Origin: Pseudarthrobacter sp. NS4
GTDB lineage: Bacteria > Actinomycetota > Actinomycetes > Actinomycetales > Micrococcaceae
Assembly (NCBI RefSeq): GCF_024758005.1
Contig: NZ_CP103288.1
Span: 3,224,001-3,288,000 of the forward strand
Length of the DNA: 64,000 nt
Reading direction: 5' to 3'
A program made the position numbers and the translations under genes. Shown here in pieces: positions 1 to 64,000 of this stretch. The notes below the pieces were generated by a model. The model saw nothing but the letters and a program-made list of their open reading frames with translations, was not told where the DNA came from and searched no databases. Each line of letters begins with the position of its first letter. Positions within the stretch are counted from its first letter, which is position 1.

Positions 1-1195
1 GCAGCAGCTGGCCGCGGGTATGCTTCCAGACCAGGGACCCCACGGCCGGCCCGGTGGCTGCGGCCTCGGCGGACAGTACCCCGTCCAGCGCGTGCTGCGC
101 CGCCGACCCTGCCAGCAGCCAGGTATCCAGCCAGGCAGCGGTGCCGCGGCCGGCGAAGTCCGCGAGGTCGGCCAAGCTTTCCAGCGGCAGTTCGGTGCGC
201 CGTCCGGGCTCGTACCAGGCGACGGGAACTGGCTGGTACAAGGCGGCCTGGACATCTGCCCGGGCCAGGAGTGCGGCCACCGGCCGGGACAGCGTGGGCC
301 GGCCGAAGAGCACCACGCGCTCGATCGGCTGGTCAGATTCCGGCCCGAAATGTTCCAGCAGCAGCCGGTACGGGCCCACGGCGTTCGGCCCGAACCGTGA
401 ATTGGAGGAGGGCTCGGCAAGCAGCGGCAGGTTGTGGGCGCGTGCAAACGCTTCGGCGACAGGGCCGGCGTCGTGCCCTGCCAGCACCACTGTGCGCCGT
501 TCCGGAAGCGCGTCTGCTGCCGGTGGCAGATTCATGACCAGCGGCTCGGTGCCGATCCGGTAGCGCTGCCGTTCCACCGCGCCCGGCAGCGCTTCCTCTG
601 GCGCGGGTACGAGCGGATCGCGGAACGCGAGGTTGAGCTGGACAGGTCCGGGCGGAAGCTCAGGGAAAGCGCCGGTTGCTGCGGAGAGGCCTGTCTGGAT
701 GGCACGTTCGGGGTTGCTGCCGGCGGGAATGTCGGCCGCGAAGCGCACCTGCTCGCCGAAGAGGTCAGGCTGGATGGTGGTCTGGTTGGCGCCGGTGCCG
801 CGGAGTTCTTCGGGCCGGTCTGCGGACAGGACAATCAATGGGACGGCGGCGTGGTTGGCCTCCATCACGGCGGGCAGCAGGTTCCCGACGGCGGTCCCGG
901 ACGTCGTCAGGACGGCCACCGGCGAGCCGGTGGACAGGGCCAGTCCCAATGCGGTGAATCCGGCGGCCCGCTCGTCGATCCGGACCAGGAGTTCCACCCG
1001 GCCCTCGGCGGAGGCCTCAGCCAGCGCGTACGCCATGGGCGCCGACCGGGAACCAGGCGAAAGCACCACATGCTGCACGCCGCCGCCGAGCAGGATTTCG
1101 ACGGCGATCCGCGCCGCCGCGAGGGCGCCGAGTTCAGGAGCGGAGTCGGGAGCGTCCGGGGAAGCGTGGGGGGCGGGTTCGTTCGGCGAAGTCAC
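1..1195 (-). CDS. menD: MenD, menaquinone biosynthesis SEPHCHC synthase (C-terminus outside window)
   Basis: 2-Succinyl-5-enolpyruvyl-6-hydroxy-3-cyclohexene-1-carboxylate synthase, a ThDP enzyme that condenses 2-oxoglutarate-derived succinic semialdehyde with isochorismate in menaquinone synthesis. About 398 codons are visible. The N-terminal pyrimidine-binding domain shows the MenD-type block LSPGSRSAPMAYAL near residue 45, followed by RIDERAAGFTALG with the ThDP-activating Glu, then LTTSGTAVGNLLPAV and LSADRPEELRGTGANQT. The reading frame stays open to base 1, so the C-terminal ThDP-pyrophosphate domain is cut off. The start is taken as GTG at 1195, giving MTSPNEPA. menC lies 2.5 kb upstream on the same strand, so the two menaquinone genes are separated by phoX. 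Identification is secure; the exact start is less so. Confidence 0.9.
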   Translation of the reverse strand, partial: MTSPNEPAPHASPDAPDSAPELGALAAARIAVEILLGGGVQHVVLSPGSRSAPMAYALAEASAEGRVELLVRIDERAAGFTALGLALSTGSPVAVLTTSGTAVGNLLPAVMEANHAAVPLIVLSADRPEELRGTGANQTTIQPDLFGEQVRFAADIPAGSNPERAIQTGLSAATGAFPELPPGPVQLNLAFRDPLVPAPEEALPGAVERQRYRIGTEPLVMNLPPAADALPERRTVVLAGHDAGPVAEAFARAHNLPLLAEPSSNSRFGPNAVGPYRLLLEHFGPESDQPIERVVLFGRPTLSRPVAALLARADVQAALYQPVPVAWYEPGRRTELPLESLADLADFAGRGTAAWLDTWLLAGSAAQHALDGVLSAEAAATGPAVGSLVWKHTRGQLL

Positions 1196-1216
1196 CAAAC
1201 CAGTCTGCCACCCCCG

Positions 1217-1390
1217 ACGCTCTCTCACTTCCCGCAACGAAACCCCCGACGCTCTCTCACCTTTTGCAGCAAAACGGCTGACGCTCTCCCACCTTCGGCC
1301 CCGGCCTGAGGAAGGTGAGAGAGCGTCCGCCCAAAAGGGGGCAAAGGTGAGAGAGCGTTGGCCCAAAACCTGCGAAACGTGGGAGAGCGT
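1217..1390. repeat. Symmetric array of six 12-bp repeats (GTGAGAGAGCGT family), 32-bp period
   Basis: Three copies read as ACGCTCTCTCAC at 1217, 1249 and 1281 (the last with one substitution), and three as GTGAGAGAGCGT at 1315, 1347 and 1379 (the last with one substitution). Spacing is exactly 32 bp within each half, and all three inverted pairs share one centre at 1303.5. The 20-bp spacers are diverged. The array fills the gap between the phoX stop and the menD start. Related arrays lie at 3627-3702 and 39189-39491. Function unknown; transcript 3'-end processing or termination is possible. Confidence 0.9.
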
Positions 1391-1409
1391 CGCAGGGGTG
1401 GGAGTGGAC

Positions 1410-3485
1410 TTAGGCGTCCGTGCGGAACACTTGGATCACTGACGGACGCGGCGCGCGCGCCTGGCCCGGAGCCGGCGTCGTGCCTTCTGCAACGTAGTCC
1501 GGGAAGAACGAAACCTGCGCGTCGAACGTGCCGTCCTCGCCCGGGTGCTGCACGGCGACGAACACGGTGCGCTCCTGGTCGTGGATGATGGGACCGCAGG
1601 TTTCGCCATCGCGCGGGACGGCGAGGAACTGCTCAACCTTGCCGCGCTCTGCACCGTCCAGGGTGACCTTGAACAGGCCGTCCGCCCGGCCGATGCCGGA
1701 GGGTGCGCCGTCGGTGGAGATCCAGAGGTTGCCCACGGAGTCGAACGCGAGGTTGTCCGGGCAGGAGATGGGTGAGACCTGGTCCACCGGGAAGCCGGAG
1801 AAGTAGGTGACATCGCCCTGGGCCGGATCGCCGCAGACCATCAGCAGGTTCCAGGTGAAGGTGGTGGAGGTCTGGTCGCCGGTTTCGGTGATTTCCACGA
1901 TGTGCCCGTCGCGGTTCCGCGTGCGCGGATTGACCTCGGTGGCGCCCTCGTTGGATCCCACACCGCGGTTGGAGTTGTTGGTGCAGGCCACATAGACCTT
2001 GCCGGTGTGCAGGCTGGGCTCCACGTCCTCGCAGCGGTCCATCTTGGTGGGGCCCACCGTGTCGGCGGCCAGGCGGGTGTATACCAGGACCTCTTCCACC
2101 GACATCCCCGGAACTGCGGACTTGCCGTCAACCACCAGAGGCAGCCATTCACCGATGCCGTCGAAGGCGCCGTCGGAGGGAACGGCACCGGTGCCGGTGA
2201 TTTCGGCAGCCGGCGAGTTGCCGGTGAACCTGGCGACATACAGGCTGCCGGCGGACAGCAGCGTCATGTTGTGCTTGCGGTCGCCCTCCCGGTACTTGTC
2301 CTTGGAGACGAACTTGTACAGGTAGTCGAAGCGCTCGTCGTCGCCCGAGTAGGCCACCACGTGACCGGACTCGGCGATGATCACGTTGGCGCCCTCGTGC
2401 TTGAAGCGGCCCAGCATGGAGTGCTTCTTCGGGGTGGAGGTGGGGTCGAACGGGTCAACTTCCACAATCCAGCCAAAGCGGTTGGTCTCGTTCTCGTAGC
2501 CCGGGTTGCGGGTGTCCCAGCGTGGCTCGTCCAGCTCCCACTGGCGGGCGGTGGGCCTGGACGTAATGCCGTAGCGCCTGTCGCCGGCGGAGGTGCCGGG
2601 CGCCACGAAGTAGCTCTGGAAGTTTTCCTCGCCCGAGAGGATGGTGCCCCAGGGGGTGGTGCCGCCGGCGCAGTTGCCGAGGGTTCCCTTGATGAAGCGG
2701 CCTGCAGGATCTTCCACGGTCTTGACCAGGGAGGAGCCGGCGGCCGGGCCGGTCAGTTCGTAGACGGTGTTGTTCAGGAAGCGGCGGTTCAACGGCGCAC
2801 CCTTGACGTAGGTCCACGGCTTGTTCTTGTTCTTGCGCTCCAACTCCACCACGGACAGGCCGTGCGCCGCTGCCCCCACAGCGCGCATCTGGTCTGCGGG
2901 CATGGTTGTCGGGAACATGATGGTGTCGTTGGTGTACTCGTGATTGGCGAACAGCACGGCGCGGTTGCCCTTGCTGCCCGGGATCTCCAGGATGTCCGTG
3001 TAGTCATTGTTGTAGCCGAACTGCTTCTCCTGCGCGGCGGCCGTCTGGTTGTTCAGGTCGAACTGCGGCGCGTCGTTGAAGATGGGGTCACCCCAGCGGA
3101 TGACCGGCTGCCAGGTGAAACCTTCCGGAACGGTGACGGCGTCGACGGCGGCATCAATGGACGGAATGGCCGTGAACTGGAGCTTGGACTTGCCAAAGCC
3201 TTCCTTGGCCGCCTTGGACAGGCCGGCGGCGTTGGCGGATTCAGGCGACGTGACAGCTCCGCCAAGGACGACGGCGAGCGCGCCGGCGGCGCCGAAGCCC
3301 AGGGCGGCGCGGCGGGACATGGTGGCGGAGGCGATGTCGCGGAAGTAGCTGTTGGAGCTGGTGTTGCAGACGTCGCCGGCGCAGGCGTTGTCACACTTCA
3401 GCGCGCAGGTGACGGCGCTGCGCTTGCCCTTGGTATGGCCGAGCATTGGCAGCAGGGTGAACTTGCGGGCAGTCGTTTCAGACAT
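1410..3485 (-). CDS. phoX: PhoX-family alkaline phosphatase (DUF839), Tat-exported
   Basis: A 691-residue PhoX-type phosphatase expected to release phosphate from extracellular phosphoesters; the family uses Fe/Ca cofactors. The N-terminus holds a twin-arginine signal (SRRAALGFGAAG near residue 57) after a roughly 55-residue leader, which is usual in actinobacterial PhoX. Family landmarks include QFGYNNDYTDI, LFANHEYTND, GNCAGGTTPWGTILSGEENF, and near the C-terminus FSGFPVDQVSPISCPDNLAFD with GNLWISTDG. The start chosen is ATG 3485 (MSETTARKF), preceded by TGGAAGG; an in-frame upstream start at 3518 has weaker support. Upstream are a TTGACA-type promoter and a possible PhoP box, which would fit phosphate-starvation control. 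It stands alone between menC and menD. Confidence 0.9.
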   Translation of the reverse strand: MSETTARKFTLLPMLGHTKGKRSAVTCALKCDNACAGDVCNTSSNSYFRDIASATMSRRAALGFGAAGALAVVLGGAVTSPESANAAGLSKAAKEGFGKSKLQFTAIPSIDAAVDAVTVPEGFTWQPVIRWGDPIFNDAPQFDLNNQTAAAQEKQFGYNNDYTDILEIPGSKGNRAVLFANHEYTNDTIMFPTTMPADQMRAVGAAAHGLSVVELERKNKNKPWTYVKGAPLNRRFLNNTVYELTGPAAGSSLVKTVEDPAGRFIKGTLGNCAGGTTPWGTILSGEENFQSYFVAPGTSAGDRRYGITSRPTARQWELDEPRWDTRNPGYENETNRFGWIVEVDPFDPTSTPKKHSMLGRFKHEGANVIIAESGHVVAYSGDDERFDYLYKFVSKDKYREGDRKHNMTLLSAGSLYVARFTGNSPAAEITGTGAVPSDGAFDGIGEWLPLVVDGKSAVPGMSVEEVLVYTRLAADTVGPTKMDRCEDVEPSLHTGKVYVACTNNSNRGVGSNEGATEVNPRTRNRDGHIVEITETGDQTSTTFTWNLLMVCGDPAQGDVTYFSGFPVDQVSPISCPDNLAFDSVGNLWISTDGAPSGIGRADGLFKVTLDGAERGKVEQFLAVPRDGETCGPIIHDQERTVFVAVQHPGEDGTFDAQVSFFPDYVAEGTTPAPGQARAPRPSVIQVFRTDA

Positions 3486-3500
3486 GGGGGCCTTCCAGGG

Positions 3501-3530
3501 AAAATCGATGCGGTTCACTCACCCTGTCAA
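3501..3530 (-). promoter_or_regulatory. Predicted phoX promoter
   Basis: On the minus strand TTGACA (3530-3525) is followed after 18 bases by GATTTT (3506-3501), about 16 bp before the phoX ATG. The -35 matches the housekeeping consensus and the -10 is weak. Inferred from sequence only. Confidence 0.4.
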
Positions 3531-3551
3531 GCGGTTTCTACGCGGAGTCAT

Positions 3552-3576
3552 CCGCAAAGTGAAGTTCCGGTTAACC
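3552..3576 (-). promoter_or_regulatory. Possible PhoP box upstream of phoX
   Basis: On the minus strand TTAACC (from 3574) and TTCACT (from 3563) occur exactly 11 bp apart, resembling the 11-bp direct-repeat units of actinobacterial PhoP (PHO) boxes. It lies about 25 bp upstream of the predicted -35. Only two units are recognisable, so this is a candidate. Confidence 0.4.
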
Positions 3577-3626
3577 CCTTGTGACCTGCAGTAATGTTCA
3601 CAAGCATTGTTTTACAGCGGTCAAAC

Positions 3627-3702
3627 GTGAGAGAGCGTTCTGTGAAAAGCCGCAAGAAGTGAGAGAGCGTCCCGTGAAAAACCGCAAAAAGTGAGAGAGC
3701 GT
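3627..3702. repeat. Three GTGAGAGAGCGT repeats, 32-bp period
   Basis: Perfect copies at 3627, 3659 and 3691, spaced exactly 32 bp, with similar spacers of the type GTGAAAAaCCGCAA. The last copy ends two bases from the menC stop codon. Same family as the arrays at 1217-1390 and 39480-39491. Confidence 0.9.
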
Positions 3703-3703
3703 C

Positions 3704-4732
3704 TCAGGGGGCCAGCAGTGCATGGACGCGGCTGAGCCGGGCCAGCCACCAGTCCCGGCGTTCCGCTGACGCGGCGTACCTCTCAAGCAGCCCGGCGTCG
3801 GCAGTGACGTCGCGGAGGCGGATGGCGCCGTCGTCGGCCACCAGGGGGTCCAGGGTGATGTCCGACTCGAACAGGGACACCGTCCCCAACCCGCACGCAT
3901 ACGGCAGCCCGGGCAGGGAAGCCGCAAGTGCCAGGCCCGCCCGGATGCCCACGGAAGTGTCCAGCGCGGAGCTGACGACGGCGGGCAGCCCGGCCTCCGC
4001 CACGATGTCCAGTGCGCGCCGCACTCCCCCAAGCGGTGCGACCTTGACCACGATGAGGTCTGCCGCGCCGGCCCGCGCCACCCGAAGGGGGTCGGATTCC
4101 TTGCGGACACTTTCGTCCGCCGCTATCAGGACCGGAGTGCCGGCTGCCCGCAGCGCCCGCCGCACCTCGGCCAGTCCTTCAATGGTGGGTACGGGCTGCT
4201 CCGCGTATTCCAGCCCGACGGCGGACAGCCGGGTGAGCGCCTCAACCGCGGCCGGTACATCCCAGCCGCCGTTGGCGTCCACCCGGATGGCGGCATCCGG
4301 CATGGCGGAACGGACGGCATTGAGGCGGGCGGCGTCGTCGTCGAGGCTCTGGCCCTGCTCCGCGACCTTGACCTTCACGGCATCCACCCGGCCGAAGCGG
4401 GCCAGGACCTCCGGCACCCGGTCCGCAGGCACGGCGGGGACGGTGGCGTTGACCGGAACCGCTGGACGCAGGGGCTCAGGAAAGCCGGACCAGGCTGCTT
4501 CGATAGCGGCGGCAAGCCAGCGGGAGGCCTCGGCGTCACCGTACTCGGGAAACGGGCAGAACTCGCCCCAGCCGGCCGGGCCGCGGAGCAGCAGGGATTC
4601 GCGCTCCATGATCCCCCGGAACTTAACCCGCATGGGAAGGCTGACCACATGCGCGGATGCGAGCAGTTCGTCCAGGTCAGGGAGGCCGGCGGCAGGAGCA
4701 CCAGCGGCGGGGACAGCGGGGCGGGAAGACAT
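3704..4732 (-). CDS. menC: MenC, o-succinylbenzoate synthase
   Basis: Enolase-superfamily o-succinylbenzoate synthase, which dehydrates SHCHC to OSB in the menaquinone pathway, downstream of MenD. The 342-residue protein shows the barrel motifs in order: VDAVKVKVAEQGQSLDDD with the catalytic KxK lysine, IRVDANGGWDVPAAV (metal-binding Asp), LEYAEQPV (metal-binding Glu), LIAADESVRKESD (metal-binding Asp), DLIVVKVAPLGGVRRA (second catalytic Lys), and VVSSALDTSVGIRAGLALAA. The start is taken as ATG 4732; an in-frame TTG at 4747 is possible and neither has a clear ribosome site. A GTGAGAGAGCGT array begins right after its stop. Confidence 0.92.
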   Translation of the reverse strand: MSSRPAVPAAGAPAAGLPDLDELLASAHVVSLPMRVKFRGIMERESLLLRGPAGWGEFCPFPEYGDAEASRWLAAAIEAAWSGFPEPLRPAVPVNATVPAVPADRVPEVLARFGRVDAVKVKVAEQGQSLDDDAARLNAVRSAMPDAAIRVDANGGWDVPAAVEALTRLSAVGLEYAEQPVPTIEGLAEVRRALRAAGTPVLIAADESVRKESDPLRVARAGAADLIVVKVAPLGGVRRALDIVAEAGLPAVVSSALDTSVGIRAGLALAASLPGLPYACGLGTVSLFESDITLDPLVADDGAIRLRDVTADAGLLERYAASAERRDWWLARLSRVHALLAP

Positions 4733-4915
4733 GGAATCACTGTACAAGCGCGTACTGCGGGACCTGCGTAGTGGACATCCGCGACGTGGACCGGCTGTCC
4801 GGCTGGAAGGCAGGACCGTGCCGGAGCAGTTCGGGGTTACCGAGAAGCTGGCGGCGCCCCAGGGGCAGCTCCAACGTGCGGCGTTATCCCAGCTTTCTGT
4901 GACACCCTTAATACG

Positions 4916-5821
4916 ATGGCACTTTCACCGCAGACGAAGACCAGGACCACAGCTCGACCCGCTCCCGGCTCGGGTTTCCTGTTCCTGCTTGCCACGCTGG
5001 CGTGTGTTGCAGGGTTGATGGCCACGTACTACTACTTTGTGCAGACCACCACAGGCCAGTTCATTGATGAGTCGGCCCTGGTGGAAGCCGTGGAGCTGCA
5101 CGGACCGGCAGGCAAGGCGAGCACCAGGTTCCTGGACCTGCTGCCCACCATCTCCCTGGTGATGGCCGCCGTCGTGGTGCTGTTTGTCACTGTGATCCGG
5201 AAGCGCTGGACCGAGGCCGGGATCGCGGTGGCGGCCTGCATCGGCGCGAATGTGGCAACGCAGGTGTTGAAGGCCCTGCTTCCGGCCCGTCCGGACAAGG
5301 GAGTGATCACGCTGGAGCTGAACTCGCTGCCGTCGGGGCACACCGCCCTGGCGGCGTCGGCGGCGGCTGCGGTGTTCCTCATGGCGTCACCGCGCTGGCG
5401 CCCGATGGCCGGATTTGTGGGCGGCACGTTCGCCATCGCCTCCGGGGTATCCACCCTGATTAACCAGTGGCACCGCCCGGCTGACGTGGTGGCGGCGTTC
5501 CTGCTGGTGGGTGCCTTCATGATTCCCGCCGGCTGGCTTATTATCCGGCGCGGGTCCTGGAATGCCTGGGACGGATTCGGCGGGCATATCGGGTCCGCCC
5601 GGATCTGGCTGACGCTGCCGGTGGTGATCGGGCTGGCCTCGGCAACCGTGGCCGTGTATTCGCTGATCCGCCTGGCGCCCAGTCCATGGCAGGAAACCAG
5701 CACTACCAACTATTTCTGGGCCGGGATTTCGCTGATCGTGATTGCCGGCTACCTGGCCACCGTAGCCACCACCTCGCTGTTCGCCTACGCCGCGCGCGGC
5801 CGGGGCCCGTCGAACCGCTGA
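4916..5821 (+). CDS. PAP2-family membrane phosphatase
   Basis: A 301-residue integral membrane lipid phosphatase, expected to dephosphorylate lipid phosphates or diphosphates at the membrane outer face. The acid-phosphatase signature is complete: KALLPARPDKG (K-x6-RP), LPSGHTALAASA (PSGH with catalytic His), and STLINQWHRPADVVAAF (S-x5-H-x3-D). Six hydrophobic segments are visible, with a basic N-terminus (TKTRTTARPAPGS) before the first. No good ribosome site precedes ATG 4916. It diverges from menC and converges with asnO. The substrate cannot be told from sequence; undecaprenyl-PP or phosphatidic acid are the usual candidates. Confidence 0.82.
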   Translation: MALSPQTKTRTTARPAPGSGFLFLLATLACVAGLMATYYYFVQTTTGQFIDESALVEAVELHGPAGKASTRFLDLLPTISLVMAAVVVLFVTVIRKRWTEAGIAVAACIGANVATQVLKALLPARPDKGVITLELNSLPSGHTALAASAAAAVFLMASPRWRPMAGFVGGTFAIASGVSTLINQWHRPADVVAAFLLVGAFMIPAGWLIIRRGSWNAWDGFGGHIGSARIWLTLPVVIGLASATVAVYSLIRLAPSPWQETSTTNYFWAGISLIVIAGYLATVATTSLFAYAARGRGPSNR

Positions 5822-5847
5822 CACCCACCTTTCGGGCAGCAGCCGGC

Positions 5848-7626
5848 TCAGCCCACCCTGTGGCGCTGTAGCCACATCTCCAGCAGGGCGAACTGCCACA
5901 GGACGTTGCTGTTCACGGGAGTCCGCCGGGTATTGGGATCCGCAAGCAGTTTATCGATGTACGCGGGCCGGAACAGCCCGCGCTGCTTGGCCTCGGGTGC
6001 GTGAAGGGCATCACGGACCATCGAGGTGAACGGTTCCTCCAGGTGCCGGAGCGCCGGGACCGGGAAGTATCCCTTGGGCCGGTCGATGATGGCGGATGGC
6101 AGCAGCTGCCGGCCCAGGTCCTTCAGGATCCCCTTCCCGCCCTGCGAGGCCTTGAGGCCGGGCGGGCAGGACGCCGCCAGCTCCACCAGTTCATGGTCCA
6201 GGAACGGAACACGCGCCTCAATCCCCCATGCCATGGACATGTTGTCCAGCCGTTTCACGGGATCGTCCACCATGAGCAGGTGGGTGTCCAGGCGCAGGAC
6301 GGCGTCCAGGGCGGTGTCGGCTCCGGGCGCGTCCAGGTTGGCGGCGAGCACCTGGCTGCTCACATCGGATCCGCAGAACCATTCGGGTTCGAGGATCCCC
6401 ACCAGGTCCTCGTGGGTGTGGTCCGCAAAGGATTTCGAGAACGCCGAAAGGGCGTCCTGGCGGCCCACACCGGCAAGGGGCTGGTGATACCGGTATCCGG
6501 CGAAGACTTCATCGGCGCCCTGCCCGCACTGCACCACCTTCAGGTGCTCCGCCACGGTTTTGGACAGCACGTGGAAAGCGGTCACGTCGTGGCTCGCCAT
6601 CGGCTCGGACATCGCACCTACGGCAGCGTCAATGGAGGGCGCGAATTCGGACGTGCTGATGTGGAGCCGTTCATGCCGGGTGCCGAACTCCCGTGCCACG
6701 AGGTCAGAGTAGGCGAACTCGTTGCCGGCGTCCCCGCCGACGCCGTCGAATCCGATGCTGAAGGTGGACAAACCGCGCTGGCCTTCCTCAGCCAGCAGGG
6801 CAACCAGGAGGCTCGAATCCAGGCCCCCGGAGAGAAGGACGCCTACCGGCACGTCGGCGACCATCCGCCGTCGTACTGCTGTCCGCAGGGCATCGCGGAT
6901 GGCATCCTGCCACTCCCGCGGCGACCACCCGGAGTGCTGTGCGCGGCGGGTGTAGTCCGGGCGCCAGTACTCGCTGTCATGCCAGGTTCCATCTGCGCGG
7001 ACGGTACGGATGGTGGCTGCCGGCAGCTTCTGGATTCCGCGGAGGATGGTACGCGGCGCCGGAACGATCGAGTGCCAGCTGAGGTAGTGGTGCAGCGCCG
7101 CTTCATCGATGCCGGTGTCCACACCACCGGACGCCACGAGCGCGGGCAGGGTGGATGCAAAGCGCAGCTTTCCCGGCAGTGTGGCTACGTACAGCGGCTT
7201 GATTCCCAGCCGGTCGCGGACCAGGAGCATCTCCTGCCGCTGCGGATCGTACAGCGCGATGGCGAACATCCCCACCAGGTGGTGGACAAAGCCGTCTCCC
7301 CATTTCCGGTAGGCCTTGAGGATCACCTCGGTGTCGCTGGTGGTCCGGAAGGTGAACTCAGGCTCCAGTTCCCGGCGCAGTTCCTTGTAGTTGTAGATGC
7401 AGCCGTTGAAGGTAACGGCCAGGCCTTCATCCAGCATGGGCTGGGCCCCCGTGGAGGAGAGGTCGATGATGCTGAGCCGCTGGTGCCCCAGTGCGACCCA
7501 GCCGGCGCCGTCCCACGTTCCCCTTCCGTCAGGTCCGCGGGAGGTCATGGCCCCCATCATTTTAAGGACCGGTTCCCGGGAGGCTGTCCCTCCGTTAAAG
7601 GCGGCTTCGCCTGCTATTCCGCACAT
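5848..7626 (-). CDS. AsnO-like amidotransferase (asparagine-synthetase family; N-acetylglutaminylglutamine amidotransferase type)
   Basis: Glutamine-hydrolysing amide synthetase, 592 residues. The N-terminal Ntn glutaminase domain begins with Cys2 (MCGIAGE), with RGPDGRG, LGHQRLSIIDLS and FNGCIYNYKELR. The C-terminal ATP-pyrophosphatase domain has the PP-loop VLLSGGLDSSLL near residue 265, then CGQGADEVFAGY and DHELVELAASCPPGLK. The ordering and wording of motifs (GGVDTGIDEAALHHYLSWHSIVPAPRTIL) resemble AsnO, which amidates the N-acetylglutaminylglutamine osmolyte, more than housekeeping AsnB. The usual partner (Ngg ATP-grasp/acetyltransferase synthetase) is absent; a GCS2 ligase lies 63 bp upstream instead. 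SD GAGGAAG precedes ATG 7626. Family is certain, substrate inferred. Confidence 0.85.
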   Translation of the reverse strand: MCGIAGEAAFNGGTASREPVLKMMGAMTSRGPDGRGTWDGAGWVALGHQRLSIIDLSSTGAQPMLDEGLAVTFNGCIYNYKELRRELEPEFTFRTTSDTEVILKAYRKWGDGFVHHLVGMFAIALYDPQRQEMLLVRDRLGIKPLYVATLPGKLRFASTLPALVASGGVDTGIDEAALHHYLSWHSIVPAPRTILRGIQKLPAATIRTVRADGTWHDSEYWRPDYTRRAQHSGWSPREWQDAIRDALRTAVRRRMVADVPVGVLLSGGLDSSLLVALLAEEGQRGLSTFSIGFDGVGGDAGNEFAYSDLVAREFGTRHERLHISTSEFAPSIDAAVGAMSEPMASHDVTAFHVLSKTVAEHLKVVQCGQGADEVFAGYRYHQPLAGVGRQDALSAFSKSFADHTHEDLVGILEPEWFCGSDVSSQVLAANLDAPGADTALDAVLRLDTHLLMVDDPVKRLDNMSMAWGIEARVPFLDHELVELAASCPPGLKASQGGKGILKDLGRQLLPSAIIDRPKGYFPVPALRHLEEPFTSMVRDALHAPEAKQRGLFRPAYIDKLLADPNTRRTPVNSNVLWQFALLEMWLQRHRVG

Positions 7627-7689
7627 AACTTCCTCGTTTCCTGCGGCTTACTGCGATCTACGCTTGCACTGCGCCGGACCACCGTGAGT

Positions 7690-8826
7690 TCATTGCGACT
7701 GCTCTGTGGATATCAGCGGCGCATCTTTCACGTCCACCAGCGGTGCAACCGGCAGGTTGCTGCTGTGCACGGCGTCGGCGATGACTCCGCGAAGACTCCC
7801 CGTTCTGGCATGGGCTTCGCGCTGCCGTGCGGCGCCGGTCCCCCGGGTCATGACCTGGAAGAGCAGGAACTCCACCGTGCCCAGCTCGCCGTGTTCCTCA
7901 AGCACCGGCCGCAGATGGTCCAGCAGTGCAGCAACCACTTCCGAGGCGGGCCGGGGCTTTCCGGTTACGGGGTCCGCCAGTTCGCCATCCAGCCCATAGC
8001 GGCTTGCCTGCCAGGCGGCCAGCCTCAGCCGGGAAGCCGATGCCGGAACCGGCGGCACGCCGTCGCACCACTGGCGTGCCGCCGTCTCCACCAACGCGCG
8101 CACCAGGGCGGCAAGAAGGACGGTGTCGTCGGCGAACAGGCACACGTCGGCCACCCGCACCTCAACCGTCGGATGTTTGTGGCTCAGCCGGGAGTCGAAG
8201 TAGAGGTTTGCTTTGTCCAGCGGAACGCCGGAACCAAGGACCTGCTCGATCTCGCTGTAATACCCGGCGGCCGAACCGTAGATTTCGGCCGGTCCGGTGG
8301 TGGGCCAGCGGTTCCAGGCCTGGGCCCGGTAACTCGCGTACGCCGAGTCCACGCCGTTCCAGTACGGCGAATTGGCGCTGATTGCCTGCAGGACGGGCAG
8401 CCAGATCCGGATGCGGTCCAGGACGGCCACTCCTTCCTCGTCCGACCCGATCTCCACGTGCACGTGGCAGCCGCACGTCAGCTGCTCCACGGCAGTCAGC
8501 CCGAACCTCCGCATCAGCCGGTCGCACCGCTCACCGGGGGCCACCGTGGAGGTTACGGGCATCGGGGAGGTTGCCAGGGCAACGGCACGCGCTCCAACAA
8601 GCCTGGCCGCGGCGTCGGCACTCTTGCGCCCGGCGGTGATGTCCTGGGCCAGTTCGCGGAGGCTGATGCGGGGAAGGGTGCAGGTTTCGATCTGTTCCTG
8701 CTTCATCTCGCTGGTGAGGCCCGGATAGTCACTGAGGCGTTCCAGCACGTCACCCAATGCGACGGGATGCCCGTCAACGCTGTCAACAATCAGGAATTCT
8801 TCTTCGACACCCAGCCGGCGTATCAT
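7690..8826 (-). CDS. Carboxylate-amine ligase, glutamate-cysteine ligase GCS2 family (YbdK/EgtA-like)
   Basis: An ATP-dependent ligase of the GCS2 family, 378 residues, expected to join the gamma-carboxyl of glutamate (or a related acid) to an amine. Key family sequences: LGVEEEFLIVD at the N-terminus (metal- and substrate-binding Glu residues), SEMKQEQIETCT, CGCHVHVEIGS (the CHVHV signature), ANSPYWNGVDSAYASYRAQAWNRWPTTG, and HPTVEVRVADVC. SD GCAGGAG precedes ATG 8826. It is the upstream gene of a pair with the AsnO-like synthetase, 63 bp apart. The role is unlikely to be ergothioneine synthesis, because no egtBCD genes are nearby. The acceptor amine is unknown. Confidence 0.85.
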   Translation of the reverse strand: MIRRLGVEEEFLIVDSVDGHPVALGDVLERLSDYPGLTSEMKQEQIETCTLPRISLRELAQDITAGRKSADAAARLVGARAVALATSPMPVTSTVAPGERCDRLMRRFGLTAVEQLTCGCHVHVEIGSDEEGVAVLDRIRIWLPVLQAISANSPYWNGVDSAYASYRAQAWNRWPTTGPAEIYGSAAGYYSEIEQVLGSGVPLDKANLYFDSRLSHKHPTVEVRVADVCLFADDTVLLAALVRALVETAARQWCDGVPPVPASASRLRLAAWQASRYGLDGELADPVTGKPRPASEVVAALLDHLRPVLEEHGELGTVEFLLFQVMTRGTGAARQREAHARTGSLRGVIADAVHSSNLPVAPLVDVKDAPLISTEQSQ

Positions 8827-9041
8827 CGCACTCCTGCAGTACGAGGCGATTTCGCGCTCGGCTCCCAGCCGGCGGGCGGGAAATTGCGGTGGTCAAGGTT
8901 AGCCACGATGCCTCCTCGGTGGACCGTGAAGCATTTGCATAACCTCAAATAGTCCTCACATGGTAAGCATGCTTATTTGTCCCAGGCAAGCAAACCGCGC
9001 AAAAACAGCCTCCGGCCGCCTGCCCGGCAGGGCTTGCCGGG

Positions 9042-9878
9042 TCAGAAAGCGCCGGGCTCGATGGAGATCGCCGCCGTGGCCCCGGACGTCGCCATTGATG
9101 CGGAGGCGACCGACGACGGCGTGGCCGGCAGCAGGCGGGACAGGTACTTTCCGCGGGCTGCTTCAATGAACCCGCGGAACAGGCCGAAGTCCTCGGGAAG
9201 TTCCTCCGGGTGCCACTGGATGCCGAGGGCAAAGCTGTTGGCCGGGTATTCGATGGCTTCCACCACCTGATCCTCGCTCCAGGCGGCGGCTACCAGGCCC
9301 TCGCCGAGCTTGTCCACTGCCTGGTGGTGGGCAACGGGAACAATCTGGGTGTCCGAGCCGATCAAACGGGCAAGCTGCGAGTCGGGGCGCACTTCAACGG
9401 GTATCTGGTTGAAGGCGTAGCCGCCCAGCTGGTACTGCCCGTTTCCCACCACCTCGGGCAGATGCTGGTGGAGGGTGCCGCCCAGCGTGACGTTCAGCAA
9501 CTGTTCCCCGCGGCAGATGCACAGCAGGGGCACGTCCTGGCGGAGCGCCTCACGGATCAGGGCCTGTTCCCAGGCGTCACGTTCCGGCCGGGGCTCGTCG
9601 GTTTCCGCATGGGCTTCCTGGCCGTAGAGGGCGGGGTCCACATCCCAGCCGCCGGGAATCAGGAGACCGTCCAGCCTGCCCACCAGGGCTTCGATCACAC
9701 CGGCCGCGACGGGCTGGGGCGGCAGGAGCGTGGGGACGCCGCCTGCGGCGATGATGGGGATCAGGTACGTCTCGGGAAGGAACGCCGCGCTGACGGTGCC
9801 GCAGCCCGCGGTACCGGCCTGCTCAAGGTAAGTGCTGAGGCCGATGATGGGCTTCACGGCAGCGTCGGTTGTTTCCAA
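9042..9878 (-). CDS. Gamma-glutamyl-GABA hydrolase-like class-I amidotransferase (peptidase C26, PuuD-type)
   Basis: A 278-residue hydrolase of the C26 family, which cleaves gamma-glutamyl bonds such as gamma-glutamyl-GABA. Visible features: KPIIGLSTY at the N-terminus, the VGRLDGLLIPGGWDVDP oxyanion loop, the nucleophile block VPLLCICRGEQLLNV (second Cys), the VAHHQAVDKLG segment and the catalytic GIQWHPEE His-Glu pair. The start is chosen as TTG 9878, because GGAAGGA lies 5-6 bases upstream; a longer ORF to ATG 9953 encodes an unlikely extension. The last 30 residues (Ala/Ser-rich) exceed the usual fold. It is 215 bp upstream of the GCS2 ligase on the same strand, so it may act on the same gamma-glutamyl product. 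Confidence 0.82.
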   Translation of the reverse strand: METTDAAVKPIIGLSTYLEQAGTAGCGTVSAAFLPETYLIPIIAAGGVPTLLPPQPVAAGVIEALVGRLDGLLIPGGWDVDPALYGQEAHAETDEPRPERDAWEQALIREALRQDVPLLCICRGEQLLNVTLGGTLHQHLPEVVGNGQYQLGGYAFNQIPVEVRPDSQLARLIGSDTQIVPVAHHQAVDKLGEGLVAAAWSEDQVVEAIEYPANSFALGIQWHPEELPEDFGLFRGFIEAARGKYLSRLLPATPSSVASASMATSGATAAISIEPGAF

Positions 9879-10127
9879 TGTGTTCCTTCCAGGCGATTTC
9901 CCTGCATACAAGGATATGAGACCGCCGGGCCCCAATTGTTTCCGGCACGTCAAATTCGCGTATCAGTCAAGCACCCGCGGGGCCAAAAAAACCAGCCGAA
10001 AGCTTGACCGAACCTTGAGTAATTACTGGCGAGTAACTTGATCCTGGTCCACAAAGCTGTGTTCAGAAGGAGCCGCTCAGGGCTCAAAGTCTGCGGACAC
10101 CGCACAAGAAGTTTTTAGGGGACACAT

Positions 10128-10601
10128 ATGAGCCAGGCTGCTGGACGTAAGAAACGCATCATCGGCACCACCGTGGCACTGGTAGCAATCGGCGGCGGCG
10201 CTGCCTTCGCTTACTGGACCGCTACAGGCACGGGCAACACCACTACTGCGGCGGGCACTTCCGCGAACTTCACCGTCACCAGCACCGTTGCCGGCGCCCC
10301 GCTCTCCCCGAATGGTCCAACCCAGACGGCCACCTTTACGGTGACCAACCCGGGCACCGGCGTCCAGAAGCTCAGCACCGTTGCCGTTACCGTCGCAGCT
10401 ACCGACGGCTCGGCCTGGACAGCCGTCAACGGCTGCTCTGCCGCCGACTTCACCGTGGGAAGCCCCAACTTCACTGCCACCGAAATCCCGGCCGGCGGCG
10501 AGGTAACCGGCACAGTGACTCTTCAGATGATCGACCGCCCGGGTGTCAACCAGGACGGTTGCAGGGGCGCCACGGTGCCCCTGCATTTCTCGGCCAGCTG
10601 A
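10128..10601 (+). CDS. Small exported protein with SipW/TasA-type signal peptide
   Basis: 157 residues. The N-terminus is basic (GRKKR), followed by a hydrophobic helix with the ending AAFAYWTATGTGNTTTAA, the kind of A-Y-W junction found in SipW-dependent camelysin/TasA-like secreted proteins. The mature part is Thr/Ala/Val-rich and probably an all-beta sandwich (TATFTVTNPGTGVQKLSTVAVTV), with two cysteines (NGCSAADF and QDGCRGATV) that could pair. The start ATG 10128 follows AGGGGAC. A second protein with the same signal type (ASAYWRASGTGNTTAA) is encoded about 100 bp downstream, so the two are probably co-expressed. No sipW signal peptidase gene is present nearby. Function unknown; a fibre or matrix role is only a possibility. 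Confidence 0.7.
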   Translation: MSQAAGRKKRIIGTTVALVAIGGGAAFAYWTATGTGNTTTAAGTSANFTVTSTVAGAPLSPNGPTQTATFTVTNPGTGVQKLSTVAVTVAATDGSAWTAVNGCSAADFTVGSPNFTATEIPAGGEVTGTVTLQMIDRPGVNQDGCRGATVPLHFSAS

Positions 10602-10706
10602 AGAGGGCAGGGCCTGGCATTACCGGCACAGTCCATCAGCTTCATAGCCGAATGGTGAAGAAGCCCGCCTAACCCCTATCGAAGCCCGACTTCCGGAAGG
10701 TCACCC

Positions 10707-12128
10707 GTGCCCACCATCGCCAGCTCCCCCGAAGCCTCCCCCCGGCTTCGGAGGGAGCTGGTTTTGGTTGTCACAATCCTGCGTTCCGGGGTGTTTGCCC
10801 TCGTTGTGCTCTTCGTAACGGCTGCGCTGGGTGCCGTTCCCGCTTCCGCCTACTGGCGTGCCAGCGGAACAGGCAATACGACGGCGGCAGTCGCCACCCT
10901 GCTGCCTCCCACCAACGTGTCAGTACCGGCCAACAGCAACTCCAGTGTGGCCGTCAGCTGGACCGGCTCCTCCGGAACAGTGGCCCCCACCGGGTACTAC
11001 GTCACCCGCATCACCGGTTCCACCACGATGCCCGCCTGCGGTTCCAGCCCCGCTGCCCTCATCCCAGCCACGACGTGCACGGACACGTCGGTTCCGGAAG
11101 GCATCCACAAGTACCAGGTCACGGCTGTCTACCGTTCCTGGAGCGCCGCCGGCACCGTGAGCGGGAACGTGACGGTGACCAGCATGCGGGACCTTTCCTT
11201 CAGCTCCCAGCCGCCCACTTCTGTTACAGCCGGTTCACCCATCACTACGTTCAGCGTTCAACTGCGGACCGCCTTTGGCCTCCCCGTATGGGAATCCGGT
11301 GTCCCGATCACCATCAGCATCGGCGCAAACCCCGGCGGAGGAACACTGTCGGGATCCCTAACGGCCAACACCAACTGGTCCGGCACTGCCACCTTCAGCG
11401 GGCTTTCCATCAACAAAGCAGGATCGGGCTACAGCCTTATGGCCTCCAGCCCGGGCTTCGCCGGAGTAGCCAGCAGCGGCTTCACAGTCACACCGGCAGC
11501 CGCCAGCAAGCTCGTAGTGACTACCGGCAGCACCATCAGCGGCACCGCTTCATCGGCCGCGCTCCTCGGCCCGGTCACGGTGGAGCGCCAAGATGCCTAC
11601 GGAAATGCTGTCAGCGTTGGAACCACGGCCGTGACGCTGTCCACCACTTCAACGTCAACGGGAACCCTCGCTGCCACAGTGAACGGCGCCAAGGTCACCA
11701 CGGTAACCATCCCGGCCGGCTCGGCCTCGGCGCCGTTCTTCTACGGCGACACCAAAGCGGGCAACGCAACCATATCCCTTGCAGCATCAGGCCTGACCAG
11801 CCCGGCACCGGTGACGGCGACCATCACGGCGGCAGCCCCCGCAAAGCTCAAGTTCGATGCCGTTCCGGCCGTGGTCCTGAAGAACGCGCCCATCACCCCG
11901 CCTGTCACGGTCCGGATCCTGGACACGTTCGGGAACCAGACGGACAGCGCCGCCCAGGTCACGCTGCAATCCGCCTGCAGCACCAAGGGCACGCTCACCA
12001 GGGCAGCGGTTTCGGGTGTGGCTGCCTTCCCCGACCTTGAAATTGCCGGCAAAGCATCAGGATGCACGCTGACTGCCACGAGCGGCATGCTGGCTGCGGA
12101 TACCAGCACCCCGTTCAACTCGGACTAG
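10707..12128 (+). CDS. Exported multi-domain Ig-like/FN3-like protein with SipW-type signal
   Basis: 473 residues. A hydrophobic N-terminal segment (residues about 20-48) ends in ASAYWRASGTGNTTAAVATL, matching the upstream 157-residue protein. A fibronectin-III-like domain follows (APTGYYVTRITG, GIHKYQVTAVYRSW), then about three bacterial Ig-like modules marked by SQPPTSVTAGSPITTFSVQL, KLVVTTGSTISGTASSAALLGPVTVERQDAYGNAV and KLKFDAVPAVVLKNAPITPPVTVRILDTFGNQT. The DAYGN/DTFGN turns are typical of filamin-like bacterial surface repeats. No LPxTG or other cell-wall anchor is seen, so it is secreted or held by partner proteins. The 3' end overlaps the convergent LssY-domain gene by 14 bp. Confidence 0.7.
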   Translation: MPTIASSPEASPRLRRELVLVVTILRSGVFALVVLFVTAALGAVPASAYWRASGTGNTTAAVATLLPPTNVSVPANSNSSVAVSWTGSSGTVAPTGYYVTRITGSTTMPACGSSPAALIPATTCTDTSVPEGIHKYQVTAVYRSWSAAGTVSGNVTVTSMRDLSFSSQPPTSVTAGSPITTFSVQLRTAFGLPVWESGVPITISIGANPGGGTLSGSLTANTNWSGTATFSGLSINKAGSGYSLMASSPGFAGVASSGFTVTPAAASKLVVTTGSTISGTASSAALLGPVTVERQDAYGNAVSVGTTAVTLSTTSTSTGTLAATVNGAKVTTVTIPAGSASAPFFYGDTKAGNATISLAASGLTSPAPVTATITAAAPAKLKFDAVPAVVLKNAPITPPVTVRILDTFGNQTDSAAQVTLQSACSTKGTLTRAAVSGVAAFPDLEIAGKASGCTLTATSGMLAADTSTPFNSD

Positions 12129-13050
12129 GACCCACTGCGGAGCTCCCCGGCCGCCCCGGTTCGTACAGGTCGATGATCGGGAGGTGGCCGTCGGTGCGGA
12201 TCGCGTCGCCGCCGCCGTTGCGGTGGTGGTAGCCGCTGGAGTAATTGAGGATGATGTGCACTGACTCCACGGCGTTGGCTGCGCGGAGCGTTTCGATGAT
12301 GAAGTCGCGTTCCTCGTCCGTGCGGTCAGCGATTTTGTGGGTGATCTGGAACGTGAAGAGGGACAGGCCGACGCTCCTGTCATAGGTGCCGGCACCCACC
12401 CAGTCCACCGAGAGGCCGCCGGGCAGCATCCATCCCGCAGGGCATTTCCAGAACCGGACATGGTGCCGCTTGCGCGGGTTTCCGTCGATTTCACGCTGGA
12501 AGGCCAGGTCCTGCTTGTTTCCGAAAACGTAGAGCGAGCTCACCGGCGCCGCCGGGTAGCTTCTTCCCAGCACAGTGGACGTCAACGTTCGCCAGGCCGT
12601 GGCCAGGGAAATGGGGTCGGCCTCCACCCAGCCGGCCGAACGCATCGCCCGCCTCAGCTCTTCTTCCGTTCCCACCACTGCCAGGTTCACGGGATCGCCC
12701 AGCACGCCGTCGCCCGTCCTGGCCCTGCCGATGAAGTAGTCCGGGATGTAGAGGCTGCTCAGAATCTTGTGTATGCGTGGCAGCAGGGCGTAGGCAAGGA
12801 CCAGCCATACCGGCAGGAACACCCAGGCCTGCTCGGGTCCGCGCGACAGGCGGGACAGCAGGAAGAAGTACACCGCCCAGCCCACGGCGATGGTCACCAG
12901 CAGATAGAGCAGCCTTTGCAACACCGCCAGCACAGTGGCCCACCGGCTCTGCCGCCGCTCCGCGGTGTTCTCGATGCGCGAGTGGTCCGGCTCGTGCGGA
13001 GCGGGCCGGCCGCCGTCGTACTGTGCGCCGGGATCAGGAACGGGGTTCAC
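12115..13050 (-). CDS. LssY C-terminal-domain membrane protein
   Basis: 311 residues with a charged N-terminus, two predicted membrane helices (LLYLLVTIAVGWAVYFFLL and VFLPVWLVLAYALLP), and a soluble C-terminal domain of the LssY_C type: DPVNLAVVGTEEELRRAMRSAGWVEAD, PVSSLYVFGNKQDLAFQ, RHHVRFWKCP, DRSVGLSLFTFQITHKIADRTDEERDFIIE. The domain's biochemical role is not established; LssY is named from a Legionella secretion locus. The start is GTG 13050, which overlaps the stop of the hydrolase gene (GTGA), so translation is probably coupled. The partner hydrolase suggests a joint envelope or lipid role, which is inference. Confidence 0.75.
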   Translation of the reverse strand: MNPVPDPGAQYDGGRPAPHEPDHSRIENTAERRQSRWATVLAVLQRLLYLLVTIAVGWAVYFFLLSRLSRGPEQAWVFLPVWLVLAYALLPRIHKILSSLYIPDYFIGRARTGDGVLGDPVNLAVVGTEEELRRAMRSAGWVEADPISLATAWRTLTSTVLGRSYPAAPVSSLYVFGNKQDLAFQREIDGNPRKRHHVRFWKCPAGWMLPGGLSVDWVGAGTYDRSVGLSLFTFQITHKIADRTDEERDFIIETLRAANAVESVHIILNYSSGYHHRNGGGDAIRTDGHLPIIDLYEPGRPGSSAVGPSPS

Positions 13051-13751
13051 GATTCTCTGGGGGTGAGCTGCTCCACAATGATGCGGGCCGTTTCCGGATC
13101 GCCCAGGATCCGGAAGTGCCCGGGCGTGGGCAGCCCGATGTTGGTGGCTCCCGGCAGGACGCTGCCCTCCGGAATGTGCGGGTCGAACGGGCCGTAGATG
13201 GAGGTGATCCTGCTGTTGATGGTTTCCTCACGGGCCAATTGGAGGGTCAGGGCGTTGCGGGGCGAGAAGACCCGCAGGGTTGGCAGCAGCATGTACTTCG
13301 CATAGCGCGACCCGGAGAACGGCGTGCAGACCGTGATCATCCGCGAGATCCGCTGCTCCGGGTCCAGGTTCAGCATCGCGTACTTGCCGATCAGCCCGCC
13401 CTTGCTGTGCGCGACAATCGCGGCGTCCCGCAGCCCGGCCTCTTCCAGGTGCTGCGCCACCAGCCGGGCGGCCACAGGAACGTCCAGTTTGTTCCGCTGC
13501 AGGACCGTGACCACGTGGACGGGGTGGCCGGCGTCGTGGAGTGACCGGATGAGCGGCATCATGAACTGCCAGTTTTCGTACACGCCGGGAATGATCAACA
13601 CCGGACTGAGGTGCCCCTTGTGGAAGGAGCCCGGCTGCACCCGGGACAGCATGCCCTGGACCTGGCAGACCGCAGCGTAGATATAGTCCTGTGCCCACCA
13701 CACAGCCTTCTGCAGCGGACTGATCCGAGCGGGGATCCCCGTTTCACTCAT
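13047..13751 (-). CDS. Alpha/beta hydrolase, lipase-like
   Basis: 234 residues from ATG 13751 (MSETGIPARISP). The fold is read from PVLIIPGVYENWQFMMPLIRSLHDAGHPVHVV (oxyanion strand and following helix), the nucleophile elbow AAIVAHSKGGLIGKYAM (A-H-S-K-G), and the late INSRITSIYGPFDPHIP / HFRILGDPE region carrying the probable acid and catalytic His. The AHSKGG variant is common in triacylglycerol-lipase-like actinobacterial proteins. It has no signal peptide. Its stop overlaps the start of the LssY-domain gene by four bases. Substrate unknown. Confidence 0.75.
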   Translation of the reverse strand: MSETGIPARISPLQKAVWWAQDYIYAAVCQVQGMLSRVQPGSFHKGHLSPVLIIPGVYENWQFMMPLIRSLHDAGHPVHVVTVLQRNKLDVPVAARLVAQHLEEAGLRDAAIVAHSKGGLIGKYAMLNLDPEQRISRMITVCTPFSGSRYAKYMLLPTLRVFSPRNALTLQLAREETINSRITSIYGPFDPHIPEGSVLPGATNIGLPTPGHFRILGDPETARIIVEQLTPRES

Positions 13752-13845
13752 CTGTCGAGGATAGCGTCCCAAGCCCCTTGCCCTCGCCGTGGGGACGCCA
13801 AACCGGCGGCTTAGGGACCGAAAATGGCAGCGCAAGCGGCCCCGG

Positions 13846-15063
13846 TCAGTAGTTCCGCCGGTGCTTCAGCCGCGGAATGACGACGGCGAACACAGCCGCC
13901 GCGGCGAACCCCAGTACGCCTGTGGCTGAGACCCCCGCGCCAAGGGTGGCAAGGGCTGTCACGCCGGCGAGGAGCAAGGGCCCGCCGGTGGACCCGGCAT
14001 CGGCCATGAACCGCCACAGCCCCAGGAACTGGCCCCGGCCGCGGTCGGGCGAGAAGTCCGCTCCCAGTGTCATCACCAACCCGGAGCTGATTCCGTTTCC
14101 GAAGCCGATCAGCAGCGACGCCAGCAGCAGCCCCGCAAAGGATCCGGTCAACGGAATGAGCAGCAGGGCCGCGCCCATGAGAAGCGTGGAGGGAACGGCA
14201 ACAAAGTGCCGGCCCTTGCGGTCCATAAGCTTGCCGGCGGGATAGAACACCAGCATGTCGATTGCGCCTGAAAGTCCGTAGATCAGCGAGGCGGAGGCGG
14301 CGTCCATGCCCAGGTGGTCCGCCCACAGCGGGATGACCACCTGCCGCGAGGAGCGGAGGGCGCTGAGCAGCAGGATGCCCACGCCGAGGCTGAGGAACAC
14401 GCCGGAGTGGGACACCGCGACGCTCCGGAGCGTGGGCTCGGGACCCTTGTGGCCGCCGTCGGGCGCTGGCAAAACAGCCAGGTCCGGGATGGTGAGGGAC
14501 AGCAGGGCGGCGGCCGCCATGGCCACTACGCCCACCCAGTAGGCGCCACTGATGCCGGAGAACTGCATCACAGCCGCGCCCAGGAATGGGCCGATAAACA
14601 CACCAATGCGGTTCACGCCGCCCAGCGTGGACAGTGCCCGGGCGCGGAACTCCACGGGCACCGCTTCGGTGAGGTACTTCTGCCGGGCCAGGCCGAACAC
14701 GGCGCCAGACATTCCGACGACGGTCATCGCCACCGCGAGCAACCACAGTCCAGCGGGGACCAGAGAGGTCAGACCTGCTGCGGCGAGTGCGAGGCCGGCG
14801 GCGACGGCGGCACCCACGATGGACCAGCGCTCACCGAACTTGAGGGTCACCAGGGATGCGGGCAGGTTGAAGAACCAGGATCCAAGCCCGATCAGTGTGA
14901 AGACGAGTGCCGCGACGGCCACTGAGGCACCGAGGTCGCGGGCGGTCAGCGCCACCACCGGAAGGATGGCGCCCTGCCCGATTCCAAAGAGCAGCGTGGG
15001 GCCGAAAGCAGCCACGGCGATGCCACGCAGGCTGAAGGGCTGGGGGTCATCCGGGGAAGTCAT
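13846..15063 (-). CDS. MFS transporter
   Basis: A 405-residue, 12-helix major facilitator permease. The N-half has GASVAVAALVFTLIGLGSWFFNLPASLVTLKFGER, corresponding to the loop 2-3 region, and LLMDRKGRHFV-like text (GKLMDRKGRHF) occurs in the symmetrical 8-9 loop. GNGISSGLVMTLGADFSPDRGRGQFLGLWR is typical of drug:H+ antiporter-like MFS. Start is ATG 15063 (MTSPDDPQPFSLRG), giving a 10-residue cytoplasmic lead; an upstream in-frame start at 15138 is improbable. It is upstream of the hydrolase and LssY genes on the same strand (94-bp gap). Efflux is the default guess; substrate unknown. Confidence 0.8.
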   Translation of the reverse strand: MTSPDDPQPFSLRGIAVAAFGPTLLFGIGQGAILPVVALTARDLGASVAVAALVFTLIGLGSWFFNLPASLVTLKFGERWSIVGAAVAAGLALAAAGLTSLVPAGLWLLAVAMTVVGMSGAVFGLARQKYLTEAVPVEFRARALSTLGGVNRIGVFIGPFLGAAVMQFSGISGAYWVGVVAMAAAALLSLTIPDLAVLPAPDGGHKGPEPTLRSVAVSHSGVFLSLGVGILLLSALRSSRQVVIPLWADHLGMDAASASLIYGLSGAIDMLVFYPAGKLMDRKGRHFVAVPSTLLMGAALLLIPLTGSFAGLLLASLLIGFGNGISSGLVMTLGADFSPDRGRGQFLGLWRFMADAGSTGGPLLLAGVTALATLGAGVSATGVLGFAAAAVFAVVIPRLKHRRNY

Positions 15064-15141
15064 CAGAGTTATCCTATGGCTGGCCCGGGGACCGGCATTT
15101 CCGCACGAGTTCTGAACGAGGAGCTGGCGGAACTCCATGCT

Positions 15142-15240
15142 TCATCAGCGAGAAAGTCCCAGAACACCACCACAAACAGGTGCTGCTGAGCATGCCGGGC
15201 TTCGGACCCGTCCTGGCAGCTGAGTTTCTTGAGAACGGCA
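15142..15240 (+). pseudogene. Remnant of an IS110-family transposase
   Basis: A short in-frame stretch reads VLLSMPGFGPVLAAEFL, matching the conserved helix-hairpin-helix-like block of the IS110 transposase C-terminal (transposase_20) domain. No start, no further recognisable domain and no ends are left. The 430-bp gap between the MFS gene and the FemAB gene contains nothing else I can identify. Confidence 0.5.
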
Positions 15241-15495
15241 CGAAAAGAAAGCCAGGCAACCAGCTGGTGCTTCCGCAAAAGACAGGCCCTCGACGGTAAC
15301 GGCAAAAAGGTGTTCTCCCGGGTCGTGCTGGAGCTGGGGGACGCGCCGGTTCCAGCATGCACATGCACAGTCGGATGTAGCGTGGTCATAATGGCGTTCC
15401 TGCCCGCATCCCAGGCGCAGACCAACCCCATAGCGCCGGCGTCTGGGAGCCCGCCATTGCGTTTGCCGTCATTACTTCAATGAAGGGCGGAACAA

Positions 15496-16446
15496 TTGGA
15501 CCACTTCCTGCAGAGTCAAACCTGGGCAGACTTCAAGGCTTCTCTCGGCCGCAGGGTCCACCAGCAGTCAGGTCCGGGGTGGAGGTTCCTGGCCGTGGAG
15601 GAAAAGAACCCCGCAGGAAAGGTGCTGTATGCACCATACGGCCCGGTCGCAACTTCCCCTGAAGCGTTCGACGCCGCCCTGGCGGCCCTCGTTAAGGCCG
15701 CACGGTCCTGCGGTGCTGTCTTTGTCCGGATCGAACCTGTCTCCGCCGGGCTGGAGCTGCCGTCTGCCGCAGCGGAACTCCGGCGCCGCGGCCTGCAGCC
15801 CGCACCTGTGAATCAGCAGCCTGAGCTGAGCCGGGTGATTGACCTGGAGGGCGACTTCGAGGACGTTTTGGCGGCGATGAAGCCCGTAAACCGGAACCTC
15901 TATCGGAATATTCACAAAAAGGGCGTCACCTTCCGCACCTCGCAGGATCCCGGTGACATCCGGATTCTGCTCAACTTCCTTCACATGGCCGCCAGGCGTA
16001 ACGGTTTCAAGCCCCAGAGCGACGAATACCTCACTCAAGTAGCAGCTTCGCTGATGCCGGCCGGCGCTGCCACGCTTTTTGTCGCGGAGCTGCACGGCGA
16101 CCCTATAGCGGCAGCGCTTGTCTACGATTCAGCAGACACCCGCACGTATGCCCACGCAGCCCTTGACGACTCACACCGGAAGCTCAGCGCAGGGATCCCG
16201 CTCGTGGTAACCCTGATCGCGGATGCGAAGACACGTGGCCTCAAACATGTGGATCTCTGGGGTGTTGCGCCGTCGGACCAACCGGATCATAAATGGGCCG
16301 GCTTCACGGCGTTCAAAAATTCCTTTGGCGGCCGGGAGGTATCGTATCCCGGCACTTGGGACCTGCCGGTCAAGAAGTTCCGATACAGGGCCTACCGGCT
16401 CGCGCGCAAGCTCCGGACCAAGCTCCTCCCCACTCCTTCGGCTTGA
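15496..16446 (+). CDS. FemAB/FemX-family peptidyltransferase (peptidoglycan bridge or related acyl transfer)
   Basis: 316 residues with two GNAT-like halves. Visible family text: HFLQSQTWADFKASLG at the N-terminus, KVLYAPYGPVATSPEAFDAALAAL, VFVRIEPV, the KPVNRNLYRNIHKKGVTF segment, GAATLFVAELHGDPIAAALVYDSADTRTYAHAALDD, and the C-terminal VDLWGVAPSDQPDHKWAGFTAFKNSFGG, which is diagnostic of FemX-type aminoacyl-tRNA-dependent transferases acting on lipid II. The start is TTG 15496, preceded by GAAGGGCGG, which decides it. It lies alone between an IS remnant and lipoprotein genes. Amino-acid specificity cannot be inferred. Confidence 0.85.
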   Translation: MDHFLQSQTWADFKASLGRRVHQQSGPGWRFLAVEEKNPAGKVLYAPYGPVATSPEAFDAALAALVKAARSCGAVFVRIEPVSAGLELPSAAAELRRRGLQPAPVNQQPELSRVIDLEGDFEDVLAAMKPVNRNLYRNIHKKGVTFRTSQDPGDIRILLNFLHMAARRNGFKPQSDEYLTQVAASLMPAGAATLFVAELHGDPIAAALVYDSADTRTYAHAALDDSHRKLSAGIPLVVTLIADAKTRGLKHVDLWGVAPSDQPDHKWAGFTAFKNSFGGREVSYPGTWDLPVKKFRYRAYRLARKLRTKLLPTPSA

Positions 16447-16787
16447 ACGCGGGGCGTTACGGTCCCGTCAAGAATCCCCCTAAGCCATCACGAGTGCATA
16501 ACACGGGGTTGTTAGGCCGTCTCGGGCACGTAGCCTGATTAGTGAGAGGCATTGCGAAACCGGATCTCACGGAACCGCAAAATAAAGCCCATAACAAAAT
16601 GCCCACCAGCAACGAGCCGCCCTTAGTGGCCTCCGGCAGACGCACCAGGGCCCCCTTCGCCCCGCTAACGGCACCGCCGACTGCGGCCAGATGGCCCCTG
16701 CCCTCCGCCTCGGCCCCTGAGACAGGGCAGGGAATCCGGCACCGGCAGGAACCTCCTATCGGTGAATGTTGAAAGGTAGTGGTTCTA
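16447..16787. other. Intergenic stretch, no supported gene
   Basis: No ORF with a ribosome site or family resemblance was found. A minus-strand frame contains one hydrophobic run (SLLVGILLWALFCG) but lacks any start signal, so it was not called. Confidence 0.5.
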
Positions 16788-17195
16788 ATGGCAATGACAA
16801 GCAAAGCAGGCGTACTGATCGCAGGATCTGCCCTGGTGGCGGGCCTGCTTACAGGTTGCGGAGAACAAACGGTGGTCGAGGAGGCTCAGGAAGCAGGCCC
16901 CACCGCTGAAGCGGCGATTCTGGGTGAAACGGTCACTCTCCAGGCGGAGGTTCAAGACATCATCGGGCCTAACTCCTTCACGGTCGGCGATGACACGCTG
17001 GTCTTGGGTGAGGGTATAACCGAAGGCCTGGAAGACGGGGAACAGGTACAGGTCACCGGGACCGTCCGCAGTTTCGTCAAAGCGGACGTGGAAAGGGACT
17101 ACGGCCTGGACTTCAACGATGATGAAGACTCCTTCGTCGTCGAGTACGAGCAGGATCTGGCCGTAGTGGCAGACAAGGTCCAGAAACTCCCTTAA
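16788..17195 (+). CDS. Small lipoprotein, unknown function
   Basis: 135 residues from ATG 16788 (a GTG nine bases earlier is possible; GAAAGG precedes both). The lipobox is LLTGC at about residue 22. The mature part (EVQDIIGPNSFTVGDDTLVLGEGITEGLEDGEQVQVTGTVRSFV) looks like a small OB-fold-type beta barrel, as in DUF-type proteins related to bacterial NirD/BOF folds. It is acidic. A second lipoprotein gene follows 134 bp downstream in the same orientation. Confidence 0.7.
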   Translation: MAMTSKAGVLIAGSALVAGLLTGCGEQTVVEEAQEAGPTAEAAILGETVTLQAEVQDIIGPNSFTVGDDTLVLGEGITEGLEDGEQVQVTGTVRSFVKADVERDYGLDFNDDEDSFVVEYEQDLAVVADKVQKLP

Positions 17196-17329
17196 GCAAG
17201 GAGGCAGTGGCACCCCTTGGCAGGGCGGACATTAGGGCTTCCCTTCGGGGTTCGCTGCAGTTCCCGCTTGGATAGGTAGCTTCTGGAAAGCGGCCCTGGA
17301 CGGTAGTGAAATTTGGAAAGGGCATGTCC

Positions 17330-17776
17330 ATGGATAGGGAAAAAAAGGTCTTCGCGGCGATGGTGGCACCATGTGTTGCGGCGATGCTTCTAACCGGGTG
17401 CACTCCGCCCGCTGACGAAGACCGTTACGCGGTAGCTGTGGGGTCAGACAAAGACTTTGCGGGCCTTGAATTGCGCAGCGTCTTCATTGTCGCTTCGGGC
17501 GAAAATGAACCCGGCCGGATCCTTGGAACGGTCTTCAATACAACTGGCGAGAATGTGGATCTGGTTATTGGAGACCGTGACGACGAACTGCCGGTGAGCA
17601 TTCCAGCTGGCGGGAAGGTGGAATTCCAAGATTCCCCGGTTGTGCTCAGCAGCACAGAAGCCAGTCCAGGCGCGCGGACCGACCTGACTGTCACAGCGCA
17701 GGGTGACACGACAAGTTTTGACGTGGCCGTCCTCGACGGCACCCTGGAGCAATATGCACCGTATGTTCCCAAATAG
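17330..17776 (+). CDS. Small lipoprotein, unknown function
   Basis: 148 residues starting MDREKKVFAAMV; ATG 17324 is an alternative, and GGAAAGGG lies just upstream. The lipobox is LLTGC at about residue 23. The mature portion is a probable beta-sandwich (GRILGTVFNTTGENVDLVIGD, PVSIPAGGKVEF), reminiscent of copper-chaperone-like or DR2241-type lipoproteins but not convincingly assigned. Neighbour of the lipoprotein at 16788. Confidence 0.68.
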   Translation: MDREKKVFAAMVAPCVAAMLLTGCTPPADEDRYAVAVGSDKDFAGLELRSVFIVASGENEPGRILGTVFNTTGENVDLVIGDRDDELPVSIPAGGKVEFQDSPVVLSSTEASPGARTDLTVTAQGDTTSFDVAVLDGTLEQYAPYVPK

Positions 17777-17944
17777 GGATTAGGTCATTGAGTCAACTGA
17801 CGCGGCCACCCGAGGTTCCAACCGAGGGGTAACTAATTGCCCTTGAACTGTGCGCCACTCAGCGCGCAGTGCATTAAGAGAACTAGTAAGCAAACGGTAA
17901 TTGTATGTTACTGGCCATCCAATCAGATGAGGAGCACCAGCATC

Positions 17945-18568
17945 ATGGCATCAAAGAACACCAGCGGGTCCAGTACCCCTAAGGAACATCGCGATGACGC
18001 CGTTGCCGCTGAAAAGGAGCGGTTCGGCGGGATCAAGTTCGGTTCAGCGTTCTTTGGCTGGCTGACGGCCATCGGGCTCACTGTAATCCTTAGTGCCTTG
18101 GCCGCCGCCATCGGCCTGGGGGCAGGAGCTGCGAACAACACCAGCGCCGGTGAAGCCGCGAACCAGGCCACGGAGAATGCCCAGACCATCGGCATCGTCA
18201 GCGGGATCGTGCTGGCTATCGTCCTGTTCGTTGCTTATTACTGCGGCGGGTACGTTGCCGGACGCATGGCACGCTTCGATGGAATGAAGCAGGGCATCGC
18301 GGTCTGGCTGTGGGGCATCATCATCGCGATCGTCCTCGCCATCCTCGGAGCCATTGCCGGCAACCAGTTCAACGTCATGGCTACCATCGGCGGAGCCCCC
18401 CGGATCCCGGTCGACGAAAACCTCCTGACCGCAAGCGGCCTGATCGCCCTGGCTATCGCCATCCTCGTGCCCCTTATCGGGGCCATCATCGGCGGCAAAG
18501 CCGGCATGCGCTTCCACCGCAGAGTGGACCAGGCCGGCATCAACCACCAGACCGGCCTGACCCACTAA
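17945..18568 (+). CDS. Four-helix membrane protein, unknown function
   Basis: 207 residues from ATG 17945 (MASKNTSGSSTPKEHRDD); GATGAGGAG is upstream. The ORF could extend to 17837, but the extension is Cys-rich and lacks an SD. After a polar N-terminus come four hydrophobic segments: FFGWLTAIGLTVILSALAAAIG, IVSGIVLAIVLFVAYYCGGYVAG, GIAVWLWGIIIAIVLAILGAIAG and LIALAIAILVPLIGAIIGGKAGMRF. The YYCGGYVAGRMARFDG turn recurs in actinobacterial YrzE/TIGR04086-like membrane proteins. No enzymatic motif. Confidence 0.72.
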   Translation: MASKNTSGSSTPKEHRDDAVAAEKERFGGIKFGSAFFGWLTAIGLTVILSALAAAIGLGAGAANNTSAGEAANQATENAQTIGIVSGIVLAIVLFVAYYCGGYVAGRMARFDGMKQGIAVWLWGIIIAIVLAILGAIAGNQFNVMATIGGAPRIPVDENLLTASGLIALAIAILVPLIGAIIGGKAGMRFHRRVDQAGINHQTGLTH

Positions 18569-18691
18569 ACCGCGGATCTCTTCCTGGACCGGCCCTTGAA
18601 CCCAGGCCATACCTCGCCTCCCCTGGGTAGCCGCGACCCCGATGGCTGCGGAACTTCACCCGGTAACAACATAAGGACAAACAGCAGCAAA

Positions 18692-18717
18692 TTCGGGGGT
18701 CACAAAAGGCCCCCGAA
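18692..18717. terminator. Perfect 8-bp hairpin before the 114-aa gene
   Basis: TTCGGGGG (18692-18699) and CCCCCGAA (18710-18717) form a stem with a 10-base loop. There is no T tract. It may end the membrane-protein transcript or act as a leader structure for the gene at 18779. Confidence 0.5.
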
Positions 18718-18778
18718 GGAGTAGCGTTCGACTTATGGGGCGTTCTTCCGCGCCCACCGCCAAAGGGGAGGTCATTCC

Positions 18779-19123
18779 ATGGGTGAAGTGTGGATCCGTA
18801 CGCTCGGCAACGGGCTGGTCCGGGCAGACAGAGTCACCGAGATTTCATCCACCCGCGGATCCCTGCATGAGGACCAGGGGTATTCGCTGAAGGTCATTGT
18901 TGACGGCAAGGGCCACGTGCTGATTGACGACGCCGACCTGCAGGGCACCGCGGCGGAACGGTTCGAGTACGCGCGGCACGTTGAGGACGCCCTGCTGCTC
19001 GCCATGGACGAGGCCCGTGAGAACGACGCTTCCGTGGTGATTTCCTACGAGCCCGAGCGCGAGCGCTGGTCCTCTGCCGCCGTCTCGGTGTTAACCGGAA
19101 GACTTCCCGAGGCGGTCGGCTGA
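18779..19123 (+). CDS. Conserved hypothetical protein
   Basis: 114 residues, cytoplasmic, alpha/beta. AAAGGGGAGG precedes ATG 18779 with good spacing. The protein opens WIRTLGNGLVRADRVTEISSTRGSLHEDQGYSLKVIVDGKGHVLIDD, resembling a short PH/SH3-like beta module, followed by a helix RFEYARHVEDALLLAMDEARENDASVVISYE. No family name can be given. It is preceded by a hairpin at 18692-18717. Confidence 0.65.
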   Translation: MGEVWIRTLGNGLVRADRVTEISSTRGSLHEDQGYSLKVIVDGKGHVLIDDADLQGTAAERFEYARHVEDALLLAMDEARENDASVVISYEPERERWSSAAVSVLTGRLPEAVG

Positions 19124-19413
19124 AGCCGGGCCGCCGGCGCAGGAGGAGCCGGCGGCTACCGGGTAGAGGTTTCGCTTGATCAGTTGCACGGACCGTTTGC
19201 AGGCGCGCAGGGCGGTGCGCAGCGCCCGGAGCAGGTGGAGGCGGCCCAAGCCGGTCTTAGGCCCTGCCGCAGGACGCCTCCGCCCAGGCAGCCGCTTCCC
19301 TCCTTTGACCTGGCCAAATGATGCCGTGCCGGAGGGGATGCAAGGGGGAACATTCCCCTTTTTCCGCCGTCATCACGCGGGTAACGAAAAGACCATCCGA
19401 TGTAATAAATGCC

Positions 19414-19845
19414 ATGGTGTTGCGTGAGTCACATTTCGCCCCTACTCTGGATGAGGCTGATGCAAACGGCCATAGCAAGAAGCTGCAGCGTCGCAGCCAA
19501 TGCCGGGGAAGGCTTTACAACTTGAACTCTAAGCTCAACATTGTTGTCCGTGTAGATCTCGACCACGCACGTGCGAAGGTGATTGCAAAGGGGCATATCA
19601 CCGTCCACAGCGTCAACGCCCTTTATGTAGTAGCTAAGCGGGCCAATTCCTTAAGGGCAGGCCTGGATTTGGAACTGGATGTCTCGCACGCCCGCGTAGA
19701 TGAAGCAGCCCTGAAAATGCTCCAGACCTCGTCTGAGACCCATCACTTGCCAGCCAGGATCGATCCGCAGCAAGCGCCCTGCACCATCAGCGTGCTGGCG
19801 CCGCGGCGGCAGGCTGCGGCAGCAACCACCCGCCTGGCCGCATAG
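19414..19845 (+). CDS. Hypothetical protein, STAS-like core
   Basis: 143 residues from ATG 19414; the ORF is open from 19318. No ribosome site is convincing. The middle, KLNIVVRVDLDHARAKVIAKGHITVHSVNALYVVAKRANSLRAGLDLELDVSHARVDEAALKML, has the beta-alpha-beta-alpha look of a STAS/anti-sigma-antagonist domain (strand, G-x-hT turn, helix, strand with D-hS). The rest is low-complexity Ala-rich. Not certain to be translated. The 290 bp before it hold nothing recognisable. Confidence 0.45.
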   Translation: MVLRESHFAPTLDEADANGHSKKLQRRSQCRGRLYNLNSKLNIVVRVDLDHARAKVIAKGHITVHSVNALYVVAKRANSLRAGLDLELDVSHARVDEAALKMLQTSSETHHLPARIDPQQAPCTISVLAPRRQAAAATTRLAA

Positions 19846-19973
19846 GCCAAAGACCGCGGCAACTCCCAGCGCCCAGCGTGGGGCCCAGAGTTTGCCATCA
19901 ACCTCTTCCACACTTTCCATCGACCCCTGAGTACAGCTCGATCTGAATACACGGATGGCTGTACTCTGGGATC

Positions 19974-20300
19974 ATGGAGACTCTTACGCACGCGCCGGTC
20001 CTGGCGCGCTTCGGTTATGCAGTGTCCGACCCCACACGGGCAAGGATCCTGCTGGCCCTGGCCGACGGCGGCGCGTACCCGTCCGATCTTGCCGAGTCCA
20101 TCGGCGTATCCCGCCAGAGCATGTCCAACCATCTGGCGTGCCTGCGCGGCTGCGGCCTGGTGGTGGCTGTTCCGGACGGCAGGCGGACCAGATACGAACT
20201 TGCCGACGGCCGGCTGGGGCACGCCATGCGCGACCTGATCGGTGTTGTCCTGGCGGTGGATCCTGCCTGCTGCGCCCCGGACGGGACGTGCACGGCATGA
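19974..20300 (+). CDS. cmtR: CmtR-like ArsR/SmtB-family metalloregulator
   Basis: 108-residue winged-helix repressor that would release DNA on binding Cd(II)/Pb(II). It follows the mycobacterial CmtR plan: ALxRxGxAxxDPTRxRIL (here VLARFGYAVSDPTRARILLAL), recognition helix VSRQSMSNHLACLRGCGLVV with both CmtR ligand cysteines in the CLRGC pair, and a Cys-rich tail DPACCAPDGTC providing the third thiolate. Start ATG 19974. Its stop overlaps the ATG of the CDF transporter (ATGA), so regulator and pump form one translationally coupled unit. The predicted operator should lie in the 50 bp upstream, where I see no clear dyad. Confidence 0.85.
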   Translation: METLTHAPVLARFGYAVSDPTRARILLALADGGAYPSDLAESIGVSRQSMSNHLACLRGCGLVVAVPDGRRTRYELADGRLGHAMRDLIGVVLAVDPACCAPDGTCTA

Positions 20301-20965
20301 CCAGCCTCCAGCTCTCACCGGCACCGGGCCGGCGTGCGGTCCTGACCCGCCGCATCCGTTTCTTCGCTGCGGCCACCATCACCTACAACGTCGTTGAAGC
20401 CGTGGTCGCGCTCTGGGCCGGGAATGTTGCCGGTTCGGCAGCGCTGATCGGTTTCGGCCTGGACTCCGTGATCGAGGTGGCCTCCGCCGTCGCCCTGTCC
20501 TGGCAACTCGCTTCGAAGGACCCGGAGCGGCGCGAGCACCTCACGCTGCGCATCATCGCCCTGTCCTTCTTTGCCCTCGCAGCCTTCGTCGCCGCCGACG
20601 CCGTCCGGTCGCTGGCCGTCGGTGAACCAGCAGGGCATTCCACACCGGGCATCGTCATCGCCGCGCTGAGCCTGGCCATCATGCCGGTGCTGTCCTGGCT
20701 GCAGCGCCGGGCCGGACGGGAACTGGGCTCCAGAACAGCGGTGGCGGACTCCAAGCAGACGCTGCTGTGCACGTACCTCTCAGCCGTGCTCCTGGTGGGC
20801 CTGCTGCTCAACAGCACGCTGGGTTTGTGGTGGGCCGATGCCATCGCGGCCCTGATCATCGCCGCCATCGCCGTACGTGAAGGCATCAATGCCTGGCGCG
20901 GGGATGCCTGCTGCGCCGGTTGCGGTGGCCCAGCGCCGGCAGAGCAGGGCCCAATGACGCCCTAG
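20297..20965 (+). CDS. Small cation diffusion facilitator (CDF)-type metal efflux protein
   Basis: 222 residues, about six helices, from ATG 20297. CDF landmarks are FFAAATITYNVVEAVVALWAGNVAGSAALIGFGLDSVIEVASA (helices 1-2 with the G-x-D-S motif) and TAVADSKQTLLCTYLSAVLLVGLLLNSTLGLWWADAIAALIIA (helices 5-6). Unusually the helix-5 site has DSKQT/LLCTY in place of the usual HxxxD, and the C-terminal cytoplasmic domain is missing, replaced by GDACCAGCGGPAP. The coupled CmtR regulator and the thiol ligands suggest soft metals such as Cd or Pb, which is inference. Confidence 0.8.
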   Translation: MTSLQLSPAPGRRAVLTRRIRFFAAATITYNVVEAVVALWAGNVAGSAALIGFGLDSVIEVASAVALSWQLASKDPERREHLTLRIIALSFFALAAFVAADAVRSLAVGEPAGHSTPGIVIAALSLAIMPVLSWLQRRAGRELGSRTAVADSKQTLLCTYLSAVLLVGLLLNSTLGLWWADAIAALIIAAIAVREGINAWRGDACCAGCGGPAPAEQGPMTP

Positions 20966-21085
20966 GTGTCCGGCTGCCAACAGGAGCGGAAAAGTCGAGT
21001 ACCCAATACTGTGTCCCGCTTCTTCCGTCCCGCGTAGGGTCCTTCCTAAGCCTGGGGGTGGTCAAGGCCCTTTTTCCCGGCCGGG

Positions 21086-21105
21086 AGGAGGGGTCACCCC
21101 CTCCT
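21086..21105. other. Hairpin in the leader of the HPt-like gene
   Basis: AGGAGGGG (21086-21093) and CCCCTCCT (21098-21105) form a perfect stem with loop TCAC, ending 19 bp before the ATG. It could terminate the CDF transcript or sequester an SD-like purine tract. Confidence 0.45.
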
Positions 21106-21124
21106 GGGCGGAAGGACATTGCTG

Positions 21125-21514
21125 ATGCAGGACGAAGGGCTCGCTCCGCCCCTCCTGGACCCCTCCGTGCTGGACAGGCTGCGCGACGATGTGGACGACG
21201 ACGAGGGCATCTGGAAGGTGTTCGTGCAAAGCTTCATCGCACAGCTTCCCGACAGGACCGAAAGGCTGCGACTCACCCTGACAACCGGGGATCTGGGTGG
21301 TGCCATCGACGCCGTGCTCAGCCTGAAAACCTCAAGCCAGATGGTGGGTGCCCAGCGCCTGGCGGGCTTGGCCTTAGGTCTGGAGAGGTCGCTGCGGGAA
21401 GATGAGAGCCGCGCCGAACCCGCCGTTGTCCTGCCCCATCTGGCAGCGGCCCACCTTCGCCGGATCAAGCAGTGCAGCAGACAAACCATCTACGCGCTGC
21501 AGGCCTGGCTGTAA
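21125..21514 (+). CDS. HPt-like domain protein lacking the phospho-acceptor histidine
   Basis: 129 residues from ATG 21125 (GGAAGG upstream; TTG 21119 is an alternative). A four-helix HPt layout is visible: LLDPSVLDRLRDDVDDDEGIWKVFVQSFIAQLPDRTERL, then GDLGGAIDAVLSLKTSSQMVGAQRLAGLALGLERSL. In canonical HPt domains the third-helix motif is A-H-S-L-K-x-S-S-x-x-x-G-A; here it reads VLSLKTSSQMVGA, so the phosphorylated His is Leu (codon CTC). It may bind a partner without phosphotransfer. It lies just upstream of the NAD(P)-binding and GAF-ANTAR genes. Confidence 0.72.
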   Translation: MQDEGLAPPLLDPSVLDRLRDDVDDDEGIWKVFVQSFIAQLPDRTERLRLTLTTGDLGGAIDAVLSLKTSSQMVGAQRLAGLALGLERSLREDESRAEPAVVLPHLAAAHLRRIKQCSRQTIYALQAWL

Positions 21515-21560
21515 TGCTCGCCGGACGAGGCAAACCGGGCCGATCGGTAGGATTTTTATT

Positions 21561-22325
21561 ATGAAGATGGCCATTGCGGGGGGAACCGGAACAGTCGGAC
21601 GCCACGTTGTGGAACTGGCCCGCGAGCGCGGGCACGACGTGGTCAGCCTGAGCCGCTCGGAGGGCGTGGATCTGGTTAGCGGAAGAGGCTTGGAGCAGGC
21701 TCTTCATGGGATGGATACCGTGATCGACGTATCCGGCATTGAGTCCATGTCGACAAAGAAGAACGTGGACTACTTCACCAACAGCACCCAGAATCTGCTG
21801 GCAGCTGAGAAGAAGGCGGGTGTCCGGCACCACATTGCGCTCTCCATCGTGGGCATCGACCATGCCACGTCCGGTCTTTATGCGGGAAAGCGGGCGCAGG
21901 AGGACGCGGTCCGGCACGGCGGCGTGCCGTGGACCCTGCTGCGCAGCACGCAGTTCCACGAGTTCGTGCCGCTGACTATCAAGGTTGCCTCGGCAGGGCC
22001 GCTGGTAGTGGTTCCCAAGATGTTTACCCAGCCCATAGCGGCGCGGGAGGTGGCCGAAGCCCTGATCGCGGCGGCCGAGTCTGGACCGCAGGGACGCAGC
22101 ACAGATCTGGGCGGTCCCCGCACGGAGGAGCTGGCGGATCTTGTCCGCGCCTACCTGGCCAAGACTGGCCAACGCAGGAGAATCCTCGAGGTTCCGTTCC
22201 CTGGGCCTATGGGGGAAGCCATGCGCCGCGGCGACCTGGTCCCGGCGCCGGGCGCCGCCGTCGGACGCCAAACGTTCCTCGAATGGCTTGAAACACGTAG
22301 TGGCGGGAGCGGTCAGGAAAAGTAG
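21561..22325 (+). CDS. NAD(P)-binding Rossmann protein (atypical SDR, NmrA/UbiA-reductase-like)
   Basis: 254 residues. Glycine-rich nucleotide motif MKMAIAGGTGTVGRHVVELA at the N-terminus, then DTVIDVSGIESM, HHIALSIVGIDHATSGLYAGKRAQEDAVR (the region replacing the YxxxK motif of classical SDRs), PWTLLRSTQFHEFV, and DLGGPRTEELADLVRAYL. This order is typical of actinobacterial NAD(P)H-binding atypical SDRs and of oxidoreductases annotated as LysR-neighbouring quinone reductases. Start ATG 21561. Substrate unknown. Confidence 0.78.
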   Translation: MKMAIAGGTGTVGRHVVELARERGHDVVSLSRSEGVDLVSGRGLEQALHGMDTVIDVSGIESMSTKKNVDYFTNSTQNLLAAEKKAGVRHHIALSIVGIDHATSGLYAGKRAQEDAVRHGGVPWTLLRSTQFHEFVPLTIKVASAGPLVVVPKMFTQPIAAREVAEALIAAAESGPQGRSTDLGGPRTEELADLVRAYLAKTGQRRRILEVPFPGPMGEAMRRGDLVPAPGAAVGRQTFLEWLETRSGGSGQEK

Positions 22326-22420
22326 AGTACCGGCTACTCGTGTTCTCCGCGGGTGCCGCCCCTAGATTCGATGAAAACCCGCGCAGCTGCGGGCGGACCG
22401 GAAGTCGAGGGGGCAGAAAA

Positions 22421-23176
22421 TTGGCAGTACAACCGGTAGCCGGAAGCAGGCGAACCCAAAACCCTGGGTTCCTGCTGGATCTGATCACGGGCGCGGAGAC
22501 CGATCTGGACTCGGTGCAGCGGTTGGCGGAGGCTGCTGCTTTCGCCCTTGGCGGGTCTGGAGGGGTTGATTGTGCCGCCACGTTGACGCATGCGGGCCGT
22601 CCGCCCGTCACCGCAGGGAATGTGGGAGCGGCGGCGTGCGTTGCGGACTCCGAAGCCCGTTACTGCGACGGTCCCATGGTCCAGGCCGCCGCCATCTCGG
22701 GTCATGTGTCGGTGACCGGGGACGGGCCGTCCCAGCGGTGGCAGGCCTACCGGCGCCGGTTGGTGGGATCCGGGTATGGCGTGGCACTGGCTGTTCCGCT
22801 TGAACTTGACGGCCGAACATCCTGCGTCCTGGTGTTCCTGGGTACCGCCGGCTTCGAATTCACGCAGGACTTGGTAGACGAGGCCTCGCGGTTCGCGGCG
22901 GTGGCGTCACAGAGCATGAGGCTGGCCGTTGAAGTGCGCAGCATCCGCGCCGCCGGGGACAACCTGAAGACTGTCCTGGAGAGCCGCAGGTCCATCGACG
23001 TGGCCTGCGGCGTGATCATGGCGCAAAACAGCTGCTCCTACCCGGAGGCGTTCAGCAAGCTCGCCGGCGTTTCCCGGCAGCGGAACCTGAAGGTCCGCAG
23101 CGTCGCCGAAAATATTGTCAAGGCGGTGACCGGCGGGATGCCGGCAGCCCGGTTTGATCTGCCGGCCCTTGCGTAG
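22421..23176 (+). CDS. GAF and ANTAR domain regulator
   Basis: 251 residues, proposed to sense a ligand through the GAF domain and bind nascent RNA antiterminator hairpins through ANTAR. The start TTG 22421 is chosen for the GAGGGGG tract upstream and the basic MAVQPVAGSRRTQ beginning. GAF spans about residues 15-175 (DSEARYCDGPMVQA, WQAYRRRLVGSGYGVALAVPLELDG, CVLVFLGT). ANTAR spans about 190-245: LKTVLESRRSIDVACGVIMAQNSCSYPEAFSKLAGVSRQRNLKVRSVAENIV. A decayed copy of this gene and its upstream region lies at 44905-45300. Confidence 0.82.
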   Translation: MAVQPVAGSRRTQNPGFLLDLITGAETDLDSVQRLAEAAAFALGGSGGVDCAATLTHAGRPPVTAGNVGAAACVADSEARYCDGPMVQAAAISGHVSVTGDGPSQRWQAYRRRLVGSGYGVALAVPLELDGRTSCVLVFLGTAGFEFTQDLVDEASRFAAVASQSMRLAVEVRSIRAAGDNLKTVLESRRSIDVACGVIMAQNSCSYPEAFSKLAGVSRQRNLKVRSVAENIVKAVTGGMPAARFDLPALA

Positions 23177-23185
23177 GCGCAGTGC

Positions 23186-23395
23186 ATGTGGACTAAACAG
23201 AGCCAGGGTTTCTGCCCGGCATGCGGCAGGACCACCAACCACGTGACGCACTATCACAAGGACGACGGCGGTACGCTCGTAGCCCGCGTCCATTGCGCGG
23301 AGTGCCGGGAACCTTCCGGGATGACGGCCAGACACCACAGTTCCGGGCTGCAGTGGAAATCCACCGGCGTCGGGCAGTCTGACATGAGTACTTGA
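23186..23395 (+). CDS. Small zinc-ribbon protein (paralogue A)
   Basis: 69 residues, MWTKQSQGFCPACGRTTNHVTHYHKDDGG. Two CxxC pairs (CPAC near residue 10 and CAEC near 37) give a treble-clef or zinc-ribbon site. ATG 23186 is nine bases after the GAF-ANTAR stop, so it may be cotranscribed. A shorter paralogue of 48 residues is at 26655. The last 25 residues are basic and polar and absent from the paralogue. Function unknown. Confidence 0.7.
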   Translation: MWTKQSQGFCPACGRTTNHVTHYHKDDGGTLVARVHCAECREPSGMTARHHSSGLQWKSTGVGQSDMST

Positions 23396-23453
23396 AGCAG
23401 GGTTTGAGTCCCTACCTGACAGTTATGGGTGCCGGCGCACCTTGCACGTCCGG

Positions 23454-23837
23454 TTAACGCAGCCGCGTTAGCCGTTCGATGAAGTCGTCAGCCTGCGCCA
23501 GGTTTCGGGCCATCTTTGCTCGCTCGTGCACCGCCCTTTCCAGGAACTCCGCGAGGCGGGCCGGGTGACCCGCATCGGGGGGCGCTTCAGAAAGCGAAGC
23601 GAGCATCGCCAGGATCTCCGCCATCTCCTCCAGCGAGAAACCCAGCGGCTTCATCTGCTTGATCACCATCAGGCGCTCGAAGTCGTCCTCGCTGTAGACG
23701 CGGAAGCCACCGTCGGTGCGGGCCGTCGCCGGCAGCAGGCCGACGTCGTCGTAATGCCGGATGGTCCGCAGGGACAGCCCTGTCCGTTCCGCCAACTCGC
23801 CGATATGCATGGTGTCGCTCCCGGTCCTGGCCGTCAT
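23454..23837 (-). CDS. MerR-family transcriptional regulator
   Basis: 127 residues from ATG 23837 (MTARTGSDTMHIGELAERTG). The winged-helix DNA-binding part reads MHIGELAERTGLSLRTIRHYDDVGLLPATARTDGGFRVYSEDDFERLMVIKQMKPLGFSLEEMAEIL, followed by a dimerising coiled coil with no cysteines, so a metal effector is unlikely. It is divergent from the SulP transporter, with a perfect inverted repeat at 23865-23894 between them. By family logic it binds there, twisting an over-long promoter spacer to activate. The ORF runs open to 24026 but the extension overlaps the operator and has no SD. Confidence 0.85.
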   Translation of the reverse strand: MTARTGSDTMHIGELAERTGLSLRTIRHYDDVGLLPATARTDGGFRVYSEDDFERLMVIKQMKPLGFSLEEMAEILAMLASLSEAPPDAGHPARLAEFLERAVHERAKMARNLAQADDFIERLTRLR

Positions 23838-23864
23838 AGGGCCCTCCGTTCCTTGTCCGGGGTC

Positions 23865-23894
23865 AAACTCTACCATCACGTTAGGGTAGAGTTT
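23865..23894. promoter_or_regulatory. MerR operator: perfect 10-bp inverted repeat, 10-bp spacer
   Basis: AAACTCTACC (23865-23874) and GGTAGAGTTT (23885-23894) are exact reverse complements. The dyad lies 28 bp from the merR ATG and 122 bp before the SulP ATG. Size and symmetry fit a MerR-family operator within a shared or bidirectional promoter. Confidence 0.75.
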
Positions 23895-24015
23895 TTGGTG
23901 AGCGGTGAAACCTTCGAGGGTCATTCCCCTCTTCCGGCGCGCTGCCGCGCCCCCTTCATTCTTTGAAAAAAGCGAAGACACCGTAGTGTCTTCCTGACCA
24001 TGAACGGAGCCAGCA

Positions 24016-25539
24016 ATGGCCGTCAAAACCGCCGGGGAAGCCCCTGCCTACACGCCCGAACAGCTCCAGTCGGTCCGGGAAACCCTCAAATCGCCCAGAA
24101 GGCTCAAGACCGAAGTCCTCGCCGGCCTGGTCGTCGCGCTGGCGCTGATCCCGGAAGCGATCGCCTTCTCGATCATCGCCGGCGTCGATCCGCGCCTGGG
24201 ACTGTTCGCCTCCTTCACCATGGCCGTCACCATCGCCTTCGTCGGCGGCCGGCCGGCCATGATTTCCGCCGCCACCGGCGCCGTCGCCCTGGTCATTGCC
24301 CCGCTGGTGAAGTCCCACGGCGTGGATTACTTCATCGCCGCCGTCATCCTCGGCGGGATCTTCCAGATCATCCTGGGCCTATCCGGGGTGGCGAAGCTGA
24401 TGCGCTTCATTCCACGCTCGGTGATGGTGGGCTTCGTCAACGCCCTGGCCATCCTGATCTTCATGTCCCAGGTCCCCGAACTGATCGGCGTGCCGTGGCT
24501 GGTCTACCCGCTGGCGGCACTGGCCCTGCTCATAGTCTTCGGCCTGCCCAAGCTCACGAACGTCGTTCCGGCCCCGCTGGTCGCGATCGTGGTCCTCACG
24601 CTCATCACCGTCCTGGCCGCCATCGCCGTTCCCACGGTGGGCGACAAGGGCGACCTGCCCGAGTCGCTGCCGTCGCTGTTCATCCCGAACGTGCCCTTCA
24701 CGCTTGAGACCCTGCAGATCCTCTTCCCCTTCGCCCTGGCCCTGGCCTTCGTTGGCCTCCTCGAATCCCTGATGACCGCCAAGCTCGTGGACGACGTCAC
24801 GGACACCCGCTCGCACAAGACCCGCGAAGCCTGGGGCCAGGGCGTGGCCAACATCGTCACCGGCTTCACCGGCGGCATGGGCGGCTGCGCGATGATCGGC
24901 CAGACCATGATCAACGTCAAAGCCTCCGGCGCCCGCACCCGCATCTCCACCTTCCTGGCCGGCGTCTTCCTGCTCATCCTCGTCGTCGCCCTCGGCGGCG
25001 TCGTGTCGGTGATCCCGATGGCAGCCCTCGTCGCGGTGATGATCTTCGTCTCCTGGGCCACCTTCGACTGGCACAGCATCCATCCCCGCACCCTGAAGAT
25101 GATGCCCAAGAGTGAAACCATGGTCATGGTCGCCACCGTCATCGTCACCGTCGCCACGCACAACCTCGCCATCGGCGTCGGCGTCGGCGTGCTGGTGGCC
25201 ATGGTGCTGTTCGCCCGCCGCGTGGCCCACTTCGTCACCGTCGAACGAACCGTAACCACCACGGACGGACACGAAACCGCCACTTATGTGGTGGACGGCG
25301 AACTGTTCTTCGCCTCCTCCAATGACCTGTACACCCAGTTCGAATACGCCCTGGACCCGGACCACGTCATCATCGACATGCACGCCTCCCACCTCTGGGA
25401 CGCCTCAACCATCGCCGCCCTCGACGCCATTACGGAGAAATACCACCACCACGGCAAGGACGTGAAGATCATCGGCCTCAACGACGCGAGCATCACCATG
25501 CGTGAACGCCTCGGCGGCAAGCTCGGCGCCGGGCACTAG
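24016..25539 (+). CDS. SulP-family inorganic anion transporter with STAS domain
   Basis: 507 residues. The membrane part starts [38 protein letters not shown] (SulP signature region), then [71 protein letters not shown], giving about 11-12 helices. A C-terminal STAS domain starts near residue 415 ([18 protein letters not shown]..., [22 protein letters not shown]). It imports sulfate, bicarbonate or a related anion. ATG 24016 follows ACGGAG. It is divergent from the MerR gene, whose operator probably controls it. A 14-bp stem hairpin follows the stop. Confidence 0.88.
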
Positions 25540-25546
25540 TGCAACA

Positions 25547-25579
25547 CGTACGACGGCGGCACACGGCCGCCGTCGTACG
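25547..25579. terminator. 14-bp stem hairpin after the SulP gene
   Basis: CGTACGACGGCGGC and its exact complement, loop ACACG, starting eight bases after the SulP stop. No T run follows. A near-identical hairpin occurs at 35577-35607 and a related one at 28076-28109. Confidence 0.75.
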
Positions 25580-25745
25580 CCTCTGGTTCAGAAAGCACGG
25601 GTACAAGGCCCGCCGCTGCCCGGCCGGCGTATCCGCCGCTGATGGACAGGGGCCAGGGCCAGGTTCACAATGAGGGTGTGGTGCACTGCCCCTGATGTTC
25701 ACATTACCGGCGGCCTCGGATGCAGCTGGTCACGGAGGAGGACTA

Positions 25746-26114
25746 ATGCGGACGACACTGTTGAGCGCCGCTGTTTTCGCTGCTTTTCTTGGAAGCATGT
25801 TGTGGATTCCCGTTGCGGCCATCGCCTCCGGGGGCTTCGGAAGCACCACTTCCCAGGTTTTGTCCGCCTCACCGGGAGTTGGCCAGGGACAGCAGCCTTC
25901 TCCTACTGACGCTCCGACGGGCCCCACTCCTGCGCCGACCGGAACGGCAACTCCGCCCGAATCTTCGCCGCCTCCCCCGGAAGGTGCAGGTGGCTCCGGA
26001 ACGGTGCAGGCGGACAACAGCACGGCCCTCGTGATCGCGGGTGCGGTCATCCTGGTGGTTCTGCTCGTGGCGTTTTACCTGTGGCGGCGCCGGGGTTCGG
26101 TGCGAGATCTGTAA
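25746..26114 (+). CDS. Small proline-rich membrane-anchored surface protein
   Basis: 122 residues, from ATG 25746 (GGAGGAGG upstream). Signal peptide at residues 1-29 (LLSAAVFAAFLGSMLWIPVAAIASG), then a Pro/Thr/Ser-rich low-complexity stalk (PSPTDAPTGPTPAPTGTATPP), and a C-terminal helix ALVIAGAVILVVLLVAFYLWRRRG with a basic stop-transfer tail. This gives an extracellular stalk with no globular domain. Probably followed in the same unit by the 55-residue membrane peptide at 26140. Confidence 0.7.
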   Translation: MRTTLLSAAVFAAFLGSMLWIPVAAIASGGFGSTTSQVLSASPGVGQGQQPSPTDAPTGPTPAPTGTATPPESSPPPPEGAGGSGTVQADNSTALVIAGAVILVVLLVAFYLWRRRGSVRDL

Positions 26115-26139
26115 ACGGCACAAGCGTGAGGCGGAATAG

Positions 26140-26307
26140 ATGAAAGCGTTAGTAGTGGCGATCCTGGTTGTCGCCGCGGTTCTCTTCATCGTCGGTTTGA
26201 CGGTCAGGACCCTGGGGTTCCTCCTTGGGGTGGCCCCGGTGCTGTTGCTTGTAGCCCTGGTCCTTCTGCTCCTGAGCCGGTTCAGGGGACGGCGTATCCC
26301 GCGCTGA
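26140..26307 (+). CDS. Tiny membrane protein, 55 residues
   Basis: MKALVVAILVVAAVLFIVGL, then a second hydrophobic helix LGFLLGVAPVLLLVALVLLLL and a basic tail SRFRGRRIPR. TGAGGCGG lies 7 bases before ATG 26140. It starts 25 bp after the proline-rich protein and is probably cotranscribed. Function unknown. Confidence 0.6.
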   Translation: MKALVVAILVVAAVLFIVGLTVRTLGFLLGVAPVLLLVALVLLLLSRFRGRRIPR

Positions 26308-26324
26308 CCGAGGTCACGTGAAGC

Positions 26325-26543
26325 TCAGACGGGATGGTTGCCGTCCTGTTCCTCAGGGTCCTGGTGCTCTCCGTAGCCCGCCGCCGAGGCCAGCCCGGCC
26401 ACCTGCTGGCCGGCATTCGTCTGGCCTGGCGTGAAGTCTTTATCGGGCAAAGGAGCCTGCTCTTCGGCAGGTGCGGCGGAAATGTCCTCCCGCAGGTGGT
26501 CGTCGGTGGGCAGGTTCTCGGTACGCGGATCCTTTTCGCTCAT
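26325..26543 (-). CDS. Small acidic hydrophilic protein
   Basis: 72 residues, disordered-looking (MSEKDPRTENLPTDDHLRED...), rich in Glu, Asp, Pro and Gln with no Cys. A GGAGG tract sits immediately before ATG 26543, closer than usual. No family assignment; similar short acidic proteins are often general-stress proteins in this lineage, which is only a guess. Confidence 0.5.
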   Translation of the reverse strand: MSEKDPRTENLPTDDHLREDISAAPAEEQAPLPDKDFTPGQTNAGQQVAGLASAAGYGEHQDPEEQDGNHPV

Positions 26544-26654
26544 GCCTCCAGCAAACCATCTGAAGCGTTCCTCCGGAAGGAGGAGGCATTGTGGTCAACC
26601 ACAAATTTGCAGGCCCGTTCTTCCCTTTGACCGCAGGGTCCGTATTATTCATGC

Positions 26655-26801
26655 ATGTGGACTAAACAGCACCAGGCCTTCTGCGCTTCCTGCGGGAGGG
26701 TCACAAATCATGTGACGCACTACCAGAAGGACGACGCCGGCTCCCTGCTTGCCGAGGTCCGCTGTGCTGAGTGCCGCAAAGCATCCCAGGCCGCCGCCTG
26801 A
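26655..26801 (+). CDS. Small zinc-ribbon protein (paralogue B), 48 residues
   Basis: MWTKQHQAFCASCGRVTNHV with CASC and CAEC pairs 26 residues apart, clearly paralogous to the protein at 23186 (identical MWTKQ, TNHVTHY and KDD blocks). ATG 26655. The same sequence GTGGACTAAACAG surrounds both start regions, so the duplication includes DNA and not only protein similarity. Function unknown. A perfect palindromic terminator follows. Confidence 0.65.
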   Translation: MWTKQHQAFCASCGRVTNHVTHYQKDDAGSLLAEVRCAECRKASQAAA

Positions 26802-26828
26802 GCTATCAGGCGCCCGGCACCAAAAGGG

Positions 26829-26852
26829 AAAGCCCCTCCTAGGAGGGGCTTT
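26829..26852. terminator. 24-bp perfect palindrome, terminator-like
   Basis: AAAGCCCCTCCT followed directly by its complement AGGAGGGGCTTT. It lies 27 bp after the zinc-ribbon stop and is flanked by A-rich and T-ending arms, so it could terminate in either direction. The following 320 bp (to 27172) contain no gene I can support. Confidence 0.75.
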
Positions 26853-27172
26853 CAACGTAGTGGTCAATTGTCTTTCGGTCTAGGTCAGCGGTGATGCACT
26901 CCCCCCTCCCGGACGCCCCCTGGCGCCCATCCGGACTATGACAAGAACTGACTTTAGTAACCGATTCCTGCGCAGTAAAGGGTTTCCCACAAAATTTTTC
27001 GGGGCGGCCCTGCTCCTCGAGCCAAAATCGGTGCCCTTCGTGGTGCCGTTCATGCACGCTCCAGGAAGCGCAGGCATATGCTGAGTCGGATGAACGCCGG
27101 AAAGTCCAGGAGATGATTGCCTCGTTCCGCGAGGGCAACGACCAGGACGCTTCCCCCTACCTGGAGTTACCG

Positions 27173-28060
27173 ATGCCCCTTCCACCCGCCAGCAGGACCA
27201 GACGCTATGCAGTGCTGTCCGCCGCAGCGGCAGCCCTGCTCGCCCTTGCAGGATGCACTCCCGCCACAAGCCCACCCGCCGGCACCACGGCCACCAGCGG
27301 CGCCGCCGGGAGCGTGATGCCCAGCTCCCACGTCCACGGACTGGCCGTCAGCGGCGAAAGCAGCCAGGTACTCCTGGCCACCCACGACGGCCTGTTCGAC
27401 GTAACCACCGTCCCGGCCAGAAAAATCGGTGAGACCAACGACCTGATGGGGTTCACCCCTGGCCCCTCGGACGGAGTCTTCTACGCCTCCGGGCACCCCG
27501 GTCCGGGCTCGGACCTGCCCAACCCGATGGGCCTGATCAAATCCTCCGACGGCGGCAAAACCTGGGAACAGCTCTCGCGGCAGGGCGAATCCGACTTCCA
27601 CGCGCTGGCCGCCACGAAGTCAGGAATCGTGGCATTCGACGGAATATTGAGGACCAGCCCTGACGGCAAGGTGTGGGACACCGTCGCCGCAAACTTCGCC
27701 CCGGCCGTCCTCGCCGGGCACCCCGACAGCAACACGGTCCTGGCGACCACGCCCGAGGGAATCCAGCGCTCCACGGACGGCGGTACCACCTGGCAGCCGC
27801 TGGCCAACGGCCCGGTGATCCAGTTCGCGGCGTTCGCCCACCCGGCAGAAGCCGTCGGCGTCGAACCGGACGGCACCGTCCACTACTCCGCAGATGCCGG
27901 AGAGACCTGGACCAAAAAAGGCCGCATCGACGCCGAGGTGATGGCAATCGCTTCCATCAAGGGCGAGGACGGCCGCCCTTGGGTTTGGGCTGCCACCCCG
28001 GACGGGGTGGTCGTCTCCACCGACGGCGGGATGACCTTCCGGCCCATAACTGCGGACTGA
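27173..28060 (+). CDS. Lipoprotein with BNR/sialidase-like beta-propeller (F510_1955 family)
   Basis: 295 residues from ATG 27173 (TGGAG upstream). Signal with lipobox LALAGC at about residue 28. The mature protein is a beta-propeller with Asp-box repeats: SSDGGKTWEQL, TSPDGKVWDTV, STDGGTTWQPL, SADAGETWTKKG and STDGGMTFRPI. The opening SSHVHGLAVSGESSQVLLATHDGLFDV is typical of F510_1955 glycosylhydrolase-like proteins, which often sit with copper genes; none are here. Catalytic activity is doubtful because no sialidase Arg triad was recognised. An in-frame upstream stretch (from about 27060) reads like the end of another protein and may be a remnant. Confidence 0.82.
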   Translation: MPLPPASRTRRYAVLSAAAAALLALAGCTPATSPPAGTTATSGAAGSVMPSSHVHGLAVSGESSQVLLATHDGLFDVTTVPARKIGETNDLMGFTPGPSDGVFYASGHPGPGSDLPNPMGLIKSSDGGKTWEQLSRQGESDFHALAATKSGIVAFDGILRTSPDGKVWDTVAANFAPAVLAGHPDSNTVLATTPEGIQRSTDGGTTWQPLANGPVIQFAAFAHPAEAVGVEPDGTVHYSADAGETWTKKGRIDAEVMAIASIKGEDGRPWVWAATPDGVVVSTDGGMTFRPITAD

Positions 28061-28075
28061 CGCCGGAAAGCAGGA

Positions 28076-28109
28076 GGCCGACGGCGGCGCGCGCCCGCCG
28101 TCGTCGGCC
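28076..28109. terminator. Imperfect hairpin after the BNR lipoprotein gene
   Basis: GGCCGACGGCGG pairs with CCGCCGTCGTCGGCC with a three-base bulge, and lies 15 bp after the stop. Same sequence type as the hairpins at 25547 and 35577. Confidence 0.6.
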
Positions 28110-28114
28110 TCACC

Positions 28115-29968
28115 TTGTGCCCCCTCCGGTTGGACTCCTTGCCGGTTCTTGGGCTGGTGTTCAGGTTCCGTTCGCTTTTGCCTGATAAGCAGAACCCGTG
28201 GCCCTATCCCTTACGTTCCGCCCGCGCTTTGAAGCCGTCCACGCCCACGCTGGGTGATCTCGGCTTTGAGGCGATGGTCCTGCGGGGCGACACGCCCTCG
28301 GGAGAGATTGAAGCGTTGTTCCGGGCCGACCGTGGGCTTCGGGCTGTCGTTGTCGAGGTCAAAGGTGAGTTAGCCCTGTTGACCCGGGACCAGCTTGATC
28401 ACCGCATGACGGGGCGGCTGGGCTACGGGCGGGCGCTCAACGCCCGCGCGACAGCGGAAGCGTTGCTGCCACGCACCACCTTCAGGCTGCCTCCGTCCTT
28501 GGACCTTCGGGCGGCCGCCGCCGCGCTGCTGGACCGGCCCGAGGAAAGCAGGTACCAGGATGTGCTTGTCGTTCCCGCATCAGGGGCGCCCCGCGTCGTT
28601 CCGGTTTCGCAGGTTTTCGAGGGTCTTTCCGATGTGTTCCGGCATGCGGCCGTCCATGACCCGCTGACCGGCCTCGCGAACAGGCTGGGGCTGGAAGAAT
28701 CCTGGCAAGCCTTGCTGACCGGCAACGGTTCAACCCGTACGGCGGCGCTCTACATCGACCTGGATGATTTCAAGGTCATCAACAACACCTTCGGGCACAG
28801 GGCCGGCGACAGCGTGCTCACCGCCTTTGCCGCCAGGCTCAAGGCCTGCACCAAACCGGCGGACAGGGTGGCACGTCTGGGCGGGGACGAATTCGCCGTG
28901 TTACTGGCCGACGTCGACGAAACCATGGCCCGCACCCTCGCGGACCATATCCTCCATGACCTCAATGAGCCCTTCGCCCATGACGGGCACGCGCTCCGGG
29001 TTTCCGCCACCCTGGGGCTGGCCATGGCCAGCGACGTCGACGCCGACGGGCAGGGCCCCGGGACACACCTCGAAGACCTGCTCCGCCAGGCGGACGCTGC
29101 GATGCTGCAGGCCAAACACGAAGGCAAACGCCGGCTGGGCCGGATCGACCCCTCGCAGCCTGCCAGCCATTTCGCCCGCCAGGCCCTCATCCGCCGCCGC
29201 CTGCCGCACGCCCTCAGCAACGCAGGTTTCAGCCTCCGCTACCAGCCGCTGATGGACATTCCCACCGGCTCGTGCCACGCCGTGGAGGCGCTGCTGCGCT
29301 GGGAAGACCCGGAACTGGGCGCTGTCTCCCCGGACGAGTTCATCCACGTTGCCGAACACACCGGCATGATTCACGCGGTGGGCCGGTGGGTCATCGACGA
29401 GGCCTGCGCGCAGGCCCGTGCCTGGGAGGACGCCGGCACGCCCCGGGCAATTTCGGTCAATATTTCGCCACTGCAGCTGGCCGCCGGGAGCCTGGTCACG
29501 GATATTCGAGCATCCCTGCAGCGGCACGGCGTGCCAACGTCACTGCTGAACATCGAGATCACTGAAAGCGCCGCCATCGTGGATCTCCCGTCCGCCGCGG
29601 CACAGCTGCGAACGCTGATCGATTCCGGCATCGGGGTGGACCTGGACGACTACGGGACGGCCTATTCCTCCCTGTCGCTGCTGCGGGAGCTTCCCCTCAC
29701 CGGCTTGAAGCTGGACAAGTCGTTCATCGATGCCATCGATACCGATCCCACCTCGGCGATCCTGGTGGCTGGCGTCATAGCCCCTGCCAAGGCGCTGGGC
29801 CTCAAAACCACCGCGGAGGGCGTGGAACGCGAAACGCAATTGGCGGTCCTGCGTGAACTGGGCTGTGACACCGCACAGGGATACCTGATCTCACGGCCGC
29901 TGGCTGCGGCGGATTGCGGCAAGTCCTGGCCTGCCGGACCTCCACGGCGGGCAGGTTGGTCCGCCTAG
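28115..29968 (+). CDS. Cyclic-di-GMP protein with GGDEF and EAL domains
   Basis: Up to 617 residues; the frame is open from TTG 28115, but the true start is uncertain and may be nearer 28230. An N-terminal CBS-like region (about 45-160: MVLRGDTPSGEIEALFRADRGLRAVVVE, then RYQDVLVVPASGAPRVVPVSQVFEGL) precedes GGDEF (DPLTGLANRLGLEE, YIDLDDFKVINNTFGHRAGDSVL, RLGGDEFAVLL: intact catalytic motif). The EAL domain has EALLRWEDPELG, ISVNISPLQL, EITESA, DLDDYGTAYSSLSLL and LKLDKSFID, with metal-binding and catalytic residues present. Both synthesis and hydrolysis of c-di-GMP are possible. No membrane helix. It stands alone. Confidence 0.88.
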   Translation: MCPLRLDSLPVLGLVFRFRSLLPDKQNPWPYPLRSARALKPSTPTLGDLGFEAMVLRGDTPSGEIEALFRADRGLRAVVVEVKGELALLTRDQLDHRMTGRLGYGRALNARATAEALLPRTTFRLPPSLDLRAAAAALLDRPEESRYQDVLVVPASGAPRVVPVSQVFEGLSDVFRHAAVHDPLTGLANRLGLEESWQALLTGNGSTRTAALYIDLDDFKVINNTFGHRAGDSVLTAFAARLKACTKPADRVARLGGDEFAVLLADVDETMARTLADHILHDLNEPFAHDGHALRVSATLGLAMASDVDADGQGPGTHLEDLLRQADAAMLQAKHEGKRRLGRIDPSQPASHFARQALIRRRLPHALSNAGFSLRYQPLMDIPTGSCHAVEALLRWEDPELGAVSPDEFIHVAEHTGMIHAVGRWVIDEACAQARAWEDAGTPRAISVNISPLQLAAGSLVTDIRASLQRHGVPTSLLNIEITESAAIVDLPSAAAQLRTLIDSGIGVDLDDYGTAYSSLSLLRELPLTGLKLDKSFIDAIDTDPTSAILVAGVIAPAKALGLKTTAEGVERETQLAVLRELGCDTAQGYLISRPLAAADCGKSWPAGPPRRAGWSA

Positions 29969-30019
29969 CGTGTCAGGGCGACGGCCGCGACCGCCAGGAC
30001 AACCAACAGGAGGGCGGAA

Positions 30020-30172
30020 TCAGGCCCTGGCTCTCCGCTTCATCCAGCCCCATACCGCCGTGGCTGCGAACAGGACCAGGCCGATGACGGCCAACCAGAG
30101 CAAGCCCTCGAGGATGAAGCCCAGAACCGAAAGAACGAGCCAAATGATAAGCAGTGTGATGATAATTCCCAT
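30020..30172 (-). CDS. Small hydrophobic membrane protein, 50 residues
   Basis: MGIIITLLIIWLVLSVLGFI followed by LEGLLWLAVIGLVLFAATAV and a basic tail WGWMKRRARA. Two closely packed helices, a form common as an orphan gene in Arthrobacter and Streptomyces (hydrophobic protein). The opposite-strand ORF at 29970-30269 has a composition typical of a shadow. The ribosome site is weak. Confidence 0.6.
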   Translation of the reverse strand: MGIIITLLIIWLVLSVLGFILEGLLWLAVIGLVLFAATAVWGWMKRRARA

Positions 30173-30340
30173 GCCTGAAAGCCTACGCCACCCGGGAACC
30201 GCAGAGACGGTCCATAACGGGAGAGTAAATCTGCCGGGAACCCTGTTGCATATCAGTTACATGCGTTGATAAGGCCGCCGCCCCTGCCTAGCGTGGAAAG
30301 TGTCCTCAAGCCTGATTCAAAAAACCGAGGAGGGGCTCCC

Positions 30341-30634
30341 ATGCCGCTGTCGGATGAAGAGCGCAGGCGCCTTGAAATACTTGAACAGGAACTAACCTCC
30401 AGCGATCCGGACCTGGAGCGCAAGCTGCACTCCGGAGCACCCGGCCACTTCCAGAATTCAGCGGCGAGCACTGTCCGGGGAGTTCTGATTGTCATTGCCG
30501 CTTTCGCACTCGTCATTGCAGGAATTGCGACCGAGATCACCATCATCGGAGTAGTCGGCTTCCTGCTGATGGTTGCGGGCGCGTACTGGTTCCTTAAGGA
30601 CTTCGGCCCCCAGGACGGGCCAGGAAAGCCCTGA
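30341..30634 (+). CDS. DUF3040 membrane protein
   Basis: 97 residues from ATG 30341 (GAGGAGGGG upstream). The N-terminus MPLSDEERRRLEILEQELTS is the DUF3040 hallmark, followed by GHFQNSAAS and two membrane helices (VLIVIAAFALVIAGIATEI and IGVVGFLLMVAGAYWFL). DUF3040 proteins are actinobacterial; function unknown, possibly envelope-linked. Its stop lies 5 bp from the stop of the convergent AI-2E-family gene. Confidence 0.82.
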   Translation: MPLSDEERRRLEILEQELTSSDPDLERKLHSGAPGHFQNSAASTVRGVLIVIAAFALVIAGIATEITIIGVVGFLLMVAGAYWFLKDFGPQDGPGKP

Positions 30635-30638
30635 TGAA

Positions 30639-31787
30639 CTACTGCTTCGGCGCGGGTGTTGCGCTTCGTCCTTGACCTTTCGAGTCGAGGGCGGTGTCGC
30701 GTTCGGCCCTGGAAACATCCCCGCCGGTGCTGCCGCTGTCGGGGTTTTCATTCCACGCTTTGATGGCGGCCCAGCCAACGGCTGCTGTGGGGACTGCGAG
30801 GATGGCGCCGATGATGCCTGCGAGGATGGTGCCGGCGGTGAGGGCCAGCAGTATGACCAATGCGTGCACACTCAGGGTGTGGCCCATGACCACTGGTTGA
30901 AGGAAATTGCCTTCGAGCTGGTTGACCAGGATCACGGCAATGATCACTATCACCGCGGTGGCCGGCCCGTTGGCCACCAGGGCCACGAGTGCGGCCAGGG
31001 CGTCAGCCACGGTGGCCCCAACAAGCGGGATGAAGGCACCGGTGAAGACGACGGCGGCCAGCGGCAGCGCGAGCGGAACCCCGAGGATGATCAGGGCCAG
31101 GCCGATGAAGAATGCGTCAACGGTGGCCACGATGGCGGTCCCGCGAAGATAGCCGCCGAGTACGGCCAGGCTTTCCTGCCCTACCCGCCTGGCCCTGACC
31201 AGGCGGGTCCCCTTGAACGCGCGCAGGACGAAAGCCCAGATACGTTCGCCGTCCTTCAGGAAGAAAAACAGGATCACGGCCGTGAGCAAGGCGCCGGTAA
31301 GGAACGTGCCTACCGCACTAAGCCCGGTGACGACACCGGAAGCGGCGGTGCTGCTGGTGACGAAGTCAAGGACGGCTTCCCTCGCCTGATCAACCTGCTG
31401 GTCATCCACCGGAATGGGGCCGTTCCGAACGAACGCGTACAGCTGGTCAAATCCTGCAACAGCGCTGCGCGCAAGTTCCCCTGCCTGTCCCATCACGGCG
31501 AAGACCACGGCGGTCACCAGGAAACCGAGCACCAGCAGCAGTAACACAAAGGAAGCGCCTGTGGCAGCGGCACTGGGCCACCCCCGCTTGCGCAGCCAGT
31601 TCACCAGGGGTGCGATGGCCGCAGCGAGTATCAGGGCCAACATCAGGGGAATGACCACCAGCCGCACCTGGACCATCGCGTAAACGAGCACCGCCGCGAG
31701 GGACAGCAGCAAGAGCGTCTGACCCGCCCGAATGCTCACGCGGCCGTAGCCATCCTGCCACGGGTTTTTCCGTTCCAGATCCTGCAT
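30639..31787 (-). CDS. AI-2E/PerM-family membrane transporter
   Basis: 382 residues from ATG 31787 (GGGGAG upstream). Hydrophobic segments include LLLLSLAAVLVYAMVQVRLVVIPLMLALILAAAIAPLV at the N-terminus, a charged middle (GFDQLYAFVRNGPIPVDDQQVDQAREAVLDFV), FLTGALLTAVILFFFLKDGERI, and the conserved end IAVILVNQLEGNFLQPVVMGHTLSVHALVILLALTAGTILAGIIGAILAVP with PVVMG and HP/HAL features of the family. Members export varied substrates, so AI-2 transport is not implied. The C-terminal 35 residues are hydrophilic. Confidence 0.82.
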   Translation of the reverse strand: MQDLERKNPWQDGYGRVSIRAGQTLLLLSLAAVLVYAMVQVRLVVIPLMLALILAAAIAPLVNWLRKRGWPSAAATGASFVLLLLVLGFLVTAVVFAVMGQAGELARSAVAGFDQLYAFVRNGPIPVDDQQVDQAREAVLDFVTSSTAASGVVTGLSAVGTFLTGALLTAVILFFFLKDGERIWAFVLRAFKGTRLVRARRVGQESLAVLGGYLRGTAIVATVDAFFIGLALIILGVPLALPLAAVVFTGAFIPLVGATVADALAALVALVANGPATAVIVIIAVILVNQLEGNFLQPVVMGHTLSVHALVILLALTAGTILAGIIGAILAVPTAAVGWAAIKAWNENPDSGSTGGDVSRAERDTALDSKGQGRSATPAPKQ

Positions 31788-32090
31788 TTGTTTGTCTCCC
31801 CTGAATCCAGGCGTCGCTGTTACGGGCCGGATACAGGCACTACGCACAGTTCAGCAACCCGTCAACCGTCTGCCGGCCCAGACTCTAAACCTCTCATGGA
31901 ATCCGCAATTTCCACGGCTCGTCCTGCCTTGCCGGCGGGCCACGTCGATCTGCCCCGGGCCTGCGGATATCCGCAGACTTCCAGCATTTTCCTTCCGTCA
32001 ATTACTCGCGTTCGTATGATTCATACATGCATGACCGGTTCAGGAACGTGCAGGGTTGTTGGTCCTCCATCCAGGCAGGAGCGGTAATTG
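31788..32090. other. Intergenic stretch between divergent genes
   Basis: Only promoter-like material is seen, including the small palindrome TATGATTCATA near 32016, about 65 bp before the downstream ATG. No ORF is supported. Confidence 0.45.
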
Positions 32091-32321
32091 ATGCTGAAAA
32101 AAACTGAAACCCAGGCGCTCACGGATGTGGTGAACCGACTGGCCGAGCGCTTCCCTGGTGAGCCACGCTCCGTCATCGAAGACCTCGTTGCCCACGAACA
32201 CAGCCTTTTTGATGAAAGCCGTGTTCGTGACTACATCCCGATCCTCGTTGAACGCGCCGCGAAGCTCCGCCTTGTTCACCGACAGCTGCCCGTGACCCAC
32301 CCGGAACCACTCCGCGTCTAG
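32091..32321 (+). CDS. Three-helix bundle dimerisation-domain protein
   Basis: 76 residues from ATG 32091 (CAGGAGCGG upstream). The pattern VNRLAERFPGEPRSVIEDLVAHEHSLFDESRVRDYIPILVERAAKLRL is that of the small actinobacterial three-helix bundle family (R-F-P then V, then A/S-R-V-R-D-F/Y-V/I-P-V/I-L-V-E-R). Cytoplasmic, no cysteines. Function unknown; family members are encoded as single short genes. Confidence 0.72.
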   Translation: MLKKTETQALTDVVNRLAERFPGEPRSVIEDLVAHEHSLFDESRVRDYIPILVERAAKLRLVHRQLPVTHPEPLRV

Positions 32322-32429
32322 CTGGCGGCACCAGGCCGTCCCCGAGGCGCCGTGGAGGCGCACAGGGACGTCCTTTGCCGCGTACTGCGGCGGCACTGTC
32401 AGTGCTGCTGGCCCAAGAACGTCCGCTGG

Positions 32430-33608
32430 CTAGCTTTTCGTCCAGATCCCTACCCAGTCCACATACACATGGCCGCTGGTTTCAGGTGCAGGACAGCCTG
32501 TCAGGCAGGCCTCCGTCTGCAGGATGTAGTGCATTGGCTTGTCCGGCACGGGTGAAGTGACAACGCCAATCGATTTTCCATCAAGGAAAAACTCGATCTT
32601 CCCGGGACTCCACTCAGTGGTGGCTGTATGCCAGGAAGTGAATGCGGCATTGGGGCGAAGAACTTCGATTACGTGCGTCCCGCTTGCGTCAAGGCCGTGC
32701 ACGGCAGCGTAGATGACCTTGGACAGGTCCCCCTCCGGAAAATCGATTTCCCCGTCCTGCGGCCACTGCTTGCTGTCGGGCCAGAGCAGCCAGGCCAGCT
32801 TGAATCCCGGCAGGGCGTCAGCCTTGAAGCGTACGGAGATGCGCCCATACACCAGGCTGTTCCAGGGCCGCTGGGTGGCTCCGCCGACTATGGGGGACGG
32901 TGCCGCGCCCATTGCTACGCCGTTTTCCGAGTGCAGATACATGTCCAGGACGCCGTCATGGACACTCAAGACCTTTGACGGGTAGTACCCGGACGTTCGC
33001 TGCCCCTTTGGTTGCTGCTGAGCAGCCGTGTCCGGCCAGCCGTCCTTGTAGTTCTCGCTCCACCTCGTGCCATAGATGGGGCCCGGGAAGCCGCCAAGGG
33101 GGACATCTCCCTCGGTGAAGTCTTCTGCAAATACCTGCGTCCAGCCGGGCAGGTCGCCCACCGGCAAGGCATCGGAGGAGGAAGAACCGGTAACTGCAGT
33201 CGGCTCCGCAGAATCGCTTTCCTTAGTTGGCTCTGGTGAGCCGGGCTCCGCAGGACCGGCATCCGCAGTGGGCTCCGCAGAACCGGCATCGGCACTTGGC
33301 TCCGGTGAGCCGGAATCAGCACTTGGCTCCGGAGAAGCAGCTTCCGCAGTGGGCTCTGCAGAACCGGAAACGGGGGCCACCGGGTTCCCGCCTTCCGCTT
33401 CAGCACCTTTGCTCCGCGAAGAATCTGCAGCAACGCTGATCGTGCCGCCGGCGAGAGCCAGCAAAGCGATAAACACGATGAAAATTCGAATTCGCGAACC
33501 GCGCTGATTTGCCTTCACGGATGCCACTGCACCGTCATCGAGAGGAGGCCGCGCCTTCCGGGATGCGCCCAGCCAGGCAAATAGGGAGTTGCGACGACTG
33601 CTTGCCAA
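32430..33608 (-). CDS. Membrane-anchored glycoside hydrolase family 16 protein
   Basis: 392 residues, start TTG 33608, chosen because GGGAGGA lies five bases upstream. One N-terminal helix (IRIFIVFIALLALAGGTISVAAD) anchors or exports it. A repeated acidic linker follows, about residues 85-150, with units of the type SPEPSADSG/SAEPTADAG. The GH16 jelly-roll follows: WTQVFAEDFTEGDVPLGGF, RISVRFKADALPGFKLAWLLWPD and the catalytic block DGEIDFPEGD (ExDxxE). It should cleave beta-glucans or related polysaccharides outside the cell. It is about 15 kb from the polysaccharide locus. The 314 bp beyond its start hold only the palindrome at 33709-33723. Confidence 0.85.
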   Translation of the reverse strand: MASSRRNSLFAWLGASRKARPPLDDGAVASVKANQRGSRIRIFIVFIALLALAGGTISVAADSSRSKGAEAEGGNPVAPVSGSAEPTAEAASPEPSADSGSPEPSADAGSAEPTADAGPAEPGSPEPTKESDSAEPTAVTGSSSSDALPVGDLPGWTQVFAEDFTEGDVPLGGFPGPIYGTRWSENYKDGWPDTAAQQQPKGQRTSGYYPSKVLSVHDGVLDMYLHSENGVAMGAAPSPIVGGATQRPWNSLVYGRISVRFKADALPGFKLAWLLWPDSKQWPQDGEIDFPEGDLSKVIYAAVHGLDASGTHVIEVLRPNAAFTSWHTATTEWSPGKIEFFLDGKSIGVVTSPVPDKPMHYILQTEACLTGCPAPETSGHVYVDWVGIWTKS

Positions 33609-33922
33609 GGTGTCCTCCCAGGGTGGTCCGGCAGGGATTACGGGCAAGAACGGAGTGCCAGCCTCATCCCCTTTTGTTCAGCCTAGGAGTGGGGTCACAG
33701 CATGTCACGAGTACCGAGTACTCTATTTCGCTACTTACGCTCGGCCAAATACTTGTTTTGCCTCCCCATCTGCCGCTGTCGTCCACCCGTCTTCCGGAGG
33801 ACGTGGGGTTGGATGGCGGCCAGGAGGGTGGTGCAAGTAGCGCCCCAGGTGGTGCGGACATCGATGAATTCTATATTCAAGAGCAGGTCCGGGGTGGCGG
33901 GCCGTGATGCAGAAACGTCGGG

Positions 33923-34042
33923 TCAGATGCGGGTAAGTGCAGCGGCAACGACGGTTGCAGTGAGGACCAGGAGGATGCCCAGGACGGCGTAGCCCTGCCA
34001 CTTGGGGCGGCCTTTATGCGGGTTGATGTCAACGTACGGCAT
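33923..34042 (-). CDS. Tiny membrane protein MPYVDINPHKG family, copy 1 (39 residues)
   Basis: Starts MPYVDINPHKGRPKWQGYAV, then one helix (LGILLVLTATVVAAALTRI) at the C-terminus. ATG 34042 is two bases after the stop of the upstream 48-residue gene, so the pair is translated together. A second copy of the same two-gene unit is at 47448-47731, differing by about eight residues in this protein. Function unknown. Confidence 0.72.
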   Translation of the reverse strand: MPYVDINPHKGRPKWQGYAVLGILLVLTATVVAAALTRI

Positions 34043-34044
34043 GG

Positions 34045-34191
34045 CTAGCGGCGCATACCTCGTGGCGCGTCGGGGACCGAAACCCGGATAGCGCGGCGCT
34101 TGAGCCGGAGCATCTGGTACAGGACGGCAAAAGGAATCAGCAGGGTGCCCAGCAGCATGCAGAGCGCCAGGACAAAGTCGGTTACAGCCAC
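34045..34191 (-). CDS. Tiny membrane protein, upstream partner of copy 1 (48 residues)
   Basis: Start GTG 34191 (MAVTDFVLALCMLLG), with GGAGG upstream. One helix VLALCMLLGTLLIPFAVL followed by YQMLRLKRRAIRVSVPDAPR, a basic amphipathic tail. It resembles the KdpF/YnhF class of single-span peptides in form only. Paired with the gene at 33923, and duplicated at 47570-47731. Confidence 0.7.
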   Translation of the reverse strand: MAVTDFVLALCMLLGTLLIPFAVLYQMLRLKRRAIRVSVPDAPRGMRR

Positions 34192-34453
34192 AACAGACCT
34201 CCGGTGGTGAGCAGTGATCCCCCATGTCAGATCCCTTCGGACGGTACCCGTCCGTCACAGCATTGACAAGTACAGTCAAGCCCGGAGCATCAACCGCTCC
34301 ATTCCGGTCGGCGGTTCGCAGCCCACCAGTTCCGCGGAAACACAGGGAAGTAAGGGTACTTCCCTGTTCGTTGCATAATGGGGCAGCGGGATCAAGTCAT
34401 GCCCTGGATGACGCGTCATCGCTGCCCAGTGCATGGTCCTGCAGGGATGCGCT

Positions 34454-34597
34454 TTATGAACTCAGTGCCATCAGCACGACAACCAGGGTTGCCACCGCAA
34501 GCAGTGCCAGCAGAACGTAGGAAAGTAACCGAAACTGTCGCTGGCGCAATTCCCGCCGCGATTGACGACCGTAGTAGGTGCCCCCATATCTACCCAT
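34454..34597 (-). CDS. Small membrane protein, 47 residues
   Basis: MGRYGGTYYGRQSRRELRQR, then a helix FRLLSYVLLALLAVATLVVVLMALSS to the end. Tyr/Gly- and Arg-rich N-terminus suggests a cytoplasmic basic head. No SD was found, so the call rests on composition. Confidence 0.5.
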   Translation of the reverse strand: MGRYGGTYYGRQSRRELRQRQFRLLSYVLLALLAVATLVVVLMALSS

Positions 34598-34669
34598 GCC
34601 GAGATGCTACAAAACCCAGCCTCAAGGATTGATCAAGTCACACTGTTTGTGACGGACTTCAACGCCGTG

Positions 34670-35485
34670 TCAGTGCTCCCGGCGGGTCTCCTGGAGCCGC
34701 TTGATGAACCAGCGGGACTGCTCGGGCCCGTAGGGCAGGACCGGGATGGCCTTGGTGGCGTCGCTTGGGGTGTCCCGGATGGACTGGCGTGCCTGGCGGA
34801 CTGCGGTGCTCATGGTGTTGGCCATGGTCTTGACGAACTGGTCGCCGCACGGTTTCCCGTGCCCGGGAATCAGGAACTCGTAGCGGTGGCGCAACGCTGA
34901 AATGTGCCGGAGCGCATCCGCCCATTCCTCGGGGTAGGAGTCCTCGAAGGACGGGTGGGCGCCCTGCTCCACGAGGTCGCCCACGAACAGGGTGGTGGGG
35001 GTGCCCACCACCAGGTCGCCGTCGGTGTGTCCCCGGCCCAGGTAGAACAGGGTTGCGGTGAGCCCGCCCAGGTTAACCAGGACGGGCTGGTCCTTCACGA
35101 TGGCGTTGGGGACCACGAGTTCCACGTTTTGGCCTTCACCGGCGGACATCTCCGGTTCCAGCGTCCCGACGAAACGGCGTTGGAGGTCCCCGCGCTCATC
35201 GATTTCGGCGGCGCAGTTCTGGTGCGCCCAGAATTCAGTGACGCCGGCTTCAGCGAACACCGCATTGCCGAAGAAGTGGTCGTAATGCGCGTGCGTGTTC
35301 ACGACGACGAGCGGCAGCCCGGTCTTCTCCCGCACGGCGTCCAGGATCTCCCGGCCCTGCCGGGGACCACAGCCGGTATCGATCACCATGGCCCGCTCGG
35401 ATCCCACCACCAGTCCCGTATTCAGCAGCGATCCTTCGGTGACCAGCACGTAATTGTCCGCGCCGACTTCGAGCCATTCTGACAT
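34670..35485 (-). CDS. MBL-fold metallo-hydrolase
   Basis: 271 residues from ATG 35485 (MSEWLEVGADNYVLVTEG; GGAG upstream). Metallo-beta-lactamase fold motifs are all present: NTHAHYDHFFGN (HxHxDH), GHTDGDLVV (third His), FVGDLVE (bridging Asp), and FLIPGHGKP (final His). The C-terminal segment SRWFIKRLQETRREH is long for a lactamase, and the class resembles quorum-quenching or hydrolase members of the glyoxalase II-like superfamily. Two metal ions are expected. No signal peptide; cytoplasmic. Substrate unknown. Confidence 0.85.
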   Translation of the reverse strand: MSEWLEVGADNYVLVTEGSLLNTGLVVGSERAMVIDTGCGPRQGREILDAVREKTGLPLVVVNTHAHYDHFFGNAVFAEAGVTEFWAHQNCAAEIDERGDLQRRFVGTLEPEMSAGEGQNVELVVPNAIVKDQPVLVNLGGLTATLFYLGRGHTDGDLVVGTPTTLFVGDLVEQGAHPSFEDSYPEEWADALRHISALRHRYEFLIPGHGKPCGDQFVKTMANTMSTAVRQARQSIRDTPSDATKAIPVLPYGPEQSRWFIKRLQETRREH

Positions 35486-35576
35486 TGTTTCTCCGTACCT
35501 CCGGGTAAAGGAGTGTTCGTTCGTCCAGGCGTCGATTCTACCCAGCGGGCCTCGGAATTTCCGGGAGGCAGAGAGA

Positions 35577-35607
35577 GTACGACGGCGGCACGCGGCCGAC
35601 GTCGTAC
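35577..35607. terminator. Hairpin nearly identical to the SulP terminator
   Basis: GTACGACGGCGGC and GCCGACGTCGTAC with loop ACGCG, one mismatch. It lies between divergent genes, so no gene end precedes it, and it may be a dispersed repeat. Confidence 0.55.
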
Positions 35608-35627
35608 GCCTTACGTTCCTGGGGCGG

Positions 35628-35743
35628 CCGGTTTCGACGCACAAACCATCACTCGACGCGCAAAGTGGATGACGCTACCCATATACGGGTAGCACCATCC
35701 ACTTTGTCTGTCGGAAAAATTTATGCGCGTCGAAAACGACCGG
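35628..35743. repeat. 116-bp nested three-tier palindrome
   Basis: Tier 1: CCGGTTTCGACGC (35628-35640) against GCGTCGAAAACGACCGG (35727-35743). Tier 2: CAAAGTGGATG (35661-35671) against CATCCACTTTG (35696-35706). Tier 3: GCTACCC (35674-35680) against GGGTAGC (35687-35693), loop ATATAC. Two symmetric AC mismatches separate tiers 2 and 3. It has no coding capacity and may be a dispersed palindromic element or a structured RNA. Confidence 0.85.
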
Positions 35744-35920
35744 GGTCAGATGTTCGGGCGAACCTCCACGAGGGGTGCAATAAGGGCACCTTGCCGCCCG
35801 CTCAACGCCGGCGGTAGCCTGAAAAGCGGATGACGGGCGGCGCCGCCACTACCAGTTGGGCGTACCGCCCGGGGCGGCGTAACCCAGGGGTTCGGCCCGC
35901 CGCCGGGAACGGGAGACGCG

Positions 35921-37588
35921 ATGTCCGCACTCGCAGATGGCCGGGAAGCCTACGCCCAACGGCGCTGGCCAGACGCCATAGGGCTCTACACCGCTGCCGA
36001 GCAGGATGCCGAACTGACCGCCGGTGACCTTGAACGGCTGGCCATCGCCGTCATCCTCACCGGCCGGGGCCCGGACGGGGTGGACATCCTGGGCCGGGCC
36101 CACCTGAGGTACCTCGCCGACGGCGACCACTCCGCCGCCGTCCGGTGCGCCGCCTGGACCGGACTGAACCTCATCCTGCTGGGAGAACCGGCCCGCAGCG
36201 CCGGCTGGCTGGCCCGCGCCCGCCGGATCATCGACGACGTGCCCCAACCGTGCCCCTACGAGGGGCTGCTGTTTATCCCCGCCGGGTTGGGCGCCCTCTA
36301 TGGGGGCGACGGCACCGCCGCAGCCGAAGCCTTCACCCGGGCCGCTGACCTCGGGCGGGAGCGTGGCGATGCGGACACGGCGGCCCTTGGCACGCTCGGG
36401 CTCGGGCAAACCAAGATTCTGCTCGGCCAGTTCCCGGACGGCCTGGCCCTGCTGGACGAAGCCATGGTGGCCGTCACCCTTGGGGAAATTTCCCCGGTCC
36501 CCGCCGGGATCATCTACTGCGCAGTCATTGAAACCTGCCGCCTCGCCTTCGACCTCAACAGGGCGCACGAGTGGACCCGGGCGCTGGACCGGTGGTGCGG
36601 CGCGCAACAGAACCTGGTGTATTTCAGCGGCCAGTGCCAGATGCACCGGGCCGAGCTGTACCGGCTGCACGGCGCCTGGGCCGAGGCCCTGGACGCGGCC
36701 CGGGCGGCGCAGGAGCTGGCCTTCCGCGGCGACCGGATGGCCACCTACGGCGGGTTCTATGAACAGGGCGAAATCCACCGGCTCCGGGGCGACTTTGACG
36801 CGGCCGAAACCGCCTACCTGCACGCTGAGGAGACCGGCTTCCCGGCGCAGCCCGGGCTGGCGCTTCTGCGCCTTGCCCAAGGCAGGCCTGACCAGGCCCA
36901 GTCCCTGCTCCGGCAGGCCATGGACACCGTGGACCCCGCGTACCGGCGGCGGATGCTGGCCGCCCGGGTGGAAATCGAGCTGGCAGCAGGCGACGCGCGG
37001 GCAGCACGGGCCGCCATGGAGGAACTGGCTTCACTCTGCGCCTCGCTCGACATGCCCATGCTGCACGCCCTCGCCGAGCAGTCCGAGGCTGCCGTCCTGT
37101 TCCACGAGGGCAGCCCCGAGGCTTCCCTGGTCCTGCTCCGCCGCGCGTGGTCCCGCTGGCTCAGCCTCGATGCCCCGTTCGAAGCGGCCCGCTGCCGCGC
37201 CCTCCTGGCCAGCCTGTGCGCTGCGCTCGGCGATGAGGAATCCGCGAGGCTGGAGCGTGATGCGGCCCGGGCGGTATTTTTCGAACTGGGGGCCGTGCCG
37301 GCGCTGCCGGTGCTTGAACGATCGGCGCCCGCCGGGCTGGCAGCCCCGCCGGCTCCAGTACCAGTCTCAAGGAACCGCGGCGACGACGCCCCCGCCGGTC
37401 CGCTCACCGCCCGCGAAACCGAGGTTCTCCGGCTCGTCTCCGCCGGACTGGGCAACCGTGACATCGCCGCGGAGCTGTTCATCAGCGAGAAAACGGTGGC
37501 CCGGCACCTGAGCAATATCTTCACCAAGCTGGATCTCACCTCGCGGACCGCAGCCACGGCCTATGCCTACCGGCACGGGCTCGTCTGA
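35921..37588 (+). CDS. LuxR-type regulator with TPR-like repeats
   Basis: 555 residues from ATG 35921 (GGGAG upstream). Residues about 1-450 form helical repeats (for example DAIGLYTAAEQDAELTAGDLERLAIAVIL and AWAEALDAARAAQELAFRGDR), with no P-loop, so it is not a full STAND/LAL regulator. The C-terminal LuxR domain reads GPLTARETEVLRLVSAGLGNRDIAAELFISEKTVARHLSNIFTKLDLTSRTAATAYAYRHGLV, with the expected helix-turn-helix. It lies upstream of the PQ-loop and monooxygenase genes, with a 10-bp inverted repeat in the gap, and may control them. Confidence 0.85.
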   Translation: MSALADGREAYAQRRWPDAIGLYTAAEQDAELTAGDLERLAIAVILTGRGPDGVDILGRAHLRYLADGDHSAAVRCAAWTGLNLILLGEPARSAGWLARARRIIDDVPQPCPYEGLLFIPAGLGALYGGDGTAAAEAFTRAADLGRERGDADTAALGTLGLGQTKILLGQFPDGLALLDEAMVAVTLGEISPVPAGIIYCAVIETCRLAFDLNRAHEWTRALDRWCGAQQNLVYFSGQCQMHRAELYRLHGAWAEALDAARAAQELAFRGDRMATYGGFYEQGEIHRLRGDFDAAETAYLHAEETGFPAQPGLALLRLAQGRPDQAQSLLRQAMDTVDPAYRRRMLAARVEIELAAGDARAARAAMEELASLCASLDMPMLHALAEQSEAAVLFHEGSPEASLVLLRRAWSRWLSLDAPFEAARCRALLASLCAALGDEESARLERDAARAVFFELGAVPALPVLERSAPAGLAAPPAPVPVSRNRGDDAPAGPLTARETEVLRLVSAGLGNRDIAAELFISEKTVARHLSNIFTKLDLTSRTAATAYAYRHGLV

Positions 37589-37604
37589 CCTTGGCCCCTG
37601 CATA

Positions 37605-37651
37605 GAATTACCCACTCGCTCCACCGGCTTTCCCATGGAAATGGGTAATTC
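37605..37651. promoter_or_regulatory. Inverted repeat upstream of PQ-loop/monooxygenase genes
   Basis: GAATTACCCA (37605-37614) and TGGGTAATTC (37642-37651), exact complements, 27-bp spacer. Located between the LuxR gene stop and the next ATG; a candidate LuxR operator. Confidence 0.5.
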
Positions 37652-37692
37652 GCCCGATCCGCCCCGCCGGGACCGTAAATAGCGTTAATGGC

Positions 37693-37992
37693 ATGAATGT
37701 TGCAGTACTCGCAGGAATGGTCTCCACCACCCTCTTCGCGGTGAGCTATGTGCCCATGCTGCTCAAGGCCCTGCGGACCAGGGATCTTGACTCCTACAGC
37801 CTGGGTTACCTGGCGCTGAGCAACGTGGCCAACGGGGTACATTCCGTGTACGTTTTCAGCCTTCCGCTGGGGCCGATCTGGCTGCTGCACTGCTTCTATG
37901 CCGGCGCCTCGCTGCTGCTGCTCATTTGGTACCTGCGTTTCCGGTCCAGCCCGTCCGGCCGTCCGGTGCCACAGCAGGCACAGCGTTCATGA
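37693..37992 (+). CDS. PQ-loop/SemiSWEET-like small membrane protein
   Basis: 99 residues with three hydrophobic helices: VAVLAGMVSTTLFAVSYVPMLLKAL, YLALSNVANGVHSVYVFSLP and GPIWLLHCFYAGASLLLLIWYL. The layout and the RTRDLDSYSLGYLALSNVAN segment resemble SemiSWEET/PQ-loop proteins, which move sugars or amino acids as dimers, though the exact P-Q pair is replaced by VP near residue 21. Next gene is 38 bp away, so likely one transcript. Confidence 0.65.
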   Translation: MNVAVLAGMVSTTLFAVSYVPMLLKALRTRDLDSYSLGYLALSNVANGVHSVYVFSLPLGPIWLLHCFYAGASLLLLIWYLRFRSSPSGRPVPQQAQRS

Positions 37993-38030
37993 CCCACCCA
38001 ACCGCACATGCTTTACAAGGAGGCACCACC

Positions 38031-39176
38031 ATGAACACCACCCAGGCAGCTGGCACCGGCGGCACCACCGGCGCTGCCGCCGTCGACACCGTCATTATCG
38101 GAGCCGGCCAGTCCGGGCTGGCGCTCGGCTACTACCTGGCGCAGCAGCACCGGACCTTCGTCATTCTTGACGCGGGGGCACGCGTGGGCGACGCGTGGCG
38201 GAGCCGCTGGGATTCGCTGCGCCTGTTCACGCCCGCCAAGTACAACGGCCTGCCCGGCCTGCCCTTCCCCGGCGACGGCCTCGCCTTCCCCACCAAGGAC
38301 GAGCAGGCGGCCTACCTGGAGGATTACGCCAAGCAGTTCCACCTGCCGGTCCTGCTCAACACGGCCGTCACCCGGTTGACCCACGACGGGCAGCAGTTCC
38401 ACGTCGCGGCAGGCGCCCGGCGCTGGGTGGCGGCGAACGCTGTCCTGGCCACCGGCGCCTGTTCCCTGCCCAGGACGCCGGGCTTTGCTGCCGAACTGCC
38501 CTCCGGCGTCGTGCAGCTCCACTCCCACGAGTACAAGAACCCCGCCCAGCTCCAACCCGGCCCGGTCCTGGTGGTGGGGGCAGGCAATTCCGGGGCGGAG
38601 ATCGCCCTGGAGACCAGCCGAACCCATGAGACGTGGCTGGCCGGCAAGCCAAGCGCCCAAATTCCGTTCCGGCACGGCCGGACAGCGGCCCGCTTCTTTT
38701 TCCCGGTGGTCCGCTTCGCCGGATTGCACGTGCTGAACACCAGCACTCCGGCGGGGCGCAGGATGCTGGCCAGGACCACTGCCCAAGCCACTCCATTGAT
38801 CCGGACCAAGCTGGCAGACCTCACCGCCGCGGGCGCCCAGCTGGTGCCGCGGGTCAGCGGCGTGCAGGACGGCCAGGTACTGCTCGACGACGGCCGGTGC
38901 CTGCCCGTAGCAAACGTCATATGGTGCACCGGCTTCAGGGAGGATTACCCATGGCTGGACATCCCGGCCCTGCCGGCGGACTGGCGGCAACGGCAGCACC
39001 GCGGGGTCGTGGAAGCGCTGCCGGGCCTGTACCTGCTGGGGAAGGCCGCCATCTTCGCGGAAGCATCGGAAGCCCTTCCCGGCGTTGGCCGGGACGCAAA
39101 GTACCTGGCGAGGCGGCTGGCCGCCGCTTCAGCCCTACGGGACGAAACGGCAGCCAAGACCCGGGTTGCGGCATGA
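38031..39176 (+). CDS. Flavin-containing monooxygenase-like FAD/NADP oxidoreductase
   Basis: 381 residues from ATG 38031 (AAGGAGG upstream, optimal). FAD-binding GxGxxG: DTVIIGAGQSGLALGYYLAQ near residue 20. NADPH-binding GxGxxG: GPVLVVGAGNSGAEIALETS near residue 180. Also WRSRWDSLRLFTPAKYNGLPG and the C-terminal VIWCTGFREDYPWLDIPA (ATG motif equivalent), ending near LYLLGKAAIFAEASEALPGVGRDAKYLA. This is the flavoprotein-monooxygenase/thioredoxin-reductase-like group of class-B enzymes; substrate unknown. It is the last gene before the tandem repeat array. Confidence 0.85.
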   Translation: MNTTQAAGTGGTTGAAAVDTVIIGAGQSGLALGYYLAQQHRTFVILDAGARVGDAWRSRWDSLRLFTPAKYNGLPGLPFPGDGLAFPTKDEQAAYLEDYAKQFHLPVLLNTAVTRLTHDGQQFHVAAGARRWVAANAVLATGACSLPRTPGFAAELPSGVVQLHSHEYKNPAQLQPGPVLVVGAGNSGAEIALETSRTHETWLAGKPSAQIPFRHGRTAARFFFPVVRFAGLHVLNTSTPAGRRMLARTTAQATPLIRTKLADLTAAGAQLVPRVSGVQDGQVLLDDGRCLPVANVIWCTGFREDYPWLDIPALPADWRQRQHRGVVEALPGLYLLGKAAIFAEASEALPGVGRDAKYLARRLAAASALRDETAAKTRVAA

Positions 39177-39188
39177 CAGCGCCCTGGT

Positions 39189-39491
39189 GATAGAGGGTTT
39201 GAGTTAAACCGGCATCAACCGATAGAGGGTTTTGAGTTAAACCGGCATCAACCGATAGAGGGTTTTGAGTTAAACCGGCATCAACTGATAGAGGGTTTTG
39301 AGTTAAACCGGCATCAACTGATAGAGGGTTTTGAGTTAAACCGGCATCAACTGATAGAGGGTTTTGAGTTAAACCGGCATCAACTGATAGAGGGTTTGAG
39401 TTAAACCGGCATCAACTGATTGAGGGTTTGAGTTAAACCGGCATCAACTGATTGAGGGTTTGAGTTAGACCGGCAGTAAGTGAGAGAGCGT
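39189..39491. repeat. Nine-copy 32-33 bp tandem repeat plus one GTGAGAGAGCGT
   Basis: Units begin at 39189, 39221, 39254, 39287, 39320, 39353, 39386, 39418 and 39450. Each contains GATAGAGGGTTT (GATTGAGGGTTT in the last two), a small hairpin GGTTT...AAACC, and CGGCATCAAC. Units 2-6 are 33 bp, the others 32. The run ends in a GTGAGAGAGCGT copy at 39480-39491. It lies between convergent genes, 10 bp from the E2 stop. Confidence 0.92.
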
Positions 39492-39500
39492 TGGGGTTGG

Positions 39501-41069
39501 TTAAATGTCCGCCAGGAGTGAGTTCGGGTTTTCGATCGCATCCGCCACGAACCGCAGGAAGCCGGCCGCCGTCCCGCCGTCGCAGACGCGGTGGTCGAAG
39601 GTCAGGGTCAGCTCGGTGACCTTCCGGACGGCCAGTTCGCCGTTCACCACCCAGGGCTTGTCAATGATCCGGCCGACGCCCAGGATGGCCACCTCGGGGT
39701 GGTTGATGATCGCCGCGGACCCGTCCACGCCGAACACCCCGTAATTGTTGAGCGTGAACGTTCCGCTGCCGAGTTCGGTGGGGGTCGCCTTGCCCTGGCG
39801 GGCTACGTCGGTCAGGCGGCGGATCTCCGCATCCAGCTCGCGGGCACTCAGCTTCTCCGCTGCGCGGACAGACGGCACCATCAGGCCCCGGTCGGTCTGG
39901 GCGGCGATGCCCAGGTTGATCCCGTCAAACGCGACAATCTCCTGGGACCCGTCCTCCGCGGTTTCGATGCGCGTGTTCAGCTCCGGGAACTTTTTCAGCC
40001 CGGCGGTAACGAACCGGGCAACGAACGCGAGCAGGCCGGGCACCTGGGAGGTGCCGGACTTGAGTCCCTCGCGAAGCTCCAGAAGCGCGGTGGCATCGAC
40101 GTCCACCCACACAGTCGCCTCGGGGATCTCCGAACGGCTGCGTGCCATGTTGGCGGCAACGGCTTTGCGTACTCCCCGGACAGGTGTCCGTGCAGAAACG
40201 GCCAGGCCGGTCCGCGCATCCACGCCTCGGCTTTCGGCGGGCTTGGCCCCGGCAGGCTCCGCCACGGGGGTCGGTTCAGCTACCGGGCTCGGTTCAACGT
40301 CCGGGGCAGCCGCAGTATCCGGCTCGGCGGGGTGGATTGCCGCTTCAACGTCGCGGCGCATGATCAGGCCGCCCTCGCCGGAGCCGGGGAGCTCGCCAAG
40401 ATCGACGCCGTGTTCCCGCGCCATGCGCCGGACCAACGGTGAGATCACCGCGCCAAGCCTGCCGGGGACCCGGGTGCGCAGGAGCGAAAGGTCCACGTCG
40501 GCATCCGCCGCCGGACCGGCGTCGGCCGCCCCATCCTCCAAGGGATCGGCGGCCCCGTCCTCCAAGGGAAGGGTATCGACAGGTCCGGCCGCAGATGCTT
40601 TCCGCGCCCGGGTGCGGCGGGCCACGCCGTGCCCGCCCGGGGTTCCGTAGCCAATCAGCACATTGCCGGACCCCGCCTTTTCCTCCTCGCGGTAGGTCTG
40701 GGCCGCCGCGGAGGTTCCGGCGGGCTCAACCACCCGTTCGGGAGCCTCCCCCAACTCAGTTTCCTCAGGCTCCACCTCCGGCTCGGCAGGCTCAGCCACG
40801 GGAGCAGAAGGAGCGGCAGCAGCCCCCATCGGCGTCACGGAAATCAGCGGCTTTCCCACGTCCAGGGTCTCCCCGGGCTGCCCGTGCAGTTCGGCAACTA
40901 TCCCGGCGTACGGGGAAGGCACCTCCACCGTGGACTTGGCGGTTTCCACCTCGGCGATGGGCTGGTCCACGCGGATCTCGTCCCCCACGGAAACGTGCCA
41001 GGCCACCAGTTCGGCTTCGGTGAGGCCTTCGCCCAGGTCCGGAAGCAGGAATACTTTGGTTTCACTCAT
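39501..41069 (-). CDS. Branched-chain 2-oxoacid dehydrogenase E2 (dihydrolipoyl acyltransferase)
   Basis: 522 residues from ATG 41069 (MSETKVFLLPDLGEGL). An N-terminal lipoyl domain shows DQPIAEVETAKSTVEVPSPYAG with the lipoylated Lys. A long Ala/Pro/Glu linker follows, then a peripheral-subunit-binding domain (ISPLVRRMAREHGVDLGELPGSGEGGLIMRRDVE), a second linker, and the catalytic domain ending LTLTFDHRVCDGGTAAGFLRFV (HxxxDG active site, here DHRVCDG). It transfers acyl groups to CoA. It is the last gene of a three-gene operon with E1 alpha and E1 beta; E3 is not in the window. An array of repeats begins 10 bp past the stop. Confidence 0.88.
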   Translation of the reverse strand: MSETKVFLLPDLGEGLTEAELVAWHVSVGDEIRVDQPIAEVETAKSTVEVPSPYAGIVAELHGQPGETLDVGKPLISVTPMGAAAAPSAPVAEPAEPEVEPEETELGEAPERVVEPAGTSAAAQTYREEEKAGSGNVLIGYGTPGGHGVARRTRARKASAAGPVDTLPLEDGAADPLEDGAADAGPAADADVDLSLLRTRVPGRLGAVISPLVRRMAREHGVDLGELPGSGEGGLIMRRDVEAAIHPAEPDTAAAPDVEPSPVAEPTPVAEPAGAKPAESRGVDARTGLAVSARTPVRGVRKAVAANMARSRSEIPEATVWVDVDATALLELREGLKSGTSQVPGLLAFVARFVTAGLKKFPELNTRIETAEDGSQEIVAFDGINLGIAAQTDRGLMVPSVRAAEKLSARELDAEIRRLTDVARQGKATPTELGSGTFTLNNYGVFGVDGSAAIINHPEVAILGVGRIIDKPWVVNGELAVRKVTELTLTFDHRVCDGGTAAGFLRFVADAIENPNSLLADI

Positions 41070-41071
41070 GG

Positions 41072-42184
41072 TCAGTTCTCCCACTGCAGGTCGTCGACGG
41101 CGTCGAGGATGCGGTCCACGCCGGGCAGGTAGTACTTCTCTAGTTTCGGTGCCGGATAGGGGATGTCGAATCCGGTGACGCGGCGGATGGGGGCGGCCAG
41201 GTAGTGGAAGCAGCGTTCCTGGACCCGGGCCACGATCTCCGAGGACACGGAGGCGAACCCATGGGCTTCGGCGATCACCACGGCCCGGCCTGTCCGCCGC
41301 ACGGACTCACACACCGTCTCGTCGTCGAACGGGACAATGGTGCGCACGTCGATGACTTCCAGCGAGCGCCCTTCCAGGGCGGCGGCCTCGGCAGCGGCGA
41401 GCGCCGTCGGGACGGAGGGCCCGTAGGCGATCAACGTCGCGTCGGTGCCGGGACGGGCGACGGCGGCCCGGCCTTCCGAGGACTGCCCCGCCCGGGCAGC
41501 GGAAGAGTGGGCGGAACGGAGCTCGTCCAGGTCCACCATGTCCTTGGACCAGTACAGCTTCTTGGGCTCCATGAAGACCACGGGGTCGTCCGAGTCGATG
41601 GCTTCGCGGAGCATCCGGTACCCGTCCGCCACGGTGGCCGGGGTGAAGACCTTCAGGCCGGCGGTATGGGCGTAGTAGGACTCGGAGGAATCGCAGTGGT
41701 GCTCCACTCCCCCGATGCCGCCGCCGTAGGGAACCCGGATCACCATCGGCAGTTTCACGGCGCCCCTGGTGCGGTTGTGCATCTTGGCCACGTGGCTGAA
41801 GATCTGCTCGAACGCCGGGTAGGCGAACGCGTCGAACTGCATCTCGATCACGGGGCGCATCCCGTTGATGGCCATGCCCAGCGCCATGCCCACAATTCCG
41901 GACTCGGCCAGCGGAGTATCGAAGCAGCGCTGCTCGCCGAAGGTCGCGGTGAGCCCGTCGGTGATGCGGAAGACCCCGCCCAGCGTCCCGACGTCCTCGC
42001 CGAACACCAGGACGGAGGAATCAGCGTGCATGGCGTCGGCCAGTGCGGTGTTGAGGGCCTTGGCCATGGTGACCGGCTGGGGGCCGGAAGCTTCGGCGGT
42101 AGCGGCGGCGGAGGCGGCTGCGCGGGCGGTGGCGGCGCTGACGTTGCCGTTGGCCTCGGACGAGGTGGTGATGGTGGGGCTCAC
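41072..42184 (-). CDS. 2-oxoacid dehydrogenase E1 beta
   Basis: 370 residues. The start GTG 42184 overlaps the E1 alpha stop (GTGA). A 35-residue Ala-rich N-terminal tail is followed by VTMAKALNTALADAMHADSSVLVFGEDVGTLGGVFRITDGL, the CFDTPLAESGIVGMALGMAINGMRPVIEMQFDAFAYPAFEQI segment, RVPYGGGIGGVEHHCDSSE and the late DVRTIVPFDDETV. It pairs with E1 alpha to bind ThDP and decarboxylate branched-chain 2-oxoacids. The gap to E2 is two bases. Confidence 0.88.
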   Translation of the reverse strand: MSPTITTSSEANGNVSAATARAAASAAATAEASGPQPVTMAKALNTALADAMHADSSVLVFGEDVGTLGGVFRITDGLTATFGEQRCFDTPLAESGIVGMALGMAINGMRPVIEMQFDAFAYPAFEQIFSHVAKMHNRTRGAVKLPMVIRVPYGGGIGGVEHHCDSSESYYAHTAGLKVFTPATVADGYRMLREAIDSDDPVVFMEPKKLYWSKDMVDLDELRSAHSSAARAGQSSEGRAAVARPGTDATLIAYGPSVPTALAAAEAAALEGRSLEVIDVRTIVPFDDETVCESVRRTGRAVVIAEAHGFASVSSEIVARVQERCFHYLAAPIRRVTGFDIPYPAPKLEKYYLPGVDRILDAVDDLQWEN

Positions 42185-43428
42185 TTTGCGGCCTCCTGGG
42201 ATGCGGGGTTCTGGGATGCGGCGTCGCGGGCGAGTTCGTCGGCGAGCAGGGCGGACTGTTCCTTCAGCTGCGGTGTGGGCTTTTCGAAGACGTGGCGGAA
42301 GAGCTCCTGCGGGTCCACCGGAACCTCCTCGCTGAGTCCGTCACGCAGCTGCGTGGCCACGGCTTCGGCATGCTCGAGAATCCGTGCCTCGGCCTGGTCG
42401 TCCAGCAGACCGCGGTCCGTGAGGTAGGTCCGCATCCGGTTGACCGGGTCCTTGGCCTGCCATTCGGCAACCTCGCTGTCCTGCCGGTAGCGGGTGGCGT
42501 CGTCGGCGTTGGTGTGGGCCTGCATCCGGTAGGTGTTGGCTTCCACCAGCAGGGGGCCGGAGCCTTCCCTGGCCAGTTTCACGGCCCGGTCCAGGACGGC
42601 GAGGAGCGCGACGACGTCGTTGCCGTCCACGCGTTCGCCCGCCATGCCGTAGCCCACAGCCTTGTGGGCGAGCGACGGCGCCACGGACTGGTGTGCCAGC
42701 GGCACCGAGATGGCGTACTTGTTGTTCTGCACGAAGAAGATCACCGGCAGGTGGAAGACCGCCGCGAAGTTCAGGGCCTCGTGGAAATCGCCTTCGCTGG
42801 TGGCGCCGTCGCCGCACATGGCCAGCACCACGGTGCCCTCACCGCGGAGCTTGGCTGCGTGGGCAACGCCGACGGCGTGGAGCAGCTGGGTGGTCAGCGG
42901 GGTGCACTGGATCCCCACCTTATGCTTGAGGGGGTCGAACCCGCCGTGCCAGTCGCCGCGGAAGATGGTCATCACCTGGACGGGGTCCACGCCGCGCGTC
43001 ATCACGGCGACGGCGTCGCGGTAGGTGGGGAACATCCAGTCTCCGTCGGAAAGGCACAGCGCGGCGGCCACCTGGCAGGCTTCCTGGCCGTGGCTGGAGG
43101 GGTATACGGCCATGCGGCCCTGCCGGACGAGCGCCGAGTTCTGGTCATTGACCCGGCGTCCGACGACGAGCTGTTCGTAGGCTGCCATCAGTTCGTCATC
43201 GCCGGGCAGCGGGTACTCGTGGCCGGGTTCTGTGCCCTGTTCCTCCTCAGGCTTGAGCCGGCCGTCCGGGTCCACCATCTGGATCTGGTGCCGGGCCGGC
43301 AGCATGTAGTCCTCAACCGTGATGCCGAACTTCCGGACAGCTTCGGAGACGGCGTCCACCGCCGGTGCCGTGCCGGCCTGGTTTGCGTTGGCAGTGTCCC
43401 TTGCGGTGTGGTCTGCGGAGATCGTCAT
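42181..43428 (-). CDS. 2-oxoacid dehydrogenase E1 alpha
   Basis: 415 residues from ATG 43428 (GGATGG upstream). ThDP-binding motif MCGDGATSEGDFHEALNFAAVFHLPVIFFVQNN (GDG...NN), preceded by RQGRMAVYPSSHGQEACQVAA and GGFDPLKHKVGIQCTPLTTQLLHAVGVAHAAKL. The YRDAVAVMTRGVDPVQVM region is typical of the branched-chain and pyruvate type enzymes (PdhA/BkdA). It opens the operon. The upstream region shares a 79-bp block with the upstream region of the Lrp regulator at 44282. Confidence 0.88.
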   Translation of the reverse strand: MTISADHTARDTANANQAGTAPAVDAVSEAVRKFGITVEDYMLPARHQIQMVDPDGRLKPEEEQGTEPGHEYPLPGDDELMAAYEQLVVGRRVNDQNSALVRQGRMAVYPSSHGQEACQVAAALCLSDGDWMFPTYRDAVAVMTRGVDPVQVMTIFRGDWHGGFDPLKHKVGIQCTPLTTQLLHAVGVAHAAKLRGEGTVVLAMCGDGATSEGDFHEALNFAAVFHLPVIFFVQNNKYAISVPLAHQSVAPSLAHKAVGYGMAGERVDGNDVVALLAVLDRAVKLAREGSGPLLVEANTYRMQAHTNADDATRYRQDSEVAEWQAKDPVNRMRTYLTDRGLLDDQAEARILEHAEAVATQLRDGLSEEVPVDPQELFRHVFEKPTPQLKEQSALLADELARDAASQNPASQEAAK

Positions 43429-43481
43429 TGGTCCATCCTTAGAAAGCCACTATTTACTCCCAGTATTGACCCGCGGAAGGT

Positions 43482-43560
43482 TTCGTATCCAGCTTCTGCG
43501 GAAACCGTGGAGAAGCTGCCTGATTCTGGCTGCGCTGGAAGACAAATTGCAGGTGTGACC
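43482..43560. promoter_or_regulatory. Control region of the dehydrogenase operon, paralogous to the lrp control region
   Basis: Contains CAGCTTCTG near the left end and GACAAATTGCAGGTGTGACC at the right end, with the same spacing as in the block at 44183-44261. Lies about 54 bp upstream of the E1 alpha ATG. Candidate Lrp/BkdR-type binding region. The rest of the 505-bp gap (to 43933) holds no gene I can support. Confidence 0.65.
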
Positions 43561-43933
43561 CACATTACGCGCAAGGACTGTGGACAGAATGACAACCCCG
43601 GCTATCGAGGCCTGTTCCGGATGGGCTTCAGCACCCGGAGCCAGGGAGGCTGCGGGCTGCCCGAGGTACTGGTTTGACTGTTTTGGAAGAGGTCTTGACC
43701 TCACCCTCCCGGGGGGATCACACTCTTATGACCGCGATTGACGATAACGTCTATCGGTCAATGTTCGGCAGGATCTTTTCCGCTCGTCACAGGGAGAAGA
43801 TTCCGCACCAGGTGGCAGGGTTCCCTTTGATGGGGGCTCCTGGCGCGGCGGCAGACGCGGAGGGGACAGTGCGGTCCCCTCCGTCTCCACATCATTCATG
43901 CACAGCAAAATTACAAAGGGTGGGGTATCTGTA

Positions 43934-44155
43934 ATGGACATTGAGAAGCTGTGGGACCGGCTCGAACCAGAAACGCGGCAGTGGCTGGTGGATAATCCCG
44001 GGTGCCGCATCCTTCCCCGAACCATTGCGGCAGAGATCAAAAAGGCCACCGGAGCCCAGTTCGAGCAGGACCGGCACGGTGAAAGTGTCCTCTCCCCCAG
44101 CGACTGCGACTTCATCCGCAGGGCAGCGGGACTCCATGATGCCCAGCGGCAGTGA
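43934..44155 (+). CDS. Hypothetical protein, 73 residues
   Basis: From ATG 43934 (MDIEKLWDRLEPETRQWLVDNPGCRILPRTIAAEIKKATG). A short helical, charged protein with DRHGESVLSPSDCDFIRRAAGLHDAQ at the end. A start at 43898 is possible. GGGTGGGG lies upstream. It stands in the gap between the dehydrogenase operon and lrp. Similar to short Micrococcaceae hypothetical proteins in feel only. Confidence 0.55.
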   Translation: MDIEKLWDRLEPETRQWLVDNPGCRILPRTIAAEIKKATGAQFEQDRHGESVLSPSDCDFIRRAAGLHDAQRQ

Positions 44156-44182
44156 ATCCCCGCTTCCGCGTCCCTGAGGGGA

Positions 44183-44261
44183 TTTGTATTCAGCTTCTGA
44201 GCTGTTCACAGCAAATGTGTCCGGTTACACCTACACTGAAAGACAAATTGTAGGTGTGACC
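44183..44261. promoter_or_regulatory. lrp control region with dyad
   Basis: A 79-bp block matching the one at 43482-43560 at both ends. It includes the inverted repeat GGTTACACCTAC (44223-44234) and GTAGGTGTGACC (44250-44261), 15-bp spacer, one mismatch. It ends 20 bp before the lrp start, suiting autoregulation. Confidence 0.7.
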
Positions 44262-44281
44262 TAGACAGGGGCCGTGGAACA

Positions 44282-44746
44282 TTGGCTACCAGGGATGCCG
44301 GGACGGAGCCCGTTCCGCTGGACGACATCGACCGCAGGATCATCTCGGAGCTGACCCGGGACGGCCGCATGTCCGTTACGCAGGTGGCCGAGAACGTCCA
44401 CATCTCGCGGGCGCATGCGTACACCCGGATTGCCAGGCTCACCGGCGAGGGGGTGCTGTCCAGGTTCACGGCGCTCGTGGATCCGATCAAGGCCGGGCTC
44501 CGCTCATCCGCCTACGTGACCTTGAAACTGAAGCAGGACTCCTGGCGCGAACTTCGCGACCAGCTGGGAGCCATCCCGGAGGTGCACCACATCGCCCTGG
44601 TGGGCGGCGACTTCGACGTGATCCTTCTCGTCCGCGCCGTGGACAACATAGACCTGCGGCGGGTCATCTTCGACCAGCTGCAGTCCATGCCCGGCGTGCT
44701 AGATACGCAGACGTTCCTTGTATTTGAGGACGTAGACACTCGCTGA
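44282..44746 (+). CDS. Lrp/AsnC-family regulator
   Basis: 154 residues, start TTG 44282 (MATRDAGTEPVPLDDIDRRIISELTRDGRMS). The N-terminal winged helix reads VTQVAENVHISRAHAYTRIARLTGEGVLSRFTALVDP, and the C-terminal RAM domain reads VHHIALVGGDFDVILLVRAVDNIDLRRVIFDQLQSMPGVLDTQTFLVFED. Together these are typical of BkdR-type regulators that bind branched-chain amino acids and control 2-oxoacid dehydrogenase operons. The dehydrogenase operon lies 0.85 kb upstream and shares the same control-region ends. Confidence 0.88.
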   Translation: MATRDAGTEPVPLDDIDRRIISELTRDGRMSVTQVAENVHISRAHAYTRIARLTGEGVLSRFTALVDPIKAGLRSSAYVTLKLKQDSWRELRDQLGAIPEVHHIALVGGDFDVILLVRAVDNIDLRRVIFDQLQSMPGVLDTQTFLVFEDVDTR

Positions 44747-44904
44747 GGTGTTGCTCGGCGCGGGCTCCCCTCCCCCGGGCCGACGCTGGCCTATCTTGGC
44801 ACAGCAAGTAGTCGGCTGGGCAGGCAGGACATAGGTTTACTCGTATTTTCCCCGGGGTACATCTCAGATTCGAATAAAGGGCCGCAATGCTGTAGTGCGG
44901 GACC

Positions 44905-45300
44905 GACCGTCGAGTGGGGCAGGGTGGGAGTACAACTGGCAGCCGAGAGCACGAGGACGGAACGCTCTGGGTTCCTGCTGACCTGATCACAGGCGCGAAG
45001 GCGGACCTGGATTCGGTGCAGCGGGCGGCGGATGCCACTGCGCTGGGCCTCGAGTGATCGGCGGGAACGGAGGTTGGCTGTGCCACCACAATAGTGTTCG
45101 CGAGAAGTTCCCCCTCACCGCCGCCAGTACCAGCACGGCCGTAGATGTAGCGTCCTCGGAACCCCGCTATGGCGACAGTCCCATGACTGCCCCGTCCCAG
45201 CGGTGGCAGGTGTACCAGCGCCGGCTCGTTGGAGCGGGATATGTTGGGGCTTGCTGTTCCGCTGGAGCTTGAGGCCTACTCGTCCTGCACCTAGTGTTCC
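44905..45300 (+). pseudogene. Decayed copy of the GAF-ANTAR gene
   Basis: The DNA matches the intact gene at 22421-23176 and the region just upstream (for example CTGGGTTCCTGCTG, TCGGTGCAGCGG, CCCAGCGGTGGCAGG) but has frameshifts and stops, and the ANTAR half is missing after about 45300. The remaining bases to 45495 contain nothing recognisable. Confidence 0.75.
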
Positions 45301-45495
45301 TGCGACTGGCAGGATGCACGCCTGAACTGTGGGCGAGGCACGTGGCTGGCAAGGGTTGTGGCGTAGAGGTACTTCAACGGCCGAAGGGTAAGTGACGATC
45401 TGTCCTGATGACGAGGCCTTTTTGATGCCTACAATGCGTTTCGCCTGACTGGCGGAGCGGGTAGGCGAATGAGGGTTCTCGGACCGATTTTCCTT

Positions 45496-45732
45496 CTACA
45501 GTGCGGGGTGGGGAGGACAGTTCATTGCGACCTCGTTGAGCTTGACCCAGATGGCGTGCATGAATCCGTCGCTGTGAGCGCGGACATAGGCGCAACGTAC
45601 CCCTTGCCTGTCCAACCGCTCAACCAGTAGGGTTCCGCCGTCGCAGCGAGTAACGAACACGTCGTCAGCCACCCAAGCCGCACCATCTCTGAAACCAAAC
45701 AGCGCATCAGGCGCCCCCGATTCTCCACTCAT
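45496..45732 (-). CDS. Hypothetical protein, 78 residues
   Basis: From ATG 45732 (MSGESGAPDALFGFRDGAAWVADDVFVTRCDGGTLLVERLDRQGVRCAYVRAHSD). A small beta-rich acidic protein with two cysteines. TTGAGG upstream gives a weak ribosome site. Unassigned; the 270 bp between it and the EspI-like gene show no further gene. Confidence 0.45.
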   Translation of the reverse strand: MSGESGAPDALFGFRDGAAWVADDVFVTRCDGGTLLVERLDRQGVRCAYVRAHSDGFMHAIWVKLNEVAMNCPPHPAL

Positions 45733-46004
45733 AGCCTCAAAGTAGATCCTGCTCCACAGCCTCCACACCCGTGCTCACTACCTGCATTTCAAAGATTGGG
45801 ACACTCGGATACTCAGTACAAGCGACAGGGTGAAAGGGCCGACAAGACCGGTTACTTGAGCCCAGCAGGTCATGACCGCGTCATCCCAGCATTCAACCAG
45901 CAGATGCCTTCTTAGCGATCCTGCGGCTTGCAGATTCCGGTGATTACTCGACGTCGATTGGGGACACGTTGCACGAGAGAAGGAGCATTTTCGGCGAGGA
46001 GGCT

Positions 46005-47363
46005 TTACCGGTACCCGTCCACAATCGCCGCGGCGATCTCTTTGTAGGCGCGGCGGGTCTCAGGTTTCAGAACATCCAAGGTCACCAGATCACCGTCGGC
46101 CACACCGCGGTCATGCGGAACGGCGATGAGTTCACGGCAGATGCCAGCAAGGTGCTCCTCGATTGCGTCCTTGTCCACGCGCGAAGAAACCTCGTCCTTG
46201 TCCGTAATCACCACGATCGCGTTCCGGGCCAGGTCCTCGTACCCGTGGCTCGCCAGCCAATGCAGGGTGCTGCGGGCACGCTTGGCTCCGCTGACTGCGT
46301 AGCCAGCGGCAATTACGAGGTTGTCCGCGGACTGCAGTATTCCGCTCATCGCGTTGTGCGTGACGCCGGTGCCGCAGTCAGTCAGGGCCACGGAGTAGTA
46401 GGCGGCGATGAGCTTGCGGATCCGCAGGTACTCTTCGGCAGTCAGCGAGTCAGAGACCTCCGGGTCCTGCTCTCCTGCAATCAAATGCAGCCTGCCCGCA
46501 TGGTGCATGTATCGGGCGAGGGCTGTTAGGGAATCAACGGAGTCGATGTTCCGGAGCAGGTCCGAGATGGTCCGCGGACTGGACTGCTGGTAGATGCCCT
46601 CGCCCAGAGCCCGCTCCACCAAGTCGCCCGAATCCGGGTTCGCATCGATGGCGCAGGGCGCATCACCCCGGAATTCAGCCAGCGTGAGGCCTACTCCCAC
46701 AGTGGTGGAGGTCTTGCCGATGCCGCCTTTGAGGCTCAGTACGGCGGTATTGTAGCTGCCCTGCAGCTGGCGTGAAATGCGGCGCCCCAGTTCTTCTTCC
46801 TGACGCTGCTTTGCACCCGGTCCCATATTCCAGGCACCGCCGGTCATGTTATAGATGGCGCCACGGAAACCCCCGACCGGCCTCGGCTTCTGTTCCTTCA
46901 CGAAGAGACCTGGTGAGCTGATGAAGTCCGACATGGGTGTGTCGGCAATGACCTCGGCCATGGTCGGCCGGGCCCGGCGGAACGCAGCCGTTTCAACAGG
47001 GGCAGACGACGGCGCCGAAGCGGTTTCCACCTCAGGCGAATTGGGGACGAAGGTGATGGCGTCCTGCTCCTCCACTTGCGCCGGTACCGGCGTGAAGGCC
47101 GGCGCCCGGGTGGGAACCGGAACGCGAGTAGCAGGCTTTGCGGCATCGGCTGCGGCGGCCGCCTCCGCCCAGGAGGCCCGGCGCGTTGTCAGGTTTCCCG
47201 CGTCGGGCGTGCTGGATGGGCTGGGAGTTACAGCTGGCATGGTTCCTGTCCGGACATCCGTCAGCTCACCGTCGGCGCGACGAACGTCGCGGCGTCGGCG
47301 CGGCAGCGGCTGCCCTGTATCGTCTGCATGGGCGCGTGCGTTCTGATCCTCCGGATCGGGCAT
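46005..47363 (-). CDS. EspI-like MinD/ParA-family ATPase (orphan)
   Basis: 452 residues. The first 170 are Ala/Pro/Thr-rich and disordered. A conserved link follows, GGFRGAIYNMTGGAWNMGPGAKQRQEEELGRRISRQL, and then the P-loop ATPase: SLKGGIGKTSTTVGVGLTLA (deviant Walker A), CAIDANPDSGDLVERAL (switch I), ALTDCGTGVTHNAMSGIL (Walker B/switch II). This organisation is that of EspI of ESX/type VII secretion. No eccC, esx or mycP genes are near, so a different role, such as scaffolding or positioning, is possible. Confidence 0.78.
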   Translation of the reverse strand: MPDPEDQNARAHADDTGQPLPRRRRDVRRADGELTDVRTGTMPAVTPSPSSTPDAGNLTTRRASWAEAAAAADAAKPATRVPVPTRAPAFTPVPAQVEEQDAITFVPNSPEVETASAPSSAPVETAAFRRARPTMAEVIADTPMSDFISSPGLFVKEQKPRPVGGFRGAIYNMTGGAWNMGPGAKQRQEEELGRRISRQLQGSYNTAVLSLKGGIGKTSTTVGVGLTLAEFRGDAPCAIDANPDSGDLVERALGEGIYQQSSPRTISDLLRNIDSVDSLTALARYMHHAGRLHLIAGEQDPEVSDSLTAEEYLRIRKLIAAYYSVALTDCGTGVTHNAMSGILQSADNLVIAAGYAVSGAKRARSTLHWLASHGYEDLARNAIVVITDKDEVSSRVDKDAIEEHLAGICRELIAVPHDRGVADGDLVTLDVLKPETRRAYKEIAAAIVDGYR

Positions 47364-47447
47364 GTCTGTCCCCCAGGACGTCTCGGCAAAAGGTTCTGCG
47401 GCACTGGTTCAAACAGTAAGTCTAAAGGGAGAACGCCGAAGCCAGGC

Positions 47448-47567
47448 TCAGATGCGGGTGAGCGCGGCAGCAACCACGGCCGCAGTGAGGATCAGCAGAA
47501 AAGTCAAAACGGCGTGGCGCTGCCACTTGGGTCGTCCTTTGTGCGGGTTGATGTCAACGTACGGCAT
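47448..47567 (-). CDS. Tiny membrane protein MPYVDINPHKG family, copy 2 (39 residues)
   Basis: MPYVDINPHKGRPKWQRHAV, then TFLLILTAAVVAAALTRI. Same 17-residue opening as copy 1 at 33923. ATG 47567 is two bases after the stop of the upstream partner gene. The upstream promoter region also matches copy 1 (CTTGAC, ACTTGTCA and GGGGATCACTG). Confidence 0.72.
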   Translation of the reverse strand: MPYVDINPHKGRPKWQRHAVLTFLLILTAAVVAAALTRI

Positions 47568-47569
47568 GG

Positions 47570-47731
47570 CTAGCGTCGCCCTCCTCGGCATGCCGCGGCA
47601 GGAGCGGCGATTCGGATGAGGCGGCCCTTGAGCCGGAGCATCTGGTGACGGACGAGAAAGGCAACCAGCAAGGTGCCCAAGAACGCAACGAGAGCCAGGG
47701 CAAAATTGAAAACAGCTATAACAGCCTCCAT
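47570..47731 (-). CDS. Tiny membrane protein, upstream partner of copy 2 (53 residues)
   Basis: MEAVIAVFNFALALVAFLGTLLVAFLV, then HQMLRLKGRLIRIAAPAAACRGGRR. Corresponds to the 48-residue protein at 34045 (LGTLL and QMLRLK). At the position of copy 1's GTG start the codon is ATA, so the start used here is the ATG overlapping the GGAGG site, or ATA initiation. The C-terminus differs. Confidence 0.6.
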   Translation of the reverse strand: MEAVIAVFNFALALVAFLGTLLVAFLVRHQMLRLKGRLIRIAAPAAACRGGRR

Positions 47732-48483
47732 TGGTTACAGTGATCCCCATCGCCATGAACTAATCACGAGACAGCTTGAATGACAAGTCACGTCAAGAGT
47801 CGGTCATGCCAATCAATGACTGACGGCCAGAAGACTCACGGCCAGCAGAGCTAGCAAATCGCGTTGGCCGGCGGCTTTCGTAAGCCCCCCCGATCAACCT
47901 GTCCGCGCGAAGGTGAAGTGTGTGCATCTGGCCCCCCTTACCACACAAGGCGAGACTCGTGCCCTTCGCCTGCTTAGTCACGAACATGGTTGGAAGAGTG
48001 CCAACGTGCTCACCATGCAGTGTCACACAACACGACCACGGATCATACTTCGGCGTTGTTTTACGGGCGATCTGAGAATGACAGCCCAACGACAAAATTG
48101 GCCATTGCTGGCACCACACAATTCCAAAAAATCGTGGGCCTATCGCTACACAAACGAGGCCGCAGCATTCGTCAAGGGGGTCGTCAACAACAAAGAGTGC
48201 TGATGGTACGGCGATAAGGAACTGCTGAACGGTAAAGCGGGTTCCCTAGATAGCCAGTGCTCGGCCCGGCGTAAGATGCTCAATTACGAATGCTGCCTAG
48301 CTGACAAAGGGTGCCAAACAAGCGGAAATGGTCAACAACAGGTGGCGGAACCTCCGAATAGCTCCTAGCGCTGCATTAACTAAGCAAACTCTATTAGCAA
48401 GGCATCACCTTCGTAGACCTCTGAATTATGCCTTTGTAGCTGATGGTCTAAGGTATAAAATTCTGACGGTCTTTGTGGGTGAT
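47732..48483. other. AT-richer intergenic stretch at the polysaccharide locus edge
   Basis: The 750 bp between the small-gene pair and the first glycosyltransferase has no ORF with a recognisable product or ribosome site. The first 90 bp hold the copy-2 promoter region. Nothing else was identified; composition changes here toward that of the polysaccharide locus. Confidence 0.5.
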
Positions 48484-49728
48484 TTAAGTTCCGATAGCTG
48501 AGCGCAAAGCGGTCAGAATTCTTCCAGTTGTAACGTGTGCAGAGAGGTTACTCTCGTAGTAGCTAAGCCCAGACTTGCCGTACGATGACAAAGCGCCCTG
48601 GCCTGACCTCGATAGCCGCAAGACGGCCTCAGCAAGTCCAGTAGCATCACCCGGGTCAACTGCCACGCCCGCACCTGCATCTCGTATCAGCGCAGCTCCA
48701 TCGCCGGCGAGCTGCCCTATGATCGGCAGCCCTGATGCCATGATCGACGAAATCTTGCTGGGAGTAGTGAAGCGAAGAAAGTCATCGTTAGCGAGGGAAA
48801 CAAGTTGTACATTAGCAGAGGCCATCATTGAGGGAACTTGCGCCTTTGGGATACGGTCGTGGAAGACCACACTTGAAATACGTTCAGTCGTAACTCGCTC
48901 CTGCAGCCGTCGCTTTGCGGTGCCGTCTCCCACGATGACAATCCGAACATTATCACTGGGGGCAAAGAGCTTTGCTGCCTCCAGTACCGTGTCCAGTCCC
49001 TGAGCTTCTCCGACCGCCCCCATGTACATAACACTAAAACTGCTTTGCCAGAGGTGTCGGTGGCTCCCGGTGTCTTCGGTTACCTCCGGCAAGAAGATCG
49101 TTTCGTCCGTTGGATTCGGCACATAGACGATCCTGGAAGGGTCCACATCGGGATTACGTTCCAAGATGAGGCTTCGCACCGATGGCGAAATCACGCCTAT
49201 GTACGCAGCACGATTTTCCATCAGCCGGACGACCGAACTGATTCGTCTGCTGATCATTTGGCCCAATAATCCTCGAGGAACCATCTTGCTGTTTATCAGC
49301 GAGTCCGGCCAAAGGTCTTGCACGTGCAGGAAATATGGCTTTCTCCCCAGCCTCGTCTCGGTCATGAGTGGCAAAGCCACACTCACAGGAGAGTTATACA
49401 CCCACACTGCATCCGTATTGGACAATGTGCGTGCCCCTAAAATTGCAGCGGACAATGCGAAGCTTGAGTAGTTGACTGCACGGCCCAATCCTGACGAGTC
49501 ATGGCTTGCGTATAGCGGAACCCTCGTTACTCTGGTTCCGCCTTCTGTCCGCGTGCTGCGCGGACGCTGGCTATAGCCATCGTAAAGGCGCCCCTGCGGG
49601 TAGTTGGGAAACCCCGTTAGGACCGAAACCTCATTGCCTTGGCGGATCATCTCGCGTGCGAAGACGCCAGGAAGCGCAGCAGGTCCCGTTTCAGGGTCAA
49701 ACCACTGAGTGAGCATTCCGACTTTCAT
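48484..49728 (-). CDS. Glycosyltransferase family 4 (WbuB-like)
   Basis: 414 residues, GT-B fold, from ATG 49728 (AGGGAC upstream). N-terminal Rossmann opening MKVGMLTQWFDPETGPAALPGVFAREMIRQGNEVSVLTGFPNYPQG is the WbuB/WcaI group signature. Acceptor-side LHVQDLWPDSL follows; donor-side motifs are VMYMGAVGEAQGLDTVLEAA, RIVIVGDG and FLRFTTPSKISSIMASGLPIIGQLAGDGA with the E/G region. It adds a sugar, possibly FucNAc or a relative, to the polyprenyl-linked repeat. It overlaps the upstream epimerase gene by four bases. Confidence 0.82.
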   Translation of the reverse strand: MKVGMLTQWFDPETGPAALPGVFAREMIRQGNEVSVLTGFPNYPQGRLYDGYSQRPRSTRTEGGTRVTRVPLYASHDSSGLGRAVNYSSFALSAAILGARTLSNTDAVWVYNSPVSVALPLMTETRLGRKPYFLHVQDLWPDSLINSKMVPRGLLGQMISRRISSVVRLMENRAAYIGVISPSVRSLILERNPDVDPSRIVYVPNPTDETIFLPEVTEDTGSHRHLWQSSFSVMYMGAVGEAQGLDTVLEAAKLFAPSDNVRIVIVGDGTAKRRLQERVTTERISSVVFHDRIPKAQVPSMMASANVQLVSLANDDFLRFTTPSKISSIMASGLPIIGQLAGDGAALIRDAGAGVAVDPGDATGLAEAVLRLSRSGQGALSSYGKSGLSYYESNLSAHVTTGRILTALRSAIGT

Positions 49729-50708
49729 GAGTCCCTCCAATTTGGTTCTCGGATTGAAGAACCGGAAAGAGCGCGAACAAGACTGTCAGTCATTCCACAG
49801 TTTGCCGATAAGGTGCCATCCTGAGCCTGGCCAAACCACATCAACTCCAATCGGCGGATATGTCCTGATAGCTGGCCGCCGAGAACGCGGGAAAGGTTTC
49901 GTCCTACAAACAACACAGACCTACATAATCCAGCAGGGAGCACTAAGGGCTGTTTGCCTCCACTGGCCGCAGCGAGGACAGAGGAAACAGTTCCACCTTC
50001 CCAGGGCTGTAATTGAATTCTGAGTAAACCATCAGGGCTAAATGCAGTCCTGATGACAAAATCGACGAGGCCATCGATGGAACTCACCGACGTCGGCTGC
50101 GTTCCCGGCGCTGCAACGCAGGCAAAGGGCGAGCGTGCAACAGCCTGCAAATTCTTGGTCGTCTTTCGATCGGAACCCTGAACAGAGGTCGCTCGCACTA
50201 TCGTTGTGGCCAGATTCCCAGAAACTGCGGAGACAACAGACTCCCCGAGGGCCTTTGACCTCGAATAAGGTGAGAAAGGATGCGTCGTCGGTGAGGCATC
50301 GAGAACGCTCGCGTTTCCTTGGACGGCCGCCGAACTCAGATGGACGTAGTGTAGTACCCTTGATTTTTTCGCGGCCAATGCCAACACGCCTGGCAAGAGT
50401 GCGTTAGCACCGAAGAGTTGAGGCGTGGCGGCAGAACCTGGTTCAGCGAGTCCAGCAGCATTGATGACAATATCGCCCGGCAGTAACTGTTCAGAAAGCT
50501 CCTCGACCTCCTTCTTGAACATCGCCAACCTTGCAACGTAGTCAGGCAGCAAGAGCCCACCGGGCGCTTCCAACCTAGGAGCACGGAGACGTACGACTCG
50601 TGCTTTTTGGCTTTCGAGCTCGGCGCTCAGATGACGCCCAACGAATCCGCTCGAACCGAAAATAACCCAACGCTGGGCGGAGTCTCTTGGATTGATGTAC
50701 AGACTCAA
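49725..50708 (-). CDS. NAD-dependent epimerase/dehydratase family protein
   Basis: 327 residues, start TTG 50708. Rossmann motif VIFGSSGFVGRHLSAEL (GxxGxxG), DIVINAAGLAEPGS, VHLSSAAVQGN, and an extended-SDR YSRSKALGESVV (YxxxK). These fit a nucleotide-sugar reductase or epimerase, acting on a UDP-sugar at the cytoplasmic face. It lies between the initiating transferase and the WbuB-like transferase. Substrate unknown. Confidence 0.78.
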   Translation of the reverse strand: MSLYINPRDSAQRWVIFGSSGFVGRHLSAELESQKARVVRLRAPRLEAPGGLLLPDYVARLAMFKKEVEELSEQLLPGDIVINAAGLAEPGSAATPQLFGANALLPGVLALAAKKSRVLHYVHLSSAAVQGNASVLDASPTTHPFSPYSRSKALGESVVSAVSGNLATTIVRATSVQGSDRKTTKNLQAVARSPFACVAAPGTQPTSVSSIDGLVDFVIRTAFSPDGLLRIQLQPWEGGTVSSVLAAASGGKQPLVLPAGLCRSVLFVGRNLSRVLGGQLSGHIRRLELMWFGQAQDGTLSANCGMTDSLVRALSGSSIREPNWRDS

Positions 50709-50729
50709 TATCAGTCCTTATATTTGGAT

Positions 50730-51749
50730 TTAATTAACTTCAGGCATCTTGTGACGCAGATGTCGTCTAATCGTCATAGGCATCAGCAGATACCCGACGG
50801 TCAAAGCAAGCAAAAGGATTACTGCAGTAGCTGACTCAATCAGTCCCCCACCGAGAGCCAGGAGACCAACCATCCCGGCGATCAAGCTGAAAACACTCAC
50901 TATTGAGGAGACAGTTATGTGTGATAGAGATTGATCGGTCAGGCGCTGATATACGTGACTTCGATGCGCTTCCGCCCAATTCTCACCGGCGCGGATGCGC
51001 CTAATTAACGTGCTAGCTACATCGGATATATAAATAATTAAGGGACCCGCGACTGAGATTGGATTTATTCCGGTGAGCAATGCAGCGATGGCAATGGTGG
51101 CTATCGAAGCTCCCAGCAGGTAACTCCCGGCATCGCCCAAGAACATCCTGCCACCCATGAGGTTCCAAGGAAGGAAGGCAGTAAAAACTGCGGCAATGAG
51201 TACTCCCCCCACCAAGAGCCAATCTTGATCCGACCGTGCCCCCAATAAAACAAATATTGTACCGACGACTAGCCCATGTAGAGCCGAGATACCGTTTATT
51301 CCGTCCATGAAATTTGCAGCATTAGTGTAGGTGGCAAATGCAAATGCGCCGAAAACGATCCACCACCATTCCGCCCCCGTAAGCGCCACAAGGAACGCGC
51401 TCGAGGTGATTCCAATCCCAAGCTGGGATAGAAAGCGCAAAGTAGCTCTCAATCCCCACAGGTCCTCCACAGCTCCTACAACAGACGCGAACACGGCAGC
51501 TAAGAGGCATATCGTCAGCAGCCAACTCGCGTCGATGTGCTGTCCGTTAAGCGAGATGTAGATAGTCATGACCAGTACTGCGGATGCAAGGGCCATGCCG
51601 GCCCCCCTCAGTACGGGGACAGTATGGGACGAGCGATGGTTGGGAACGTCCACCACACCCAGCCGCTGCAAAATCGGTCGGACTAGGGATAGAGTCCCGG
51701 ACGCCAACAGAAACGTGGCGCCTGCCACGAACCATATATATCCGCTCAC
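50730..51749 (-). CDS. Polyprenyl-phosphate glycosyl-1-phosphate transferase (WecA/WbpL-type)
   Basis: 339 residues with about ten helices. Family signatures: GVVDVPNHRSSHTVPVLRGAGMALA (first loop), SVVGAVEDLWGLRATLRFLSQLG, ATYTNAANFMDGINGISALHG (NxxNxxDGxDG-like block), LGDAGSYLLGA and the C-terminal HRSHVYQRLTDQSLSH with the catalytic His. It transfers a HexNAc-1-phosphate to undecaprenyl phosphate and so initiates the repeat unit. GTG is the apparent start. It precedes the epimerase by 21 bp. Confidence 0.85.
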   Translation of the reverse strand: MSGYIWFVAGATFLLASGTLSLVRPILQRLGVVDVPNHRSSHTVPVLRGAGMALASAVLVMTIYISLNGQHIDASWLLTICLLAAVFASVVGAVEDLWGLRATLRFLSQLGIGITSSAFLVALTGAEWWWIVFGAFAFATYTNAANFMDGINGISALHGLVVGTIFVLLGARSDQDWLLVGGVLIAAVFTAFLPWNLMGGRMFLGDAGSYLLGASIATIAIAALLTGINPISVAGPLIIYISDVASTLIRRIRAGENWAEAHRSHVYQRLTDQSLSHITVSSIVSVFSLIAGMVGLLALGGGLIESATAVILLLALTVGYLLMPMTIRRHLRHKMPEVN

Positions 51750-52032
51750 GAGGTGAATCCTGACAAGGATGTTTTATTCTTAACCATTGCCCTGCAATCT
51801 CCGTACTAAGGCCTTCGTAAATCGAGTAACCAGTGGTCGTCACCGTAGTATCTAGCAGCGACGGCGCGAGTTAATTATTGGACCGGCACTAATTTGTTTG
51901 AAACTCGTCGCGGGTGCATCCGGAGCTCTTTCCTGTGCGCACAACCCGATCGGCAGTCGTTTAGCCTCGCCAACGGTAGGCGCATTGGAATCAAAGGAAA
52001 GCATGATTTCGTCGGTTCCCGGCGCATCGGCA

Positions 52033-53925
52033 CTACTCTACGGTGACGCTTTTGGCGAGGTTGCGTGGCTGGTCCACGTCGTAGCCCTTTGCGGCGGCGA
52101 GTTCGGCGGCGAAGATCTGCAGCGGGACGGTGGTCAGCAGCGGCATCAACAGGGTGGGGGTTTCGGGGACGTAGAAGACGCGCTCGGCGTAGGCCTTGAC
52201 GGCTTCGTCGCCTTCCTCGGCAATGACCAGGGTGCGGGCGCCGCGGGCGCGGACTTCCTGGATGTTGGAGACCACCTTGGCGTGCAGGGAATCCCTCCCG
52301 CGCGGGGACGGGACCACCACGAACACCGGCTGGCCCTCATCGATCAGCGCGATCGGGCCGTGCTTGAGCTCACCGGCGGCGAAGCCCTCGGCATGGATGT
52401 ACGCGATTTCCTTCAGCTTCAACGCACCCTCCAGGGCCACCGGGTAGCCCACGTGCCGGCCCAGGAACAGCACGGATGTTTCGTTGGCCATGCTCCTGGC
52501 GAGCTCGCGCAGCGGGCCGGCGTTGTCCAGGATTTTCTGGATCTTCGCCGGGATCTTGTTCAGATCCGCCAACACGTCCTTGATCTGACCGGAGAAAATG
52601 TTCCCGCGCAGCTGCGCCAGGTACATCCCCAGCAGGTACGCCGCGGTGATCTGGGCCAGGAACGCCTTGGTGGAGGCCACCGCGATTTCCGGCCCGGCAT
52701 GGGTGTACAGCACGGCATCGGATTCACGCGGGATGGTCGAGCCGTTGGTGTTACAGATCGAGATGGTCTTCGCGCCCTGCTCCCTCGCGTACCGGACAGC
52801 CATCAGGGTGTCCATCGTTTCACCCGACTGGCTGATGGACACCACCAGGGTGTTCGCATCCAGGATCGGGTCACGGTAACGGAACTCGTGCGCGAGTTCG
52901 ACCTCGGTGGGGATCCGGCACCAGTTCTCGATCGCGTACTTCGCCACCGTCCCGGCGTACGCGGCGGTGCCGCAGGCCAGCACGATGATCTTGTTGACCT
53001 GCTTCAACAACTCCGGATCGATCCGGACCTCATCCAGGGTCAGCTTGCCGTTAAGGTCCGAACGGCCCAGCAGGGTCTGCGCCACCGCGTCAGGCTGGTC
53101 ATGGATTTCCTTCTCCATGAACGAACTGAAACCACCCTTTTCCGCCGAGGCCGGATCCCAGTCCACATGGTATTCCTTGCCCTCGGCCGGGTTGCCGAAG
53201 AAATCGGTGATCTCCACCGTCTCCGCGGTGATCGTCACGATCTGGTCCTGGCCCAGCTCCACCGCACGGCGGGTGTAATCAATGAACCCGGACACGTCCG
53301 AGCCCAGGAAGTTCTCCCCCTCCCCCAGGCCCACCACCAGCGGAGAATTCCGGCGCGCGGCGACGACGACGTCGGGCTGGTCGGCGTGAACCGCCAGCAG
53401 CGTGAAAGCACCCTCCAGGCGCTGGCAGGCCAGTTCCATCGCCCGGGTCAGACCGCCCTCGGAGATGTCCCCGCCCAGCTTGTTCCGGAAAATATCCCCC
53501 AGCAGCGCAGCAGCCACCTCGGTGTCCGTCTCGGACAGGAACTCCACGCCCTTATCCAGCAGCTCAAGCTTCAACTCGGCAAAGTTTTCAATGATGCCGT
53601 TATGAATCACCGCGAGCCTGCCCCCATCAGCCAGGTGCGGGTGCGCGTTCCGGTCCGTCGGCCCGCCATGGGTCGCCCACCGGGTATGGCCGATACCCGT
53701 CACCGTCTCCGGCAACGGCCGGGCCTCCAGCTCGGCAATCAGATTGCTCAGCTTCCCCGACTTCTTCCGCGACTCAATCGAACCTTCAGACACCACCGCC
53801 ACCCCGGCGGAGTCATAACCCCGGTACTCCAACCGGCGCAACCCCTCCAGCACAACATCCAAAGCACTGTGACCGGCAACAACACCGTCAACCCGACGGC
53901 CCACATAACCCACGATTCCACACAT
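52033..53925 (-). CDS. glmS: Glucosamine-6-phosphate synthase
   Basis: Glutamine:fructose-6-phosphate aminotransferase, 630 residues. It has the Ntn glutaminase domain (Cys2 in MCGIVGYVG, then RLEYRGYDSAG and GHTRWATHGGPTDRNAHPH) and two SIS domains (ISQSGETMDTLMA, TAYLLG, SSFAVELGHYP-equivalent ALEGALKLKEIAYIHAEGFAAGELKHGPIALI), ending in the canonical SVTVE tail. It supplies GlcN-6-P for UDP-GlcNAc, which WecB uses. Its base composition is GC-rich and host-like, unlike its AT-richer neighbours. Confidence 0.95.
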   Translation of the reverse strand: MCGIVGYVGRRVDGVVAGHSALDVVLEGLRRLEYRGYDSAGVAVVSEGSIESRKKSGKLSNLIAELEARPLPETVTGIGHTRWATHGGPTDRNAHPHLADGGRLAVIHNGIIENFAELKLELLDKGVEFLSETDTEVAAALLGDIFRNKLGGDISEGGLTRAMELACQRLEGAFTLLAVHADQPDVVVAARRNSPLVVGLGEGENFLGSDVSGFIDYTRRAVELGQDQIVTITAETVEITDFFGNPAEGKEYHVDWDPASAEKGGFSSFMEKEIHDQPDAVAQTLLGRSDLNGKLTLDEVRIDPELLKQVNKIIVLACGTAAYAGTVAKYAIENWCRIPTEVELAHEFRYRDPILDANTLVVSISQSGETMDTLMAVRYAREQGAKTISICNTNGSTIPRESDAVLYTHAGPEIAVASTKAFLAQITAAYLLGMYLAQLRGNIFSGQIKDVLADLNKIPAKIQKILDNAGPLRELARSMANETSVLFLGRHVGYPVALEGALKLKEIAYIHAEGFAAGELKHGPIALIDEGQPVFVVVPSPRGRDSLHAKVVSNIQEVRARGARTLVIAEEGDEAVKAYAERVFYVPETPTLLMPLLTTVPLQIFAAELAAAKGYDVDQPRNLAKSVTVE

Positions 53926-54183
53926 AACAAACCCTTAATAGTTCTTCCACAGCCGAATCCAAAAAAGATAATACAACAGATCTGAGGCATGAAATCTATT
54001 ACGTCGACATACGGCTTCAGCGGGTACTTACTAAATGTTTTACTTAAGAAAATATGGCCTTTGCACTCAGAGAATAGGCCACTGATCTGTTGCGGGCCGT
54101 TTTAGGAAGTGCCTCGATCACACAAGACCATAGACTTTCAAAGCCTGTTTATACCAGCCAGACTATGCGACTTATCGCGTAGT

Positions 54184-55344
54184 TTATCGCCGTAAATACG
54201 GAGCTGGTTCAAAATCGGCAACGCGGTCCCCCACATTCAACAAATGGGCAATAGCTGCGATTGATCTTTCAGCAGCCTTCCCATCACCATACGGATTGAC
54301 AGCATTGGCCATCCGAGCAAAATGATCCTCATCATGAAGTAGTATATTTACTTCTTCGACGATCGTGTTCTCATCGGTGCCTATGAGTTTTACCGTTCCG
54401 GCTTCCACCGCTTCAGGACGTTCGGTGTTCTCTCGCATTACTAGCACTGGCTTTCCCAGGCTAGGGGCTTCTTCTTGAACTCCACCGGAGTCGGTCAGAA
54501 CAATGTGCGCGATTGACAGGAGTCGCGTAAATTCGCCGTACCCCAGGGGTTCAGTCACAAGGACGTTAGCCTTGCCAGACAATGCGGGCAGCAACGCTTC
54601 CCGCACCACCGGATTCTTGTGGGCCGGGAGTACGATAACCAGATCGCGTTCTCTGTCAGCGATTCGTGCCAAGGCTCGTCCTACGCCCTGCATCGCGTTA
54701 CCTTGGTTCTCCCGTCGATGGGTAGTGACCAACAGGATACGTCGCCCGCTTTCTGCAACTGCCTCTAAGCGAGGGTCAGAAAAGGAAGCTTGCTTGCCCA
54801 CGCTGTCGAGCAGAGCATCAATAACAGTGTTACCGGTCACGACAATTGCACTTGAGCTGACCCCCTCGGCAACCAAGTTGGACCTACTTTCAGACGTAGG
54901 GGCCAAATGCAGACTAGCGAGTTGGCTTGTCAGCTTTCGGTTTGCTTCCTCCGGAAACGGAGAAAGAAGGTTCCCACTCCGTAAGCCTGCCTCAACGTGA
55001 ACTATTGGAATCCCATGATAAAAGGCAGCTATAGCTGCTGCCGTGGAAGTCGTAGTGTCGCCTTGCACGATAACGGCATCAGGCTTGGAAGCAGTAAAAA
55101 GTTTTTCTAGTCCGTCCATGGTTCGGGTCATTATCCCGGAAAGAGACTGACGCTGCTCCAAAATGTTCAGGTCGTAGTCCGGAACCACGTCAAAAAGTTC
55201 GTTCACTTGATCCAGCATCTCGCGATGCTGCCCCGTGACGGTTACTACTGAATCAAGGGCGTGGGAACGCTTGAGCGCGCCTACGATCGGAGCCATTTTG
55301 ATGGCCTCGGGTCGTGTACCGAAGATCGACATAACAGTGGGCAT
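54184..55344 (-). CDS. wecB: UDP-N-acetylglucosamine 2-epimerase
   Basis: 386 residues. Non-hydrolysing epimerase that interconverts UDP-GlcNAc and UDP-ManNAc. Sequence landmarks: VMSIFGTRPEAIKMAPIVGAL, TGQHREMLDQV, VIVQGDTTTSTAAAIAAFYHGIPIVHVEAGLRSGN, VTTHRRENQG and LTDSGGVQEEAPSLGKPVLVMRENTERPEAVEAGTVKLIG, all family-conserved. It works with WecC just upstream. Start ATG 55344 with AAGGAT upstream. Confidence 0.92.
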   Translation of the reverse strand: MPTVMSIFGTRPEAIKMAPIVGALKRSHALDSVVTVTGQHREMLDQVNELFDVVPDYDLNILEQRQSLSGIMTRTMDGLEKLFTASKPDAVIVQGDTTTSTAAAIAAFYHGIPIVHVEAGLRSGNLLSPFPEEANRKLTSQLASLHLAPTSESRSNLVAEGVSSSAIVVTGNTVIDALLDSVGKQASFSDPRLEAVAESGRRILLVTTHRRENQGNAMQGVGRALARIADRERDLVIVLPAHKNPVVREALLPALSGKANVLVTEPLGYGEFTRLLSIAHIVLTDSGGVQEEAPSLGKPVLVMRENTERPEAVEAGTVKLIGTDENTIVEEVNILLHDEDHFARMANAVNPYGDGKAAERSIAAIAHLLNVGDRVADFEPAPYLRR

Positions 55345-55481
55345 GTATTGATCCTTGAAATTCGCAATAGCTGTTGAGATCAGCTCTTTGGAGGTGGTAT
55401 AGGCAGTCTAAAAATGAGTGCAACTTGTTCAGCGAGAACGTCCGGCAGCTGGCGGCCTCACGCTCAGCGGTGACGGTGCAA

Positions 55482-56729
55482 CTAATTCCATATACCGCGA
55501 GTGTCAACAAGATGCTTGCCGCTTAGTTCTTCCTTGTGAATTTCCTTAAAAGAATCATGATCCACGAGCAGCACCACGGCATCCGCCGCCGCTAGTGAGG
55601 GTCCAAGATCTCCCAGCGTAACGTTAGCGAGTCCCGCGAGAGTGCGAGGGAGAGACTGGACATGAGGTTCTACGACGAGTATTCGAGAGCCATCCAGCTT
55701 GCGACTCAGATTCTCCACGATGTCGACTGCAGGGGATTCTCGAAGATCATCAATATTTGCCTTGAATGCCAAGCCTAGGACAGCAACAGTAGGCGAAATA
55801 TAATCGGCAAGCAGATCAGCGACCTTATTAACAACCCAATTAGGTTTCGCATCGTTAGTCTCCCGGGCTTGGCGAATCAGTCGCGCTTCCTCAGGCGCTG
55901 CAGCAATGATGAACCAAGGATCAACCGCAATGCAATGTCCTCCAACACCCGGCCCAGGCTTCAAAATGTCGACGCGAGGATGATGATTAGCAAGTTCAAT
56001 CAGCTCCCAAACGTTGATACCTAGTTTGTCACTTATTACCGATAGCTCATTAGCGAAGGCAATATTAACGTCGCGATAAGAGTTTTCGACCAGTTTTGCC
56101 ATTTCAGCCGTCGCTGCGTCGGTTAGTAATATCTTGCCTTGGCAGAAAACTGAGTAAAGGGATTTTGCGAGTTGGGCGGCGGTAGCCGTTAGTCCTCCGA
56201 CAATGCGATCATTAGTTACGAGCTCTACCATAATGCGACCAGGTAAAACTCTCTCCGGGCAATGAGCGACGTGAATTTCGGGTTTGCCATCTGCACCGTC
56301 AAGCGTGAGGTCCGGACGGAGATTCACTAGGAAGTCCCCTAGGAACTGCGTGGTTCCTGGCGGGGACGTTGACTCAAGTATGACCAGCTCGCCGCCGCGC
56401 AGTTTAGGCGCTATCGCCTCGGCAGCAGCCCTGATGTAACTCAGGTCTGCCGAACGATCGGTTTGGAAGGGAGTGGGTACGGCCACAATGTAGGCCTGCG
56501 CCGCGGGCATCTCCGTCGTCGCTTGAAGGTTTTTCAAGCTTACAGCGCCCGAGACATAGGCGGCCAAATCTGGCTCGACGAAAGGAACATCTCCACGATT
56601 AACAGACTTTACCGTTTCTTCATTAACGTCTACGCCAACTACATTTAAACCGTTGCTTGCCAAGATTGCCGCCGTGGGCAGCCCAATATATCCGAGGCCT
56701 ATAACGGCAACAGTATCGATATTATTCAC
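55482..56729 (-). CDS. wecC: UDP-N-acetyl-D-mannosamine dehydrogenase
   Basis: 415 residues, start GTG 56729. UDP-sugar 6-dehydrogenase that oxidises UDP-ManNAc to UDP-ManNAcA with 2 NAD+. NAD motif VAVIGLGYIGLPTAAILAS, the EPDL block, ILESTSPPGTT, HVAHCPERVLPGRIMVEL, NSYRDVNIAFANELS, and the catalytic Cys region LKPGPGVGGHCIAVDPWFI. It overlaps the end of the upstream unassigned ORF by four bases (GTGA). Confidence 0.92.
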   Translation of the reverse strand: MNNIDTVAVIGLGYIGLPTAAILASNGLNVVGVDVNEETVKSVNRGDVPFVEPDLAAYVSGAVSLKNLQATTEMPAAQAYIVAVPTPFQTDRSADLSYIRAAAEAIAPKLRGGELVILESTSPPGTTQFLGDFLVNLRPDLTLDGADGKPEIHVAHCPERVLPGRIMVELVTNDRIVGGLTATAAQLAKSLYSVFCQGKILLTDAATAEMAKLVENSYRDVNIAFANELSVISDKLGINVWELIELANHHPRVDILKPGPGVGGHCIAVDPWFIIAAAPEEARLIRQARETNDAKPNWVVNKVADLLADYISPTVAVLGLAFKANIDDLRESPAVDIVENLSRKLDGSRILVVEPHVQSLPRTLAGLANVTLGDLGPSLAAADAVVLLVDHDSFKEIHKEELSGKHLVDTRGIWN

Positions 56730-56938
56730 AATTCCCCCATACTTCTGAAAAACGGCGACACCTCATCCACAACAGCATCGTCGTACCAAAGGTCCGACAA
56801 TCGCCATGGACAGGGCGCGGTTTTCGTCGAATCCAAAAACGCCACCCGGGCCGTGCTTTCGTCGATGCTTTCCAAAGTATCGACCCTGCGCATATACCGC
56901 CAACCAAGCGAACCAACTTGCAGCGTGAGAGACCTCAA
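56726..56938 (-). other. Unrecognised ORF, probable remnant, abutting wecC
   Basis: A 70-residue frame from TTG 56938, reading VGSLGWRYMRRVDTLES through to FFRSMGEL and ending in the GTGA overlap with wecC. The same frame reads plausibly upstream to a TGA at 57005, beyond which there is further readable sequence (RLDEMLEDVDIQV) to about 57130. It may be the 3' end of a protein broken by an in-frame stop. No family recognised. The 400 bp between wecC and the flippase contain nothing else. Confidence 0.35.
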
Positions 56939-57137
56939 GGAGACGAGCGAGCACCGGTTAGCAGAATCACCCCGTGGAGCATCGTAGCAAACAAACAGTG
57001 AAAGTCAGACCTGAATGTCAACGTCCTCCAGCATCTCGTCGAGGCGGCCTCGACCAGGCTCTGCTGGCTGTGTCGAATTCGGTTGACTTAGGTGCGGAAA
57101 CCTTCGTTGCATAGAAGAAGCATCGGTACGGCTTGAT

Positions 57138-58325
57138 CTAGGTACGTCTAGTCCAAAGCCGCCATACCAGAGTGAGAGCAAGTAAAGAATTTGCCAACAA
57201 CACTCCCAAGGAAGCCCCCGCGGCTCCAGCTGCTGCAGAGAAAAAGAGCACAAGAACAAGAGCCAGCGCCACCTGAGCGGCTAGAGCGCCAGCAGCAAAC
57301 TTATCGTCGTTCCAACCTTGTATGACAGCGACTAACACGCGGCAAAAAACAATCAACAGAACGTTGAGTAACGCTAGCCTTACAACCCAAGTTGCTTCAA
57401 CATATTCGTCCCCCAAAAGGAAGGGAACCCACCAGTCAGCCGCGACAAGTGTGACGACTAGAGCCGCCAGGGCCAGCGCTGCGAGAGATGCGCTCCTAAG
57501 AGTCCAGCTGACATTGATGCGTCGCCTCCCGCTTGTAGCTGCTCTCGGCAGAACTACGGCAGTGACCGAAGTAGCTAGAACGTTCAACGGTGCAACAAGT
57601 CTAGACGCAGCAGCGTAAAGTCCGGCCTGAAAAGCTCCTGCTGAAAACAATACTACCGTTACATCCAGCAGCATTACGGATGGAGAAACAGTCGAAATAC
57701 CAGTGTAAAAAGAGTGCCAAAGCTTCACGGGCTTCGTTGTCAAGTATCGACAAAAAACCGAGAAACTTATGCCGTAAAAGTAGAGACTCAGGGTCCCACC
57801 GACGAGAGCGCCCGTGCCCTGAAGCCAGGGAAGTGTTAAGTAGGTGGCACCGTATAAGGCTGAAAGCAGCATGAAAGCAGCAAGGACAAAAATCTTTTCG
57901 GCCAACAACACGACTCCGGCACTGAAGTAGCGTTTGCGAGCTGCTAGGTATGCTCCGTTGCTCAGGCTCACAAAGGCTCCACAGGCGACAATTATTACGG
58001 CTCCCGCGAAAGGGATGCTCCATGAAATGATCCCGGCCGCTACTAGCGCTACGTAGGCGTACCGCAGCCTGGTCGTCGTGTCTGCTGCAGCCATGCCGCG
58101 TGCTTGCAAGCCTTTAAGCCGACTGTAAATACGCAGCTTGTCGATAGAAGATCCAAAGTTCAGCATCGATCCGATTACCTGGCCCACGCCCAGAATCGCC
58201 GCGCTCTGTGCCCAGTCCTGCGGGGAAAGCGAGCGAATTGCAACAACGAGCACCACTCCGCTTAGTAGGGACGCAAGGATGTTGAACGCGAAGGTAGTCC
58301 GTAAAGACCTCCAAAGTGAATTCAC
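57138..58325 (-). CDS. wzx: Wzx-type polysaccharide flippase (MATE/MOP family)
   Basis: 395 residues. The start GTG 58325 is chosen because GAGGAAG precedes it and the longer ORF adds an unlikely 66 residues. Twelve or more hydrophobic helices alternate, as in FNILASLLSGVVLVVAIRSLSP, AQSAAILGVGQVIGSMLNFGSS and the C-terminal AQVALALVLVLFFSAAAGAAGASLGVLLANSLLALTLVWRLWTRR. It would translocate the lipid-linked repeat unit. Divergent from the acyltransferase gene. No Wzz is present. Confidence 0.8.
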   Translation of the reverse strand: MNSLWRSLRTTFAFNILASLLSGVVLVVAIRSLSPQDWAQSAAILGVGQVIGSMLNFGSSIDKLRIYSRLKGLQARGMAAADTTTRLRYAYVALVAAGIISWSIPFAGAVIIVACGAFVSLSNGAYLAARKRYFSAGVVLLAEKIFVLAAFMLLSALYGATYLTLPWLQGTGALVGGTLSLYFYGISFSVFCRYLTTKPVKLWHSFYTGISTVSPSVMLLDVTVVLFSAGAFQAGLYAAASRLVAPLNVLATSVTAVVLPRAATSGRRRINVSWTLRSASLAALALAALVVTLVAADWWVPFLLGDEYVEATWVVRLALLNVLLIVFCRVLVAVIQGWNDDKFAAGALAAQVALALVLVLFFSAAAGAAGASLGVLLANSLLALTLVWRLWTRRT

Positions 58326-58673
58326 AACTTCCTCAACGGGGGGGTGTAGGTTGGTCAGGCCGGCGCTCAGGCACCTCCGTAAAGGCAATAGAATGGAGGC
58401 TCGGTGTAACAGTATCCGAGGGCAGTACGGAGTCGAAACTGAACTCCTAGTCCTCGTCGCGACGAAGTTCCGGTTATGAACCACCTCGGACGCAAGGGTC
58501 AGCGCAAGCGAACTCCAGGCCACCGATACCTCGGACTGCTCGTGGTAGGTGCCTTAGCCACTGCGTGGTAGCTACACGGCACACCGTAAAATACTTTTCG
58601 ACACGTGCATCGAACCTGCCCCTGGACTGGTGGATGGAACGAGCTATCAGACTTCACGGTGTAGGAGATAATT
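58326..58673. other. Divergent promoter region
   Basis: Between wzx (-) and the acyltransferase gene (+). No ORF of note and no identifiable motif; presumably carries both promoters. Confidence 0.45.
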
Positions 58674-59186
58674 ATGGATATAGGCGCTTCAGTTTCTAGA
58701 CTCGTAAGAACCACTCTGCTCGGACTAATTCGGTCCTCGCGAAGATACGTATTTCATTTGAAAGCTGCAGGCGGAGCCAGAGTTGGCCAACGATTTGTCG
58801 TCGGTCCCGGTTGCAGAATCGCACCGAACGTCCGGCTAGAAATTGGAGACCGAGTAAATATCGGCGCGGACTTTACATGTCAAGTAAATCTCGTAATCTC
58901 TGATGACGTCATGATCTCGTCAGGAGTCGCCTTTATAGGCAATGATCATCCATTCTCAGATCCAGGTAGAACCATCCAAGAGGAGCATCCCAGTCCACCA
59001 CGCTCCGTTCGCCTTGGAGGCGATAATTTGATAGGACACGGAACGATCGTCATAGGTGACGTTAGCATCGGTAGAGGCGTCATCGTAGGTGCTGGCTCAC
59101 TAGTAACCCACGATCTTCCCCCAAATACGATATGTGTAGGACGGCCTGCCCGACCTGTACGAGGCCGTTACGAAGAGAGTGCTTAG
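58674..59186 (+). CDS. Hexapeptide-repeat acyltransferase
   Basis: 170 residues, left-handed beta-helix class. Hexapeptide repeats run from RVGQRFVVGPGCRIAPNVRLEIGDRVNIGADFTCQVN to IGHGTIVIGDVSIGRGVIVGAGSLVTHDLPPNTICVGRPARPV, with the catalytic His and acyl-CoA loop near FIGNDHPFSD. This is WbbJ/LacA-like, so acetylation of a sugar in the polysaccharide is likely. ATG 58674 follows GGAG. The next gene starts within its stop codon (TAGTG). Confidence 0.85.
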   Translation: MDIGASVSRLVRTTLLGLIRSSRRYVFHLKAAGGARVGQRFVVGPGCRIAPNVRLEIGDRVNIGADFTCQVNLVISDDVMISSGVAFIGNDHPFSDPGRTIQEEHPSPPRSVRLGGDNLIGHGTIVIGDVSIGRGVIVGAGSLVTHDLPPNTICVGRPARPVRGRYEESA

Positions 59187-60325
59187 TGGAAGCGGAAAAG
59201 AAGAAAGTCCTCGTAGTTTATCCATGGTTGCCGCATTACAGGTACGGGGTATTTCATTGCCTGGAAAGTTCGACTGACATCTCCTATCATTTTGCGTCTG
59301 ATGTGACATCAGAAGGCGGCATAGCGACGATCCCTCCCACATATGTACGCAGTCACATACTGCTTAAGAATGTAGGGATCGGGCGGGGCATGTGGCAGCG
59401 AGGGCTGTTGGGACATCTAACGCGACATCGCTATAACGCCGTTATATTCTTGGGTGATGCGTCTACCCTTAGTACTTGGTTTGGGGTTTTGATTGCGCGG
59501 CTTAGAGGATCGACGACTTACTTTTGGACCATCGGCTGGCACCGCCCCGAAGAGGGCCTAAAAAGGTTGTTGCGTCTGTCGTTTTACCGCCTAGCCGATC
59601 ACCTCCTGATATATGGCGACGTGGGACGTAAAATCGGCATCGATTTGGGATTTAACCCCGAACAAATGACGGTCGTATACAACAGTCATGAGTCGCATGC
59701 AGCGGCTACACAGAGCACTCCGCGAAAAGTTGATGATTCGTTTCTTGAGAGCCTTTGCCTTCCGGTGATCGGCGCAGTAATTCGCCTCACACCGGCCAAA
59801 AATTTGCCGCTGCTGATCGAAGCGGCTCGGATCCTGCGTCAAAGAGGTATCCCCGTAACGGTCGCGATTGCTGGCGAGGGCCCTATGCGTGAAGAGTTGG
59901 TCACGGCAGCAGAGCAAGCAGAAGTAGACCTCAGGCTCCTAGGTGCGGTCTATCATCCGGAAGACCTGCAGGCTATATATAAAAAGCTGGCCGTAACTGT
60001 AGTCCCGTCAACCGCTGGTCTAACGACGGTTCAAAGCATGTCGTATGGCGTGCCCGTCATCACCGACGACGACATATACGGTCAGGCTCCTGAATCTGAA
60101 GCCATAATCCCGGGTGCTACTGGGGACACCTATACCAAGGGAGATGCCAATGACTTGGCGAACAAAATCGAGCATTGGCTCCAAAAAAGTGACGAAGAAC
60201 GTCTACAAGTCCGCGAAGCCTGCAGGGCCGAGATTTCTGCAAAGTGGAACCCGGAGAGCCAGTCACGAATCATTGAGCGCGCGATTAGGAGTGGATTCAA
60301 GGACAGTAACGGGCAGGGATCATAG
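59186..60325 (+). CDS. Glycosyltransferase family 4
   Basis: 379 residues, start GTG 59186 overlapping the previous TAG by one base. GT-B N-terminal domain: VLVVYPWLPHYRYGVFHCLES, DRLADHLLIYGDVG-like RLADHLLIYGDVGRKIG. Donor domain: LPVIGAVIRLTPAKNLPLLIEAARILRQRGIPVTVAIAGEGPMREEL, LLGAVYHPEDLQAIYKKLAVTVVPSTAGLTTVQSMSYGVPVIT, and the E-x7-E pair region after. It adds an internal sugar of the repeat unit; donor unknown. Coupled to the acyltransferase. Confidence 0.82.
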   Translation: MEAEKKKVLVVYPWLPHYRYGVFHCLESSTDISYHFASDVTSEGGIATIPPTYVRSHILLKNVGIGRGMWQRGLLGHLTRHRYNAVIFLGDASTLSTWFGVLIARLRGSTTYFWTIGWHRPEEGLKRLLRLSFYRLADHLLIYGDVGRKIGIDLGFNPEQMTVVYNSHESHAAATQSTPRKVDDSFLESLCLPVIGAVIRLTPAKNLPLLIEAARILRQRGIPVTVAIAGEGPMREELVTAAEQAEVDLRLLGAVYHPEDLQAIYKKLAVTVVPSTAGLTTVQSMSYGVPVITDDDIYGQAPESEAIIPGATGDTYTKGDANDLANKIEHWLQKSDEERLQVREACRAEISAKWNPESQSRIIERAIRSGFKDSNGQGS

Positions 60326-60344
60326 CAACCCACAAACTGGCTCG

Positions 60345-61553
60345 ATGCACCAACGATTGCTAACGCTGGCCTTCGTGGCCCTAGGAATGGGTAACCTCGT
60401 ATTGCCTGCTCAGTTTAAAGCAATTCTTCCAGTCGATTACCTACTGCTGTGCCTCGCAATATTTGCCGCGACGATGCTCTTCAACCTCCAAAGGATGGTA
60501 GCCCTCCGAGGCGTCACCTCCCCGATAGTGTACTTTGGATTGTCGATTGTTCCTGGGTTTTTTGTCGGCCTCGTAACGACCTATGGGCAAAGCAAACTGA
60601 CCGCCTTCCTAATCTTTTTCTTACTTCTTGGCGCATTTGCTGCGGCGAAAGAAAAAGCTTGGATTTCAAAGACGCTCGTTATATATTTTGCCGTCGTATC
60701 ACTGGCGATTTGTCTGTTGGCATTGACGTTCGGCGAATCAGGTGCCGGTGGTAGAACGATACTTTGGGACCTAAATCCCATCGGTATTGGACGAGCTACA
60801 GGTCTTTTGGGTACCGTATGCCTCACTGCACTATTGGTGAGCAGAAAAAGAAACATTAGTTTCAGAATATTAATGCTTTGCGGTGCTACATTGAGCTTCG
60901 CGCTAACTGTTTCAACTGGTAGCCGAGGGCCTCTACTATCCGCCGGGCTGGCTTGCGTAGTCGCCTATCTGTCGATGATCGCCTTGGACGGACTAAGTAG
61001 GGCCAAGTCGTCTCTTCTACTTGGTACCACCGCGGTATCAGTCGCAGCTTTCGTACTCCTTGCCGGACCAGAGAATGCGGGTCTCGTCCGCATTCAAGAA
61101 GGCGGTGACTCCGGTCGGCTCTCACTCTTGTCCGAGACTTGGCGGGTTGTTGCGGAGCACCCGCTCGGAATTGGTTGGGGCAACTATGCGCGACACATAC
61201 ATGGCTTCGTGTCAAACGATGGGATTCTCTACCCGCACAACATCTTTGTCGAGTTTTTAGTTGAGGGCGGCGTTTTCGGCCTCCTGGGTTTTACATTCCT
61301 CGTAGTTATCGGGCTTAGGCGCGCTTTTCGTTTATGCCGGTCAGTTCGAACGTACGGCCTCATGATGCTAGCCTTACTAGTTTTTTCATTAGCGAACGCT
61401 CAACTATCAAGCGATATCGTCGGAAACCGTATGCTCTGGGTGTTTTTGGCTGCAGCGATAATATTTGGCGCGCCCACGAAGTCTAATGCCCGAAATTTAC
61501 GTTTGCATCCAACCGCCGAAGGGGAACCCTTTTCACGATTGAGTACGCCGTAG
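60345..61553 (+). CDS. O-antigen ligase/Wzy polymerase-family membrane protein
   Basis: 402 residues from ATG 60345, chosen because the ORF's longer form (to 60114) overlaps the glycosyltransferase gene. About eleven hydrophobic helices and a long periplasmic loop (RIQEGGDSGRLSLLSETWRVVAEHPLGIGWGNYARHIHGFVSNDGILYPHNIFVEFLVEGG) with the EHPLGIGWGNY and PHN motifs typical of Wzy/WaaL. It polymerises or ligates the repeat. It is followed by the IS remnants. Confidence 0.82.
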   Translation: MHQRLLTLAFVALGMGNLVLPAQFKAILPVDYLLLCLAIFAATMLFNLQRMVALRGVTSPIVYFGLSIVPGFFVGLVTTYGQSKLTAFLIFFLLLGAFAAAKEKAWISKTLVIYFAVVSLAICLLALTFGESGAGGRTILWDLNPIGIGRATGLLGTVCLTALLVSRKRNISFRILMLCGATLSFALTVSTGSRGPLLSAGLACVVAYLSMIALDGLSRAKSSLLLGTTAVSVAAFVLLAGPENAGLVRIQEGGDSGRLSLLSETWRVVAEHPLGIGWGNYARHIHGFVSNDGILYPHNIFVEFLVEGGVFGLLGFTFLVVIGLRRAFRLCRSVRTYGLMMLALLVFSLANAQLSSDIVGNRMLWVFLAAAIIFGAPTKSNARNLRLHPTAEGEPFSRLSTP

Positions 61554-61639
61554 TTAGTTCTTCGTGCCTTGGCAGCAATTCAGCTCCGTGTCCTAAAATC
61601 TAAAGGGCTTGTTTCTACTAGCATTGATCAAGCCTACGG

Positions 61640-61707
61640 CCCCGCGCCTGGACGGTCGCCGCCACCTTCAACTTGCGCGACTGCCGTGTCCACGACACTG
61701 AGATACT
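61640..61707 (+). pseudogene. 5' end fragment of an outer ISL3-type transposase
   Basis: Frame reads FNLRDCRVHDTEIL, matching the N-terminal FNLPDYRV of the ISL3 transposase at 62975. It is cut by the inserted element at 61708. Confidence 0.45.
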
Positions 61708-63126
61708 GGCTCTTCAAGGTTCCCGGGGAATGGTCTGCTGAAATGAATGCTCATGCTGCCATTCGGGCGGCACTTCTCAAGAGGATGCGCGATCTGTAGT
61801 TGTCCCGATTTCTATATCCTCGAGCGGTTCGCTTGATGTGTTTTATTGCAGTGTTGTTGGCTTCTACTTGGGCTGTGGTTGCACCGGTGACGATGAGGAC
61901 TTTGATCTCGCCCACCAGCGGCACACAGTCCGGTAGAGCCTGTTTGTTTCCAGCATCATGGCGCGTGCCACGAGGGCAGCAAGCGCGTTGAGGAGCTGCT
62001 GTTCAGCAGGGTACGGAGCTGTTCCTTGACCTGCCCTGCGGCTTGGAGGCTGTCGGTCGGATCATCGGCGGGGAATACGCCGGCCAGCCGGCGCTGGCCC
62101 CGTTCTGAAAGGTTCTCGTCCGCTTTCAGCAGCAGCATCCGGTTCGCCCACGCCGGATTCGTGGCCCTGCCCGGCGGCCCCGGACCTGCTTTACAGGCCC
62201 TGCCGGACCGTGGTAAACATCTCGTTGGCCAACATGGTCATGTGGAACAGATCCACCGAGACCGCGGTGCGTGGCAGCACATCCGCAGCGTCTTCCGGAA
62301 CGCCCCGGACGGGTCGACTGGGACGATTTGCAGGCCGAGCCGCCACTCCAGGGGCCGGACGAAGAGCCAGTCGCCGACGCCTTTGTGGTCGCGTCCGTCC
62401 ACGATGCCCCGGACCTGGCCGGTGTGCAGATCAACGATCGTGATCGTCCACCGCTCGTACCGTGTCCAGACCTTCCTGGCAGGGTCCTGGAAGAACGGCA
62501 CGGACCGGTATCGGTGCGCATCGATACCCAGCATCCTTGGCGCCAGGAGGTCCACGTCCGGAAGGCGGAGAGCGGCGTCACCGATGACCTGCAGGACCAG
62601 CCACCACGAGATCCCTAAGGTCGTGGCTGTCTCGGACACAGCACGTCCGGAATCGATGGCCGCGCTCATCAGCGTCTCCCGGAGCCTACGTGTAGATCGT
62701 GCCCGTCGCGGGACCTGGGGTGTCGCTTCGCAAAACGATTTCCGCTCACACAGGTACTCGTCACAGAACCAGCACCGCTGCCCCAGAGAAAGCACTACCG
62801 CTCCGGCGACGGGAATGTCACGCAGTTTCTGGCAGCGGCGCTCCTTCACCCGGGAAGCGATCATTCCGCAGCTCGGGCACCCCGGCGGGGACGTGGACTC
62901 CACGATGCCGTGGCGGATCGCGTCAAGGAGCAGGACGGTGCTGGCGACTCGGTAATCGGGCAGGTTGAAGATCATGCTGACAGCGTCATGGCCAGATCCA
63001 GTAGGCTCTAACAAGGCTAGTGGTTCCTGTTCAGGTTGAATGCGTAGTAACACTCAGCCCAGCAGGACCGCGAGTCCTCTGCTAGCTACAACACGAACCT
63101 ATTTCCCCTGGGAACCTTGAAGAGCC
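61708..63126 (-). mobile_element. Degenerate ISL3-family insertion sequence
   Basis: About 1.42 kb bounded by imperfect terminal inverted repeats: GGCTCTTCAAGGTTCCC at the left and GGGAACCTTGAAGAGCC at the right. No target duplication is evident (flanks gagatact and ggcattga). It contains a multi-frameshifted transposase and separates pieces of another ISL3 transposase. Confidence 0.8.
61751..62975 (-). pseudogene. ISL3-family transposase with frameshifts
   Basis: Recognisable in order: zinc-binding PPGCPSCGM, RCWFCDEYLCER, LGIDAHRYRSVPFF, VDGRDHKGVGDWLFVRPLEWR, then a one-base deletion after GGATGTG (near 62280), a stop after VRQGL, LLLKADENLSERGQRRL, and VLIVTGATTAQVEANNTAIKHIKRTARGYRN ending 61751. 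At least three frameshifts or stops mean it is not functional. Its catalytic DDE pieces are split between frames. Confidence 0.85.
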
Positions 63127-63444
63127 GGCATTGACGAGCACCGGTTCCGGTCCGTGCGGTTCTTCAGGAACCCGGGAACGGGCTCCTGGGTTCGGTATGA
63201 GCCGTGGATGACCACCATCGTGGACCTGGACACCGGTCAGGTCCTGGGGGTTGTAGACGGGCGGGACCACAAGGGCGTCGGGGACTGGCTCTTCGCCCGG
63301 CCTCTGGCCTGGCGGTTGGGCGTGCAAGTCGTCGCGATCGACCCCTCGGCGGCGTTCCGGAAGGCGCTGCGGATGTGGCTTCCGCGCACTGCCGTGGCCG
63401 TAGACCACTTCCATTTGGGGCTCTTCGCAGATGAGCATGGGTAG
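63127..63444 (+). pseudogene. Middle fragment of a second ISL3 transposase
   Basis: Begins directly after the IS right end at GIDEHRFRSVRFF, continues VDGRDHKGVGDWLFARPLAWRLGVQVVAIDPSAAFRKALRMWLPRTAVAVDHFHLGLFADEHG and stops. The N-terminal 130 or so codons and the C-terminus are missing. Probably the element into which the inner ISL3 inserted, with loss of the intervening part. Confidence 0.8.
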
Positions 63445-63500
63445 GGCGGTCTGAAGCTGGCGCTCGTACGTTGGCTGCGGCGTGGTGCAGGGGGAATGAG

Positions 63501-63559
63501 GTCAGGGCCTCTTTGAATTGGTAGCGACCAAGCAAACCAATACGCAAAGAGACCCTGAC
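63501..63559. repeat. Inverted repeat at the end of a third ISL3-type element
   Basis: GTCAGGGCCTCTTTGAATTGGT pairs imperfectly with ACCAATACGCAAAGAGACCC plus TGAC (ends at 63559), immediately before the transposase ATG at 63560. Probably the IS end plus an internal copy. Confidence 0.6.
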
Positions 63560-64000
63560 ATGAATAACTCTATGTCTTGTTCCGGCGGGCGCTGGTGCAT
63601 GCGGGCAGATGCCTTGCTCGATGTCGAGGGCGTCCACATCAGTGCCGTCACTGCAACCGTGACGGGCTTGCTTCTGCACGTCGAGACCGGCGAGGACCTC
63701 ACCGGGTGCCCTGACTGCGGCGTCGTCGCTGTGGGGCACGGCCGCCGCCAGGTCCGCCTCCATGACATTCCGTGTTTCGGCCGGCCAGTGCAGCTGCTAT
63801 GGGCCAAGCGCGTCTGGCGATGCCCCGACAATGACTGTCCGCGAACGACGTTCACCGAGGAGCATCAGTTGGCCGGACCTAGGGCGAAGCTCACGGCCAG
63901 GGCCGCCAGATGGGCAACCGATGGGGCTGCAGCGTTTCGATACGTCTGTCTCTGCCCTGGCCCATCAGCTCGGCGTTTCGTGGCATACAGCGTGGGACGC
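63560..64000 (+). pseudogene. ISL3-family transposase, 5' part, frameshifted, cut by window end
   Basis: From ATG 63560: LLDVEGVHISAVTATVTGLLLHVETGEDLTGCPDCGVVAVGHGRRQVRLHDIPCFGRPVQLLWAKRVWRCPDNDCPRTTF, a complete N-terminal zinc-binding region of the family. Near 63923-63926 (GGGG) one extra base shifts the frame; the other frame continues LQRFDTSVSALAHQLGVSWHT, the expected helix-turn-helix. Either real inactivation or a sequencing error. Confidence 0.75.

Follow-up and report, generated by a model that had tools for sequence, protein, structure and literature searches.

Introduction

Among the closest counterparts of the locus analysed here is the asnO-ngg system, which makes the osmolyte NAGGN in Sinorhizobium meliloti and other bacteria, reportedly described by Sagot et al. 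in PNAS in 2010, whose third gene we take to be the peptidase-like TIGR03106. The AsnO equivalog is named N-acetylglutaminylglutamine amidotransferase, and papers infer NAGGN synthesis from the presence of AsnO. GCS2 enzymes of known function ligate via the gamma-carboxyl group of glutamate, and the C26 class of hydrolases cleaves gamma-glutamyl amines. In addition, Iyer et al. are said to have predicted in 2009 amidoligase peptide-synthesis systems, in which small peptides would be made by GCS2 and ATP-grasp ligases together with peptidases. No paper on a pairing of AsnO with GCS2 was found in the open-licence PMC literature. Here we describe such a pair in Pseudarthrobacter sp. NS4, where the window, that is, the whole stretch of 64,000 nucleotides analysed (contig NZ_CP103288.1), carries a GCS2-type AsnO locus.

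Results

The initial annotation had described three same-strand genes separated by 63 bp and about 0.2 kb, and the coordinates agree with this (63 and 215 bp; Table 1). In profile searches the AsnO-like synthetase met TIGR03104 (AsnO, N-acetylglutaminylglutamine amidotransferase) with 844.7 bits against a cut-off of 570.1, which bears out its original assignment, and it also passed TIGR01536 (asparagine synthase; 414.5 against 267.1) at half the TIGR03104 score. Its best solved sequence relatives are a hydroxyamidotransferase (7ylz, 198.6 bits) and AsnB (1ct9, 158.6 bits). The ligase exceeded the cut-offs of both NF010041 (455.8 against 332) and TIGR02050 (273.5 against 176.4), matched PF04107 with 177.8 bits, and has YbdK 1r8g and 1tt4 as its closest solved structures by sequence. 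The hydrolase, the only peptidase-like gene among the scanned window neighbours, matched PF07722 with 212.6 bits and, in the PDB, 3fij and 6vtv (PuuD), but missed the cut-off of the PuuD equivalog NF008471 (102.9 against 266), so that the earlier label "PuuD-type" is valid at the superfamily level only; an alternative start near 9878, as chosen in the initial annotation, is possible. By reading the sequence we found Cys2 and the PP-loop SGGLDSS in AsnO, GVEEEF and CxCHVHVE in GCS2, and ICRGEQ and WHPE in C26, motifs that we presume to carry their customary meanings. The pN/pS of the window AsnO against ten relatives was 0.15-0.27 (mean 0.19; 0.20 among the relatives), and the corresponding means for window and relatives were 0.31 and 0.31 for GCS2 and 0.25 and 0.26 for C26, values that come from non-independent pairs at synonymous differences of about 0.5 and in which recent decay would be invisible.

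Table 1. Features of the AsnO locus and its convergent neighbour (window coordinates)
Feature	Position	Strand	Remarks
PAP2 phosphatase, convergent; operon end marker	4916..5821	+	PF01569
AsnO-type amidotransferase (Ntn glutaminase + PP-loop synthetase), GCS2-partnered subtype	5848..7626	-	592 aa; TIGR03104
Spacer AsnO/GCS2, 63 bp	7627..7689	-	probable deletion scar
GCS2 family (YbdK-type) carboxylate-amine ligase	7690..8826	-	378 aa; NF010041, TIGR02050, PF04107
Gap GCS2/C26, 215 bp	8827..9041		between minus-strand genes
C26 hydrolase (PuuD-like), probable accessory	9042..9953	-	303 aa from TTG; PF07722

No Ngg gene lies beside AsnO at the window locus. A ngg homolog elsewhere in the genome, which the initial annotation had named as evidence against its proposal, was rejected: the best match to TIGR03103 in the window's own genome scored 32.6 bits against a cut-off of 569, and none of 120 Micrococcaceae genomes holds a protein over this cut-off. 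Among 394 Actinomycetes genomes AsnO occurs in 106, 49 of them with Ngg and 57 without, at a survey threshold of E up to 1e-100 at which weak Ngg relatives would go unlisted. Ngg lies within 1 kb of AsnO on the same strand in 49 of the 49 Ngg-bearing genomes, and the Ngg-free loci gave no match to Ngg references near AsnO. GCS2, upstream and on the same strand each time, was found within 4 kb of AsnO in 49 of the 55 Ngg-free loci fetched (L187 was scored as positive on a contig that ends within the gene), against a rough chance expectation of about 0.6%, which was derived by counting GCS2 copies in nine genomes, mostly exceptions rather than a random draw, with two partial G291 hits omitted. 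Taken together, 160 AsnO loci comprise 75 with Ngg, 70 with GCS2, 15 with neither and none with both. In the Actinomycetes loci examined, the partner of AsnO is either Ngg directly downstream or GCS2, usually upstream, and never both at one locus; the earlier proposal that GCS2 stands in place of Ngg has survived these genomic tests.

GCS2 was absent within 4 kb in seven of the 57 Ngg-free genomes (those of L173, L179, L181, L197, L205 and L206, and G031): in L179 it lies 5.8 kb from AsnO, L181 has the ATP-grasp part only and L206 is a short contig. All seven encode GCS2 elsewhere, but with GCS2 paralogues so common this means little. Neither partner was found near AsnO in three of the six Micromonospora loci examined (L098, L129, L143), and at L081 GCS2 lies downstream of AsnO.

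The window AsnO is placed in the GCS2-partnered part of the AsnO tree. In a tree of 112 rows, 25 Ngg-partnered rows stand apart from 69 GCS2-partnered ones with one label change, a cleaner split from a weaker method, in which the Ngg set has a support of 92 and is unstarred. In a more careful 50-row tree the deepest forks are unsettled, so that one and several origins of the GCS2 pairing are indistinguishable and a single origin is not preferred. The GCS2 proteins of L055-L057 and of L081 sit on other branches of the GCS2 tree, and the pairing has therefore probably arisen repeatedly. Genome G314 carries both AsnO types, each in its own tree set (L229 with Ngg, L230 with GCS2), and offers a natural comparison for what sets the AsnO substrate. 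The synthetase region is conserved in the alignment, and at the 85% level only columns 276 and 568 consistently separate the two types, which suggests that the acceptor end is probably alike; as specificity residues these two alone are too few to guess a substrate from. AsnO types this nearly identical fit an unchanged product equally well.

In related Micrococcaceae the operon runs C26, GCS2, a decarboxylase of the Orn/Lys/Arg type, AsnO and an M20 peptidase, and comparison with these relatives indicates that the decarboxylase and the M20 gene have both been lost in the window; the initial annotation had missed these two operon members. Judged by gene content, the window locus is a stripped-down version of the relatives' operon. 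At L073 the M20 gene lies between AsnO and PAP2, and in a side-by-side comparison counted by eye, window positions 7627-7660 match the end of the L073 decarboxylase gene (11/13 bases) and the AsnO leader (21/21), making this segment a probable deletion scar of the decarboxylase. Of 15 window-type Micrococcaceae loci, eight have a full-length decarboxylase beside AsnO and 13 a detectable one. The window and L072 have lost it, and in L076, L077, L079, L089 and L150 it is broken; AsnO persists in all of these but L150, in which AsnO is likewise split. Elsewhere, the gene lies 2.3-2.8 kb downstream of AsnO in three f26 loci (L182, L185 and L191, classed by 52-54% tblastn identity), is found in just three of the 55 Ngg-free survey loci and, in G031, occurs as an orthologue 5.7 kb from that of GCS2 and away from AsnO. 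As three of the five family genomes with a decarboxylase orthologue have no AsnO over the cut-off, it is not an obligate partner of AsnO.

The initial annotation had expected all three genes to co-occur across relatives. This stands for GCS2 and AsnO, whose pairing extends far beyond Micrococcaceae and follows the AsnO tree, but not for C26. Eleven of 15 window-type Micrococcaceae loci have C26 no more than 4 kb from AsnO; outside this family it turned up at that distance only at L234, an Ngg-type locus. L089 and L150, moreover, have lost GCS2 and retain C26. For these two reasons we treat it as accessory and no longer as a core pathway member; it is the weakest link of the proposed pathway.

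Accessory hydrolases of AsnO loci vary between families. Other families combine AsnO with a GCS2-ATP-grasp fusion, an S9 peptidase and a GNAT protein, all of which an f25 operon can hold. Pfam checks cover the fusion in L161 (f25) and L186 (f46), S9 in L184, L186 and L160, and GNAT in L172 and L180, while calls in the remaining loci come from tblastn only. With nifH in six of seven tested genomes, and by gene order, f25 looks like Frankiaceae.

Discussion

Our analysis partly supports the original interpretation of this locus, in that GCS2 takes the place of Ngg and C26 drops out of the core; the support does not extend to a free dipeptide product or an osmolyte role. We consider the window to hold an Ngg-independent AsnO system in reduced form, in which GCS2 would make a gamma-glutamyl compound for amidation by AsnO, and put the probability of this reading, based on sequence comparison, at roughly 0.55. 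GCS2 would couple glutamate, through its gamma-carboxyl, with an amine or amino group, giving a gamma-glutamyl compound, i.e. an N5-substituted glutamine; since such a product would amount to a glutamine with a substituent on the side-chain nitrogen, its alpha-carboxylate would resemble the C-terminal glutamine amidated by AsnO in NAGGN synthesis, and AsnO could amidate it using glutamine and ATP. In complete Micrococcaceae operons the amine may be supplied by the PLP decarboxylase and the product removed by the M20 and C26 hydrolases; with decarboxylase and M20 lost in the window, the amine or amino acid would have to come from elsewhere. What results would be a small amide without a carboxylate group, which might serve as a compatible solute.

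It is rather unlikely, in our view, that GCS2 is a non-orthologous replacement and that its gene set, joined by ATP-grasp and GNAT at the loci that have them, continues to yield N-acetylglutaminylglutamine, AsnO remaining a NAGGN enzyme. The two separating alignment columns agree with such a replacement, as does the f25 set of fusion, AsnO, S9 and GNAT, which matches the functions of Ngg plus peptidase; yet known GCS2 enzymes use the glutamate gamma-carboxyl, and neither the window nor 19 further Micrococcaceae loci showed a match to the f25 GNAT or ATP-grasp references up to 4 kb from AsnO, in a search that would miss an unlike GNAT. It would also fit the rise under PEG of FRAAL1888 (glutamine amidotransferase, 2.20) and FRAAL2171 (1.5) in Frankia alni, as given in the accessible part of one study (PMC5768760), but the only NAGGN measurement that we met, in the available text on Micromonospora MT25, concerns a strain reported with asnO and ngg (PMC8146288). 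The product might instead be the alpha-amide of gamma-glutamyl-putrescine, -cadaverine or -agmatine, serving polyamine or nitrogen handling rather than as an osmolyte. The decarboxylase near AsnO in Micrococcaceae and f26 points this way, and C26 belongs to the hydrolase class that acts on gamma-glutamyl amines; the repeated loss or breakage of the decarboxylase at loci that, except for L150, keep AsnO, and its scarcity among the Ngg-free survey loci, render such a conjugate improbable.

That the operon is decaying and has no present function would account for the two deletions in the window and for further breaks in several relatives, including the split AsnO; we hold this to be quite improbable, given that pN/pS of AsnO, GCS2 and C26 equals that of the relatives, a measure on which recent decay would not show. 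An ordinary asparagine synthetase with unrelated neighbours, to which the TIGR01536 match and the kinship with AsnB might point, is very improbable and was rejected: the TIGR03104 score is twice as high, AsnO keeps to an Ngg-or-GCS2 partner pattern, and it carries GQGADE in place of the GEGSDE of E. coli AsnB, at a position presumably important for Asp, yet the AsnB-like outgroup L020 also has GQGADE. Moreover, all 21 genomes examined in the genus carry gatB and five G000 congeners have no AsnO-model hit better than 1e-7, so that Asp is unlikely to be needed as an AsnO acceptor.

Returning to the Ngg-independent system, the partner swap in many actinobacteria suggests a widespread, mislabelled pathway for a small amide. 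With 57 of 106 AsnO genomes lacking Ngg over the cut-off and GCS2 at most of their loci, the NAGGN reading is probably wrong or incomplete there, a doubt that extends to nitrogen-fixing genomes resembling Frankia. More tentatively, and in our estimate possible rather than probable, about half of AsnO-bearing Actinomycetes may make alpha-amidated gamma-glutamyl compounds instead of NAGGN, which would form a new class of compatible solutes, neutral or cationic. The ATP-grasp/GNAT version would N-acetylate and lengthen them, Micrococcaceae would build them on an amine from decarboxylation, and AsnO would finish them throughout, all of this being annotated now as NAGGN synthesis. The Ngg-independent system itself makes a testable prediction, namely a stress metabolite with named enzymes. 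In M. smegmatis, an asparagine synthase (MSMEG_2594) and a carboxylate-amine ligase (MSMEG_5590) both figure among the SigF-dependent genes in the accessible part of one study, as separate entries whose numbers do not make them neighbours (PMC4694148).

Among known systems, 7ylz and AsnB share the two-domain amidotransferase with the window AsnO over most of its length, but at low scores (198.6 and 158.6 bits) and with other substrates. In the portions available, Frankia papers name seemingly equivalent genes as NAGGN synthesis and an "asnO-ngg cluster", with an "Ngg" that one of them puts at less than 15% identity to other Ngg proteins (PMC5563000, PMC5768760). The described order of AsnO, dipeptidase and low-identity "Ngg" fits AsnO-S9-GNAT of f25, the last gene being taken for Ngg, and as "carboxylate-amine" is absent from the accessible text of the Frankia paper, the upstream GCS2 fusion seems to have gone unnoticed; the window differs in having neither S9 nor GNAT beside AsnO. 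Compared with the NAGGN system itself, the window AsnO lies over the equivalog cut-off with a conserved synthetase region, and a peptidase often follows AsnO, but no Ngg was found in the window genome and GCS2 lies upstream of AsnO. Finally, the window GCS2 has the family and motifs of the YbdK/GCS2 ligases (TIGR02050; 1r8g, 1tt4) and is set apart from them by its partnership with AsnO.

Results

The initial annotation placed AsnO (an amidotransferase), GCS2 (a YbdK-type carboxylate-amine ligase) and a C26 hydrolase together on the minus strand, and we confirm this arrangement, with gaps of 63 bp (AsnO/GCS2) and 215 bp (GCS2/C26). The hydrolase had been called PuuD-type; its C26 family membership holds, but it misses the PuuD equivalog cut-off. 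Beyond the PAP2 gene, downstream of the operon, lie menC and PhoX genes. Two plus-strand ORFs encode proteins that share, by eye, an AYW.A.GTGNTT-like stretch past the signal region; a Pfam scan of the shorter gave no match. The genome holds two further GCS2 genes less than 8 kb apart.

Features of the window and of fetched loci (L-numbers)
Feature	Position	Strand	Remarks
PAP2 gene	4916-5821	convergent	downstream end of operon
AsnO	5848-7626	minus	TIGR03104, 844.7 bits (cut-off 570.1)
Spacer	7627-7660		stretch compared with L073
GCS2	7690-8826	minus	above cut-off for NF010041 and TIGR02050
C26	9042-9953	minus	PF07722
Shorter ORF	10128-10601	plus
Longer ORF	10707-12128	plus
Two further GCS2 genes	L247:7574-16672		window's genome
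AsnO, second type in G116	L052:7252-9036
AsnO, G031	L054:7797-9581
AsnO, drifted	L055:7281-9065
AsnO, drifted	L056:8513-10291
AsnO, drifted	L057:7767-9536
GCS2 paralogue with M20	L250:5597-8347
GCS2 paralogue with M20	L254:6581-9254

It was further proposed that GCS2 replaces Ngg, the usual partner of AsnO in the synthesis of N-acetylglutaminylglutamine amide (NAGGN), with an ngg homologue elsewhere named as evidence to the contrary. None was found above the cut-off, either in the window's genome (a single 4.44-Mb contig, estimated completeness 100%), where TIGR03103 gave weak matches only (top 32.6 bits against a cut-off of 569), or in any of 120 Micrococcaceae genomes. AsnO exceeded its cut-off in six of these 120; in five (G000, the window's own, and G116, G110, G021 and G093) GCS2 adjoins an AsnO copy, and in the sixth, G031, a GCS2 (70% identity) and a decarboxylase (76% identity) lie 5.7 kb apart, away from AsnO. 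G116 carries a second AsnO type that is the sole type of G031; neither GCS2 nor Ngg lies within 4 kb of these two genes (L052, L054), and DUF2254 and aldo-keto reductase genes adjoin AsnO in L052, with related genes in L054.

Across 394 evenly drawn Actinomycetes genomes, AsnO and Ngg exceeded their cut-offs in 106 and 52 genomes, respectively (both 49, AsnO alone 57, Ngg alone 3), and in 49/49 genomes with both they lay at most 1 kb apart on the same strand. G000 and G031 were already in hand, and the AsnO loci of the remaining 55 Ngg-free genomes were all fetched. Using tblastn references, GCS2 was found within 4 kb of AsnO at 49 of these 55 loci, always upstream and on the same strand, counting L187, whose contig stops inside the gene; a rough estimate for chance is 0.6%. 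The same search found none within 4 kb at L173, L179 (GCS2 5.8 kb off), L181 (ATP-grasp part only), L197, L205 and L206 (5.9-kb contig), and these six genomes, like G031, carry GCS2 elsewhere. A comparison set of 18 AsnO loci, drawn from 17 of the 49 genomes in which AsnO and Ngg both occur, had Ngg within 4 kb at 17 and GCS2 at one (L230). The best 80 of 98 confirmed loci found with window-like AsnO peptides had Ngg at 58, GCS2 at 15 and neither at seven; among them are six Micromonospora loci, three in which an oppositely oriented GCS2 adjoins AsnO (L084, L133, L136) and three with neither partner nearby. Together with seven Micrococcaceae loci (the window, L052-L057), these sets, which may share genomes and include the best 80 of 98, comprise 160 AsnO loci: Ngg at 75, GCS2 at 70, neither at 15 and both at 0. 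Genome comparison, with no Ngg above the cut-off in the window's genome and GCS2 near AsnO at 49/55 Ngg-free loci, gives good support to GCS2 having replaced Ngg.

A quick-method AsnO tree of 112 rows (29 of the 80 window-like loci, three AsnB-like outgroup rows, the broken L150 omitted) places the 25 Ngg-partnered rows and the unlabelled L206 in one group (support 92) and contains GCS2-partnered sets of 27 (support 99; 21 with GCS2, six with neither partner near) and 54 (support 98; 48 and six), with a single label change among partnered rows. When 50 rows were analysed more carefully under a mixture model, the supported sets stayed pure and the deepest forks unsettled. Genome G314 has two AsnO genes, L229 by Ngg in the Ngg set and L230 by GCS2 in a GCS2 set, a natural pair to test AsnO substrate choice. 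The GCS2 tree (87 rows) puts 47 AsnO-linked sequences in a single set (support 90) and the window-type Micrococcaceae in a second (support 100; 11 linked plus L211). The linked GCS2s of L055-L057 and L081 are closer to unlinked paralogues, which suggests that the AsnO-GCS2 pairing probably arose more than once. NF010041 was passed by the window GCS2 and five other scanned AsnO-linked GCS2s (L073, L161, L160, L084, L055). Paralogues in L250 and L254, with no AsnO nearby, directly adjoin an M20 peptidase gene (28-31% to the operon M20) and may form a separate GCS2-M20 pair.

Relatives show the order C26, GCS2, decarboxylase, AsnO, M20 peptidase and convergent PAP2, the decarboxylase being a 492-aa Orn/Lys/Arg-type protein (PF01276, PF03711). 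Among 15 window-type Micrococcaceae loci (the window, L053, L072-L082, L089, L150), it is full length in eight, in pieces in five and without a protein match in two (the window and L072); GCS2 matches occur in 13, including a 75-aa piece in L077 and a downstream copy from another branch in L081, and M20 and C26 in 11 each. Compared by eye, the window spacer is identical to L073 at 32/34 bases (11/13 in the decarboxylase end, 21/21 in the AsnO leader), and L072 still has the decarboxylase's first codons. This is modest evidence that the spacer may be the scar of a lost decarboxylase, of which the window's genome has no orthologue (best match 28%, 38 bits). The window's pN/pS values against those of relatives are 0.19 vs 0.20 for AsnO and 0.31 vs 0.31 for GCS2 (11 sequences each), and 0.25 vs 0.26 for C26 (8 sequences), a rough comparison since pS is ~0.5. 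In L055-L057 the glutaminase half of AsnO has drifted, with altered GHxRL and NGxxYN motifs, and L055 lacks Cys2 and retains the PP-loop; judged from these motifs, the three proteins are perhaps ammonia-dependent.

Discussion

GCS2 family chemistry would yield a gamma-glutamyl amine or peptide, that is, an N5-substituted glutamine. Just two AsnO columns consistently separate the Ngg and GCS2 types at 85%, which suggests that both types probably act on a similar acceptor end, namely a glutamine-like residue whose alpha-carboxylate is free. From this conservation and the family chemistry we infer a route in which GCS2 would make the N5-substituted glutamine and AsnO would then convert it to the alpha-amide, while the decarboxylase, the hydrolases and, in the f25 family, ATP-grasp and GNAT proteins would vary partner, turnover and end groups. 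The same conservation is equally compatible with a GCS2-type AsnO that keeps its product unchanged, a reading that fits too.

The GCS2-then-AsnO arrangement takes other forms. At f25 loci, a circularly permuted ATP-grasp (PF14403, 422.7 bits in L161) forms a fusion with GCS2; AsnO and an S9 peptidase come next, often together with a GNAT. Within 4 kb at the 55 Ngg-free loci we found the ATP-grasp part at 36, S9 at 46, GNAT at 22 and the decarboxylase at three. Because nifH was above cut-off in 6/7 tested f25 genomes and 0/3 others, f25 is probably Frankiaceae. Excerpts on M. smegmatis list as SigF-dependent both MSMEG_2594 ('asparagine synthase') and MSMEG_5590 ('carboxylate-amine ligase'), candidates for AsnO and this GCS2 type that are not adjacent by gene number (PMC4694148). 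Excerpts from a Frankia study assign to NAGGN synthesis two genes that may correspond to those discussed here, with values under PEG of 2.20 for FRAAL1888, a glutamine amidotransferase, and 1.5 for FRAAL2171, an acyl-CoA N-acyltransferase (PMC5768760).

We file the window system, with C26 as a putative accessory and an osmolyte as its possible product, as a variant of AsnO amide pathways outside the NAGGN system, whose defining Ngg was searched for and not found above the cut-off. Micromonospora MT25, for which NAGGN and predicted asnO and ngg are reported (PMC8146288), agrees with an Ngg-type AsnO producing NAGGN. By an extract from PMC5563000, Casuarina Frankia strains have a dipeptidase after AsnO, followed by an 'Ngg' less than 15% identical to other Ngg proteins, an order that fits the AsnO-S9-GNAT arrangement of f25.
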